Positions 1 through 64,000 of a stretch of DNA of 64,000 bases are shown here, in pieces. A program made the position numbers and the translations under genes. The stretch is from the NCBI GenBank assembly GCA_945860165.1, contig CAMAPL010000007.1:46307-110306 (forward strand), written 5' to 3'. Below the pieces are notes generated by a model. That model was given only the letters and a program-made list of their open reading frames with translations, was not told where the DNA came from and ran no database searches. The DNA is from Rhizobium sp. Q54. Its GTDB lineage: Bacteria > Pseudomonadota > Alphaproteobacteria > Micropepsales > Micropepsaceae. Position 1 is the stretch's first letter. Each line of letters begins with the position of its first letter.

Positions 1-25
1 ATCTGCGACCAATTAATAAGATCAC

Positions 26-943
26 ATGCCAGAGTTACCCGAAGTCGAGACCGTGCGCCTGGGCCTGCTGCCCGCCATGGAAGGCCATGTCCTGACCGAC
101 GTGCAGATGCGGCGGCCAGATCTGCGCATCCCCTTCCCCGCCAATTTCGTCGGCCGCACCAAGGGACGCAAAGTATTGACGCTGCGGCGGCGCGCCAAAT
201 ATCTGCTGGCCGACCTCGACAGCGGCGAGACACTGGTGATCCATCTGGGCATGAGCGGGCGCATAAGCGTCTTTTCTTTGATCGCTCGCGCGGACGCTCC
301 TGCCCATGGCAAGCCGCGCAAGCTCGGTAACTATTTTTACGACCTCGCGCCAGTGAGCGCCGGATCGGGCAAGCATGACCATGTCGTGTTCGAGACCGAT
401 GCGCCGGCCCGTATCGTCTTCAATGATCATCGCCGCTTCGGACTGATGGCACTGGTGGAGACCAGCCGGCTGGAGCAGGATAAATTGTTCAAGGACATCG
501 GCGTCGAGCCTCTGTCGAAGGAATTCAACGCCGCCTGTCTGGCCAAGGCCCTGGCCGGCAAGAAGACTCCCATCAAGTCGGCGCTGCTGGATCAGCGCCT
601 GGTGGCGGGACTGGGCAATATCTATGTCTGCGAGGCGCTGTTTCGCAGCCATATCTCGCCCAAGAAGCTGGCAGGCTCCCTCACCGCCGCGCGAATCGCG
701 CCCCTGGTGACCGCCATCAAGACTGTGCTGAAGCAGGCCATCGCCGCGGGCGGCTCCACCTTGCGCGATCATGCCCAGGCGACCGGCGATCCCGGCAACT
801 TCCAGCATTCCTTCCTGGCCTATGGCCGTGAAGGCATGGCCTGCAAGAATAGTGACAGTTCCAAAAAGAGATGTCCCGGGACGGTAAAGCGCATTGTGCA
901 GGCCGGGCGTTCGACGTTCTATTGCCCCAAGTGCCAAAGCTGA
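26..943 (+). CDS. mutM: Formamidopyrimidine-DNA glycosylase (Fpg/MutM)
   Basis: N-terminal [14 protein letters not shown] and C-terminal zinc-finger like [22 protein letters not shown]. Confidence 0.97.
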
Positions 944-950
944 GGACGCC

Positions 951-1718
951 ATGAATATCAAGACTGAAATCAACGGCGCCGCTGGCATCGCCACCCTCAA
1001 TCGGCCCGATGCGCTGAACGCCCTGAACACCGAATTGCTCAACGAACTGGCGGACGCGCTGGAAAGCTGGGATCAGGACGACAAGGTCCGCTGCATGATC
1101 GTCACCGGCTCGGAGCGCGCCTTCGCGGCCGGCGCCGACATCAAGGAAATGCTGCCCAAGACCTATTCCCAGATGTACCGGGAAAATCTGTTCGGCGCTC
1201 AGTTCGACCGCATCGCCCGCATTCGCAAACCGGTGATCGCCGCGGTCGCCGGCCATGCCCTAGGCGGGGGCTGCGAACTGGCGCTGGTGTGCGATTTCAT
1301 CATCGCCGCCGACACCGCCAAGTTCGGCCAGCCGGAGATCACCCTGGGCATCATGCCCGGGCTGGGTGGCACCCAGCGCCTGACCCGCATTGTCGGTAAG
1401 TCCAAGGCGATGGACCTGTGCCTGACCGGTCGAATGATGGACGCGGCGGAAGCGGAAAGCTGCGGCCTGGCGGCAAGGGTGGTGCCCGCCGACCTGTTGC
1501 TGGACGAAGCCCTGAAAGCGGCCAAGAAAATCGCCGCACAATCCTCACCCGTCGCCCAGATGGTGAAGGAGGCGGTAAACCGCGCCCAGGAAACCAGCCT
1601 GGCCGAAGGTCTGCATTTCGAGCGCCGCCTGTTCCACGCCATGTTCGCCACCGCCGACCAGAAGGAGGGCATGGCGGCCTTTGCCGAGAAGCGCAAACCC
1701 GCTTTCAACGACGAATAG
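951..1718 (+). CDS. Enoyl-CoA hydratase/isomerase family protein
   Basis: Crotonase fold motifs ([43 protein letters not shown]); start chosen at ATG 951 (MNIKTEIN). Confidence 0.93.
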
Positions 1719-1802
1719 GGCCGCAAACCCGGTATTTCTTGACCCCGGGATCGTCCGGGGTTATATGCCCGCCTCTTTTACGGAAAAAAACAGGTCTCCC
1801 CC

Positions 1803-2069
1803 ATGCCGAATATCGCCTCCTCCAAGAAGCGCGTCCGCACCACCGCCAAGCGCACCGCCATCAATACGGCGCGCAGGACCCGCGTGCGCGGCTTTATCCG
1901 CAAGGTGGAAGAAGCCATCTCCTCGGGCGACCCCAAGGCCGCCCTGGCCGCTCTGAAGGCCGCCGAGCCGGAAATCATGCGCGGCGTGTCCAAAGGTATC
2001 CTGCACAAGAACACCGGCGCCCGGAAGGTTTCGCGCCTCACCAAGCGGGTCACCAAGCTGGCCAAGTAA
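1803..2069 (+). CDS. rpsT: 30S ribosomal protein S20
   Basis: [36 protein letters not shown]; typical S20 length and composition. Confidence 0.96.
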
Positions 2070-2107
2070 GAAGCCGCTGAAATTTTTGAGAATTACAGAA
2101 TAGGATC

Positions 2108-2135
2108 GGCCCGGAGCAATATCCGGGCCTTTTTT
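2108..2135 (+). terminator. Rho-independent terminator after rpsT
   Basis: GGCCCGG-agcaatat-CCGGGCC stem followed by TTTTTT. Confidence 0.85.
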
Positions 2136-2542
2136 ATTTGTCCGTGCACAGATGTTCATCGAAAAGCCACGTTTCGGCAGCGCAACACGGACGATCTTCC
2201 ACCTAAGTGACTGATTCAAAAAAGCTTGATCGATAAAGTGTATTTTCCGTATACGTCACAACTATTTAGCGATTTTAAAAAAAGTGAAAAAAATCGAATC
2301 AGTTCGCTTATTCGTAGTTTGTCCCCTTGTTTGGGCACCGAAAGTGGGCGTATCTTAACCAACAGTTAGGGCGAGAGCTGGACATGCTGAAGATAAAACC
2401 AAGTATATCTGAAGTATTGAATAATAATTCTCGGTATTTAAAACGCGCTTAGAAGTATAGCCGACCCTGATTTTCACAAAATATAACGTTTTCATGCTGG
2501 GTGTAGACCCCGGCAATCCCCGAATTGTCTCAAGAGCTCGCC

Positions 2543-2989
2543 ATGCCCCCTCCCTCTTCTCTCAACTATGCCGGTGACATCAGCGCCGCCGAGGCCTGGG
2601 ACCGGCTGCAGAACGATCCCAAAGCCCAGCTGATCGATGTGCGCACCGTAGCGGAGTGGAATTTTGTCGGCGTACCCGATCTCGAAGAACTGGGCCGCCG
2701 GGTGCACTGCGTGGAATGGCATAGCTTTCCCACCGGCGCGCCCAATGCCGCCTTTACGGCGGAAGCGATGCAGGCCCTGGGCGCTGCGGGCGCCGGAAAA
2801 TTGGACCCGGTGCTGCTCCTGTGCCGCTCCGGCGCGCGGTCGCGCACGGCGGCCATCGCGCTGACGGCAGCAGGCTTTGAGAAGTCCTTCAATATCGCGG
2901 GCGGCTTTGAAGGCGATGTTGATGGCGAAGGCCATCGCGGAAACACAAGCGGCTGGAAGGCATCCGGCCTCCCCTGGCAGCAAGGATAG
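2543..2989 (+). CDS. Rhodanese-like domain protein
   Basis: AQLIDVRTVAEWNFVG and active-site loop CRSGARSRTAA; ATG at 2543 (a TTG at 2525 is in frame). Confidence 0.88.
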   Translation: MPPPSSLNYAGDISAAEAWDRLQNDPKAQLIDVRTVAEWNFVGVPDLEELGRRVHCVEWHSFPTGAPNAAFTAEAMQALGAAGAGKLDPVLLLCRSGARSRTAAIALTAAGFEKSFNIAGGFEGDVDGEGHRGNTSGWKASGLPWQQG

Positions 2990-3059
2990 AAAACCAAAAC
3001 GACCGGACACGAAAACGTGCCGGAGCAACAATAATAGCCGCTAAAACCGGCCATTAAAA

Positions 3060-4523
3060 ATGGGTACGAGCATGGTGCAAGCAGAAAAAATGATGCCCGA
3101 CTGGCGAGCGGCATGGGCAGCGGTGCGCGAGCGGATGCGGCGCGAACTGGGCGATCCGGTGTTCGACGCCTGGATCGGGCCGTTGAACCTGGAGTCTTTC
3201 GTATCCGACGAACTCAAGATCGGCACCGCCAAGCCCTTCGTGCGCAACTGGGTGGCCAATCATTATGTCGGCCGCATCGAAAAGGCCTTCATGGCCGAAG
3301 GCTTCACCCCGGCCTCGCTGGCGATCGTGATTTCCGCCATGGCCTCACCAAATCTTGGGCCCGCCATCGGCGGCGCCATTCCGCGCGAGGCCCAGCATCA
3401 GGGCCTCACGGACATACAGTCCAGCGTGTCCTACCTGCCGCCACGCAGCGAAAGTCGCACCAATGAAGACGACCGCGGCCTATGGAACCGGATGCTGCAT
3501 CCCCAGCAGACCTTCGAAAGCTTCATTCCGGGCGCCGCCAACCAGTTTGGCCATGGCGCGGCGCGCAGTTTCGCCGACGGCCAGCAGTCCGACATTCCGC
3601 TGCTCTATATCCATGGCGGCTTCGGCTTCGGAAAAACCCATCTGCTGAACGCCGCGGCGCTGGAATTCCGCAAGCGCGGCAAGCGTACTTTGTTCCTGCG
3701 GGCGGAAGATTTCATGCGCCACTTCCTGGGCGCGCTCTATCGCAAGGACACGCTGGCCTTCAAGGAGGAGCTGCGCACCGCCGAAGTGCTGATCATCGAC
3801 GACCTGCAGCATATCTGCCGCTCGACTGCCACGGCGTCAGAGTTCCTCTACACCGTCAACGCCTTTGCCGATCTGCGCCGCCGGGTGGTGATCGCCGCCG
3901 ACCGGCCGCCCCAGGCGCTGGAAGGCCTAGGCGCCGACGTGAAGTCGCGCCTAGGCGGCGGGCTCTGTGTCGGTCTGGACAAGCCGGACCGCGACACAAG
4001 GCTGGCTATCCTGAAATTCCGCGCCGCGGAGTTCACCCGTCACAAACCCGATGTGGTGCTGCCTGACAGCGTGCTGGAGCGGATCGCCGACCTGGAAGAC
4101 GCCTCCCCCCGCGATCTGATCGGGGTCTTCACCAAGCTGGCCACCTATGCCGACCTCACCAAGAAGCCGGTGACCCTGGAAGTGGCGGAAGAAGCAGTGG
4201 GCCTGCGCGCCGGGCCAGGGGCCAAGACCTCCATCGAGGACATCCAGCACAAGACCGCCGAATTCTACAAGCTGGACGTCAAGGACTTCCATTCGCCCCA
4301 GCGTGCCCGCCGGGTGGCCCGTCCGCGCCAGGTTGCCATGTATCTGTCCCGCAAGTTGACCACCCGCTCGCTGCCCGAAATCGGGCGGCGGTTCGGGGGC
4401 CGCGACCACACCACGGTGCTGCATGCCTGCCGCCGCATCGAGGCCCTGATCGGGGAGGATTCCCTGTTCCGCCAGGAGGTCGATTTCCTGTCCCAGATGC
4501 TGCAGCGGCGGCCCGAAATATAG
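3060..4523 (+). CDS. dnaA: Chromosomal replication initiator protein DnaA
   Basis: Walker A GGFGFGKTHLLNA, Walker B VLIIDDLQ, DNA-binding signature GGRDHTTVLHACRRIE. Confidence 0.96.
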   Translation: MGTSMVQAEKMMPDWRAAWAAVRERMRRELGDPVFDAWIGPLNLESFVSDELKIGTAKPFVRNWVANHYVGRIEKAFMAEGFTPASLAIVISAMASPNLGPAIGGAIPREAQHQGLTDIQSSVSYLPPRSESRTNEDDRGLWNRMLHPQQTFESFIPGAANQFGHGAARSFADGQQSDIPLLYIHGGFGFGKTHLLNAAALEFRKRGKRTLFLRAEDFMRHFLGALYRKDTLAFKEELRTAEVLIIDDLQHICRSTATASEFLYTVNAFADLRRRVVIAADRPPQALEGLGADVKSRLGGGLCVGLDKPDRDTRLAILKFRAAEFTRHKPDVVLPDSVLERIADLEDASPRDLIGVFTKLATYADLTKKPVTLEVAEEAVGLRAGPGAKTSIEDIQHKTAEFYKLDVKDFHSPQRARRVARPRQVAMYLSRKLTTRSLPEIGRRFGGRDHTTVLHACRRIEALIGEDSLFRQEVDFLSQMLQRRPEI

Positions 4524-4559
4524 GCCTGAAAAAATAGCCTTTTTTTTGATCTTGGAGAG

Positions 4560-4594
4560 CACGCGGAAACCCCGATTTTCCGCGTGTTTTTTTT
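4560..4594 (+). terminator. Rho-independent terminator after dnaA
   Basis: CACGCGGAAA / TTTCCGCGTG stem, 7-nt loop, then T8. Confidence 0.9.
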
Positions 4595-4734
4595 AGGTTC
4601 CCGACCCCTTTTCTGCTATGTTTTTTGCCTTGAGTCTTGGGGCCATTTGCGATCCTCCCAAACACAAGAAAAACACAGATTTTCGGGCGCGATTTTCGCG
4701 CACCGGTGCGGGTCTAACAGGCGGCTGTCGAACC

Positions 4735-5856
4735 ATGAAGATCAACGTCGAACGCGGCGCTTTCCTCAAGGCGCTGAACCATGTGCAAAGCGTCGTCGAA
4801 CGCCGCAACACCATTCCGATCCTTTCCAATGTCCTGATCGAGGCGGCCAAGGGCCAGCTCAAGCTTACCGCCACCGATCTGGATATCGAGATCGTCGAGG
4901 GCCTGCCCGCCGACGTGCTGCGCAACGGCTCGGCCACCGCGCCCGCCCATATGCTCTACGATATTGTGCGCAAGCTCCCGGACGGCGCCCAAGTGCAGGT
5001 TGAGCTGCTCTCCAGCGAAGGCGGAAGGCTGGCGGTTTCGGCTGGCACCTCGCGCTTTGAACTCTCCTGCCTGCCGCGCGAGGATTTCCCCCAGATGGCG
5101 GCGGGCGCCCTGCCCCACAAGTTCCGGCTGGCGGCGGACGATCTCAAGCGCATCATCGGCAAGACGCGCTTCGCCATTTCCACCGAGGAAACCCGTTATT
5201 ACCTCAACGGCATCTATCTGCACGCCGCTAAGGATGCCAAGCCGCCGGTGCTGCGCGCCGTGGCCACCGACGGCCATCGCCTGGCCCGCTATGAGCTGGA
5301 ACTGCCGGACGGCGCCGCCGACATGCCCGGTGTGATCGTGCCCCGAAAAACGGTGGGCGAACTGGTCAAGCTGCTGGACGATGCCGATGGCGCCATCGAC
5401 ATCTCGCTGTCCGACACCAAGATCCAGTTCGGCTTCAATGGCGCGGAACTGACCTCCAAGCTGATCGACGGCAATTTCCCGCCCTATGAACGGGTGATCC
5501 CGTCCGGCAACGACAAGTCCCTGGTGCTGGAAGCCCGCGAGTTCGCCCAGTCGGTCGACCGCGTTTCCACCATCAGCGCCGACAAGACCCGCGCCGTGAA
5601 GCTGAACCTCTCCAAGGACAAGGTGACATTATCGGTGGTCAACCCGGAATCCGGCACCGCCACCGAAGATGTGAGCGCGACCTACAGCGCGGGCGCGCTG
5701 GAGATCGGCTTCAATGCGCGTTACCTGCTGGACATCACCAGCCAGATCGAAGGCAAGGAAGTGCGTTTCCTGCTGTCGGACGCGGGGTCGCCCGCCATCA
5801 TCGAAGATGCGGAGGACGCGCGCACGCTCTACGTCCTCATGCCTCTCAGGGTTTGA
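4735..5856 (+). CDS. dnaN: DNA polymerase III subunit beta (sliding clamp)
   Basis: MKINVERGAFLKALNHVQSVVERRNTIPILSNVLIEA ... ending YVLMPLRV. Confidence 0.97.
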   Translation: MKINVERGAFLKALNHVQSVVERRNTIPILSNVLIEAAKGQLKLTATDLDIEIVEGLPADVLRNGSATAPAHMLYDIVRKLPDGAQVQVELLSSEGGRLAVSAGTSRFELSCLPREDFPQMAAGALPHKFRLAADDLKRIIGKTRFAISTEETRYYLNGIYLHAAKDAKPPVLRAVATDGHRLARYELELPDGAADMPGVIVPRKTVGELVKLLDDADGAIDISLSDTKIQFGFNGAELTSKLIDGNFPPYERVIPSGNDKSLVLEAREFAQSVDRVSTISADKTRAVKLNLSKDKVTLSVVNPESGTATEDVSATYSAGALEIGFNARYLLDITSQIEGKEVRFLLSDAGSPAIIEDAEDARTLYVLMPLRV

Positions 5857-5875
5857 TTTGACGGCTGCACGGGAC

Positions 5876-9440
<3,565 letters not shown>

Positions 9441-9666
9441 TCTCAGGGGCTACGCCTTCAGAAGCGCGCGCATCCTGCCGCGCGGATCAACCTGTCGAAA
9501 GGCGGCACCTTGGTCCTGAAAGCGGCTTTCGATGCGCCAGTAAACACCGCCGCGCCCGGACTGCGCACACCTCGCCAAAAAAGAAATTTTCTCGTAAAAA
9601 CAAATACTTATTCGAAAACCCTGAGAAAATAGTTAAAGGGGTGGCAGCTCCTCAGATGATACCGGC

Positions 9667-10500
9667 CTAGGCCCGCGCGCCGACCAGCCAGCAGGCGGTG
9701 GGCGGGGCGATCTCGCCTTCCGGGGTACGGAATTCCTCCAGCGCACTGCTGACCCGCTCCACGATCCTGGCGCGGGTGGGCGCATCGACCTCCCCCACGG
9801 CGCGGGAGAGCGGCCCGATCTGAAGGGTCTGGGCAGCGATAACCGCGCTGTCGGGACCCATCGCCATCACCCCGTGCTGCTTCTCGATATGGATGTCCTG
9901 AAATCCCGCGCCGTCGAGGATTGTGCGGATGCGGTCGAGATCGGCAAAGGCGAAGGGACCGGGTGCTAGGGGGTCGGTCGGCGGCTGTTCAGGCAGGAAG
10001 GGCCGCGCCGCCGCCAGTGGCGCCGATGCCCACCGGTTTTCGAGCGCCGTGCACCAACAGATAAAGGCCAGGCGTCCGCCCGGCTTCAGCGCGGTGCGCA
10101 GGTTGGCGAAGGCCCCTGCGGGATCGTCGAAGAACATCACCCCGAAGCGCGAAAATAGCAGGTCGGATTGCGGCGTGAAATGGTGGGTCGAAGCGTCCGC
10201 CTCGATGAAGGAGACATTGGCGCGGTCCTGGGCGCGGCGGCGTGCCAGTTCCAGCATGGGCCGGGAAATATCCGCCCCCGTGACCTTGCCCCGCAGACCG
10301 ACGGCATCGGCCAGCGCCAGGCTGGTCGTACCCGTGCCGCAGCCGATATCCAGCACATGCTCACAGACTTGCGCAGCGGCGAACGCCATGACCGCGGCAT
10401 AGGTGCCGGACAGGTTGGCATCCATGCGCTCCTGGAGAGCCACCCATTCGCGCCCCGCCTTCTCATTCCAGAATTTTATCTGGTCTTCGTTGGCGGACAT
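9667..10500 (-). CDS. Class I SAM-dependent methyltransferase
   Basis: VLDIGCGTGTTSLALA, motif II/III region; start at MSANEDQIKFW. Confidence 0.88.
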   Translation of the reverse strand: MSANEDQIKFWNEKAGREWVALQERMDANLSGTYAAVMAFAAAQVCEHVLDIGCGTGTTSLALADAVGLRGKVTGADISRPMLELARRRAQDRANVSFIEADASTHHFTPQSDLLFSRFGVMFFDDPAGAFANLRTALKPGGRLAFICWCTALENRWASAPLAAARPFLPEQPPTDPLAPGPFAFADLDRIRTILDGAGFQDIHIEKQHGVMAMGPDSAVIAAQTLQIGPLSRAVGEVDAPTRARIVERVSSALEEFRTPEGEIAPPTACWLVGARA

Positions 10501-10510
10501 GGCTGCTGTC

Positions 10511-11743
<1,233 letters not shown>

Positions 11744-11801
11744 GGCGGAAATCCCCGAAAATCGCCGGGACTATAGGGATACAGGCCGCAAAATCCAGCC
11801 T

Positions 11802-13043
11802 CTATTGGGGCATCCGGGCAAGCTGGCCGGACTGGAGATTGTCCATTGCCACCCCCGGCCGCTCACTTGGGCTCGCGGCGTTCGCCTGCTCTCGCGGGTC
11901 CACTGGACCCGCCTCGCGCGCTGCGCGCGCCGCAGCCTCACCCATGCGCGCCGAGGCTCGCTCTTTCACACTTTCGCTCTTGAGCTGGCCGCAGGCCGCC
12001 ATGATATCGCGGCCGCGCGGGGTGCGCACCGGCGAGGCATAGCCGGCGCGGTTGACGATCTCGGCGAATTTCTCAATCTGGCTCCAGTCGGAACATTCAT
12101 ACGGCGCACCCGGCCAGGCATTGAAGGGGATCAGGTTGATCTTGGCCGGAATGCCCGCCACCAACTTCACCAGCGCCCGCGCATCGGCAAGGCTGTCATT
12201 GACGTCCTTCAGCATCACATATTCGAAGGTGATGCGGCGCGCGTTGGAGGCGCCGGGATAGGTGCGGCAGGCTTCCATCAGCTGCTCGATGGGATACTTC
12301 TTATTGATCGGCACGATCTCGTTGCGGATATCGTCGCGCACCGCATGCAGCGAAATCGCTAGGCTGGAGCCGATCTCATGGCCGGCGCGCGCGATCATCG
12401 GCACCACGCCTGCGGTGGACAGGGTGACGCGGCGCTTCGACAGCGCCAGGGCATCGCCGTCCATCACGATGGCCAGCGCCGCCTTCACATGGTCGAAATT
12501 GTAGAGCGGCTCGCCCATTCCCATCATCACGATGTTGGTGACCTTGCGGCCCGGCGCGGTCGAGGGCCAATCCTCCAGCGCGTCCTTGGCGATCATGACC
12601 TGACCGAGGATTTCATCGGGCGTGAGGTTGCGCACAAGTTTCTGCGTGCCAGTGTGACAGAAGCGGCAGGTCAGGGTGCAGCCCACCTGCGAGGAGACAC
12701 ACAATGTGCCGCGACCCTTTTCCGGAATATAAACAGTCTCGAATTCGATGCCCGGCCCGGCGCGCAGCAGCCATTTGCGAGTGCCGTCTTCGGAGACCTG
12801 CGCGGTGACGATTTCCGGCCGCACCAATGTGAAGGAGTGTTCCAGCAGGGCACGGAAATCCCGCGCCAGGTTGGTCATGGATGCGAAGTCGCGCGCGCCA
12901 TGGACATAGACCCAGTTCCACAACTGGTTCACCCGCATGGAGGCGGATTTTTCCGGCACGCCCGCCTTCAGTAACGCGGCCTTCAACGCACCCCGGTCTA
13001 GACCGATAAGAGAGATGCGCGGCGTTGTTGAATTTTCTGGCAT
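11802..13043 (-). CDS. rlmN: Dual-specificity 23S rRNA/tRNA adenine C2-methyltransferase RlmN
   Basis: Radical SAM CRFCHTG motif, VFGMGEPL-like ([14 protein letters not shown]), C-terminal CGQL. Confidence 0.96.
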
Positions 13044-13583
13044 TTACATCTGGCAGGTGGCGTGAATCTTCGCCAATGCGTCGTTGAAGCCGGATAGGCT
13101 GAAGGTGTCAGTGGTCTTGGTGCCACGCTGCGAGATGCCGGTGGCCACCGCCGACACGCCACTGCGCATGGCGTCGATCAGGCGCGGCGTGTCGTTCAGC
13201 GATTGCAGCCAGGCACTGCCTTCATTGGCATTGTTGCGGATGAAGAAGGTGAACTTGTCGCCGCCCACGCCCAGCGCCGCGGCGCCGTTTTCCCTCGCCG
13301 GATAGCCATAGACGATCTGCGGCTCGGCCTTGACCTTGCGCGCCGGCCAGTCGCTGACCATCAGATAGATCGCGCTGCGCTTGGCGGTGCGCGGCTGGGT
13401 GGCGCGCGGCCGCGACAGGGCATAGCAGGTCAGGCTGGAACCCGAGCCCGACGAAAAAGCCGACCAGTTATTGAACACGCCCAGCAAGGTCGCAGGCAAG
13501 CCGCCGCCAACCGCGGGCTGCGCCACGGCGGGCGCGCTCAAGCCCAATGCGGCGATGGCGAAAATCCCCGCTATTTTTTTCAT
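13044..13583 (-). CDS. Invasion-associated locus B (IalB)-like secreted protein
   Basis: Signal peptide MKKIAGIFAIAALGLSAPAVAQ; central IYLMVSDWPARKVKAEPQIVYGYP resembles the IalB family. Confidence 0.65.
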   Translation of the reverse strand: MKKIAGIFAIAALGLSAPAVAQPAVGGGLPATLLGVFNNWSAFSSGSGSSLTCYALSRPRATQPRTAKRSAIYLMVSDWPARKVKAEPQIVYGYPARENGAAALGVGGDKFTFFIRNNANEGSAWLQSLNDTPRLIDAMRSGVSAVATGISQRGTKTTDTFSLSGFNDALAKIHATCQM

Positions 13584-13714
13584 GATAACTTCGACCTTCC
13601 CGACAACCCGATGCGAAATCTTGCATTGGAATCGGGCGTTTGTGTGATTGGCGGCACCATACCGGTAGGCGCCCTGCCCCTGCAAGTTTCCCGCTTAACG
13701 CAGGTTCCCAGGTG

Positions 13715-14500
13715 CTATTGTCTCAAGCCATAGCCCTTGGCATACAGCCGCCACACGGTTGCGCCCAGCGCGACCAGCAGAAGCACGGTCAGCCCGACGC
13801 CAAGGCCGGGCGGCGTTTCGTCAAAGCCGATCATCGCGCCGCGCAGGCCGTTGATGAAATAATAGAAGGGATTAGCCCAGGCCAGCCAGCGCAACCAGTC
13901 GGGCAGCATCCCGACCGTGTTGAACACCCCGCCCATCATCGAAAGTGGCGTGAGGAAAAACACCACCGGCATGTTGAGTTGCTCGAAACTCTTGGACCAC
14001 AGGCCGACGATAATACCGAGCAGCCCGAACACCGCCGACACGCTGACAATCCAGAACAGGAACAGCGGCCAAGAGGCGACATGGGTGGCATCGAAGAACA
14101 GGCCCATCAGCATGATACCGAAGCCGGTGACCGAGGCGCGTAGCACCACCACCGACAGACTGCCCGCGATCATTTCGGCATAGGAGAGCGGCGCGACCAG
14201 CGTCTCCTCGATGAATTTAATGAAGCGCGAAAAATAGATCGCCGAGGAGGATTGCAGGAAGGCGGCATTGACGACGTTCATCATCACGATGCCCGGCAGC
14301 ACGAATTCCAGATAGCGATGGCCGCCGATCTCGGTGATGCGGCCGCCGACCACATGGCCGAAAATAAAGATGAACAGCAGCCCCGAAATCCACGGCGCCA
14401 CGAACACCTGGATCGGCACCCGCATCATGCGCGACACTTCGCGCCGCACGATGGTGTACAGCCCGATCCAGTTTGTCCCCATGGGTGTGTTGGCTTCCAT
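13715..14500 (-). CDS. ABC-2 type transporter permease
   Basis: MEANTPMGTNWIGLYTIVRREVSRMMRVPIQVFVAPWISGLLFIFIFGHVVG; multiple TM segments; next to an ATPase. Confidence 0.9.
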   Translation of the reverse strand: MEANTPMGTNWIGLYTIVRREVSRMMRVPIQVFVAPWISGLLFIFIFGHVVGGRITEIGGHRYLEFVLPGIVMMNVVNAAFLQSSSAIYFSRFIKFIEETLVAPLSYAEMIAGSLSVVVLRASVTGFGIMLMGLFFDATHVASWPLFLFWIVSVSAVFGLLGIIVGLWSKSFEQLNMPVVFFLTPLSMMGGVFNTVGMLPDWLRWLAWANPFYYFINGLRGAMIGFDETPPGLGVGLTVLLLVALGATVWRLYAKGYGLRQ

Positions 14501-14502
14501 GG

Positions 14503-15252
14503 TTATTCCGCCGCCACGTGATCGGCTTGCGCGCCCGTGGCCACCAGATAGGCCTGTTCCAGGCCGCCCGGCTCGCCCACCATCTCGTCCTTGGTGCCTT
14601 CGCGCACCACGAGGCCCTTGTTGACGATGGCGATCTGGCGGCAGAGGCGTTCGACCTCCTCGAGATAATGCGAGGTGAGCAGGATGGTCTTGCCGTCCTT
14701 GTTGATCTCGGCGAGGTAGCGCCACAGAACCCGCCGCAGTTCGACATCCACGCCCGCGGTCGGTTCGTCCAGGATGATCAGCTTGGGATCGTGGATCAGG
14801 GCGCGCGCCAGCACCACGCGGCGCTTGAGGCCACCGGATAATTCGCGGAACTGCTTTTTCTGGTGGAGGATCAGCTCGAACCGCTCCATCAGCATGTCGG
14901 TGCGTTCCTTGCGCGCCTTGGCGGCCATGCCGAAATAGCCGCCCATCCAGTCCACGATCTGGCGCGGGGTGGCGAAGGGATCGACGTTGAATTCTTGCGG
15001 GCACAGCCCGACCAGCCGGCGCGCCTCGCGATAATCCTTCACCGCATCGATGCCGAAAATCTCGATCTTGCCCGCGGTCGGCTCGGCGATGCCGGTGATG
15101 CAATGAATGGTGGTGGATTTGCCCGCGCCATTGGGGCCCAGGAACGCGAAAAATTCCCCTTCGGGCACGGTCAGGGAAATATCCTCAACTGCCACGGTGC
15201 CACGGGCATAGACCTTGCGCAGATGGGATATGGAAAGGGCGGGGGCTGGCAT
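14503..15252 (-). CDS. ABC transporter ATP-binding protein (ABC-2 exporter)
   Basis: FLGPNGAGKSTTIHCITG, ELSGGLKRRVVLARALIHDPKLIILDEPTAGVD. Confidence 0.95.
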   Translation of the reverse strand: MPAPALSISHLRKVYARGTVAVEDISLTVPEGEFFAFLGPNGAGKSTTIHCITGIAEPTAGKIEIFGIDAVKDYREARRLVGLCPQEFNVDPFATPRQIVDWMGGYFGMAAKARKERTDMLMERFELILHQKKQFRELSGGLKRRVVLARALIHDPKLIILDEPTAGVDVELRRVLWRYLAEINKDGKTILLTSHYLEEVERLCRQIAIVNKGLVVREGTKDEMVGEPGGLEQAYLVATGAQADHVAAE

Positions 15253-15291
15253 GGGCACCTTATATGGAGTGCCCCCCGATTTTGCCAATGC

Positions 15292-15834
15292 TCAATAATC
15301 GCGGGGTTTGGCCTTCGGCGCGCCCCAGTTATGCACCGGCGGCAGGTCGGCATCGCCGCCGCCTGGCGTGATCGGCCGCCCGCCATAGCCCCCCAGATTG
15401 ATCAATCTGTCGTACAGCACGATGGCGCCCGCCATGCCGACATTGATGGAGAATCGGGTGGGGATTTTCACCACGAATTCGCAGGCCGCCAGGACCTGCG
15501 GCGACAGAGAATAACGCTCGGCCCCGAAGACATAGGCGGCGCGAGTGGGATGGCGGAAGCGCGGCAGCTCCACCGCATCGTCGGTGATCTCCACCCCCAC
15601 CAGGCGGCAGCCCAGCGGCAGGCGAAAGTCATCCGGCTTTTCGAAGGAATAGAAGGGCAGCACACCTTCGGCGTTGCTGGTGTCGCTGTTGGCCTTGGAC
15701 AGGTTGAGGCGCGGCGCGATGGAAAAGAAGAAGCTGGCGTCAAAGGCATGGGCGATCCGGACCAGATTGCCCAAATTCATCGGCTTGGAAACGCCTTCGA
15801 TGCCGACCCCGAAATACCCGCGCATGCCCCTCAC
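15292..15834 (-). CDS. RNA 2'-O-methyltransferase, SpoU/TrmH family
   Basis: GVSKPMNLGNLVRIAHAFDA; NVGMAGAIVLYDRL SPOUT C-terminal signature. Confidence 0.85.
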   Translation of the reverse strand: MRGMRGYFGVGIEGVSKPMNLGNLVRIAHAFDASFFFSIAPRLNLSKANSDTSNAEGVLPFYSFEKPDDFRLPLGCRLVGVEITDDAVELPRFRHPTRAAYVFGAERYSLSPQVLAACEFVVKIPTRFSINVGMAGAIVLYDRLINLGGYGGRPITPGGGDADLPPVHNWGAPKAKPRDY

Positions 15835-15904
15835 CTACCCGATTCAGTCGCTATGCGCCAACGCTGGCAACCAAAAGCCGTTGCCGCATGCTAACCTCTG
15901 TCCC

Positions 15905-17200
15905 ATGTGCGCTCCTGCGCCCAAAACCGGCCTGAAAGCCCGCCTCCATCAGGCCCCGCTTCTCAAGCGGCTGGGACCGGGCCTGATCACCGGCGCGGCG
16001 GATGACGATCCCAGCGGCATCGCCACCTACAGCCAGGGCGGGGCGCAGTTCGGCTTCAACCTGCTCTGGACCATCCCGTTGACCTTTCCGCTACTGGCAG
16101 CGATCCAGATGATCAGCGCCCTGATCGGCCGCGTCACCGGCCGGGGGCTGGCCTACAATATGGGCCAGGTGATGCCGCGCCCATTGGTGCTGGGCCTGCT
16201 GGCACTTCTGTTCATCGCCAACACCATCAATGTCGGCGCCGACCTGGCGGCGATGGGCGCGGCGGCGAAGCTGGTCACCGGTCTCAGCCAGCATGGCTTC
16301 ACGCTTTTCTTCGCCTTCCTGTCGCTGGGGCTGCAGCTTTTCATCCCGTATCGCCGCTATTCCCGCTTCCTGATGGTGCTGACATTCAGCCTGCTGGCCT
16401 ATGTCGCCGTCATGTTTCTGCTGCCGCTGGACTGGAAGGAAATCGGTGCCGGCCTGATCGGTCTGCATCCCAATCTGACCGAAAGCAACGCCACCACCAT
16501 CGTCGCCATCTTCGGCACCACCATCAGCCCTTATCTTTTTTTCTGGCAGAGCGCCCAGGAAGTCGAGGAAGTGGACCAGAATGACGACGAGCATCCGCTG
16601 ATCGACCAGCCGCGCGAAGGCTCCGAAGCGATCAGCCGCATCCGCGTGGACACCATCGCCGGTATGGCAATATCCCATCTGATCGCGCTCGCCATCATGA
16701 TCGCCACCGCCACGACCCTGCATGCGCATGGCGTTACCGACATAAACTCCGCCGCCGATGCGGCACAGGCCCTGAAACCCATTGCCGGGCATTTCGCCTT
16801 CGCTTTGTTCAGTCTCGGCATTATCGGCACCGGCTTGCTGGCGGTCCCGGTTCTGGCCGGATCGGCAGGATATGCGGTGGCGGAAGCAGCAGGCTGGCGA
16901 ACTGGCCTCGACAACATGCCCTGGCAGGCGCGCGGTTTTTATACGGTGATCGGCGCGGCGGTGCTGCTGGGACTGGGCGTGGGTTATGTCGGCATCGATC
17001 CGATCCAGGCGCTGTACTGGAGCGCGGTGCTGAACGGCGTCATCGCGGTGCCGATGATGGCGGCGCTGATGGTGGTGGCCAGCAACCGGCGCAAGATGGG
17101 CGAATTTCGCGTCGGTCCGGTGCTGGGCAGTCTGGGCTGGCTCACCACCGCGATCATGGCGGCGGCGGCGATCACCATGTTATATGTGACGTTCAAGTAA
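15905..17200 (+). CDS. NRAMP family divalent metal transporter
   Basis: LGPGLITGAADDDPSGIATYSQGGAQFG DPSG motif; about 11 TM segments. Confidence 0.92.
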   Translation: MCAPAPKTGLKARLHQAPLLKRLGPGLITGAADDDPSGIATYSQGGAQFGFNLLWTIPLTFPLLAAIQMISALIGRVTGRGLAYNMGQVMPRPLVLGLLALLFIANTINVGADLAAMGAAAKLVTGLSQHGFTLFFAFLSLGLQLFIPYRRYSRFLMVLTFSLLAYVAVMFLLPLDWKEIGAGLIGLHPNLTESNATTIVAIFGTTISPYLFFWQSAQEVEEVDQNDDEHPLIDQPREGSEAISRIRVDTIAGMAISHLIALAIMIATATTLHAHGVTDINSAADAAQALKPIAGHFAFALFSLGIIGTGLLAVPVLAGSAGYAVAEAAGWRTGLDNMPWQARGFYTVIGAAVLLGLGVGYVGIDPIQALYWSAVLNGVIAVPMMAALMVVASNRRKMGEFRVGPVLGSLGWLTTAIMAAAAITMLYVTFK

Positions 17201-17212
17201 TTCGTTTCTCCT

Positions 17213-17297
17213 TGGCCGGGCTTGACCCGGCCATCCAGAGTCACAAACTGCAAACAGTGAGATTTCACTGCTCTGGATGGCGGCTCAAGGCCGCCCG
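17213..17297. repeat. Intergenic palindromic element
   Basis: GGCCGGGCTTGACCCGGCCATCCAGAG ... CTCTGGATGGCGGCTCAAGGCCGCC inverted arms. Confidence 0.7.
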
Positions 17298-17313
17298 TGG
17301 TGAGGAGAGAAGC

Positions 17314-17574
17314 ATGCATATTCTGGGCTGGATTGTGTTCGGCGCTTTCATCGGCTGGCTGGCCAGCGCCATCATGGGCGCGCGCGGCGGCGGCTGCATG
17401 GTCAATATCGCGCTAGGGCTTGTCGGCGCGCTGGCTGGCGGCTTCCTGTTCCAGACGCTGAGCCCCGGCTTCAATTACGAACAGCAGGGCTTTATCGTTT
17501 CATCGCTGGTAGCGGTGATCGGCGCCATCATCGTGCTGGCGATCTGGAACGCGATCAACGGAAGGTCGCGCTGA
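17314..17574 (+). CDS. GlsB/YeaQ/YmgE family (transglycosylase-associated) membrane protein
   Basis: MHILGWIVFGAFIGWLASAIMGARGGGCMVNIALGLVGALAGGFLF. Confidence 0.85.
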   Translation: MHILGWIVFGAFIGWLASAIMGARGGGCMVNIALGLVGALAGGFLFQTLSPGFNYEQQGFIVSSLVAVIGAIIVLAIWNAINGRSR

Positions 17575-18002
17575 TGCGCAACACGGCTTTTCTGCTGGCA
17601 GCAAGTCTGTGTCTGCCGGGCGCGGCGAACGCCGCCGCACCTTGCGACGGCATCTGGCAGAAACCGCTGGCCCAGGGACAGGCGCTGCTGAAAAAGGCCG
17701 CGCCGCAAATCAAGGGCCTGCCGAGCAAGCCAAAAGTTTTTGAAGTCATGCAGACGGCGAACTGGAGCTTGGTCTGGGCCGATTTCTCCGATTCCGAACA
17801 CGGCGGCTACTTCCTGCAGGGCGACCGCTATGTCACGGTCTGGGGTGGGGTCGACGCCGGAGAAAGCGAAAAAGAGATCGCGGGCTGGGCGATGAAGCAG
17901 AGCAAAGCCATGCCGCCGCCGCTGGCACGCTGCTTTGGCTGGTATGTGGTGACCGGCCGCGAACAAGGCCCGCCGACCCGTCCCAATCCCTTCAACCGCT
18001 GA
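17574..18002 (+). CDS. Hypothetical secreted protein
   Basis: Signal peptide MRNTAFLLAASLCLPGAANAAAP; overlaps the upstream stop by 1 nt. Confidence 0.65.
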   Translation: MRNTAFLLAASLCLPGAANAAAPCDGIWQKPLAQGQALLKKAAPQIKGLPSKPKVFEVMQTANWSLVWADFSDSEHGGYFLQGDRYVTVWGGVDAGESEKEIAGWAMKQSKAMPPPLARCFGWYVVTGREQGPPTRPNPFNR

Positions 18003-18031
18003 TCAGGACGAGGCTTGCGGGACAACTCCAT

Positions 18032-18112
18032 TGTCATTCTCGCGAAAGCGGGAATCCAACTTCTTTGACAATGCCAGACCAAAGTTGGATGCCCGCTTTC
18101 GCGGGCATGACA
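18032..18112. repeat. Palindromic element with TGTCAT...ATGACA ends
   Basis: TGTCATTCTCGCGAAAGCGGGAATCCAACTTC ... AAAGTTGGATGCCCGCTTTCGCGGGCATGACA. Confidence 0.85.
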
Positions 18113-18120
18113 GGTATTGG

Positions 18121-20040
<1,920 letters not shown>

Positions 20041-20078
20041 GAAAGCGCCAGCATATCACCTTCTCACCGCAACTAAAG

Positions 20079-20211
20079 TGTCATTCCCGGCCGAGCATTG
20101 CGTGAGCAATGCGAGGGGAAGGGAACCTAGGTGGAAAGACCGGGCCGGATCCATCCACCTGGGTCCCCTTCCCTCACGCAAGCCTTCGGCTTGCGCTCGC
20201 CGGGGATGACA
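20079..20211. repeat. Long imperfect palindromic element with TGTCAT...ATGACA ends
   Basis: TGTCATTCCCGGC...GGGGAAGGGAACCTAGGTGGA ... TCCACCTGGGTCCCCTTCCCTC...CGCCGGGGATGACA. Confidence 0.85.
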
Positions 20212-20222
20212 TGCAGGCGTGT

Positions 20223-20969
20223 CTAGCTGGCGGCAAACTGTTTGAACTCGGCGATCACGCCTTTTACCGCTGCTGCCACGATTTTTTCGCCGGCTTCTAT
20301 GCTGGCCTGGCTGGGATCGGAGCCGATGCGCCCGTCCGGGAAGCGGCGGCGATAGTCGTCGGCATCCAGGATGGGACCGTTGGGGGCTATGCGCGGCGTC
20401 ATGGTCACGGACTTCACCGCTTCCGGATAGCCGAACCAGGTCACCGAGACTTCCGACGGGGTGGCATGGCTGCCCTCGCCCACCGGGAACAGCTGGCGGC
20501 ACAGGTCCATCAAGCCGGGCACTTCCCACCAGTTGCGCAAGCTGCAGCGCAGCGGCGGACGATTATCCCCAGCGCGCGCAAACGTGACACCGTGATAGAT
20601 TTCGGAAAAGGCCGCGGTGATGGTGGCGATATTGCCGCCATGGCCGTTCAGCCAGTAGATGCGCTCAAAGCCGTGCCGCGTCAGGCTCTGCGTCCAGTCC
20701 AGCATGGCCGCGATCATGGTCGAGGGGCGCAGGGTGATGGTGCCGGCAAATCCCATGTGATGCTGCGCCTGCCCGACATTGAAGGTGGGGCCGATCAGGA
20801 TGCCGGCCTCGTCGCCGACGCGGCGGCTGATGATTTCCGGGCACAGCGCATCGGTGCCCAGCAGCCCGTTGGGGCCATGCTGTTCGGTCGAGCCGATGGG
20901 AATCAGGATCGCCTTGGATCGGGCGAGATAGGCCTCGACCTCGGGCCAGGTGGAAAGATGAAGTTGCAT
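20223..20969 (-). CDS. Creatininase family protein
   Basis: [23 protein letters not shown] and [18 protein letters not shown] metal-binding motifs; start MQLHLSTW. Confidence 0.9.
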
Positions 20970-21038
20970 AAGACGCCTTGCGAGGAACCGGGCGATGATA
21001 GCACCATCACGGCCGAGGCAAGCCCAAAAGAGATTGCG

Positions 21039-22973
21039 ATGTCCGAGAGCCTGATCCCGGTCCCTGAAGAGTGGAAAAAATGCGCCTTCATGACCAAGGC
21101 CCAGTATGAGGCGGCCTATGCGGAATCGGTGCGCGACCCGGACGGCTTCTGGGGCAAGGAAGCCGCAAGGCTGGACTGGCTGACGCCCTTCACCAAGGTG
21201 AAGAATGTCAGCTGGGACCCGGACAACCTGTCTATCAAATGGTTCGAGGACGGGGCGCTGAATGTCTCGGCCAACTGCATCGACCGCCACCTCGCCACAC
21301 GCGGCGACCATACCGCCATCATCTGGGAAGGCGACGACCCGAACGACAGCAAGCACATCACGTACAAGCAGCTTCATGCCGAAGTCTGCAAGTTCGCCAA
21401 TGTTCTCAAAAACCGTGGCGTCCGCAAAGGCGACCGCGTCACCATCTACATGCCGATGATCCCGGAAGCGGCCTATGCCATGCTGGCCTGCACCCGCATC
21501 GGCGCGGTCCATTCGGTTGTGTTTGGCGGTTTCTCACCCGACTCTCTTGCGGGGCGCATCATCGACTGCGACAGCAAGATCGTCATTACTGCCGATGAAG
21601 GCGTGCGCGGCGGCAAGCCGATCCCGCTGAAGAAAAACACCGACGACGCCGTGGCCAAGGCCGGGATCGTCACAAGCGTAATCGTGGTGCGTCGCACCGG
21701 CGGCAAGATCGAAATGAAAGCCGGCCGCGACGTCTGGTATCACGAGGAAGCGGGCAAGGTAGCGGCCGATTGCCCCGCCGAGGCGATGAATGCGGAAGAC
21801 CCGCTGTTCATTCTTTACACCTCCGGCTCCACCGGAAAGCCCAAGGGGGTGCTGCACACCTCGGGCGGCTATCTGCTGTGGGTGGCGTGGACGCATCAGT
21901 ATGTGTTCGATTATCACGACGGCGACATCTTCTGGTGCACCGCCGATGTCGGCTGGGTCACCGGCCACAGCTATATCGTCTATGGCCCGCTGGCCAACGG
22001 CGCCACGACATTGATGTTCGAAGGCGTTCCCAACTATCCCAGCGTCTCGCGATTCTGGGAGGTGATCGACAAGCACAAGGTCAACATATTCTACACCGCG
22101 CCCACCGCCATCCGCGCCTTGATGCGCGACGGCGATGCGCCGGTGAAGAAGACCAGCCGCGCCTCCCTGCGGCTGCTGGGTTCGGTGGGCGAGCCGATCA
22201 ATCCGGAAGCCTGGTCCTGGTATCACCGGGTGGTGGGCGACAGCCGCTGCCCGGTCGTGGACACCTGGTGGCAGACCGAAACCGGCGGCATGTTGATTTC
22301 GCCCCTGCCCGGCGCCACGGATTTAAAGCCCGGCTCCGCCACCAAGCCCCTGCCCGGCGTGGTGCCGCAACTGGTGGACGCCGAAGGTGTGGTGCTGGAA
22401 GGCGCGGCCAGCGGCAATCTCTGCATCACCGAAAGCTGGCCCGGCCAGATGCGCAGCGTATATGGCGATCACCAGCGTTTCGTGGACACCTATTTCAAAA
22501 CCTATCGCGGCAAGTATTTCACCGGCGATGGCTGCCGCCGCGATGAAGACGGCTATTACTGGATCACCGGCCGGGTGGATGATGTCATCAATGTCTCGGG
22601 ACACCGGATGGGTACCGCCGAAGTCGAGAGCGCGCTGGTGGGCCACCACCATGTCGCCGAAGCCGCGGTGGTGGGCTATCCCCACGATATCAAGGGCCAG
22701 GGCATCTATGCCTATGTCACGTTGAAAGCAGGCGTCGCCAGCAGCGATACACTGCATGCCGAACTGAAGGCCTTTGTAGGCAAGGAAATCGGCCCCATCG
22801 CCAAACCAGACGTGATCCAGTTCGCGCCGGGCCTGCCCAAGACCCGTTCAGGAAAGATCATGCGCCGCATCCTGCGCAAGATCGCGGAAGGCGATACGTC
22901 GAATCTGGGGGATATCACCACCCTGGCCGATCCATCGGTGGTGGAAGATCTCGTCAAGAACGCGAAAAAATAG
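21039..22973 (+). CDS. acs: Acetyl-CoA synthetase
   Basis: [48 protein letters not shown]; start at ATG 21039. Confidence 0.97.
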
Positions 22974-22974
22974 C

Positions 22975-23139
22975 GTGCTGGTATTTCTGTATTTCTTCGC
23001 GGCGATGGGCGTCGGCTACTGGGCGAAAATCCACGGGCGCAATCCTGCCTTGTGGCTGGTGCTGGCCGTGGTGCTGACGCCGCTGGGCGGCAGCATCGCG
23101 CTGATGCTGGCCGACCGCACGGGATGGTTTCGCTATTAG
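22975..23139 (+). CDS. Small membrane protein (54 aa, GTG start), unknown function
   Basis: VLVFLYFFAAMGVGYWAKIHGRNPALWLVLAVVLTPLGGSIALMLADRTGWFRY; two predicted TM segments; absent from the supplied ORF track. Confidence 0.6.
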   Translation: MLVFLYFFAAMGVGYWAKIHGRNPALWLVLAVVLTPLGGSIALMLADRTGWFRY

Positions 23140-23303
23140 GGCTTCTTGACGTTCACGGTGATCGCGGGCGTCGGCGAAGACGCGCCGCTCTTGTGGGAAT
23201 CCCACATGAAAAAGCCGACAATGCCGACCCCGACCAGCAATGCGCCGACGATAAAGGACAGAAAGGCGTTGCTGCCATTGCCCAAACCGGTTTCCGTTGC
23301 CAT
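23136..23303 (-). CDS. Small single-TM membrane protein, unknown function
   Basis: MATETGLGNGSNAFLSFIVGALLVGVGIVGFFMWDSHKSGASSPTPAITVNVKKP. Confidence 0.6.
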   Translation of the reverse strand: MATETGLGNGSNAFLSFIVGALLVGVGIVGFFMWDSHKSGASSPTPAITVNVKKP

Positions 23304-23367
23304 GAAATTCTCCCGTGGAACTGTCATGACCAAACGGCCTCACCCGTCTGTGGTTCCGCAGTTTCCG

Positions 23368-23670
23368 CTATTTACCGCCGCCCATGGCCGCATAGCCGTC
23401 CATGGCGGTGGCGAGGTCGATGTCTTTTTGCGTCACACCGCCGGCATCATGGGTCGCCAGGGTCACATCCACCTTGTTGTAGACATTGAACCATTCGGGA
23501 TGGTGATCCATCTTCGCCGCCAGCAGGGCGCAGCGCGTCATGAAGGCAAAGGCGGCGTCGAAATCCACGAACTGGAATTTTCGCACGATCGCCTCGCGGT
23601 CCTTGGCCAGCGCCCAGTCCGGCAGACGCTTCAGCGAAGCCTTCAGCTCTTCAATCGTCAGCTTCGTCAT
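23368..23670 (-). CDS. phhB: 4a-hydroxytetrahydrobiopterin dehydratase
   Basis: [33 protein letters not shown]. Confidence 0.93.
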
Positions 23671-24205
23671 AATGGCCTCCTAGGGGATACTCTTCTTCCA
23701 CGCGATAGACGCTGCCGTCGCTGGTCAGCAGGCTGGAATAAAGCGCAAACGCCCCGACTTCAAATTCGGCACTGGTATAGAGCGCGTTATATTGCAGCCA
23801 CTCCACCACCTTGTCCGGGTCGGAATGGCCGAGCCGCGCCACCGTCACATGCGGCGTGAATTTGTGTGAATCCGGGGCCTGGCCGACCCAGCGAATGGCA
23901 GCGTCCACCTTACGCTGCAGATGATCCAGCGCCGGATTGGGCCGCGCCGCCGCCCACAAAGAATGCGGCTGCTTGTTGCCGAACTGCCCGACGCCATGCA
24001 GCTGCACGGTAAAGTCCGGCGCCTCGATACCTGCCAGCGCATCGTCAATCGCATCGACGTCCTCGCCGTTCACCTCGCCGATGAAAAGCAGGGTCAGGTG
24101 CAACTGTTCTCGGCTTTGCCAGCGCGCCCCCGGCACGCCGCCCTGGATCAGCATCAGGGACTCAGCCACGCCACGCGGAATCGCCAGGGCCACGAACAAT
24201 CTCAT
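23651..24205 (-). CDS. thpR: RNA 2',3'-cyclic phosphodiesterase
   Basis: Two HxTx motifs ([19 protein letters not shown]). Confidence 0.92.
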
Positions 24206-25728
24206 TGCGAGAAACGTCCCAGCGGCAACCGCTTGCGCAGCAGCAACACGGTGACGCCATAGCCCAGCCCGGCGCAGACCAGCGCCACCAGCAACGCCGC
24301 CTCATCGGCATAGGCACCCGGCAGGATGGTTTCCCCCAGCCGCGCACCCAGCCAGGCGCCAGCACCCGCCGCCAGTGCCGCCAGCAAGGCAGCCGGCAGG
24401 GCGCGGCGGAATAGTGTTTCAATCGCCAGCAGGGCGCGGCTGCGTCCCAGCCAGGTCAGCACGCCGACATTGACCCACGCGCCCAAGGCAGTACCCAGGG
24501 CCAGCCCCGCCACGCCCATATCAAATCCCCAGACCAGCAACAGCTTGAGCGCAATGTTGGTCCCCAATGCGATCAGGGTGGCGCGCATCGGCGTGACGGT
24601 GTCGTGACGGGCATAAAAAGTGGACGCGACAATCCGCACCAGCGCCATGGCGGGAAGCCCGACCCCATAGGCGGCCAGCGCCAGCGCTGCCAGCGCGGCC
24701 GCCTGCGCATCGAACGCGCCATGCTGGAACACCGCGCGCGTGATGGTGTCCGGTATGAGCAGAAATGCGAACATGAACGGCAAGGTCAGCAGCAAACTCA
24801 TGGCAGCGGACCGGTTCTGGGCGGCGTCGGAACCGGCGCGGTCTTTTTTCGCCAGCCGCGCCGACATGGCCGGCAGCAGCACCGTGCCCAGCGCGATGCC
24901 CAGCACACCCAGCGGCAACTGGTTGATGCGGTCGGCATAATAAAGCGCGGTGCGGCTGCCGCTCGCCAGCATGCTGGCAAGGATGGTGTCGATCAGCGGC
25001 GCGATCACCACGCTGGCGGCGCCGATGGTCACCATACCGAAGGCGGCGAAGAATTCCTTTATCTCGGGTGTCCAGCGCGGCCATGTCAGGCGCAGCCACA
25101 AGCCTTCTTTCGCCCCGGCCCATACAATGAAGATCAGCTGCGCCACACCGCCCGCCAGCACGCCCCAGGCCGCGGCATAGGCGGCGTTGGGAAACCACTG
25201 CCAGGCGACCAGCGTGGCGATCATGGAAAGGTTGAGCAGATTGGACCAGGCCGCGCCGGCCCAGAAGCGGTCGTTGGCATTGAGCATGGCGGACAACTGC
25301 ACCGCCACCAAAGTCAGGATCAGATAGGGAAAGGTGACGCGGGCCAGCGCCACCGTCATCGCGAACTGGTCGGGGTTGCCGGCGAAGCCCGGCGCGATCA
25401 GCCGGATGATCGCCGGCATGAAGATCATCGCCAGCACCAGCAGCGCGATCTGCGCCGCCATCTGCCAGGCGAAGACGTCATCGGCGAATTTCGCGGCCTT
25501 TTCCTTTTCGCCCCTGGCGTGAAGCGCGGCATAGCGCGGCAAGAACGCCGGATTCAGCGTGCCTTCACCGAAAATAGCGCGGAAATAATTGGGAAAGAGG
25601 AACGCCACGAAGAAGGCGTCAGACAGCACGCCGCTGCCCAGCGTCCAGGCCAGCATGGCGTCGCGCACAAAACCGGTGACCCGCGACGCCAGGGTAAAGC
25701 CGCTGACCGAGAGCAGCTTCCGGAACAT
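24202..25728 (-). CDS. murJ: Lipid II flippase MurJ (MviN)
   Basis: SGFTLASRVTGFVRDAMLAWTLGSGVLSDAFFVAFLFPNYFRAIFGEGTLNPAFLP. Confidence 0.96.
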   Translation of the reverse strand: MFRKLLSVSGFTLASRVTGFVRDAMLAWTLGSGVLSDAFFVAFLFPNYFRAIFGEGTLNPAFLPRYAALHARGEKEKAAKFADDVFAWQMAAQIALLVLAMIFMPAIIRLIAPGFAGNPDQFAMTVALARVTFPYLILTLVAVQLSAMLNANDRFWAGAAWSNLLNLSMIATLVAWQWFPNAAYAAAWGVLAGGVAQLIFIVWAGAKEGLWLRLTWPRWTPEIKEFFAAFGMVTIGAASVVIAPLIDTILASMLASGSRTALYYADRINQLPLGVLGIALGTVLLPAMSARLAKKDRAGSDAAQNRSAAMSLLLTLPFMFAFLLIPDTITRAVFQHGAFDAQAAALAALALAAYGVGLPAMALVRIVASTFYARHDTVTPMRATLIALGTNIALKLLLVWGFDMGVAGLALGTALGAWVNVGVLTWLGRSRALLAIETLFRRALPAALLAALAAGAGAWLGARLGETILPGAYADEAALLVALVCAGLGYGVTVLLLRKRLPLGRFSQ

Positions 25729-26372
25729 CAGCGCCCCACCAACGTCTTCACCAGCGGCAGGATGCGCGCGACGATCACCTTTACGCCGTCCGGATTGGGA
25801 TGCATGCCGTCCGCCTGGTTGAGTTTGGAATTGAGCGCCACGCCGTCCAGGATGAAGGGATAGAATAGCACGCCCTGCTGCTTGGCGAGGCGCGGATAGA
25901 TAGCATCGAATGCCTTGACATATTCGGGGCCGAGATTGCGCTGCGCCTTCATGCCGGTCAGCAGCACCTTAACCTTGGCGGCCTTGAGGCGGGTGAGGAT
26001 GGCGCGCAGATTCTTTTCCGTCTGCTCCGGCGGCAGGCCGCGCAGCATGTCGTTGGAGCCCAGCTCGATAATGGCCACATCGGGCCGGGCGGCCAGCGAC
26101 CAGTCTAGCCGCGCCAGGCCGCCAGCGCTGGTGTCGCCCGACACCCCGGCATTGGTCACCACCGCATCGATCCCTGCCCGCTTCAGGGCGGCCTGCAACT
26201 GCACGCTGAATTCGGTCCCCGGCGGCAGGCCATAGCCCTGCGTCAAGCTGGTCCCCAGAGCGAGGATTTTTACAGGCGCGGCAAGCGCCTGCCCTGCTCC
26301 TGCCCCAATTAGGAGGCCAAAAGTCAGAAGCAGAACTATGCTAAGCAGCGTTCTTGAAGTGCGCGTTTTCAT
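25728..26372 (-). CDS. SGNH arylesterase / TesA-like
   Basis: LGTSLTQGYGLPPGTEFSVQLQ, ELGSNDMLRGLP, DGMHPNPDGVKVIV; signal peptide. Confidence 0.92.
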   Translation of the reverse strand: MKTRTSRTLLSIVLLLTFGLLIGAGAGQALAAPVKILALGTSLTQGYGLPPGTEFSVQLQAALKRAGIDAVVTNAGVSGDTSAGGLARLDWSLAARPDVAIIELGSNDMLRGLPPEQTEKNLRAILTRLKAAKVKVLLTGMKAQRNLGPEYVKAFDAIYPRLAKQQGVLFYPFILDGVALNSKLNQADGMHPNPDGVKVIVARILPLVKTLVGR

Positions 26373-26389
26373 CTTATATCCGAGTCAGC

Positions 26390-27106
26390 ATGCACAATCC
26401 CCCGCCCGCCCTTCAGCTTCAAGACGTGACCCTGACGCTGAAAAGCCTGGCCGGGCCGGTGGACATCCTGGCCGGTGTGTCCCTTCAGGTCCCGGCCGGG
26501 CAGACACTGGCGCTGACGGGGCCATCCGGCTCGGGAAAATCCTCGCTGCTGATGGTGGCGGCGGGGTTGGAAAAACCCACCTCCGGCAAGGTCACCATCA
26601 CCGGCACCAATATCACCGGAATGGGCGAGGACGCGGCGGCGCGGTTCCGCCTGGGCCGCATAGGCATCGTTTTCCAGTCCTTCCATCTCATCCCCACCAT
26701 GACCGCGCTGGAAAATGTCGCGGTCCCGCTGGAGCTGATGGGCATGCCTGACGCCTTCGACCGCGCGCAGGCCGAGCTGCGCGCCGTGGGTCTGATCCAG
26801 CGCACCGATCATTATCCCGGCCAGCTGTCCGGCGGCGAGCAGCAGCGCGTGGCGCTGGCCCGCGCTCTGGCGCCGGGGCCGCAGATTCTGTTCGCGGATG
26901 AGCCGACCGGCAATCTCGACAGCGCCACTGGTTCGGGCATCGCCGACCTGATCTTCGCCCTGAACGCGGAACGCGACGCCAGCCTGTTCCTGGTGACGCA
27001 CGAGGAAAGCCTGGCGCGGCGTTGCCAGCGCGTGCTGCGCATGGCCGATGGCAAGGTCGTGTCGGATGATGGTGGCGTGCCTCATGCTTCGACAAGCTCA
27101 GCATGA
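26390..27106 (+). CDS. ABC transporter ATP-binding protein (YbbA/LolD-like)
   Basis: GPSGSGKSSLLMVAAGLE, LSGGEQQRVALARALAPGPQILFADEPTGNLD. Confidence 0.94.
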   Translation: MHNPPPALQLQDVTLTLKSLAGPVDILAGVSLQVPAGQTLALTGPSGSGKSSLLMVAAGLEKPTSGKVTITGTNITGMGEDAAARFRLGRIGIVFQSFHLIPTMTALENVAVPLELMGMPDAFDRAQAELRAVGLIQRTDHYPGQLSGGEQQRVALARALAPGPQILFADEPTGNLDSATGSGIADLIFALNAERDASLFLVTHEESLARRCQRVLRMADGKVVSDDGGVPHASTSSA

Positions 27107-27151
27107 GGATTTGCGCCAACATCCTTACCCTGAGCCTGTCGAAGGGTGAGG
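27080..27151. repeat. Paired palindromic repeat (CTTCGACAAGCTCAG type)
   Basis: CCTCATGCTTCGACAAGCTCAGCATGAGG and CCTTACCCTGAGCCTGTCGAAGGGTGAGG in inverted orientation. Confidence 0.85.
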
Positions 27152-27155
27152 TGAC

Positions 27156-29702
27156 ATGAATCTGCGGCTTGCCCTGCAGCTGGCGCAGCGCGAATTGCGC
27201 GGCGGCTTTGCGGGATTCCGCATTTTCTTTTTCTGCCTGGTGCTGGGCAGCGGCGCCATCGCGGGCGTCGGCTCGCTGAGCGATGCCTTCCTCACCGGCT
27301 TGCAGGATCAGGGACAGATTTTGCTGGGCGGCGATGTTTCGGTCCGGCAGATCCATCGCCCTGTCGGCGCGAAAGAGCGCGCATTCTTCGAACAACAGGG
27401 CCGTGTTTCCGAATCCATGTCGATGCGCGCCATGGTCTATGCGCGCGGCAATGGCGCGCGTCAGCTAGTCGAACTCAAAGGCGTGGACGATCGCTGGCCG
27501 CTGTTCGGCGCAGTCACCTTCACGCCGTCGCAAAATCTGCGCGACGTGCTGGCCTGCGAGGATGACGGGGTCTGCGGCGCCGCGCTGGAACAAAGCCTGA
27601 TGGACCGGCTCAAGGTCTCGCGCGGCGACCTGATCACCTTGGGCAACGCCACCTTCCGGGTGATGGCGGTGCTGGACAAGGAGCCTGACCGCGTTTCCAC
27701 CGGTTTCGAGCTGGGACCGCGGCTGCTGGTCTCCACCAAGGGATTGCCCGCCACCGGCCTGGTCTCGACCGAAAGCCTGATCAACTACAACTATCGCATC
27801 GCGCTGAAAGGCGCGTTGAACAACCAGGTGCAGGCGCGGGGCGCCATCGCCGGCTTCAAGGATGCGGCGGCGAAGCGCTTTCCGGAAGCCGGATGGAATA
27901 TCCGCGACCGCACTGACGCCGCCCCCGGCATCCGCCGCTATGTCGAACAGATCACCATGTTCCTGACGCTGGTGGGCCTGGTGGCGCTGGGTGTGGGCGG
28001 CGTGGGCGCCAGCCAGGCCATTATCGCCTTCCTGGACCGCAAGCGCGCCGACATCGCCATCCTGAAATCGCTGGGCGCCAGCGGCGGCTTCGTCTTCCTG
28101 GTGTTTTTTCAGCAGGTCATGGCGGTGGCGGTCGCCGCCACCTTGCTGGGCGCGGCCCTGGGCGCGGCGTTGCCATTCGCGGTGGTCTGGTTCTATGGCG
28201 CCGCCCTGCCCGTGCCGCCCACCTTCGGTTTCTATCCCCTGCCGCTGCTCTTGGCGCTGGCGTTCGGCCTTCTGTCGGCGGTCGCCTTCGCGGTGCCGCC
28301 GCTGAGCCATGCCCGCGCCGTGCCGCCCGCCAGCCTGTTTCGCGATGTCGTGTCGCCCGCCAATCCCGAAGGACAGAATCTCTATCGCGCCATCTCGGCC
28401 GCCGCCGGCCTTGGCGTGGCCGGCCTCACCCTGGTGCTGGCGCCCTCGCCGGTCTTCGCGGCGCAATTCCTCGCCGGATCGGTGGCGGCGCTGGCGCTGC
28501 TGCGACTGCTGGCGGAAGGCTTGCGCCGCGCCATTCGCGCAATGCCGCACCCCAAATCGCCGCTGGTGCGGCTGGCCTTCGCCAATCTGGTGCGCCCGGG
28601 CGCCGCCACCGGCGGCGTGGTCACCGCACTCGGCCTGGGGCTGACATTGCTGGCCACCGTCACCTTGCTGAATTCGACCATCAACGCCCAGGTGGCGGGC
28701 GCCTTGCCGGCTCGCGCCCCCAGTTTCTTCTTTGTCGATATCCAGCAGGCCGACGCAAAGACCTTCGACCGCATCATCACCGGTTTTTCCAGCGCTACCG
28801 GCTACCAGCGCACCCCAATGATCCGTGGACGGATCACCGAGGTGGCCGGGGTACCGTCGGCTGAGGTGAAAGTGACGCCGGAAGCCAAATGGGCGCTGAA
28901 CGGCGACCGCGGCATCACCTATGCCGATACCCCGCCGCCCGGCACCGTCATCACCGATGGAAAATGGTGGGATGCAAACTATCGCGGGCCCACCCTGATT
29001 TCGCTGGACCAGAATATCGCCCGTGGCACCGGCGCCAAGATCGGCGATTCCATGAAGCTGAACGTGCTGGGGCGCGAGTTCGAAGGCCGCATCGCGTCCT
29101 TGCGCAAGGTGGATTTCACCAATGGCGGGCAGAATTTCGTGCTGGTCCTGTCGCCCGGCCTGATCGACAAGGCGCCGCACGCCTTCCTCGCCACGGTGCG
29201 GGTGGACGATGCGCAGGAGAACGCCATGTACCTGGCGGTGACCAACCGTTTCCCCAACATCTCCACCGTAAGGGTCAAGGACGCCATCCAGCAGATCCAG
29301 AACATGCTGGCTTCGCTGGCCCAGGGCGTCAGCGCCGCCAGCCTGGTCACCATCCTGGCGGGCCTCTTGGTGCTGGCGGGCGCCATCGCGGCGGGAACCC
29401 GGGCGCGGCTGTATGACGCCACCATCCTGAAGATTCTGGGCGCGACCCGGGCGCGAATCGCCCTGGTCTATGTCATCGAATATGGCGTGCTGGGCGCGGC
29501 GACCGGTGTGATCGCCCTGCTGGCCGGAACCCTAGCCGGCTGGGCGATCGCCTGGGGCGTCCTGGAGGTGCCCTTCGCCTTTGACGGCCGGGCGGTGCTG
29601 GTAACGGTACTGGGCGGTGGGGCGGCGACCCTGCTGTTCGGGCTTTTGGGCGCGGTTGGGGCGCTTTCGGTACGGCCGGCACGGCGCTTGCGGGCTCCTT
29701 AA
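27156..29702 (+). CDS. ABC transporter permease, YbbP/FtsX family
   Basis: LRLALQLAQRELRGGFAGFRIFFFCLVLGSGAIAGVGS; two FtsX-like blocks; pairs with the upstream ATPase. Confidence 0.93.
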   Translation: MNLRLALQLAQRELRGGFAGFRIFFFCLVLGSGAIAGVGSLSDAFLTGLQDQGQILLGGDVSVRQIHRPVGAKERAFFEQQGRVSESMSMRAMVYARGNGARQLVELKGVDDRWPLFGAVTFTPSQNLRDVLACEDDGVCGAALEQSLMDRLKVSRGDLITLGNATFRVMAVLDKEPDRVSTGFELGPRLLVSTKGLPATGLVSTESLINYNYRIALKGALNNQVQARGAIAGFKDAAAKRFPEAGWNIRDRTDAAPGIRRYVEQITMFLTLVGLVALGVGGVGASQAIIAFLDRKRADIAILKSLGASGGFVFLVFFQQVMAVAVAATLLGAALGAALPFAVVWFYGAALPVPPTFGFYPLPLLLALAFGLLSAVAFAVPPLSHARAVPPASLFRDVVSPANPEGQNLYRAISAAAGLGVAGLTLVLAPSPVFAAQFLAGSVAALALLRLLAEGLRRAIRAMPHPKSPLVRLAFANLVRPGAATGGVVTALGLGLTLLATVTLLNSTINAQVAGALPARAPSFFFVDIQQADAKTFDRIITGFSSATGYQRTPMIRGRITEVAGVPSAEVKVTPEAKWALNGDRGITYADTPPPGTVITDGKWWDANYRGPTLISLDQNIARGTGAKIGDSMKLNVLGREFEGRIASLRKVDFTNGGQNFVLVLSPGLIDKAPHAFLATVRVDDAQENAMYLAVTNRFPNISTVRVKDAIQQIQNMLASLAQGVSAASLVTILAGLLVLAGAIAAGTRARLYDATILKILGATRARIALVYVIEYGVLGAATGVIALLAGTLAGWAIAWGVLEVPFAFDGRAVLVTVLGGGAATLLFGLLGAVGALSVRPARRLRAP

Positions 29703-29793
29703 CCTTTGAAAAAGCATCTTTTTCGCCCGCCGGCGAAGGCCTTGATATCGCCACAACAAATCACGATATAGTATGGGGCAAAGGGAGTACCAA

Positions 29794-30537
29794 ATGGCTG
29801 AATATGACAATCGCATTGTTCGTGGTGCGGCAACCGTCGCCGACACGATGGATATGGGCCTGCGCGCGCATATGCTGCGGGTCTACAACTACATGGTCGG
29901 CGCCCTCGCCCTGACGGGCGTCGTCGCCTATGTGGTGGCCAATTCGCCGCCGCTGCTGAACATGCTCTACCAGCAGACGGCGACCGGCGGACTCGCGCCC
30001 ACCATGCTGGGTTGGGTGGTGATGCTGGCGCCCATCGCGCTGGTGTTCTTCCTCTCCTTCCGCGTCATGCATATGAGCCAAACGGCGGCGCAGGCCACCT
30101 TCTGGGTGTATGCCGCCCTCACCGGCGCGTCGCTGGCCTCGATCCTGATCGCCTATACCGGCACCAGCGTGGCGATGACCTTCTTTGTCACCGCCGGCAC
30201 CTTCGGCACGATGAGCCTGTACGGCTACACCACCAAGCGTGACCTGACCGGCTTCGGCAACTTCCTGTTCATGGGGTTGATCGGCATCCTGCTGGCGTCG
30301 CTGGCCAACATGTTCTTCAAGTCGGGCATGATGAATTTTATCATCAGCGTGCTGGGCGTGCTGATCTTTACCGGCCTGACCGCCTGGGACACCCAGAAGA
30401 TCAAGAACACCTATTATGAGATCGGCGGAGATACTGCGGTTGCGGGCAAGGCGGCGATCATGGGCGCGCTGTCGCTCTACCTCGACTTCCTCAACATCTT
30501 CCTGTTCCTGCTGCGCTTCATGGGCGACCGCCGCTAA
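29794..30537 (+). CDS. Bax inhibitor-1 / YccA family membrane protein
   Basis: Seven hydrophobic segments; LTAWDTQKIKNTYYE and SLYLDFLNIFLFLLRFMGDRR C-terminal signature. Confidence 0.94.
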   Translation: MAEYDNRIVRGAATVADTMDMGLRAHMLRVYNYMVGALALTGVVAYVVANSPPLLNMLYQQTATGGLAPTMLGWVVMLAPIALVFFLSFRVMHMSQTAAQATFWVYAALTGASLASILIAYTGTSVAMTFFVTAGTFGTMSLYGYTTKRDLTGFGNFLFMGLIGILLASLANMFFKSGMMNFIISVLGVLIFTGLTAWDTQKIKNTYYEIGGDTAVAGKAAIMGALSLYLDFLNIFLFLLRFMGDRR

Positions 30538-30559
30538 GCGAAGCAACCACGAAAACGAA

Positions 30560-30588
30560 AAGGCCCGGAGAAATCCGGGCCTTTTTTT
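30560..30588 (+). terminator. Rho-independent terminator
   Basis: AAGGCCCGG-agaaat-CCGGGCCTT followed by a T run. Confidence 0.88.
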
Positions 30589-30597
30589 GTTTCCTTG

Positions 30598-30720
30598 CTC
30601 TCCATGGGCGGCTCCCCCGGTCCGCGCGAAGCGCGGCCGGAGGACAAGCTTAACGAGCCGCCAATCCAGTTTTCTGTTCGCGTGACGATGGATGGCCGGG
30701 TCAAGCCCGGCCATGGAGAG
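30598..30720. repeat. Intergenic palindromic element
   Basis: CTCTCCATGG ... CCATGGAGAG 10-bp terminal arms, with internal GGCCGGGTCAAGCCCGGCC. Confidence 0.7.
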
Positions 30721-30724
30721 AGTT

Positions 30725-31087
30725 TTACTCCCCGAGCACCTTCAGCAGTTTCTTGTCGAAGACTTTCAGCACCTGCGCCAGCTCGTGGCCACGTTTGAGG
30801 ATCACACCGCCCGCGGCGATGACGCAATACTGGCCCTGTCTGGCGCGCAGTTCCGGGCGCTTTCCGATACGGAACAGCGGCATTGCGCTGGCGCGGCGGA
30901 AAACGGAGAACACCGCGGTTTCGCTGAGGAAATCCAGCGCGTAATCCCGCCACTCCCCGGCCGCGGCCATGCGGCCATAGAGGGTAAGAATCCGGTTCAG
31001 TTCGGGACGGTCAAACGTGACTTGCAGCGCCGCAGACATGTCACGACCGGCAATCGCGCGGTGCAGTTTTATGGGTTCTTCCACCAT
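30725..31087 (-). CDS. DUF2794 domain protein
   Basis: FDRPELNRILTLYGRMAAAGEWRDYALDFLSETAVFSVFRRA ... VIAAGGVILKRGHELAQVLKVFDKK. Confidence 0.88.
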   Translation of the reverse strand: MVEEPIKLHRAIAGRDMSAALQVTFDRPELNRILTLYGRMAAAGEWRDYALDFLSETAVFSVFRRASAMPLFRIGKRPELRARQGQYCVIAAGGVILKRGHELAQVLKVFDKKLLKVLGE

Positions 31088-31336
31088 CCAAAAGCGATGA
31101 TGGGCCGAGGCTTTATGTCCCGCAAGCGCTCAAGCAGCACCTTTCCTGTCAAAAATGTCACGACGATTCGAAACGGAACCTGCCCAGAAATGGTCAAGAT
31201 TGAACCATGTCCCAGCCGCATTCGGACGTTATCATCTCTTGGTCGGTTGGCCGTGAATCGGGTCGGATAACAAGCCCCCCAGCCCCTACTCCGGGCCGGA
31301 TCAAGCCAACCGACAATTTCCTCACAAAAAAATACG

Positions 31337-31676
31337 CTAGCGAAGTGTCGCGATGAATTCACGTATCCACGCCGCATATTGTCCGAACAGTCCGCCGATG
31401 GCGCCGACCAGGGCACCGATCATCACGCCATAGGGTAATGTAGCGTTCGGGCTGGTCACCCAGCAGATTTGCAGCAGCCACCGCCGCCAGGACACAGGCC
31501 GCTTCGATCACCAAGCCGCCAAGCGCGCCCATGCCATAGCCGCGCGCCAGGGCGCGGGCATAAAGCAGGCTAGCGGTGCCAGCGATCATCATGCAGCCGA
31601 ACAGCGCATAGTGAACCTGGAGCAGCGACCGGACATGGCTGGCGATCATCAGCGCCACTTCCAGCATGACGCCCAC
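31337..31676 (-). pseudogene. Small multi-TM membrane protein, apparently frameshifted near 31431-31437
   Basis: Upstream frame MIASHVRSLLQVHYALFGCMMIAGTASLLYARALARG...AANLLGDQPERYIT; downstream frame LPYGVMIGALVGAIGGLFGQYAAWIREFIATLR*; span is 113 codons + 1 nt. Confidence 0.45.
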
Positions 31677-31756
31677 CAGCAGTGCGCGGTCGAGAATGCG
31701 GGGCGCGGCAACCCTCTCCTTGCGGGAAAAACCTGATTTCTCTAAGCAGTTCCCTT

Positions 31757-32800
31757 ATGGCAGCCGAGACAGCGACCAGCGACCCGTTCCTGCGCGACCT
31801 CTGGTACATGCCGGCGCTAGCGTCCAGCCTCAAGCGCGGCGACATGCGCCGGGAAATGCTGCTGGGCGAGCCGGTGCTGCTGGGGCGCAATCATGCCGGC
31901 GAAATTTTCGCCTTGCGCGATATCTGTCCGCATCGCGGCGTGCCCCTGTCGGCGGGCCGGATCAAACCCGATGACAGCGTGGAATGCCCCTATCACGGCT
32001 GGCGCTTCGGCAAGGATGGCGTGTGCAACGCGATCCCATCGCTGGTGCCGGGGCAGGATTTCGATCCCCACAAGGTCAAGGTGCGGACATATGCGGTGCG
32101 CGAACAGGACGGGCTGATCTGGGTCTATATGGCGGCGACGCCGGGCGCCGCCCCGAAATCCGAGCCGCCGCGCGCTGGTGTCAGCCACAAGATGCGCTGG
32201 ACCGAGATCCAGAATTTCCGTTGCGGCATAGACCATGCCGCGATCGGGCTGATGGACCCCGCGCACGGGCCCTATGTCCATAATCACTGGTGGTGGAAGA
32301 AAACGCCGCGCGTCAAGGAAAAACATTATGCGCCGCTGCCAAACGGCTTTGTGATGACCCGGCACAAGCCGTCCAAACCGGTTTATGCGCTGCTGGGCGA
32401 TGTCCAGACCGAGATCACCTTCGAACTGCCGTCCACCCGCTTCGAGATTCTGTCCGGCACATTGATGGGCATGCCATTCAGGGTGGTGGGCCTGACGGTC
32501 TGCACGCCACGGGACGCGGACAATACGGACGTCATTCAAGTGTTCTACTGGCCGGGCTGGCTGAACTTCATCTATCCTTTTTTCTGGGTGCTGGGCCGCA
32601 CCTTCATCGGCGACGACCGCAAGATCGTGGAATTGCAGCGCGAGGGGCTTAAGTTCAACCCGAATCTGATGCTGATCCAGGATTCCGACCAGCCCGCCAT
32701 CTGGTACCACCGCGTCAAGAAAGCTTGGGCGGAATCGGTCGAAAATGGCACGGCCTTCGTCAATCCTGTGCAGGAACGGACCCTGCGCTGGAGATCATAA
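31757..32800 (+). CDS. Rieske 2Fe-2S aromatic ring-hydroxylating oxygenase-type protein
   Basis: CPHRGVPLSAG ... CPYHGWRF Rieske ligands; IDHAAIGLMDPAHGPYVH catalytic-domain motif. Confidence 0.92.
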   Translation: MAAETATSDPFLRDLWYMPALASSLKRGDMRREMLLGEPVLLGRNHAGEIFALRDICPHRGVPLSAGRIKPDDSVECPYHGWRFGKDGVCNAIPSLVPGQDFDPHKVKVRTYAVREQDGLIWVYMAATPGAAPKSEPPRAGVSHKMRWTEIQNFRCGIDHAAIGLMDPAHGPYVHNHWWWKKTPRVKEKHYAPLPNGFVMTRHKPSKPVYALLGDVQTEITFELPSTRFEILSGTLMGMPFRVVGLTVCTPRDADNTDVIQVFYWPGWLNFIYPFFWVLGRTFIGDDRKIVELQREGLKFNPNLMLIQDSDQPAIWYHRVKKAWAESVENGTAFVNPVQERTLRWRS

Positions 32801-32910
32801 TTTTTGGGGTTGCGGCACCGCGTCGCCCCCTCTAAACAGTCCCCTTAACCTACAACTTGACCGGACCTGAGCGCCCTCAAAAGCGCGGGCCCGCATGCGC
32901 GCGAGTACTC

Positions 32911-35900
32911 ATGCCCAAACGCACCGATATCCACACCATCTTGATCATCGGCGCGGGACCTATCGTGATCGGGCAAGCCTGCGAATTCGACTATTCCGGC
33001 GCCCAGGCCTGCAAGGCCCTGCGCGAGGAAGGCTATCGGGTGGTGCTGGTCAATTCGAACCCCGCCACCATCATGACCGACCCGGACATGGCGGACGCCA
33101 CCTATATCGAACCCATCACCCCGGAATTCGTCGAAAAAATCATTGCCCGCGAGCGCCCCAATGTGCCCGAAGGCATGGTCTTCGCGCTGCTCCCCACCAT
33201 GGGCGGACAGACAGCGCTCAACACCGCGCTTAGTTTGCGCAAAATCGGCGCGCTGGAGCGCCACAATGTCGAACTGATCGGCGCCACCGCCGACGCCATT
33301 GACAAGGCCGAGGACCGCGAACGCTTCAAGCAGGCTATGGTGGCCATCGGGCTGGAAGTGCCCAAGGGCGTCACCCTGAAGGGCCAGCTGCGGCAGAAAA
33401 ATGATTCGTCCGGCGCGCCGCTGTTCGACGGCAACAATGCGCCGGTGATGGAGCTGGGCCCCGAGACCTTCAGCCAGGCGCTGTCGGCGCTGGACCAGAT
33501 CGGCCTGCCCACCGTGATCCGCCCCAGCTTCACCATGGGCGGCACCGGCGGCGGCATCGCCTATAACCGCGAGGAATTCTTCGCCATCGTGGAAATGGGC
33601 ATGGAAGCCTCGCCCACGAATGAAGTGCTGATCGAGGAATCGGTGCTGGGCTGGAAGGAATTCGAGATGGAGGTGGTGCGCGACAAGGCCGACAACTGCA
33701 TCATCATCTGCTCCATCGAGAATATCGACGCCATGGGTGTGCATACTGGCGACAGCATCACCATCGCCCCCGCCCTGACCCTGACCGACAAGGAATATCA
33801 GCGCATGCGGTCTGCCAGCATCGCGGTGCTGCGCGAGATCGGTGTCGAAACTGGCGGCTCCAACGTCCAGTTCGCTGTGAACCCGAAGGACGGCCGCATG
33901 GTGGTGATCGAGATGAATCCGCGCGTGTCGCGGTCCTCGGCGCTGGCGTCCAAGGCCACCGGTTTTCCTATCGCCAAGATCGCCGCCAAACTGGCCTGCG
34001 GCTATACGCTGGACGAACTGAAGAACGACATCACCAAGGTGACGCCCGCCAGCTTCGAGCCCACCATCGACTATGTCGTAACCAAGATTCCGCGCTTCGC
34101 TTTCGAGAAATTTCCCGGCGCCGAGCCCCTGCTCACCACATCGATGAAGTCGGTCGGCGAGGCCATGGCCATCGGCCGTACCTTTGCTGAGTCGCTGCAA
34201 AAGGCGCTACGCAGCCTGGAAACCGGCCTGACCGGCTTTGACGAAATTGCCTTGGACGAAGACCATGCCGCAATCCGGGCCGAGTTGGCGCGGCCCACGC
34301 CGGATCGCCTGCGCGCGGCCGCCCAAGCGATGCGTTATGATTTTCCGCTGGACGAGATCCAGCGCATCACCGGCTACGATCCCTGGTTCCTGAGCGAAAT
34401 CGAAATCATCATTCAGACTGAAGCGCGTGTTCGCCAAGAGGGATTGCCGAAAGACGCCGTCTCTTTCCGCGCCCTCAAGACCATGGGCTTTTCCGATGCC
34501 CGGCTGGCCAAGCTGACCGGCCAGAAGGAAGACCTGGTGCGCAAGGCGCGTCACGCGCTGGATATCCGCCCCTGCTACAAGCGCATCGACACATGCGCCG
34601 CCGAATTCGCGGCGCTGACGCCGTATATGTATTCGACCTATGAAACACCGATTGGCGGCCACACGGCCTGCGAAAGCAATCCGACCGACGCCAAAAAGAT
34701 CATCATCCTGGGCGGCGGTCCCAACCGCATTGGCCAGGGCATCGAGTTCGACTATTGCTGCTGCCATGCCGCCTATTCGCTTTCGGAGCGCGGCTATGAA
34801 ACCATCATGGTCAACTGCAATCCGGAAACCGTTTCCACAGATTACGACACGTCGGACCGGCTCTATTTCGAGCCGCTGACCCTGGAAGACGTGCTGGAGA
34901 TCATTCACAAGGAACGCGAAAATGGCACACTGGCAGGCGTAATCGTCCAGTTCGGCGGCCAGACGCCGCTGAAGCTGGCGAACAGTTTGCGCGACGCGGG
35001 TGTGCCGATCCTGGGCACCAGCGCTGACGCCATCGACCTAGCCGAAGACCGCAAGCGCTTCCAGGCACTGCTGGAAGAACTGAAACTGAAACAGCCGCGC
35101 AACGGCACCGCCATGACGGCGGAAGAAACTGTGCAGGCGGCGGCGTCCATCGGTTATCCCGTGATTCTGCGTCCGTCTTACGTGCTGGGCGGCCGCGGCA
35201 TGGTGGTGGTGTCGGACGAAGGCGAACTGCGCAAGCAGGTGGAATCGGGCGAACTCTTCCGCATCTCCGGCGACAATCCGGTTCTGATCGACGGCTTCCT
35301 CAACCGCGCCACCGAAGTGGATGTGGACGCGATCTGCGACAAGGACGGCGATGTCTTCATCGCCGGCATCATGGAGCATATCGAGGAAGCCGGCGTGCAT
35401 TCCGGCGACAGCGCCTGCTCGCTGCCGCCGCGCTCTCTTTCGGCAGACACCATTGCCGAGATCGAACGCCAGACCATCGCCATGGCCAGGGCGCTGAAGG
35501 TCCAGGGCCTGATGAATGTGCAGTATGCCATCCAGGGCGATGAAATTTACGTCCTCGAAGTCAATCCGCGCGCCTCGCGCACCGTACCCTTCGTCGCCAA
35601 GGCGATCGGCCTGCCGGTGGCGGCCATCGCCAGCCGCGTCATGGCGGGCGAGACCCTGAAATCCATGAACCTCAAAAAGCCCAATCCCAAGCATGTCTCG
35701 GTCAAGGAAGCGGTGCTGCCGTTCGCCCGCTTCCCCGGCGTCGACACGATCCTGGGGCCGGAGATGCGCTCCACCGGCGAAGTCATGGGCCTGGACGAGA
35801 ATTTCGGCCGCGCCTTCGCCAAAAGCCAGATCGGGGCGGGCGTCAAGCTGCCCACCGGCGGCACGGTGTTCATCTCGGTCAAGGAGAGTGACAAGGACCA

Positions 35901-36252
35901 GATCGAAGGGCCGGCGCGCGAATTGCTGGCGATGGGTTTTTCCCTGGTCGCGACACGCGGCACGGCGCGGGTGCTGGAGAGCAAGGGCCTGCCGGTCGCC
36001 ACCATCAACAAGGTGCTCGAGGGGCGCCCGCATGTGGTGGACGCGCTGAAGAATGGCGAGATCAACCTTGTGTTCAACACCACCGATGGCGCACAGGCGC
36101 TGACGGATTCGTCGTCCATCCGCCGCGCGGCGCTGACGCTGAAGGTGCCCTATTACACCACCATGGCGGGAGCGACTGCGGCCACCCAGGCGATCCAGGC
36201 CTTGCGGACAGGCTCTCTTGAAGTCGCCCCCCTCCAGTCCTACTCTTTGTAG
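32911..36252 (+). CDS. carB: Carbamoyl-phosphate synthase large subunit
   Basis: [37 protein letters not shown]; duplicated ATP-grasp domains; full length. Confidence 0.98.
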
Positions 36253-36383
36253 AGAACCGTCGCGCTTCGTGTGAATTAAATCAGCTAAATCAGTACCTTA
36301 ACAAATAACTGGTTCGGCAACCGGCTAACCCCGGCGGCGCGAGCCTCTTTTTGCCCCGGCTCAGCATGGGGGGAGATGAGACG

Positions 36384-36857
36384 ATGGAAAAAATTCCGAT
36401 GACCGCTCCGGGCTTCAGAGCCCTGGAGGATGAATTGAACCGCCTCAAGAACACCGAACGGCATGAGATCATCAAGGCGATTGCCGAAGCGCGCGCCCAT
36501 GGCGACCTGTCGGAAAATGCCGAATATCACGCCGCCAAGGAGAAGCAGAGCTTCATCGAAGGCCGGGTCATGGAACTGGAAGACCAGATCGGCCGCGCCG
36601 ATGTGATCGACATTTCCAAACTGTCGGGTGGCAGCGTCAAGTTCGGCGCCACCGTCACCCTGGTGGACGTGGATACCGAGAAAGAACGCAAATACCAGAT
36701 CGTCGGCGACGTGGAATCCGACGCCAAGCATGGCCGGGTATCGCTGTCCTCCCCGATCGCGCGCGCCCTGATCGGCAAGAACAAGGGCGATACGGTGGAA
36801 GTCGCCGCGCCCGGCGGCGCGCGCTCTTACGAGGTCGTCAAGGTCGAGTTCAAGTAG
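36384..36857 (+). CDS. greA: Transcription elongation factor GreA
   Basis: [55 protein letters not shown]. Confidence 0.98.
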
Positions 36858-36905
36858 CCTTAAATCACGCCAGGCCCCGGAGCGCGTGCGCGCCAATCAA
36901 ACAAT

Positions 36906-36933
36906 ATTCCTGGCGTCAAATGACGCCAGGAAT
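36906..36933. terminator. Perfect palindrome between convergent greA and the downstream gene; possible bidirectional terminator
   Basis: ATTCCTGGCGTCA-AA-TGACGCCAGGAAT. Confidence 0.5.
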
Positions 36934-37899
36934 AAATCGCGCCGTCTTGGCGCGGTATGTGGCATATTCCGGATAGGCTTCGGCCAGCACCCGCTCCTCG
37001 AACATGGTGCGCACCACCAGCATAATCAGCACGGCAAAGCCGATGATCCCCGCCCAGGGCTGGACGAATTGCACCACCGTACCCAGGATGGTGATCATCT
37101 CCACGGCATACAAAGGATGGCGCGCATAGGCGTAAGGCCCGCTGGTCACCAGTGTGCGCGCCTCCGGCATGATCGAAAAGGATTTGCCCAGGCGCCATAG
37201 CACCATGCAGGACCCCGCGCTGCCCACACCGACCAGCACGGCGGAGACGATTTGCGCGCACAGATCCAGATGTGCGACCGGCAATTGCAACATGCCGACA
37301 CCCAGAAAGGTGCCGATCAGCGCGCACAGCCTCGGCAGGAGGCCGGCCAGGCGGCGCACCGGCTTGTCGCGCACCACCAGCAGATAGATCAGCAGCAGGT
37401 TGAAGGCCATCGCCGCCGACAGGGAGAAAAACCGTATCCAGTTGAGCAACGCGGCGCTGCCGCTCTGCATCAGCGCGAAATCGCTTACCAGCGTGGGCCG
37501 AAGCTGCAGAGCGCCATAGACAAACCACAGAATCAGCGGCAAAGCGACGATCATGTCGTAGGCCTTGGTATTCTGCGCTTTCAAAAGGCGCGAGTCGCTT
37601 TCACCGGGCTGCGACACCCACCACAGCAGCGCAAGCCAGCCCGGGCCGAAATTCGCCAGCAGCCCGACAAGTACCGTGCTGCCGGCATCGCCTTGGGACG
37701 CAGCTACTAGGCCAGGCATCAGTAGTTGCAGGATAACGCTCTGCACTAAGGTCAGCGCAATGTTGAGGGGAAGCACGATCCGGAAACGCTTCTGCCCACG
37801 CATGAAAGACAGCACGGACGGCAGCAAATAAAGAAACAGCGCCGCCGCCACCAGCAGCAGGGTAATGCCCCTGGTCTGACCCGTAAAAAGATGATTCAT
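36916..37899 (-). CDS. Membrane protein with C-terminal isoprenylcysteine/phospholipid methyltransferase-like domain
   Basis: TSGPYAYARHPLYAVEMITILGTVV ... RTMFEERVLAEAYPEYATYRAKTARFIPG resembles ICMT/PEMT; N-terminal extra TM domain. Confidence 0.7.
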   Translation of the reverse strand: MNHLFTGQTRGITLLLVAAALFLYLLPSVLSFMRGQKRFRIVLPLNIALTLVQSVILQLLMPGLVAASQGDAGSTVLVGLLANFGPGWLALLWWVSQPGESDSRLLKAQNTKAYDMIVALPLILWFVYGALQLRPTLVSDFALMQSGSAALLNWIRFFSLSAAMAFNLLLIYLLVVRDKPVRRLAGLLPRLCALIGTFLGVGMLQLPVAHLDLCAQIVSAVLVGVGSAGSCMVLWRLGKSFSIMPEARTLVTSGPYAYARHPLYAVEMITILGTVVQFVQPWAGIIGFAVLIMLVVRTMFEERVLAEAYPEYATYRAKTARFIPGVI

Positions 37900-37938
37900 C
37901 CCCGCCCTCTTTTGTTTTCGCGCCAGTCGCTGCCGCGC

Positions 37939-38712
37939 TTATCCAGGCCGGCGCGCCAGCAGCGCCACCAGTTCCGTAACTTCGGTAAACCTCCCTTCCG
38001 GCGACGATTCCTGCAACGCCGCCTGCAATTCCGCCGCCAGTGCGTCCCGGTCAGACACAGAGGCCGACATGGAAAAAGCACGACCCACGATCCCGTCCAC
38101 CGTTAAAGACTGGCGGACGGTAACGGACAGTCCATCCAGCTCCGTGAAAGCGGAGCTGAACAGGAACGCTTCGTACCGGCGATGACCACCGCCGCGCTCC
38201 ATGCCTTTGCGCCGGTGACGGGCGCTGAGATCGCATACCGTCTTGAACCAGGCATTTTCCTCTACGGGGGGATGGGCATCATGAAACAGCGCCACCCCGC
38301 CACCGCGCGTCACGATGCGGTCGAGCATGGCCAGCGTCGCGGCACGGTCCATCCAGTGAAAGGCCCGGCCGATAGTGACCAGCCGGAACGGGCCCATATC
38401 GGGCGTCAAATCATGGGAGCTGGCCTGGTGCAGCGTCACTTGCACGCCGGCCGCGGTGGCCGCCGCTTGCGTCGATGCCAGCATTTCCGGCTCAGGATCC
38501 ATGGCGGTAACCGCCATCCCTGCCAGCGCAAAAGGGATCGCCAGCATTCCGGAGCCGCAGCCCAGGTCCAGAACCGCGTCACCCGGCTTCAGGCCCGCCA
38601 GCCCGGCCACCCGCTGGATCAGCCGGTCCGGGTAGGCCAGCCGGTAGCGCTCATAAAAGGCCGCCGTGCCCTGAAAGCGGTGGGGATCATGGGGCGGAAC
38701 AGCCTCAGACAT
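37939..38712 (-). CDS. Class I SAM-dependent methyltransferase
   Basis: [34 protein letters not shown]. Confidence 0.88.
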
Positions 38713-38784
38713 GGAACCTTTTGGACTTTGCTTTGTTGGTCATGGGCTTATACTAGCTCGACCGTATATTTTTTGAATGGATTC

Positions 38785-39495
38785 ATGGTCAATATTGCCC
38801 TTGTTGATGATGACAAAAATATTCTGGCGTCCGTCAGCATGCTGCTGGAGCAGGAAGGCTATCAAGTCCGCACATTTTCGGACGGCGCCGCCGCTCTCAC
38901 CGCCCTGACCACCACCCCGCCCGACCTTGCCATCCTGGACATCAAGATGCCCCGCATGGACGGCCTGGAATTGCTGCGCCGCCTGCGCCAGACTCAGGAT
39001 CTGCCGGTGATCTTCCTCACCAGCAAGGATGAAGAGGTCGACGAGCTGATGGGCCTGAATGCGGGCGCCGACGATTACATCCGCAAGCCTTTCTCCCAGC
39101 GCCTGTTGCTGGAACGGGTGCGCGCCGTCCTGCGCCGCGCCGAAGGCAAGTCGGGGCCGGTACCCGCAGGCGCCGTCGGCGACGCGGCCGAGAAGGAAGC
39201 GCTGGTACGCGGCCATCTGGCGCTCGACCCGCAGCGCCATGAATGCACCTGGGACGGCAAGCCCGTGCGGCTGACAGTCACAGAATTTTTGATCCTGCAG
39301 GCGCTGGCGCAACGTCCCGGCTTTGTCAAAAGCCGCGACAGCCTGATGGACGCGGCCTATGACGATCAGGTCTATGTCGATGACCGCACAATCGACAGCC
39401 ACATCAAGCGCCTGCGCAAGAAATTCAAGGCCGTGGCGGACGACTTCGACGCAATCGAGACGCTGTACGGCGTCGGCTATCGTTACAGAGAATAG
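38785..39495 (+). CDS. chvI: OmpR-family response regulator, ChvI type
   Basis: [34 protein letters not shown]; winged-helix C-terminus; adjacent to chvG-like kinase and PTS genes. Confidence 0.9.
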
Positions 39496-41048
39496 TGCCG
39501 CACTTTTCCGCCCTCACCTGGCGCATTCTTGCCTTCAATGCGCTGGCGCTGATCGTGCTGACTAGCGGCGTCATCCTGGTGCAGGCCACGGGGCGCGGCA
39601 TGGTCGAGGAACGCCTCAATTCCATTCAGGAACAAGCCAATATCGTGGCGGGCACCATCGCCCAATATGCCACCGATCCCGACACCCATACGCTGCGGGT
39701 CGATGAGGCCGAGCCGCTGCTGCGGCAGCTGATCGCGCCGACGCGGCTGCGCGGCCGGCTGTATCTGCCCACCGGTCGGCTGGCGATCGACACCCGAAAT
39801 CTCCTAGCACGCAATGTGGTGCAGACGCAGGAGCTTCCCGCCCTGGATTCCACCACCCAGATCAAAGAATGGCTCAAGCGGCTCTATGACGGCGTGATGG
39901 GCGTGCGCCCGTTCGTGCGGTTAGAGCCCTATTACGAAGCCGGCGATGATGGCCGCGTCTATCAGGAAGTGGGCTCCGCCCTGAAGGGTGCCGCCGACAG
40001 CGCCGAACGGGTGGACGACCGCAACCGGCTAGTTCTGTCAGTGGCGGTGCCGATCCAGCGCTTCACCGCCATCTATGGCGTGCTGTTCCTGTCCACCGAG
40101 GGCGGCGACATCGACGACATCCTGCGGGCCGAACGCGACACGCTAATTCAGGTTTTCGCCGTCGCTTTCCTTGTCATGCTGTTTTCGTCTCTCTATCTGG
40201 CAGGCACTATCGCCGAGCCAGTCAAGCGGCTGGCGGCGGCGGCCGACCGGGTGCGCTCCGGCATTGGCGGGCGCGGTGAGATTCCCAACTTCCCCGAACG
40301 CGACGATGAGATCGGAGATCTGGCCGACAGCCTGAAATCCATGACGGCGGGGCTTTATGACCGCATCGACGCTATCGAAAGATTCGCCGCCGATGTAGCG
40401 CATGAACTGAAGAACCCCCTCACCTCGCTGGCCAGCGCGGTGGAAATGTTCGGCCGCGCCAAGGACGATGAAATCCGGGCCCAGATGCTGGGCATCATCC
40501 GCGGCGACGTCAAGCGCATCGACCGGCTGATCACCGACATTTCCGATGCCTCGCGGCTGGATGCCGAACTGTCGCGCGAAGCCCCAGAACCGGTGGCGCT
40601 GTCGCGGCTGCTGTCCACCATCATTGAGATCTATCGCATGACCGACACCGACCATGTGGTGGAGTTCGCGCTGCGCGACGAACTGCCGGCCAGCGGCATC
40701 GTGCGCGGCCGCGACGAACGGCTGGGCCAAGTGTTCCGCAACCTGATCGACAATGCGGTATCCTTCAGCCCGGCGGGCGGGACGGTGACCGTCAGCGCCG
40801 CCCGTCATGATATCGTGGCCCGGGTAACGGTGGAGGATGAAGGCCCCGGCATTCCGCCCGATAATCTGGAATCCATCTTCGAGCGTTTCTACACCGAGCG
40901 GCCCAGCGACACGTTCGGCCGCAATTCCGGTTTGGGACTTTCCATCGCCCGGCAGATCATCGAAGGCGCCGGCGGGCGCATCTATGCCGAGAACACGGAC
41001 GCGGGCGGCGCGCGGATAATTGTCGAACTGCCCCTCGCCCATGGCTGA
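39495..41048 (+). CDS. chvG: Sensor histidine kinase, ChvG/ExoS type
   Basis: FAADVAHELKNPLTSLASAVEMFG H-box, HAMP, HATPase_c; GTG start overlapping the chvI stop. Confidence 0.9.
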   Translation: MPHFSALTWRILAFNALALIVLTSGVILVQATGRGMVEERLNSIQEQANIVAGTIAQYATDPDTHTLRVDEAEPLLRQLIAPTRLRGRLYLPTGRLAIDTRNLLARNVVQTQELPALDSTTQIKEWLKRLYDGVMGVRPFVRLEPYYEAGDDGRVYQEVGSALKGAADSAERVDDRNRLVLSVAVPIQRFTAIYGVLFLSTEGGDIDDILRAERDTLIQVFAVAFLVMLFSSLYLAGTIAEPVKRLAAAADRVRSGIGGRGEIPNFPERDDEIGDLADSLKSMTAGLYDRIDAIERFAADVAHELKNPLTSLASAVEMFGRAKDDEIRAQMLGIIRGDVKRIDRLITDISDASRLDAELSREAPEPVALSRLLSTIIEIYRMTDTDHVVEFALRDELPASGIVRGRDERLGQVFRNLIDNAVSFSPAGGTVTVSAARHDIVARVTVEDEGPGIPPDNLESIFERFYTERPSDTFGRNSGLGLSIARQIIEGAGGRIYAENTDAGGARIIVELPLAHG

Positions 41049-41517
41049 TCCCATTTCTGGCGAAACCAACATCCATGCTTCCTGCGTCGCGATAGACGGC
41101 AAGGGCGTGTTGTTACTGGGCGTCAGCGGAGCGGGCAAGTCCGACCTTGCACTGCGCCTGATCGATAGCGGCGCCCGGCTGGTGGCGGATGACCGAACCA
41201 TCCTGTTCGTGAAAAACGGTGCCTTGCATGCCAAGGCGCCGCCCAGCATCAAGGGCCTGCTGGAAATCCGCGGCGTCGGAATCGTCAAGCTGCCGGTGCG
41301 CGCCTCCGTCAAGCTGGCGCTGGCGGTAACCTTGGGACGCGAGGGCGCACGGCTGCCAACCCTGCACTTCTATCGTCCGCCTTCGGTGCTGAAGACGACC
41401 ACAAAGCTGCCGCAAATCATATTGGACGCCCGTTTCGCGTCAACGCCCGCAAAAATTCGCGCGGCTTTGGCGGCTTTCTCGCGCGCGTTGTTTCGCGACA
41501 GCTTCACCTTGAGATAG
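41041..41517 (+). CDS. hprK: HPr kinase/phosphorylase (short alphaproteobacterial form)
   Basis: GVSGAGKSDLALRLIDSGARLVADDRT; LLEIRGVGIV. Confidence 0.9.
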   Translation: MADPISGETNIHASCVAIDGKGVLLLGVSGAGKSDLALRLIDSGARLVADDRTILFVKNGALHAKAPPSIKGLLEIRGVGIVKLPVRASVKLALAVTLGREGARLPTLHFYRPPSVLKTTTKLPQIILDARFASTPAKIRAALAAFSRALFRDSFTLR

Positions 41518-41627
41518 GCAGGGGCAACCCCAAATAGCCTCAAGTAGCAAGGCGATAGGCTATAAAAAAGGACCTTTCCTCGGCAATGGCTTTTGGTACT
41601 GTCCGCGCCGCGAACGGAAAAGCTTTC

Positions 41628-42020
41628 ATGATCGGCATCGTCCTCGTCACCCATGGCCGCCTGGCCCAGGAATTCATCTCGGCCATGGAGCATATGGTCG
41701 GCCCGCAGTCTCACCTGCGCGCAGTATGCATCGGGCCGGAAGATGATATCGAACGCCGCCAGCGCGAGATCGCGGCCGCCGCCAAATCGGTGGATGTAGG
41801 CCGCGGCGTGATCATCGCCACCGACATGTTCGGCGGCACGCCCTGCAACCTGGCCCTCACTCTGCTGGAAAAAGGCAAAATCGAAGTTTTGGCGGGCGCC
41901 AATCTGCCCAGCCTGATCAAGCTGATCGATATTCGTACCAAGGTGCCGCTGGAACAGGCGGTGAAGGAATCCATCGAGGCCGGACGCAAATATATGCGCG
42001 CCGGAAGCGCCGACCTCTGA
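41628..42020 (+). CDS. PTS sugar transporter subunit IIA (mannose family)
   Basis: MIGIVLVTHGRLAQEFISAMEHMVG; TDMFGGTPCNLALTLLE. Confidence 0.92.
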   Translation: MIGIVLVTHGRLAQEFISAMEHMVGPQSHLRAVCIGPEDDIERRQREIAAAAKSVDVGRGVIIATDMFGGTPCNLALTLLEKGKIEVLAGANLPSLIKLIDIRTKVPLEQAVKESIEAGRKYMRAGSADL

Positions 42021-42295
42021 TGGCGGAAAAACTGCACGCCCGGGTGATCATTCCCAACAAGCGCGGGCTTCATGCGCGCGCCAGCGCCAAGATCGTGGAA
42101 GCCTCGTCACGTTTCCAGTCCGAGATTCATATCGTCAAGGATGGCGCCGCCGTCAACGGCCGTTCGATCATGGGGCTGATGATGCTGGCCGCCTCGATCG
42201 GCACGGAAGTGGAAATCATCACCGAAGGCCCGGACGCGGCGGAGGCGATGAAAGCGATCCTGGCGCTGGTTGAGGTCAAGTTCGGGGAGGAATGA
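42020..42295 (+). CDS. ptsH: HPr phosphocarrier protein
   Basis: VIIPNKRGLHARASAKIVEASSRF; NGRSIMGLMMLAAS. Confidence 0.96.
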   Translation: MAEKLHARVIIPNKRGLHARASAKIVEASSRFQSEIHIVKDGAAVNGRSIMGLMMLAASIGTEVEIITEGPDAAEAMKAILALVEVKFGEE

Positions 42296-42364
42296 CGAAG
42301 TCATTCCTCCAAGCGCGACCTCGCGGCAGCGCCTTAGGCCGCGCGCGGCAGTGGGAAGGACATA

Positions 42365-43240
42365 ATGAAAAGGCTTTTTGCGCTCTTCGTCGGCTTCCTT
42401 CTTCTTGCGCCTGTTCCCGTCACCGCCCAAACCATCGCGCGCCCCTCGCTGTGGCATGTCCAAGGCAGCAAGGGCGATGTCTATCTGCTGGGCTCGATCC
42501 ATATCTTGCCCCCCGATGTGCAATGGCGCTCGCCATCCATCCGCGCCGCCATCGCCCGCGCCGATGTCTTCGCCTTTGAAGTGCCGCAGGACGCAAAAGC
42601 CATGGCGCGGCTGCAAGAACTGGTTGTCGCCAAGGGCACGCTGCCGCCGGGCCAGACACTACGGTCGCTGCTGAGAAAATCGGCGCAGACCGATTTCGAC
42701 GCCGCGCTTGCGGCCTCCGGCCTGCCGCTTTCGGCGGTGGAACGCGCCCGCCCCTGGCTGGCAGGATTGCAGCTGCTGTTCGCGCAGATCGCCAAGCATA
42801 ACTTCGCAGTCGAGAACAGCGTGGACGCCCAGCTAATGGCGCAGGCCGGAAAGTCCGGCAAGCCGATGCGCTATCTGGAAACCATCGACCAGCAATTTGC
42901 TTTGCTGGCACCGGACGATCCCGTGCTAGAGATGGAAGAATTCGAAGCAGGCCTGAAAGACCTGGCTGACATCGCCGGCAGCACCCAGCCAATGGTGGAT
43001 GCCTGGGCCAAAGGCGACCAGAAGACGCTGGACCGCTTGATCAATGGCGACCTGGACAGGTTTCCCGCCGCCCGCAAGGCGCTGCTGGACGACCGCAACA
43101 ACGCCTGGTTGCCCCAGATCGCAGCCATGCTGAAGCGCAAGCACACTGTTCTGGTCACGGTCGGCGCCGGCCACCTGACCGGCCCCAAGGGCCTGCCGGC
43201 CCTGCTGCGCAAGGCGGGTTACAAGGTTAAAGGCCCCTAA
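42365..43240 (+). CDS. TraB/GumN family protein
   Basis: LWHVQGSKGDVYLLGSIHILP; VTVGAGHLTGPKGLPALLRKAGYKV. Confidence 0.9.
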   Translation: MKRLFALFVGFLLLAPVPVTAQTIARPSLWHVQGSKGDVYLLGSIHILPPDVQWRSPSIRAAIARADVFAFEVPQDAKAMARLQELVVAKGTLPPGQTLRSLLRKSAQTDFDAALAASGLPLSAVERARPWLAGLQLLFAQIAKHNFAVENSVDAQLMAQAGKSGKPMRYLETIDQQFALLAPDDPVLEMEEFEAGLKDLADIAGSTQPMVDAWAKGDQKTLDRLINGDLDRFPAARKALLDDRNNAWLPQIAAMLKRKHTVLVTVGAGHLTGPKGLPALLRKAGYKVKGP

Positions 43241-43360
43241 GTGATTACTGGCGCTGTATTTTTTGCATATCCATATAAGGATATGCAGTTTTCTTTATAT
43301 CCTCCTTGCCCCGTTTCCGGCCCGCTGCTATAGCCGCCTCGCAATTTGAGGAATCGCGCC

Positions 43361-44767
43361 ATGGCCGCCTTTAACGACTACATCGTCAAGGACATCTCTC
43401 TCGCCGAATGGGGCCGCAAGGAGCTCAACATCGCCGAGATCGAGATGCCGGGCCTGATGGCCACCCGCGCCGAGTATGGCAACGCGCAACCGCTCAAGGG
43501 CGCGCGCATCGCCGGCTCGCTGCACATGACCGTCCAGACCGCCGTGCTGATCGAGACCCTGCAGGCGCTGGGCGCCGACATCCGCTGGGTGTCGTGCAAC
43601 ATCTATTCGACCCAGGATCACGCCGCCGCCGCCATCGCCGCCGCCGGCATCCCCGTTTTCGCGATCAAGGGCGAGAGCCTGAAGGACTATTGGGACTACA
43701 CCGCCAAGCTGTTCGAATGGCACGGCGGCGGCTATCCCAACATGATCCTAGACGATGGCGGCGACGCCACCATGCTGGTGCATCACGGCCTGCGCGCCGA
43801 GAAGGGCGACGTCGCCTTCCTGGAAAAGCCTGAAAATGAAGAAGAAGAAGTCTTCTACGCGCTGATCAAGCGCCTGCTGAAGGAAAAGCCCAAGGGCTGG
43901 TTCGCCGAAGTCGCCGGCAACATCAAGGGCGTTTCGGAAGAAACCACTACCGGCGTGCATCGCCTCTACCTGATGGAAAAGGACGGCAAGCTGCTGTTCC
44001 CAGCCATCAATGTCAATGACAGCGTCACCAAGTCGAAGTTCGACAACCTGTATGGCTGCAAGGAATCGCTGGTGGACGGCATTCGCCGCGGCACCGATGT
44101 GATGATGGCCGGAAAGGTCGCCATGGTCGCCGGCTTTGGCGATGTCGGCAAAGGCTCGGCTGCGTCGCTGCGCAATGCCGGCTGCCGCGTCATGGTGTCG
44201 GAAATCGACCCGATCTGCGCCCTGCAGGCCGCCATGGAAGGCTATGAGGTCGTGACCATGGAGACAGCGGCGCCCAAGGCCGACATCTTCGTCACCGCCA
44301 CCGGCAATGTCGACGTGATCACCGTCGATCACATGCGGGCCATGAAGGACCGCGCCATCGTCTGCAACATCGGTCACTTCGACAGCGAGATCCAGATCGC
44401 TGCCACCAAAAACTTCAAGTGGCACAACATCAAGCCGCAGGTGGACGAGATCGAATTCCCCGACGGCAAGCGCATCATCATGCTGTCGGAAGGCCGCCTG
44501 GTGAATCTGGGCAACGCGATGGGCCACCCGTCCTTCGTGATGTCGGCCAGCTTCACCAACCAGACGCTGGCGCAGATCGAGCTGTGGCAGAACACGGGCA
44601 AGTACGAGAAGAAGGTCTATGTCCTTCCCAAGGTACTGGACGAGAAGGTCGCCCGCCTGCACCTGGCCAAGGTCGGCGCCGATCTGACCGAACTCAGCAC
44701 CAAGCAGTCCGACTACATCACCATCCCGAAGGCGGGCCCGTATAAGCCGGACACCTATCGCTACTAA
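43361..44767 (+). CDS. ahcY: Adenosylhomocysteinase
   Basis: [50 protein letters not shown]-terminal KPDTYRY. Confidence 0.98.
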
Positions 44768-44771
44768 CAAT

Positions 44772-44882
44772 TGTCATCCCGGGTCTGCGGCGCAGCGTGC
44801 AACGGTGCGCCACAGACCCGGGATCCAAGCGGTCGGAAAAATGGATCCCGGCTCGCGCGCTTCGCGCTTGGCCAGGATGGCA
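44772..44882. repeat. Palindromic element with TGTCAT...ATGGCA ends
   Basis: TGTCATCCCGGGTCTGCGGCGCA...CACAGACCCGGGATCC...ATGGATCCCGG...GCCAGGATGGCA. Confidence 0.75.
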
Positions 44883-44889
44883 GGGTTGA

Positions 44890-44928
44890 AAAAGGGCGCG
44901 TCCGCAAGGCGCGCCCTTTTCGTTTGTT
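44890..44928 (+). terminator. Rho-independent terminator
   Basis: AAAAGGGCGCG-tccgcaagg-CGCGCCCTTTT then CGTTTG. Confidence 0.8.
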
Positions 44929-45150
44929 CGCGCCCGCAGCACAGCCTTCCCGGGCGCTGGCGGTAAGGATTCATTAACGGTCTGATTTGACTCGGAAATA
45001 TCCACAGGCCGCTAAATCTGGGGCTGTTAGCCCCATTTCGTTTTTCATAATTTATTAACCACAATAGCTAGTCGGGCTCGCCATCCGAATCTATCTTGTT
45101 GATTCGAAAGTGATTCGCCGCAAAGGCGAGGTTTAACGGGGGCTGACGGC

Positions 45151-47580
45151 ATGCGTCCCAGAATGGGACAGAGCAGACGGCCGGGGGCACGGCGATGGCG
45201 GGGTTTCCTGCTGGCCGCTTTCCCCTGCGCCCTTATGCCTGGCCCGGCCTTGGCGGCCGTGCCCGACCTCCTCACCTTCCAGAACGGCAACATAATCGTC
45301 CTGTCAGCCCTGGCCTGTGGCGGCGTGGCGCTGGCCATCGCCGCAGGCCTCTGGGCATTGGCGGAACAGAGCACTACGCGCCGCCTACGCCGCTCGCTCC
45401 GGATGGTCGGCGCCAAGACCAAGGCAGCCGTCGGCGAACGCGACGCCCTGCTGGGCGCGGGCCGCGAGGGGCTGGTGGTCTGGGGCCGCGACGGTGCCGG
45501 GCCTTTCTCCTATGGCGGCGGCGAGGAAACATTGCAGTCCTGCCTGAAGGGGCCCAATGCCCTGGCCCTCTCTACCGCCCTGGACGGATTGTCGGACGGC
45601 GGCGCGGCGTTCCAGCTGGCGGTGCAGGACAGTCATGGCCGCAAGCTGACGGCGCGCGGCCGTGCCGTGGGCGGCATGGCCGCGGTGTGGCTGGAAGAAT
45701 CTGCGGTGGCGCAGGAGAGCGGCGAATACAAAGCCATTCTGGATGCTCTGCCGATTCCGGTCTGGCTGCGCGACAAGGGACTGGCGCTCACCTGGGGCAA
45801 TCATGCCTTCCTGAAAGGCGCCGGTGCCAAGGATATCGAGACCGCGCGCCGCGAGCAAGTCTCGCTGGACAAGAGCGAGCGCGATCTGGCCGCCACCGCG
45901 CGTTCGGAAAACGCCCAGCAGGAAGCCAAGCGCTTCTCGGTGGTGAACGGCCAGCGCCGCGCCCTAGCCTTTACCGAAATCCCGCTGGGCGATGCCGGCA
46001 TTATCGGTGCGGCGGTGGATGTCACCGATGTGGTGGCCGCCGAAGCCAAGCTGCAGCAGCATGTCGATGCCCATGCCGCCACGCTGGATACGCTGCAGAC
46101 CGCGGTGGCGATCTTCGGCCCGGACCAGAAGCTGCGTTTCTACAACAAGGCGTTTGTGCGGCTGTGGGGCCTGCCGGAAGGCTGGCTGGACAAACATCCC
46201 GGCGAAGGCGAAATCCTCGACCGGCTGCGCGACGGCCGCAAGCTGCCCGAACAGCGCGACTACCAGGCCTGGAAACGCGGACGCCTGGCGCTGTACCAGG
46301 ACGGCGCGCGCGAAAATGCCAGCGAAGAGGCCTGGCATATGCCCGGCGGCCAGACCATCCGCGTCGTCACCCAGCCGCACCCCTTCGGCGGCCTGACCTT
46401 CCTGTATGAAGACGTCACCGCGCGCCTGACCCTGGAAAGCGACTACAACACGTTGATGAAAGTGCAGTCGGCGACGCTCGACACGCTGAACGAAGGAGTG
46501 GCGGTGTTCGGTCCCGACGGCAAGCTCAAGCTGCACAACGCCGCTTTCTCCCGCATCTGGGAATTCGAAAAGGGCGAACTGGCCGGTGAGCCGCATGTGC
46601 GCACCATCGCGGCCCTGTCCAAGGACAAGTTCGGCGATACCGGCCTGTGGGAACAGCTGATCCATGCCATTGTCGCAGGCGTTGCGGCCCGCGACCTAGG
46701 CGAAATCGAGCGTTCCGACCGGTCCACCCTGTCGCTGTCCACCTCGCCGCTGCCCGATGGCGCCACTTTGGTGACCTTCAACGATGTCACCGACCGTTTC
46801 CGCATCGAGACGGCGCTGCGCGACCGCAACGAAGGACTGGAAGCCGCCGATCGGCTCAAGTCCGACTTCATCAAGCATGTCAGCTACGAATTGCGCACGC
46901 CGTTGAACACCATTCTGGGCTTCTCCGAGCATCTGGCCAGCGGCGTACCCGGCGCGCTGAACGAGCAGCAGGGCGAATATATCCAGGCCATTGTGGCGGG
47001 CGGCAACACCCTCAAGAGTCTTATCAACGACATTCTCGACCTGGCACTGGTGGAAACCGGCGCCTTGCGGCTGGAGCTGGAACGCATTGACCTGCACGAC
47101 ATCATCACAGAAGTGGCGACCCATGCGCGCGAATGGGCCAACAAGGTCGACCTCACCCTGCACGTCGATGTCGCGCCTAATGCAGGCAAGTTCCTGGCGG
47201 ACGGACGGCGGCTGCGCCAGATCATGTTCAACCTGCTTTCCAACGCCTTCAAATTCACCACGCGCGGCGGCGAGATCGTGCTGTCGGCGAAAATCGTGGG
47301 CGAGGATGTGCAGATTTCCGTGGCCGATAACGGCCCCGGCATCTCGCCCGAGGTGAAGGCCAATGTCTTTGAGCGTTTTTCGGCAAAAAGCCATTCCGGC
47401 CAGCGCTCCGGCGCAGGGCTGGGCCTGGCGCTGGTCAACCGCTTCCTGGAACTGCATGACGGCTGGGTGGAAATCGAAAGCACCCATGGCACCCTGGTGC
47501 GCTGCCACCTGCCGCGCCGCATCCATGACGACGAGCCTCACCCAGAGGTGAGTGGCGATAGGAAGACGGCGTATCTGTAA
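45151..47580 (+). CDS. divL: DivL-type PAS-containing sensor kinase with Tyr in the H-box
   Basis: Three PAS-like segments; FIKHVSYELRTPLNTILGFSEHL (Tyr replaces the phospho-acceptor His); N/G boxes LRQIMFNLLSNAFKFT and DNGPGISPE...GAGLGLALV; lies upstream of tsaE-amgK-murU-addBA-trxA. Confidence 0.85.
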   Translation: MRPRMGQSRRPGARRWRGFLLAAFPCALMPGPALAAVPDLLTFQNGNIIVLSALACGGVALAIAAGLWALAEQSTTRRLRRSLRMVGAKTKAAVGERDALLGAGREGLVVWGRDGAGPFSYGGGEETLQSCLKGPNALALSTALDGLSDGGAAFQLAVQDSHGRKLTARGRAVGGMAAVWLEESAVAQESGEYKAILDALPIPVWLRDKGLALTWGNHAFLKGAGAKDIETARREQVSLDKSERDLAATARSENAQQEAKRFSVVNGQRRALAFTEIPLGDAGIIGAAVDVTDVVAAEAKLQQHVDAHAATLDTLQTAVAIFGPDQKLRFYNKAFVRLWGLPEGWLDKHPGEGEILDRLRDGRKLPEQRDYQAWKRGRLALYQDGARENASEEAWHMPGGQTIRVVTQPHPFGGLTFLYEDVTARLTLESDYNTLMKVQSATLDTLNEGVAVFGPDGKLKLHNAAFSRIWEFEKGELAGEPHVRTIAALSKDKFGDTGLWEQLIHAIVAGVAARDLGEIERSDRSTLSLSTSPLPDGATLVTFNDVTDRFRIETALRDRNEGLEAADRLKSDFIKHVSYELRTPLNTILGFSEHLASGVPGALNEQQGEYIQAIVAGGNTLKSLINDILDLALVETGALRLELERIDLHDIITEVATHAREWANKVDLTLHVDVAPNAGKFLADGRRLRQIMFNLLSNAFKFTTRGGEIVLSAKIVGEDVQISVADNGPGISPEVKANVFERFSAKSHSGQRSGAGLGLALVNRFLELHDGWVEIESTHGTLVRCHLPRRIHDDEPHPEVSGDRKTAYL

Positions 47581-47924
47581 GCACCACTAGCTTTGACGGG
47601 GCCGCATTTCACAAAGACTTTGATGCGGGATGGATGAGCAACGCCGAAGGGAGCGGCCAATGTCTGCGTTACGCCATGTGTGGACGCCTCCCCTTTGGCA
47701 AGGACTTTCTTGATGTTCTGTCCTTCGGTCGGTGCGGCCATGTGTGCGACCTGTTTGTGCGGCACACAGAGGACGCTGGCCATAATGCCCTCCTCTAAGA
47801 CGGGTCCCGATCAAAAGCACGCGCTCTAGGCGCTTTGGCGCAAATGGATTTTCCCGTTCTCGGTGTCGACTGATGGTGCATTACATCGCGATTGCCCTTC
47901 CAAAACTCTGCCCGGTACTGCTGG

Positions 47925-48161
47925 CTAAGCCGCAGCCACCATAGGTTCTCTGTATTGTTCTCCGGTCATCATCATGGCCCAGATTATCCTGGCCATCTTG
48001 TTGGCCAGCGCGACCGCCGCAATCTTGAGGGTGCGACGGACGAGCAGATGCACCAGCCAGGGCCGCTTGGTTCCATGCCTGTGAGCGTAACGGATGACAG
48101 CCATGGCCCCGGCCACCAGCAGCTGCCGCAGGTATCGATCACCCTGCTTAGTGATGCCGCC
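47925..48161 (-). pseudogene. IS110-family transposase, C-terminal fragment
   Basis: GGITKQGDRYLRQLLVAGAMAVIRYAHR...KIAAVALANKMARIIWAMMMTGEQYREP matches IS110/IS1111-type transposase C-termini; truncated by the IS3 element. Confidence 0.85.
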
Positions 48162-48224
48162 TGGCCTGCCCCCATTGAAGTGGTCCGACCTGCAGTATGG
48201 TTTTGACCACGGAGGAGAAGGGGA

Positions 48225-48503
48225 ATGGCTAGGAAACGTCATAGTGCTGAAGAGATAGTTGGGAAGCTACGGCAGGGTGATGTGCTGCTGGCACAGGGCA
48301 AGCCTGTTGCTGATGCGGTTCGGGCGATAGGGGTTACGGAAGTAACCTACTACCGCTGGCGCAACGAGTATGGTGGTCTTAAGGGCGACTAGGTTAAACG
48401 CCTGAAAGAGCTAAAGGCTGAGAACACACGACTTCGGCGTGCGATCTCGGACCTGACGTTGGACAAGCTGATATTGCAGGAAGCCGCTCGGGGAAACTTC
48501 TAA
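48225..48503 (+). pseudogene. IS3-family orfA with in-frame amber codon
   Basis: MARKRHSAEEIVGKLRQGDVLLAQGKPVADAVRAIGVTEVTYYRWRNEYGGLKGD[TAG]VKRLKELKAENTRLRRAISDLTLDKLILQEAARGNF*; TAG at 48390-48392. Confidence 0.88.
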
Positions 48504-48574
48504 GCCCCGCGCGTCGCCGCGCGTGTGTAGATCATATTGTTACAGAGCTGGGTGTTCCGCAGAGACGGGCCTGC

Positions 48575-49378
48575 TTGGCGCTAGGACAGCATTGGTCCAC
48601 ACAGCGCAAGATGCCGATCACGCCCGACGATGAAGCGGCTTTGACAGCCGACATCATCGAGTTCGCCCGCCAGTATGGCCGCTACGGATACCGCAGGGTT
48701 ACGGCGCTTCTTCGGTCCTCTGGGCGGAGGGTTAACAAGAATCGGGTTGAACGTATCTGGCGTCGTGAGGGGCTTAAAGTTCCAGCAAAACAGCCAAAAC
48801 GTGGTCGTCTATGGCTCAATGACGGGTCGTGCATTCGGCTTCGGCCAGAACGCCCCAACCATGTGTGGTCCTACGACTTTGTCGCCGACCGCACCCACGA
48901 CGCAAAGGTATTCCGGATGCTTTGCATTATCGATGAGTTCACACGCGAAGCGATTGCCATCCGTGTTGCCCGGTCTCTGAAGTCCACCGATGTGATTGAA
49001 GCGCTGTGCGATCTCTTTGTAGAGCGTGGTATCCCGGCTCACATACGATCTGACAACGGTCCAGAGTTTGTTGCCTTAGCTCTGAGGGAGTGGATTGCTG
49101 CTGTGGGCGCCAAGACTGCCTATATCGAACCAGGAAGCCCTTGGGAGAATGGCTACTGCGAAAGCTTCAACGGCAAGCTGCGGGACAAACTGCTCAACGG
49201 CGAGATCTTCTACACTCTCAAGGAGGCCAAGACCGTTATCGAAGCCTGGCTGAGGCACTACAACACCGTCCGCCCGCACTCATCGTTGGGATACCGTCCA
49301 CCGGCACCGCAGACCACAGTCTGGCCGCCAGATCAGCCGGCTAGCAAAGGGATGGTGCAAATGATGCCCTTAAACTAA
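48575..49378 (+). CDS. IS3-family transposase OrfB (DDE integrase core); reading frame extends upstream to about 48497
   Basis: HVWSYDFVADRTHDAKVFRMLCIIDEFTREA, SDNGPEF, SPWENGYCESFNGKLRDKLLN; upstream in-frame SPARRRACVDHIVTELGVPQRRACLALGQH. Confidence 0.95.
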   Translation: MALGQHWSTQRKMPITPDDEAALTADIIEFARQYGRYGYRRVTALLRSSGRRVNKNRVERIWRREGLKVPAKQPKRGRLWLNDGSCIRLRPERPNHVWSYDFVADRTHDAKVFRMLCIIDEFTREAIAIRVARSLKSTDVIEALCDLFVERGIPAHIRSDNGPEFVALALREWIAAVGAKTAYIEPGSPWENGYCESFNGKLRDKLLNGEIFYTLKEAKTVIEAWLRHYNTVRPHSSLGYRPPAPQTTVWPPDQPASKGMVQMMPLN

Positions 49379-49448
49379 CATACTAACTGGGCCACTCAGT
49401 GGGGGCCGGTCACCCCAAGACTGCCTACAATATTAGAACGGAAACATT

Positions 49449-49781
49449 CTAATGTTGTGACTTGGGCAGGTTGAGAACGATACCGTCCAGCGCTGCGCTC
49501 ATGCGCAACTGGCAGGATAGCCGGCTGGTGGGCCGCACATCGGGCGCAAAATCCAGCATGGTTTCTTCCATCTCGCCTTTGGGCGGCAGTTTTTCCTGCC
49601 ATTCGGGCGCGACATAGACCTGGCAGGTGGCGCAGGCGCAGGCCCCGCCGCAATCGGCATCGATGCCGGGGATCAGGTGCTTGACCGCACCTTCCATCAG
49701 AGACCAGCCTTCAGCGACTTCGACGGTGTGCGCCGTGCCGCCGTCTTCGATATAGGTGACCTTGAATTTCGGCGGCGACAT
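49449..49781 (-). CDS. 2Fe-2S ferredoxin (adrenodoxin/putidaredoxin type)
   Basis: DADCGGACACATCQVYVAPEW and RLSCQL cysteine ligands. Confidence 0.93.
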   Translation of the reverse strand: MSPPKFKVTYIEDGGTAHTVEVAEGWSLMEGAVKHLIPGIDADCGGACACATCQVYVAPEWQEKLPPKGEMEETMLDFAPDVRPTSRLSCQLRMSAALDGIVLNLPKSQH

Positions 49782-50989
49782 CAGCCCATCTGCTTCATCG
49801 GGATGGACATGTCGGCCAGCGTCTCGGGCGCGATTGCCTTGCCTTCCGCGATCATCTTCTTACCGACCAGATATTCGCCGGGCGCATTCACCGCTTCTAC
49901 CGCCGCCACCACACCATCACGCAGATGAAAGACGGCGAATTTTCGGTCCTCGGGACGACCGCGCTGCACCAGCCGGTCGGCGGGACGCGCCAGGCCTGCG
50001 ATCTGCAGCTTGAGGTCATACTGGTCCGACCAGAACCATGGCACCTCACTGTAGGTCTTGGCTTTACCAACCATCGCCAGCGCCGCGTGCTTGGCCTGGT
50101 CGATGGCGTTCTGCACGCATTCCAGGCGGATAGAATGGCCCTCGCGCCCGACATGGCGGGTGCAGTCGCCCGCCGACCATATATGGGGATCGCCGGTGCG
50201 GGCATTCTGGTCCACTACTATGCCGTCTTCGCAACCCAGACCGGCATGGACCGCCAGCTCGTCGCACGGCACCACACCGATGCCGACCAACACGATGTCG
50301 GCTTCATAAGTCTGGCCACCAGCCTTGATACGCTGGACCTTGGCGCCCCCTTCAAAGCCTTCCACGCCGGTGCGCAGCTTCAGCTTCACGCCGGCTTTTT
50401 CATGCTCGGCGGCATAGAAGGCGGAGAGTTGCGGCGACACGGCGCGCGCCATCAACCGGTCCATAGCCTCGAACACCGTCACGTCCAGGCCGCGCTTGGC
50501 GCCCACCGCCGCCACTTCCAGTCCGATATAGCCGCCGCCGACGATGGCGATGCGCTTGCCGCTCTGGAACACGCTTTGCAGCCCGTCCACATCGGCGATG
50601 GTCTTGAGGTAATGGATGCCGGCTAGGTCCGCGCCGGGACAGCGGAGCTTGCGCACGCGCGCGCCCGTGGCCAGCAGCAGCTTGTCATAGGCCAGCAGCC
50701 GCCCATCACTCAGCTCGACGGTGCGGTGGGCGCGATGGATGGCCTTGGCCGAGGTGGAAATAAGCAGTTCGCAGCCGGCTTCTTCGTAAAAGGAGTCCGG
50801 CTTGAGGAACAGGCGCGGCCGCTCGAAGGTGCCCAGCAGATAGGCCTTGGACAAAGGCGGGCGCTGATAGGGCGGATAGGCCTCGTCGCCCACCATGGTG
50901 ATGGCACCCTTGAAGCCTTCGCTGCGCAGGGACTGGACTGCCTGCTGGCCGGCCTGGCCGGCGCCGATAATGACGATGTTTTCGGGCAT
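49781..50989 (-). CDS. FAD-dependent ferredoxin reductase (putidaredoxin reductase-like)
   Basis: NIVIIGAGQAGQQAVQSLR, IAIVGGGYIGLEVAAVG, PHIWSAGDCTRH. Confidence 0.93.
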   Translation of the reverse strand: MPENIVIIGAGQAGQQAVQSLRSEGFKGAITMVGDEAYPPYQRPPLSKAYLLGTFERPRLFLKPDSFYEEAGCELLISTSAKAIHRAHRTVELSDGRLLAYDKLLLATGARVRKLRCPGADLAGIHYLKTIADVDGLQSVFQSGKRIAIVGGGYIGLEVAAVGAKRGLDVTVFEAMDRLMARAVSPQLSAFYAAEHEKAGVKLKLRTGVEGFEGGAKVQRIKAGGQTYEADIVLVGIGVVPCDELAVHAGLGCEDGIVVDQNARTGDPHIWSAGDCTRHVGREGHSIRLECVQNAIDQAKHAALAMVGKAKTYSEVPWFWSDQYDLKLQIAGLARPADRLVQRGRPEDRKFAVFHLRDGVVAAVEAVNAPGEYLVGKKMIAEGKAIAPETLADMSIPMKQMG

Positions 50990-51143
50990 TTCTGACTGAA
51001 TTCCGGTATGCGCGCGCGGGGTTACCATGCCCGCTGATTGCGGGCAATCCGCGTGTTTTTATGGCCTATCGCTTCGCTACATGAGGCCAGTGGATGGTCC
51101 ACAACCAGCCTCTTCCTGCGGCGCAAAGGGCAGGTTAAATACG

Positions 51144-51617
51144 ATGGATATGGCCGAAATATCAGAGACTTTCCGCAGGGCCGTCTCCCTGCCCGACCTC
51201 GACGCCACGGCGCGGCTGGGGGCAGACATTGCCAGTGATTTGCGCAACGGCGATGCCGTGGCGCTGTGGGGCGATCTGGGGGCGGGAAAGACCACCCTGG
51301 CGCGCGCCATCCTGCGCCGGCTGGGGGTCAGCGAAGATGTGCCCAGCCCGACCTTCACCATAGTGCAGGCCTATGACACGCCGGGGCTGGCCGTCAGCCA
51401 TTATGATCTCTATCGCGTGAAACATCCACGCGAGATGCGGGAACTCGGATTCGACGATGCACTGGAGAACGGCGCGGTACTGGTGGAGTGGCCGGAACGC
51501 GCTCCCGAAATTCTGCCGCCTGATTCGTTACATGTACGGCTGCGGATGCAGGACGGGGCGCGCACCGCGCGGCTGACCGGGCCGGCGCGATGGGAAAGCG
51601 TATTGCGTCATGTCTGA
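51144..51617 (+). CDS. tsaE: tRNA t6A biosynthesis ATPase TsaE
   Basis: VALWGDLGAGKTTLARAILRRLG; SPTFTIVQAY; HYDLYRV. Confidence 0.95.
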   Translation: MDMAEISETFRRAVSLPDLDATARLGADIASDLRNGDAVALWGDLGAGKTTLARAILRRLGVSEDVPSPTFTIVQAYDTPGLAVSHYDLYRVKHPREMRELGFDDALENGAVLVEWPERAPEILPPDSLHVRLRMQDGARTARLTGPARWESVLRHV

Positions 51618-52734
51618 TCGCCCATCTTCAAATCGTGAGGCGGCCATGCGCAACTTCCTGGTTGCCGCCGGTTGGGGCGACGCGACCGTGACGCCGCTGC
51701 CGGGCGATGCTTCCACCCGGCGCTATGCCCGGCTGGCGCTGAACGGCCGCAACACCATGCTGATGGACCAGCCACAGGGCGCGGAAACACCCACTGCGCC
51801 GCCCGATGCCAGCGAAGCCGAACGCCAGGCGCTGGGCTACAATGCCGTGGCGCGGTTAGCGGGCGCCGATTGCGCCCGTTTCGCCGCCGTGGCGGATTAC
51901 CTGCGCGGTCATGGCTTGGCCGCGCCGGAAGTCCATGCCGCCGATCATGCCAACGGTTTCGTCATTCTCGAGGATCTGGGTGACGCGCTGTTCGCCGATG
52001 TGCTGGCCGATGGTGGCGACGAACTGGCGCTGTACCAGGCCGCGGTGGGAGTCCTGGCCAAAATTCACGCCCATGATGCCCCCGCCGCGCTGTCTTCCGA
52101 CAAGCCACTGTTCGCCTATGACCAGACGGCGCTGATTGCCGAGACCAGCCTGCTCACCGAATGGTTCCTGCCGCTGGCGCTGGAACGCAGCGCCAGCGAA
52201 ATCGAAACCGACGAACATCGCACATTGTGGAAAGCCGCGCTGTCGCGGATCGAGGGCGGGCGGCGCGTGTTTGTGCATCGCGATTATCACGCCCAGAACC
52301 TGCTGTGGCTGCCGCAGCGCCAGGGCGTGGCCCGCGTCGGGTTGATCGATTTCCAGGACGCGGTGGCGGGCAGCCCTGCCTATGACTTGATCTCGCTTAC
52401 CGAAGATGCGCGCCGCGATGTCAACCCGCAGCTGGCAGAAGCCACCACCGCGCATTACCTCGCTGCGATGCGGGCGCAGGGCACGCCGGTGGACGAAGCC
52501 GCTTTCCGCCACGAGATGGCGGTGATGGCTGCACAGCGCAATGCCAAGATTGTCGGCATCTTCACGCGCCTTTACCAGCGCGACGGCAAGCCGCGTTACC
52601 TCAGCTTCCTGCCACGCGTGTGGAATTATCTTGAACGCGATCTCACGCATCCGGCGCTGGCCGACCTGCGTGGCTGGTATGATCGCGTGATACCCAAAGC
52701 CAAACGGGCCTTGCCCGCGATGGAGACATTATGA
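51610..52734 (+). CDS. amgK: Aminoglycoside phosphotransferase-family kinase, AmgK type
   Basis: VFVHRDYHAQNLLWLPQR...VGLIDFQDAVAGSPAYDLISL; adjacent to a MurU-like nucleotidyltransferase. Confidence 0.85.
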   Translation: MSDRPSSNREAAMRNFLVAAGWGDATVTPLPGDASTRRYARLALNGRNTMLMDQPQGAETPTAPPDASEAERQALGYNAVARLAGADCARFAAVADYLRGHGLAAPEVHAADHANGFVILEDLGDALFADVLADGGDELALYQAAVGVLAKIHAHDAPAALSSDKPLFAYDQTALIAETSLLTEWFLPLALERSASEIETDEHRTLWKAALSRIEGGRRVFVHRDYHAQNLLWLPQRQGVARVGLIDFQDAVAGSPAYDLISLTEDARRDVNPQLAEATTAHYLAAMRAQGTPVDEAAFRHEMAVMAAQRNAKIVGIFTRLYQRDGKPRYLSFLPRVWNYLERDLTHPALADLRGWYDRVIPKAKRALPAMETL

Positions 52735-53453
52735 GCAAGGTCACACGCGCCATGATCATGGGCGCAGGCCTGGGCATCCGCATGCGCCCCCTGACCGACG
52801 ACCGGCCCAAGCCGATGGTGATGGTGGCGGGACGCCCCCTGATCGATCATGCCATCGACAGGCTGATCGCGGCCGGCGTGACGCGGGTGGTGGTCAATGT
52901 CCACTACAAGGCCGAAATGCTGCGCGCCCATCTGGACAAGCGCCGCGATGTCGACATCGTCTATTCCGACGAAACCGAAAGACTGCTGGATACCGGTGGC
53001 GGCGTGGTCAAGGCGATGCCGCATTTCGGCGGCGAGCCTTTCTTCGTCATCAATTCGGACTCCATCTGGGCGGAAGGCGGCATACCGCCCCTACCCGCCA
53101 TGCAGCGGTTGTGGGATGCCAGCCGCATGGACGGACTGTTGCTGCTGGCCGAGATGGAAACCGCGATGGGGTATGACGGCGGCGGCGATTTCGTGCTTGA
53201 AGCGGATGGCAAGGTGGCGCGCGCCAAGGATCGCGGCGAGCAGCCCTATGCCTATCCCGGAGTGCAGATCGTCCATCCCCGCCTGTTCGAGAGCGCGCCG
53301 GACGGCGCCTTTTCCACCAACATCATCTGGGACCGCGCCATCGCTGCCGAGCGGCTGTCGGGCTGCGTGCTGGACGGGGTGTGGATTCATGTCGGCACGC
53401 CGGAGGCGCGCGCCGAGGCGAATGCGTATCTCGCCGCACAGGCCCCTGCTTGA
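52731..53453 (+). CDS. murU: Nucleotidyltransferase family protein, MurU type
   Basis: AMIMGAGLGIRMRPLTDDRPKPMVMVAGRPLIDHAIDRL. Confidence 0.87.
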   Translation: MSKVTRAMIMGAGLGIRMRPLTDDRPKPMVMVAGRPLIDHAIDRLIAAGVTRVVVNVHYKAEMLRAHLDKRRDVDIVYSDETERLLDTGGGVVKAMPHFGGEPFFVINSDSIWAEGGIPPLPAMQRLWDASRMDGLLLLAEMETAMGYDGGGDFVLEADGKVARAKDRGEQPYAYPGVQIVHPRLFESAPDGAFSTNIIWDRAIAAERLSGCVLDGVWIHVGTPEARAEANAYLAAQAPA

Positions 53454-56440
53454 AGGCGCCGGCGGTTTACACCATTGCCGCCAGCGCGCATTTCGCGGAA
53501 AGCCTGGCGCGCGGCTTGTTGCAGCGGACGGGAAACGATCCGCTCGCTTTGTCCTCCGCCACGATCTATCTGCCAACCCGCCGCGCAGCGCGCGGCTTTG
53601 GCGATGCCTTTGCGCGTGTGATGGGCGGCGCAGCCCTACTGCCGCAATTCAAGGCGCTGGGCGACAGCGACGAAGACGATCTGCTGTTTGACGCGCCCTC
53701 CGACGGCCAGGAGCTTGCGCCCTCCATCGCGCCCCTGCGGCGGCAATTGCTGCTGACCGAACTGATCCGGAAATGGGACCGCAAGGGCAGCGACGGCACG
53801 TTATCCTTCGCCCAGGCCGCAACCCTGGCCGACAGCCTGGCCAAGGTGATGGATGAAGTTGAAAATCAGGGCTGCGATCTTGGCAAACTGAAGGATCTGG
53901 CTCCGCCCGAACTGGCCGAACATTGGGAAGGCGTGACCCGCTTTCTCGACGTGTTGCACAAACAGTGGCCCGGTGTGCTGGCGGTGGAGCAAAAGCTCAA
54001 TCCGGCGGCGCGGCGGGCCGCAGCGATCCGGGCGCTGGCCGCCCGTCTTGAGGCCGCGCCGCCGCAAGGACTGATCCTGGCCGCGGGGTCCACCGGCTCG
54101 CTTCCCGCCACCGCAGATTTTTTGGCCGTCATTGCGCAGCTGCCGGGTGGCGCTGTGGTACTGCCCGGCCTTGACCGCGAAATGGACAAACAAAGCTGGA
54201 CCGACCTCGATCCCGGGCATCCGCAATTTGGCCTGCGCCAGTTGCTGAAAACCATGCAGGCGGATCGCCAGGATGTGCAGGACTGGTTCGGCCCGCCCGT
54301 CAATCCAGCCCGCGAATTCCTGCTGCGCGAAACATTACGCCCTGCCCCCACGACAGATGCCTGGCGCGCGCTGGCGCAATCGGGGGAGCGCGAAATCCGC
54401 AAAGGCCTGACCGACATCGCGCTGGTCACCGCCGCCGATCCGGCCCAGGAGGCGCTGGCGATTGCGCTGGCCTTGCGCGAAGCGCTGGAGACGCCCGAGC
54501 GCAGCGCCGCGCTGGTGACGCCGGACCGCAATCTGGCGCGGCGGGTGGCGGCGGAAATGCGCCGCTGGGGGGTCGAGATCGACGATTCCGGCGGACGCCC
54601 GCTGGCCCATACCACAGCCGGCACGTTCCTCTGCCTGCTGGCGGAAGCGGTGGATGCCCGTTTCGCGCCGGTGCTGTTGCTGGCGCTGCTCAAGCATCCT
54701 TTCGCGCGGCGCGGCGAAGACGGCGCGCATTTTCGCGCCCACGCCCGCGAACTCGACCGCTGGTGCCTGCGCGGCCCACGCCCCGATCCCGGTCTGACCG
54801 GCATCACCGCCGCCATCGCAAGATGCGCAAAAGTGCGGCGCTCGCCGCCTGAAGACGCATTGACCGCACTGACGGCGTGGTGGAACGGGATTGCCGCGAT
54901 TCTCGCGCCGCTGGAGGCCCTGTTCGCAGAAAGCGAAGTGCCGCTGGCGGATTTGCTGACCACCCATATCGCCGCCGCCGAAGCATTGGCCTGCGACGAG
55001 CAGAAAAACTGTATCCTGTGGCAAGGCAGCGATGGTGGCACGGCATCCCAACTGGTGGCGGCGTTGATGGCAGCCGCCGAGGATTTGCCGCCGCTGGAGC
55101 CCCGCTCCTGGCCGTCGCTGTTTCGCAATCTCGCCATGAAGACGCCGGTGCGCGCCGCCTATGGCCAGCATCCGCGCCTGGCGATCCTGGGGCCATTGGA
55201 AGCGCGGTTGCAGCGTTTCGACTTGACCATCCTGGGCGGACTGAACGAAGGCATCTGGCCGCAGGCCGCCGGCACCGATCCTTGGTTCTCGCGTCCCATG
55301 CGCGCCAGCCTGGGACTGGAGCAGCCCGAGCGCGGCATCGGCCTGTCGGCGCATGATTTTGCGATGCTGGCGGCCAGCCCTTGCGTGCTGCTGACCCGCG
55401 CCCTGAAGGCGGACGGTACGCCCACCATCGCGTCGCGCTGGTTGCAGCGGCTGGAGCAACTGGTGCTCGGGCTGGACTCGGCGCCGCCGGAGAAGAAAAA
55501 AAAGATCGAGGATATCCTCAGGGGACGTTGCGACTATGCCGGCATCGCCGCACGCATGATGGACGTGACGCGGACCAAGCCCCTTTGCCGCCCGGCGCCA
55601 ACACCGCCCGCCCAGGTGCGGCCGCGCAAATTATCTGTCACCGAAATCGAAACGTGGCTACGTGATCCCTATGCCATCTATGCCCGGCATGTGCTGAAAC
55701 TGCGCCCGCTCGACGCCATCGATGTTCCGATCGGGCCGCGCGAACGCGGCACGGCCTTGCACAAAGCGCTGGAGGATTTCATCTCCCAGCATCCGGGTGG
55801 CTTGCCGGACGATTCGGAAAAGCGCCTGTCGCAGATTGCCGATGATGTTTTTGCGCAAGCCAGCATACCCAAGGCGGCGCTTGCGGTGTGGCGGCCGCGT
55901 TTCCTGGGCGCAGTGCAAGGCTTTCTCAGCGTGGAACGCGAGCGGCGCGAGACCATCGCGCAATCTTTTACCGAGATCACCGGCACGCGAGTTTTCGCTG
56001 TGCCCGGTGGGAATTTCACCCTGATCGGACAGGCCGACCGCATCGACATATTGAAAGACGGCGGCGCCGCGATCCTGGATTATAAAAGCGGTGCCATTCC
56101 CACCCAACCACAGGTGCAGGAATTACTGGCGCCGCAATTGCCGCTGGAAGCGGCAATCCTGGCGGAAGGTGGCTTTCCCGGCATCGGCAAGCGTATCGCC
56201 GAACAGTTGATCTATCTGTCATTGGCCGACAGCAAGAAGGCCGGCAAACCCATGATGGTCAATAACGCCGTCGAACTGGCGCAGCAGGCGGCGGACAAAC
56301 TCAAGCAGCGCATCATCCGGTTCGACGATGAGAAGACACCCTATCTGTCAAGGGTACGCCCACAATTCACCGATAGTGTAGGCTATTACGACCATCTGGC
56401 GCGGGTGCGCGAATGGTCGGCTTCCGGGGAAGACGCCTGA
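53450..56440 (+). CDS. addB: Double-strand break repair protein AddB
   Basis: VYTIAASAHFAESLARGLLQ; LTILGGLNEGIWPQAAGTDPWFSRPMRASLGL; C-terminal PD-(D/E)XK region AILDYKSG; TTG start inferred. Confidence 0.94.
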   Translation: MKAPAVYTIAASAHFAESLARGLLQRTGNDPLALSSATIYLPTRRAARGFGDAFARVMGGAALLPQFKALGDSDEDDLLFDAPSDGQELAPSIAPLRRQLLLTELIRKWDRKGSDGTLSFAQAATLADSLAKVMDEVENQGCDLGKLKDLAPPELAEHWEGVTRFLDVLHKQWPGVLAVEQKLNPAARRAAAIRALAARLEAAPPQGLILAAGSTGSLPATADFLAVIAQLPGGAVVLPGLDREMDKQSWTDLDPGHPQFGLRQLLKTMQADRQDVQDWFGPPVNPAREFLLRETLRPAPTTDAWRALAQSGEREIRKGLTDIALVTAADPAQEALAIALALREALETPERSAALVTPDRNLARRVAAEMRRWGVEIDDSGGRPLAHTTAGTFLCLLAEAVDARFAPVLLLALLKHPFARRGEDGAHFRAHARELDRWCLRGPRPDPGLTGITAAIARCAKVRRSPPEDALTALTAWWNGIAAILAPLEALFAESEVPLADLLTTHIAAAEALACDEQKNCILWQGSDGGTASQLVAALMAAAEDLPPLEPRSWPSLFRNLAMKTPVRAAYGQHPRLAILGPLEARLQRFDLTILGGLNEGIWPQAAGTDPWFSRPMRASLGLEQPERGIGLSAHDFAMLAASPCVLLTRALKADGTPTIASRWLQRLEQLVLGLDSAPPEKKKKIEDILRGRCDYAGIAARMMDVTRTKPLCRPAPTPPAQVRPRKLSVTEIETWLRDPYAIYARHVLKLRPLDAIDVPIGPRERGTALHKALEDFISQHPGGLPDDSEKRLSQIADDVFAQASIPKAALAVWRPRFLGAVQGFLSVERERRETIAQSFTEITGTRVFAVPGGNFTLIGQADRIDILKDGGAAILDYKSGAIPTQPQVQELLAPQLPLEAAILAEGGFPGIGKRIAEQLIYLSLADSKKAGKPMMVNNAVELAQQAADKLKQRIIRFDDEKTPYLSRVRPQFTDSVGYYDHLARVREWSASGEDA

Positions 56441-59400
56441 TGCGCGATTCCTCCGTCATCGCCTCGGACCCGAAAATCTCCGCCTGGGTGGCCGCCAATG
56501 CCGGGTCGGGCAAGACCTACACCCTGGCCAACCGGGTGGCGCGCCTGCTGATGCAGGACGGCACCAAGCCCGAACGCATTCTCTGCCTCACCTTCACCAA
56601 AGCCGCGGCCGCAGAGATGCAGGGACGGCTTTTCAAGCAGCTGGGCACTTGGGCGATGCTGCCGGACGACCAGTTGCGGGCGCAGATCGTGAAGATCGGA
56701 GGCGATGCCCATGGCGATCTGCGCCTGGCGCGCCGCCTGTTTGCAGGCGCGCTCGAAACGCCCGGCGGGCTGAAGGTTCTCACCCTGCATGGCTTCTGCC
56801 AGATCGTGCTGTCGCGCTTTCCCATCGAAGCGGGCATCCCGCCCGCCTTCGATGTGCTGGACGACCAGTCGGCGCGCGAACTGATCGCGGGCGCGCGCCA
56901 GCACATGCTGGAACGCGCCGGAGCCGGCGAGACCGTGCTGGCGGATGCCGTGGCCAGGCTGGTGACCGAAACCAGCGAGGCAAAGCTCACCGGCATCCTT
57001 GATGCCGCGCTAGGCAGCGACCGGCGCAAACTGGACCGGCTGCTTGATGAAGCAGACATTTCTGCGCTGGCGCGAAAACCGTTTGGCCTAGCCGAGAATG
57101 AGACGGCGCAAAGCGTGGCAGAAAAATTCTGTGGCGCGTTAAACGAGGAGATCGCCCAACTAAGTGACGTTGTCGGCTGGCTTGAAAGCGGCACGAAAAC
57201 CGATATTCAAACGGCTCGCGAAATCAAAAACATTTCAGCCAATGGCGGCACACGCGCTCTATCTACATTGCAAGACGTTTTCTTCACTACAAAAGGTGAG
57301 GAACGGCAGCGCCTAGCGACTAAGAAACTTACGGACGCACGCCCAGATTTTTTGAACTATCTAGTCGCGTTGCGAAAACGTTTCTGCGCCGCTGCCGAAC
57401 GCCACCGCACCGCCCGCGCCGCCGAACTGGCCGAGGCCGCCCTGATCCTGATCGACGCGGTGGCCCGTGATTACCGTGCCGCCAAGCGCCTGCGCGGCGT
57501 GCTGGATTATGACGACCTGATCATGAAAACCCGTGACCTGCTGGAAAAGCCCAGCGCTGCCACCTGGGTGCTCTACAAGCTGGACGGTGGCATCGATCAC
57601 CTGCTGATCGACGAGGCCCAGGACACCAGTCCTGAACAATGGGACATCGTCAAAAAGCTGACAGAGGAATTCTTCGCCGGCAGCGGGCGCGAGCGCCGCA
57701 TGCCGCGCACCATCTTCGCGGTCGGTGATGAGAAACAGTCGATCTTCAGTTTCCAGGGCGCGGATCCGGCCCAGTTCGACATCAACCGCCGCTATTTCGA
57801 AGATAAGGTGACGAGCGCGGGATTAACATTGCGCAAAGAACCATTGCTGACGTCGCGCCGTTCGGTGCCCGAAATCCTGACCTTCGTGGATACCGTGTTC
57901 GCCAACGAGCTGGCGCGCACAGGTCTGACCTCCAGCGGCGACGAGATTGTCCACAGAGCCCATCGCAGCACCGACAAGGGCGGCATCGAATTCTGGCCCG
58001 CCCTCAAGCCCGACGAACTGGATGCGGAAGATCCCTGGGCGCCGGTGGATGCGGTCCCGCCGGAAAGCCCCGTTGCGCGCCTGGCTATTCAGATCGCCGA
58101 CAAGATCGCGAACTGGACCCAAAGCGGCTCGTGCCTGCCCGGCCATAAGGAAGCGATCCAGCCGCAGGACATCATGATCCTGCTGCCCCGCCGCGAACCC
58201 TTCGGCAGCGAGGTCATCCGCCAGATGAAGGTGCGCGGCATTCCCGTTGCGGGTGCCGACCGGGTGCGGCTGACCGAACAGATCGCCGCAATGGACCTGA
58301 TCGCACTGGGACGCTTTGTCCTGCAGCGCGAAGACGATCTTAACCTGGCGGCGTTGCTGCGCTCGCCGCTGTGCGGCATCAGTGAAGACGATCTCTACGA
58401 CCTGGCGCATGACCGCAAGGGCGATCTGTGGCAGGCGCTGACGGCGCGGCAATGTGGTGCCGCCTTTGCCTCATCCCATCGCTTCCTGTCGCAGATGCTG
58501 GAACGCGCCGACTATGCGCCGCCGTTCGAGTTTTATTCGCATGCCTTGATTGCCCTTGGCATGCGCGAAAAGCTGCTGGCGCGGCTGGGGACGGAATCCG
58601 CCGACGCCATCGAGGAATTCCTCAGCCTCACCCTGACACACGAGCAAAGCCATTCGCCGTCACTGGAAGGCTTCATCGACTGGGTCGCGCGCGGCGAGAT
58701 CGAGATCAAGCGTGACATGGAGCGTGGCCGCAACCAGGTCCGGGTGATGACGGTGCATGGCGCCAAGGGACTGGAGGCCGACATCGTGATCCTGCCGGAC
58801 ACGACATCGCTGCCCGGCGGGCTGAACCGCAACGAGGGCCTGCTTTATTCCAAGGACGGCCCGCTGTTTCCGCTGCCGGGCCAGGACGCGCCGGAGGCGA
58901 CGCGCGCGGCCAAGGCTGCCGCCGACGAAGAACTCCGGCGCGAACACCGCCGCCTGTTCTATGTCGCGCTGACGCGCGCGCGCGACCGGCTGTGCATCTG
59001 CGGCTTTCAAGGCAAGCGCGAGATCAAGCCAGAGTCCTGGTACGAGATGGCGCGCACCGCGGCCCGGCAACTGGACCTGGAATTGACGCGCGGCGATGAC
59101 GAAGTCCGGATCATCGGTACGGTCGAGGAAGAGAGCGGCACAATCGGTACCGCCGAAGCCAAGCCTCTCCTGCCCGGCTGGATCGTCCGCGCGGCGCCGC
59201 CCGAACCGGTGGTACCCAATCCCATTCGTCCATCGGACCTGCGCGATGGCTCGGCATCCCTATCGCCGCTGGTCACCGCGCGTTTCCTGCGCGGGAATAT
59301 CGTGCATGCGCTGCTGGCGCGCCTGCCCGAAGTCGCACCCGACAAGCGGGCCGGCATTGCGGTGAACTATGCCCGCGCCAACGGCTTGTCCGAGGAACAG

Positions 59401-59817
59401 GCGCAAGCCCTGAGCCACGAGACCCTGGCCGTTCTGGACCATCCCCAGTTTGCCGCCGCTTTCGCGCCCGGCAGCAAAGCGGAAGTCGCCATCCATGCCG
59501 CACGCCCCGATCTGGGCCTGAAAGCCCCAATCGTCGGCCGTCTGGACCGGCTGGCGGTGAGTGACGATCAGGTGCTCATTCTGGACTTCAAAACCAACCG
59601 TCCACCGCCAAAAAGCGAAGACCAGGTTCCGGCCAGCTATCTCGATCAGATGGCGCTGTATCGCGCCGCGGCGGAGCGCGTCTTTCCCGGACGGCGAATC
59701 GTTTGCGGATTGCTGTTCACCGATGGGCCGAGGCTTTTACAGCTTTCCGATGTGGTTCTGGACGCCAGATTGGCCGGTATTTCCGCACGCCTTGACCCGG
59801 AAGGGTCGCGTTCCTAG
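56440..59817 (+). CDS. addA: Double-strand break repair helicase/nuclease AddA
   Basis: AWVAANAGSGKTYTLANRVARLL, ILCLTFTKAAAAEM, LLIDEAQDTSPEQW, VLILDFKTNR. Confidence 0.95.
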   Translation: MRDSSVIASDPKISAWVAANAGSGKTYTLANRVARLLMQDGTKPERILCLTFTKAAAAEMQGRLFKQLGTWAMLPDDQLRAQIVKIGGDAHGDLRLARRLFAGALETPGGLKVLTLHGFCQIVLSRFPIEAGIPPAFDVLDDQSARELIAGARQHMLERAGAGETVLADAVARLVTETSEAKLTGILDAALGSDRRKLDRLLDEADISALARKPFGLAENETAQSVAEKFCGALNEEIAQLSDVVGWLESGTKTDIQTAREIKNISANGGTRALSTLQDVFFTTKGEERQRLATKKLTDARPDFLNYLVALRKRFCAAAERHRTARAAELAEAALILIDAVARDYRAAKRLRGVLDYDDLIMKTRDLLEKPSAATWVLYKLDGGIDHLLIDEAQDTSPEQWDIVKKLTEEFFAGSGRERRMPRTIFAVGDEKQSIFSFQGADPAQFDINRRYFEDKVTSAGLTLRKEPLLTSRRSVPEILTFVDTVFANELARTGLTSSGDEIVHRAHRSTDKGGIEFWPALKPDELDAEDPWAPVDAVPPESPVARLAIQIADKIANWTQSGSCLPGHKEAIQPQDIMILLPRREPFGSEVIRQMKVRGIPVAGADRVRLTEQIAAMDLIALGRFVLQREDDLNLAALLRSPLCGISEDDLYDLAHDRKGDLWQALTARQCGAAFASSHRFLSQMLERADYAPPFEFYSHALIALGMREKLLARLGTESADAIEEFLSLTLTHEQSHSPSLEGFIDWVARGEIEIKRDMERGRNQVRVMTVHGAKGLEADIVILPDTTSLPGGLNRNEGLLYSKDGPLFPLPGQDAPEATRAAKAAADEELRREHRRLFYVALTRARDRLCICGFQGKREIKPESWYEMARTAARQLDLELTRGDDEVRIIGTVEEESGTIGTAEAKPLLPGWIVRAAPPEPVVPNPIRPSDLRDGSASLSPLVTARFLRGNIVHALLARLPEVAPDKRAGIAVNYARANGLSEEQAQALSHETLAVLDHPQFAAAFAPGSKAEVAIHAARPDLGLKAPIVGRLDRLAVSDDQVLILDFKTNRPPPKSEDQVPASYLDQMALYRAAAERVFPGRRIVCGLLFTDGPRLLQLSDVVLDARLAGISARLDPEGSRS

Positions 59818-59850
59818 ATATGGTGACGCGATAGTCACAGGATTGATCCT

Positions 59851-60168
59851 ATGCCCCTGAAAGTGTCCGACGCCTCTTTCCAGGCCGATGTCTTGGATGC
59901 CAAGAAGCCCGTGCTGGTGGATTTCTGGGATGAGTGGTGCGGACCCTGCCGCATGATCGCCCCGGCGCTGGACGAGCTGTCCACCGAGCTGAGTGGCAAG
60001 GTTATCATCGCCAAGCTGAACATCGACGAGAACCCGCATGTGCCGACCAAGTATGGCGTGCGCGGCATTCCCACCATGATGATCTTTCAGGACGGCCAGG
60101 TGGCAGCGACCAAGGTCGGCGCGCTGCCGAAATCCAAGATCAAGGAATGGATCGAGTCGTCTATCTGA
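59851..60168 (+). CDS. trxA: Thioredoxin
   Basis: VLVDFWDEWCGPCRMIAPALDEL. Confidence 0.98.
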   Translation: MPLKVSDASFQADVLDAKKPVLVDFWDEWCGPCRMIAPALDELSTELSGKVIIAKLNIDENPHVPTKYGVRGIPTMMIFQDGQVAATKVGALPKSKIKEWIESSI

Positions 60169-60175
60169 CCCTCGG

Positions 60176-60266
60176 TGTCATGGCCCGCGAATGCGGGCCA
60201 CCCAGGTGATACGTTTCCCTTAAGCAGATTTTAGCTGGATGGCCCACACTCCGGTGGGCCATGACA
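60176..60266. repeat. Palindromic element with TGTCAT...ATGACA ends
   Basis: TGTCATGGCCCGCGAATGCGGGCCACCCAG ... GCTGGATGGCCCACACTCCGGTGGGCCATGACA. Confidence 0.85.
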
Positions 60267-60272
60267 GTGAGG

Positions 60273-61592
60273 TCAGTCGTTCTCGGCCAACACCCGTCCC
60301 GCAAGATAGAGCGAACCGCAGATCAGGATGCGCGGCGGCGCAGTCTGGCCATCCAGCCGCGTCCAGGCGGTGAGTTGCAGCATGGCGTCTTCCAGATCTT
60401 CGGCAGGCGCCGCGTCCAGGCCGGCCTTACGCGCGGCATCGTAGAGCGCGCCCGCGCTCAGGCTGGCCGCCTCGCCCGGGATCGCCACCGTTACCACATG
60501 CCGCGCCAATCCTTTGAAGGCGCGCAGGTAGCCCACGGCATCCTTGTTAGCCAGCATGGCGCAGATCAGGTAGAGCGGGCGTTCGCCATGCTCTTCCAGG
60601 TCGGCCATGGTGCGCGACACCGCTTCGGCGCCATGGGGATTATGCCCCCCGTCCAGCCAGATTTCGGCGCCACGCGGCGCCCACTCGATCAGCGGTCCCT
60701 TGTGCAGGCGTTGCAGCCGCGCCGGCCATTCCACTTGAGTTAAGCCCTTTTCGATCGCCGCGTCTTCACCCCAGCTGCGTTTTGCGTGCCGCAGGGCGGC
60801 GATGGCAACGCCGGCATTCTCGATCTGGTGACGGCCGATCAATTTTGGCAGCGGCAGGTCCAGCAGGCCGATGCCGTCTTCATAGACCATGCGACCATGT
60901 TCCTGGCGGCTGGCGAAATCCTGGCCGAACTCGAACACCGCCACGCCCAGCCGGTCAGCCTGCGACAGGATGACGTCGCGCGCGATCTCGCTTTGCGGCC
61001 CCATCACCAGCGGCGTGCTCTTCTTGATGATGCCGGCCTTTTCCGCCGCAATGCCCGCAAGGTCGTCGCCGAGGAATTCTCGATGATCCAGGCCCACCGG
61101 CTGGATCACTGTCATGGCCGGGTTGGGCACCACATTGGTGGCATCATAGGTACCGCCCAGGCCGACTTCCAGAATGGTCGCGTCGGCGGGATAGCGGGCG
61201 AAGGCCAGAAACATGGCTGCGGCGGTGATTTCGAAAAAGGTAATCTCGCGGCCTGCATTGACCTGTTCGACTTCCTCCAGTAGCGATAGAAGCGCTTCTT
61301 CGGATATCAGCTTTCCCGCGATGCGGATGCGTTCATGGAAGCGCACCAGATGCGGCGAGATATGAACATGCACCTTGAGGCCCTGCGCCTCCAGCATGGC
61401 GCGGGAAAAGGCGCAGGCCGAACCCTTGCCATTGGTGCCGGCGACATGGATCACCGGCGGCAGTTTCAGGTGCGGATTGTCCAGCTCGCCCAGCAGCCGC
61501 AGAATGCGGTCCAGCGCCAAGTCGATCTTCCTGGGATGCAGCGACAGAAGGCGCCGCAGCACCGCATCGCTGCGCATGGTCTCAAAGAGCAT
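60273..61592 (-). CDS. folC: Folylpolyglutamate synthase / dihydrofolate synthase
   Basis: PPVIHVAGTNGKGSACAFSRAMLEAQG; WLDGGHNPHGAEAV. Confidence 0.96.
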   Translation of the reverse strand: MLFETMRSDAVLRRLLSLHPRKIDLALDRILRLLGELDNPHLKLPPVIHVAGTNGKGSACAFSRAMLEAQGLKVHVHISPHLVRFHERIRIAGKLISEEALLSLLEEVEQVNAGREITFFEITAAAMFLAFARYPADATILEVGLGGTYDATNVVPNPAMTVIQPVGLDHREFLGDDLAGIAAEKAGIIKKSTPLVMGPQSEIARDVILSQADRLGVAVFEFGQDFASRQEHGRMVYEDGIGLLDLPLPKLIGRHQIENAGVAIAALRHAKRSWGEDAAIEKGLTQVEWPARLQRLHKGPLIEWAPRGAEIWLDGGHNPHGAEAVSRTMADLEEHGERPLYLICAMLANKDAVGYLRAFKGLARHVVTVAIPGEAASLSAGALYDAARKAGLDAAPAEDLEDAMLQLTAWTRLDGQTAPPRILICGSLYLAGRVLAEND

Positions 61593-62518
61593 TAAGGAGT
61601 CGCGGCGACGGCGCCATTGCCGTTGCGCTTCGGCATCGGCAACACCTTGCTCCTCGGCATGGCCTGCTTCAGCAGGAGGTGCAGCACACGCGACAGGGTG
61701 GCGCGCATTTCCTTGCGATGCACCACCATGTCCAGCATGCCATGTTCCAGCAGGTATTCGGCGCGCTGGAACCCTCCGGGCAGTTTTTCACGAATGGTCT
61801 GGGCGATGACGCGCGCGCCGGTGAAGCCGATCTGCGCGGCGGGCTCGGCGATCTGGATATCGCCCAGCATCGCATAGGAGGCGCTGACGCCGCCAAAGGT
61901 CGGATCTGTCAACACCACGACATACGGAAGACCCGATTCCCGCAGCATATCGACGCAGATGGTGGCGCGCGGCATCTGCATCAGCGACAGGATGCCTTCC
62001 TGCATGCGGGCACCGCCCGATGCCACGAACAGGATGTAGGGGCGCTTTTCCTTCAGCGCCGCCTGCATAGACTCCACCAGCGCCTCGCCCACGCCCATGC
62101 CCAGACTGCCGCCCAGAAAATCGAAGGGCTGGACGCCGATCATGACGGACAGGCCGTCTAGGGTGCCGCGCGCGGCGGTGAAGGCTTCGGGGCGGCCGGT
62201 CTTGGTACGCGCCACCTTGATCTCGTCGGTGTGTTTCTTCTCGCCCTTGAAGCGCAGCGGATCAGCCGGGACCGAAGGCGGGGGCAGTTCTCTGAAGCTA
62301 CCGGCGTCGAAGGTATAGGCAAAGCGTTCCGCCGGACCGATCCGCAAGTGATGGCCGCATTGCGGACAGACATTCAGGTTGGCCACCAGGTCGCGGTGAA
62401 AAATCATGTCACCGCAGCTGGGGCACTTGCGCCACAGATTATCGGGTGTGTCGCCGCGGTCCTTGCCGCCCATCAGCCCCTTGATGCGGGGCCGGACAAT
62501 ATTGGTGATCCAGTTCAT
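61592..62518 (-). CDS. accD: Acetyl-CoA carboxylase carboxyltransferase subunit beta
   Basis: LWRKCPSCGDMIFHRDLVANLNVCPQCGHHLRI zinc domain; VASGGARMQEGILSLMQM. Confidence 0.98.
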   Translation of the reverse strand: MNWITNIVRPRIKGLMGGKDRGDTPDNLWRKCPSCGDMIFHRDLVANLNVCPQCGHHLRIGPAERFAYTFDAGSFRELPPPSVPADPLRFKGEKKHTDEIKVARTKTGRPEAFTAARGTLDGLSVMIGVQPFDFLGGSLGMGVGEALVESMQAALKEKRPYILFVASGGARMQEGILSLMQMPRATICVDMLRESGLPYVVVLTDPTFGGVSASYAMLGDIQIAEPAAQIGFTGARVIAQTIREKLPGGFQRAEYLLEHGMLDMVVHRKEMRATLSRVLHLLLKQAMPRSKVLPMPKRNGNGAVAATP

Positions 62519-63345
62519 GCCGGAACCTTACCATGACGCGCGGCATGGGTGGAACCGGCCAAAGCACGGGTTAGTTCCAGAACTTCCGCCACGACCCGTT
62601 CTTTACCATGTCCCAGATTTTCGGCGACCCGGCCCACAATGGCCGAGCCCACCACCACCCCGTCGGAGATGCGGGCGATGGCGGCGGCCTGTTCGGACGA
62701 ACGAATGCCAAAGCCCACCGTGCAGGGCAGATCGGTGGCGGCGCGCACCCGCACCAGTGCGGCGCGGACTTCTTCTTCCGGGACCGACTTGGTGCCGGTC
62801 ACGCCGGCGACCGACACGTAATAAAGATAGCCGCTGGCGTCCGTGACAATGCGCTTGAGTCGGGCTTCATCGGTGGTCGGCGTGACAAAGCGGATCAGGT
62901 CCACGCCCTGCGCCAGTGCCGGAACGCGCAGCACTTCGTCTTCTTCCAACGGCAGGTCCACCACGATCAGGCCGTCGACCCCGGCATGGGCAACATCCTT
63001 GGCGAAGCGCGCCGTGCCATAGGCATGGATGGGATTGTAATAGCCCATAAGCACGATCGGCGTGGTCTTGTCCGCCTTGCGGAATTTCTCGACCATCTTG
63101 AACACCTTGGTCATGCTGGCGCCGGACTTCAGCGCCCGCACCGAAGAGGCCTGCACCGCCGGGCCATCGGCCATCGGGTCGGTGAAGGGCATCCCCAGCT
63201 CGATGATGTCCGCGCCCGCCGCCGGCAACTGCTGCAGGATGGCGAAGCTGGTGTCCATGTCCGGGTCGCCCGCCGTGATGAACGGCACAAAAGCGGCGCG
63301 GCCTTCCTTTTTCAGGGCGGCGAACCTGGTCTTGAGGCGGCTCAC
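62515..63345 (-). CDS. trpA: Tryptophan synthase alpha chain
   Basis: [44 protein letters not shown]. Confidence 0.98.
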
Positions 63346-64000
63346 AGTTTTTCTCCCAGCGCGGCCGCAACCGAGAAAATATCCTTGTCGCCACGCCCCG
63401 ACAGGCAGACCGTGATCAACTGGTCCGGTTTCATCTGACCCGCGATTTTGGCGACATGGGCGATGGCGTGCGCCGGCTCCAGCGCCGGGATGATGCCTTC
63501 CAGTTTGCTTAGCAGCATGAAAGCGTCCAGCGCCTCCTGGTCGGTGATGGAATGGTATTTCACCCGGCCAATATCTTTCAGCCAGCTATGCTCAGGCCCG
63601 ATGCCGGGATAATCTAGGCCCGCCGAGATGGAATGGGCTTCCAATATCTGGCCGTCGCTGTCCTGCAAAAGATAAGAACGCGCGCCATGCAGCACGCCCG
63701 GCGTGCCCTTGGAGAGGGTGGCGGCATGGCGCGGTGTGTCGACGCCGTCACCTGCCGCTTCCACGCCGTGAATCTCCACGTCCGCATCGTCCAGGAACGG
63801 ATGGAACATGCCGGCGGCGTTGGACCCGCCGCCGACGCAGGCGACCACAAGATCGGGCAGGCGTTTTTCGCGGTCCAGCATCTGGGCACGGGTCTCATTG
63901 CCGATCACGGTCTGGAATTCGCGCACCAAGGCGGGATAGGGATGCGGCCCCACCACCGAGCCGATGATATAGAAAGTGTCGTGGACGTTGGCGACCCAGT
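63342..64000 (-). CDS. trpB: Tryptophan synthase beta chain (partial, runs off the window)
   Basis: [43 protein letters not shown]; reading frame open to position 64000. Confidence 0.97.

Follow-up and report, generated by a model that had tools for sequence, protein, structure and literature searches.

Introduction

An early idea about DivL of Caulobacter was that it is a tyrosine autokinase. The wild-type Caulobacter protein has neither kinase nor phosphatase activity, does not autophosphorylate in vitro, and binds an ATP analogue weakly (PMC4211667). It binds DivK~P through its DHp, where R553, T557, Y562, and H579 matter, and T557N weakens this binding (PMC4211667). Tyr550 has been described as conserved, with an Ala in Magnetospirillum as the sole exception (PMC4211667). 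The Y550F variant retains specific binding of DivK~P. Y550H keeps its affinity for DivK~P but does not regain autonomous kinase activity; phosphate accumulates with DivK~P and ATP, and the variant is viable but defective, with growth and division impaired (PMC4211667). In the Rhodobacterales, DivL is short and PAS-only (PMC9430884, PMC2877005), and co-loss of DivK and the kinase part of DivL has already been published (PMC2877005, PMC4211667, PMC9430884).

A divL gene has been found in the window, by which is meant the whole stretch of 64 kb that was analyzed. Its host is an alphaproteobacterium with a small genome, and a metagenome-assembled genome (MAG) labelled Rhizomicrobium (Micropepsales) is among its relatives. 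The gene itself is an ordinary DivL, one more of a known family; what merits a specialist's attention is the variation that surrounds it. The features of the region are listed in Table 1.

Table 1. Features of the divL region, in positions of the window.
Feature	Position	Strand	Basis
ahcY (adenosylhomocysteinase), conserved upstream neighbor	43346..44767	+	
divL, pseudo-histidine kinase, 809 aa	45151..47580	+	ORF/translation; PDB 4q20 best by sequence, recovered by fold
Long helix near the N terminus, residues 45-103, putative membrane anchor and linker	45283..45459	+	predicted structure; hydrophobic stretch in translation
PAS-like module A, residues 107-183	45469..45699	+	model's secondary-structure order; unnamed by Pfam
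PAS-like module B, residues 190-290	45718..46020	+	model's secondary-structure order; unnamed by Pfam
PAS module C, residues 318-421	46102..46413	+	PAS_8, model
PAS module D, residues 449-545	46495..46785	+	PAS_7/PAS_4, model
DHp helices, HisKA, residues 547-636	46789..47058	+	Pfam PF00512 57.8 bits, model
H-box FIKHVSYELRTPLNTI, residues 573-588	46867..46914	+	
TAC codon, Tyr579 replacing the phospho-acceptor His (Caulobacter Tyr550)	46885..46887	+	translation; alignment with Caulobacter DivL
Arg582, equivalent to Caulobacter Arg553, required there for DivK~P binding	46894..46896	+	alignment; PMC4211667
CA (HATPase_c) domain, residues 644-788	47080..47514	+	Pfam PF02518 93.2 bits, model
N box NLLSNAFKFT (Asn698)	47230..47259	+	alignment
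G1 box DNGPGI (Asp726/Gly728/Gly730)	47326..47343	+	alignment
F box FERF, residues 740-743	47368..47379	+	alignment
G2 box GAGLGLAL, residues 754-761	47410..47433	+	alignment
IS3-type transposase ORF, between divL and fdx	48575-49378		
Ferredoxin/ferredoxin-reductase pair (fdx-fdr), divergent, between divL and tsaE	49449-51028	-	
tsaE, amgK, murU, conserved downstream neighbors	51027..53453	+	
addB and addA, conserved downstream neighbors	53381..59817	+	

Domain organization and gene neighborhood

The HisKA, HATPase_c, and PAS domains of the window protein are all above the Pfam cut-offs. HisKA spans residues 570-636 and HATPase_c residues 684-790, with PAS_7 (two stretches), PAS_8, and PAS_4 upstream. 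In the predicted structure, four PAS-like modules follow an N-terminal helix and precede DHp and CA. With a mean pLDDT of 80.7 and a pTM of 0.39, the individual domains of this model can be trusted, but not their placement relative to one another. Modules A and B may be PAS domains, judging from the order of their strands and helices alone, and are called PAS-like here. An earlier note on this DNA had counted three PAS-like segments; such segments are present, but the model has four alpha/beta modules. Pfam and the model together match the DivL architecture of N-terminal anchor, multiple PAS, DHp, and CA.

The order ahcY-divL-tsaE-amgK-murU-addB-addA recurs across the class and in the window's genus, among the loci that were read in the class census and the genus relatives. 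The earlier note placed divL upstream of tsaE-amgK-murU-addBA, and this conserved neighborhood was found. Direct adjacency was not, as the transposase ORF and the fdx-fdr pair intervene. The window's genus shares the pair at this position. A near relative (L020) lacks the transposase and has a divL-fdx gap of about 10 bp, and a larger gap of about 9 kb is present at the same position in L019. Upstream of divL, chvG, hprK, and a PTS IIA gene lie at window positions 39495-42020, and the order chvG-hprK-ptsIIA-gumN-ahcY-divL is kept in several relatives. The chvG labels that adjoined divL in the class locus survey were kinase-domain cross-matches and not genes. No CtrA box of the form TTAA-N7-TTAA was found in the whole 64 kb window.

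Identity as DivL

The closest solved relative in a sequence search is Caulobacter DivL (PDB 4q20, E 1.5e-46), and Tyr579 aligns exactly with its Tyr550. A fold search with the model also recovers 4q20, with a target TM of 0.71-0.76 and 39% identity over the C-terminal part. Over longer spans the scores of generic PAS/LOV kinases are as high or higher, so DivL cannot be singled out by fold alone. In the trees, the window protein was placed with many relatives that carry Tyr. Caulobacter DivL joins L168/L171 (100*) near the base of the DHp-CA tree, and L168/L171 lie in the full-length tree within a starred clade of 37 rows that includes the window protein. The DHp-CA tree is weak taken alone, since three kinases of the window's own genome are placed within it as long branches. 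An active kinase of the DivJ/PdhS/PnpS type was rejected, as the NCBIfam scores were 133.6 against a cut-off of 1000 bits and 135.7 against 2000 bits.

The partners of the pathway are encoded in the same genome. CtrA and CpdR both exceed the NCBIfam cut-offs. ChpT is present (201 bits against a cut-off of 240), as is CckA, which is by far the best family for its protein though under the strict NCBIfam cut-off. PleD is encoded as well, and the single-domain regulator adjoining pleD is the DivK candidate; it was named by this adjacency and by 60-97% identity to the single-domain regulator in most of the class, and not by a curated model. The orthology to DivL that the earlier note had claimed is thus supported by the 4q20 and Tyr550 match, the tree placement, the conserved locus, and the partners in the same genome.

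The H-box and its close relatives

Translation places Tyr at residue 579, within FIKHVSYELRTPLNT. The feature of an active histidine kinase, a phosphorylatable His in the H-box, is therefore absent. Glu580 and Thr583 of the H-box are retained, and the N, G1, F, and G2 boxes are complete in the alignment of the DHp-CA part; Asn698 and Asp726/Gly728/Gly730 are present, as expected from the earlier note's description of intact N and G boxes. Relatives from separate assemblies that cover the site and are 53-92% identical have Tyr in 38 cases, Phe in six, and His in none. The Tyr codons of the 38 are TAC in 24 and TAT in 14. With no His in 44 relatives and both Tyr codons in use, a miscalled CAC is excluded. 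The translation and the relatives thus bear out the claimed replacement of His by a TAC-encoded Tyr579, and the best homologues are not ordinary kinases with His at this site.

The six Phe relatives read SFLFR(D/N)PL, in which Tyr has been replaced by Phe, Glu by Leu, and Thr by Asp or Asn. Their ATP boxes are intact in all five that were aligned. DivK is present at 91-95% identity in five of the six genomes, and the DivK search found none in the sixth, a MAG. In the neighboring genus g224, Tyr occupies the site in all five sampled proteins. When g224 was used as the outgroup with a mixture model, the Phe rows formed one clade (100/99) that is sister to the window's Tyr clade (100/98). Given this topology and the Tyr in all of g224, Tyr is ancestral here and was inherited by the window protein. 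The first trees, which lacked close outgroups, showed the Phe group as a basal grade but did not reject Phe monophyly (AU p 0.27 and 0.17). A basal Phe grade with the window Tyr as a reversion was ruled out once g224 was added.

Variation of the site across the class

A search of 289 genomes of the class gave matches at E <= 1e-40 in 168 of them. The best matches were aligned on the DHp-CA part together with sampled genus relatives and Caulobacter DivL. Among the resulting 155 rows, the site is Tyr in 123, Phe in 8, His in 6, and another residue in 18. This census of site variation is what goes beyond the published statement on Tyr550. His has divL-locus support in L145, L148, and L151 (G041, G168, and G265), which have the canonical SHELRTPLNTI, complete N, G1, F, and G2 boxes, and DivK. 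L177 also has a locus-supported His, but its ATP boxes are eroded. L116 and L174 have His at the site and lack locus support. Phe is locus-supported in L049, L053, L054, L057, L149, and L187, and Lys and Gln are found in L198 and L201, locus-supported and with eroded boxes.

On a full-length tree with the H-box left out, there are at least 14 changes between Tyr and non-Tyr, with at least four for His and at least four for Phe; these are minima on a quick tree with some long, doubtful rows, and gain and loss cannot be told apart in them. The nesting of the His group of L145, L148, and L151 next to Tyr rows (99*) favors a return from Tyr to His in that lineage. The implication that Tyr is a fixed trait of DivL was too strong, as Tyr has been lost repeatedly within the family. 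A broader reading is that the silenced site keeps evolving, with Tyr as one of its states and not a DivL hallmark. It would have switched to Phe in the window's own genus-level group, where the adjacent catalytic Glu and Thr were lost but the ATP boxes and DivK were retained, and returned to a complete canonical His box at the divL locus in at least one other lineage (L145/L148/L151). This reading is offered tentatively and as rather unlikely. If true, a natural DivL could become a DivK-coupled kinase again.

Relation to DivK

DivK was scored as present at 55% identity, a cut-off set by the analyst. Tyr, Phe, or His occupies the site in 103 of 106 rows with DivK, compared with 16 of 31 rows that have no recognizable DivK. 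Among the class-census rows, 105 of the 106 with DivK retain the equivalent of Arg582, as do 15 of the 31 others. These sequence counts agree with the published co-loss. An independent-pairs test of site state against DivK had five to six usable pairs and was not significant despite the strong raw counts; the association is not independent of phylogeny. There are also counter-examples in the window's family. Genus g228 (L288-L292; G303, G308, G311, G315, and G319) reads SYQLIVPL, with Tyr retained, the H-box Arg changed to Ile, and Thr changed to Val, and DivK is present in four of its five genomes. L279 has Asp at the site and DivK is present.

At the four docking positions known from Caulobacter, Arg582 is identical, and T557, Y562, and H579 correspond to Asn586, Phe591, and Tyr610. 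Asn, Phe, and Tyr are also what most DivL proteins have at these positions in genomes with DivK. T557N weakens binding in Caulobacter and the window protein has Asn586, so docking would have had to re-adjust. Only the Arg is identical, and DivK binding in this organism is a prediction by orthology.

The PAS-only paralogue

A PAS-only DivL paralogue of about 535-610 aa, which stops where DHp would start, accompanies full-length DivL in the window's genus, in about ten genomes (G004, G345, G341, G335, G336, G349, G340, G327, G343, G346, and G325). It is not in the window genome. The loci are L235:2857-4545, L294-L303, and L304, which is probably partial. The eleven sampled PAS-only paralogues form one clade (100/99). 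A Crp/Fnr-type regulator immediately precedes most of them, and a FixJ-type regulator is close by.

Function and alternative explanations

The preferred reading, at a probability of about 0.88, is that the window protein is a DivL orthologue that is catalytically silent, reads DivK~P, and steers CckA. It would be a membrane-tethered PAS protein whose histidine-kinase core now serves as a sensor. By analogy with Caulobacter, Tyr579 could not serve as a phospho-histidine, and there would be no normal autophosphorylation and no dephosphorylation of DivK. The DHp helices would still dock a response regulator and would be bent by DivK~P binding. The bent DHp would act through the PAS modules to shift CckA from kinase to phosphatase, which would lower CtrA~P. 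The Tyr, the intact ATP-binding boxes, the orthology, the locus, and the pathway partners in the genome come from the present analysis; the sensing of DivK~P, the control of CckA, and the missing kinase and phosphatase activity are carried over from work on Caulobacter (PMC4211667, PMC9430884).

The intact ATP-binding boxes, together with Glu580 and Thr583, could also suit a tyrosine autokinase with Tyr579 as the true phospho-acceptor, and PDB 4q20 is itself titled 'tyrosine kinase (DivL)'. Yet in the sister clade, whose ATP boxes are no less intact and which has DivK, the Tyr is replaced by Phe and the Glu and Thr by Leu and Asp/Asn. Moreover, wild-type Caulobacter DivL did not autophosphorylate in vitro (PMC4211667). 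Such an enzyme is thus very improbable. Slightly less so, though still quite improbable, is a DivL paralogue that serves another partner and is distinct from the DivL linked to CckA and DivK. PAS-only paralogues do occur in related genomes and three positions of the DivK interface are changed, but the window genome has a single DivL match, which lies at the ancestral locus, and encodes DivK, CckA, ChpT, and CtrA. In an ordinary PAS histidine kinase, a single transition from CAC to TAC in this strain alone or its assembly would give the Tyr, and the other boxes are canonical. The chance of this is next to negligible: none of the 44 close relatives has His, both Tyr codons occur among them, and g224 has Tyr in five of five. 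A sequencing error or lone substitution is refuted by these relatives. The silent DivL remains the preferred reading.

The Phe clades are a natural counterpart of Y550F, and the His lineages of Y550H, which is harmful in Caulobacter. These natural variants lend themselves to asking what role Tyr has, whether kinase activity can be regained by a DivL, and whether DHp is kept mainly for DivK.

Comparison with known systems

The closest described system is DivL of Caulobacter crescentus (4q20; Childers et al. 2014, PMC4211667), and PAS modules, DHp, and CA are found in both proteins. The Caulobacter H-box SYELRTPL has Tyr, as does that of the window protein. The equivalents of R553, T554, P555, and A601 and the N and G boxes are kept, whereas T557, Y562, and H579 have become Asn, Phe, and Tyr; the aligned C-terminal part is 39% identical. 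The DivJ/PdhS kinases share HisKA and HATPase_c with the window protein (NCBIfam NF050805 and NF041593 match), but they have His where it has Tyr. The short DivL of Rhodobacterales has a homologous PAS part and lacks DHp-CA, whereas the window protein retains DHp-CA and its genome retains DivK. A similar ahcY-divL locus is present in L236 and L237, from two genomes of the census whose DivL is PAS-only. In Rhodobacterales the short DivL replaces the long one, whereas in the window's genus the PAS-only form is an extra copy.
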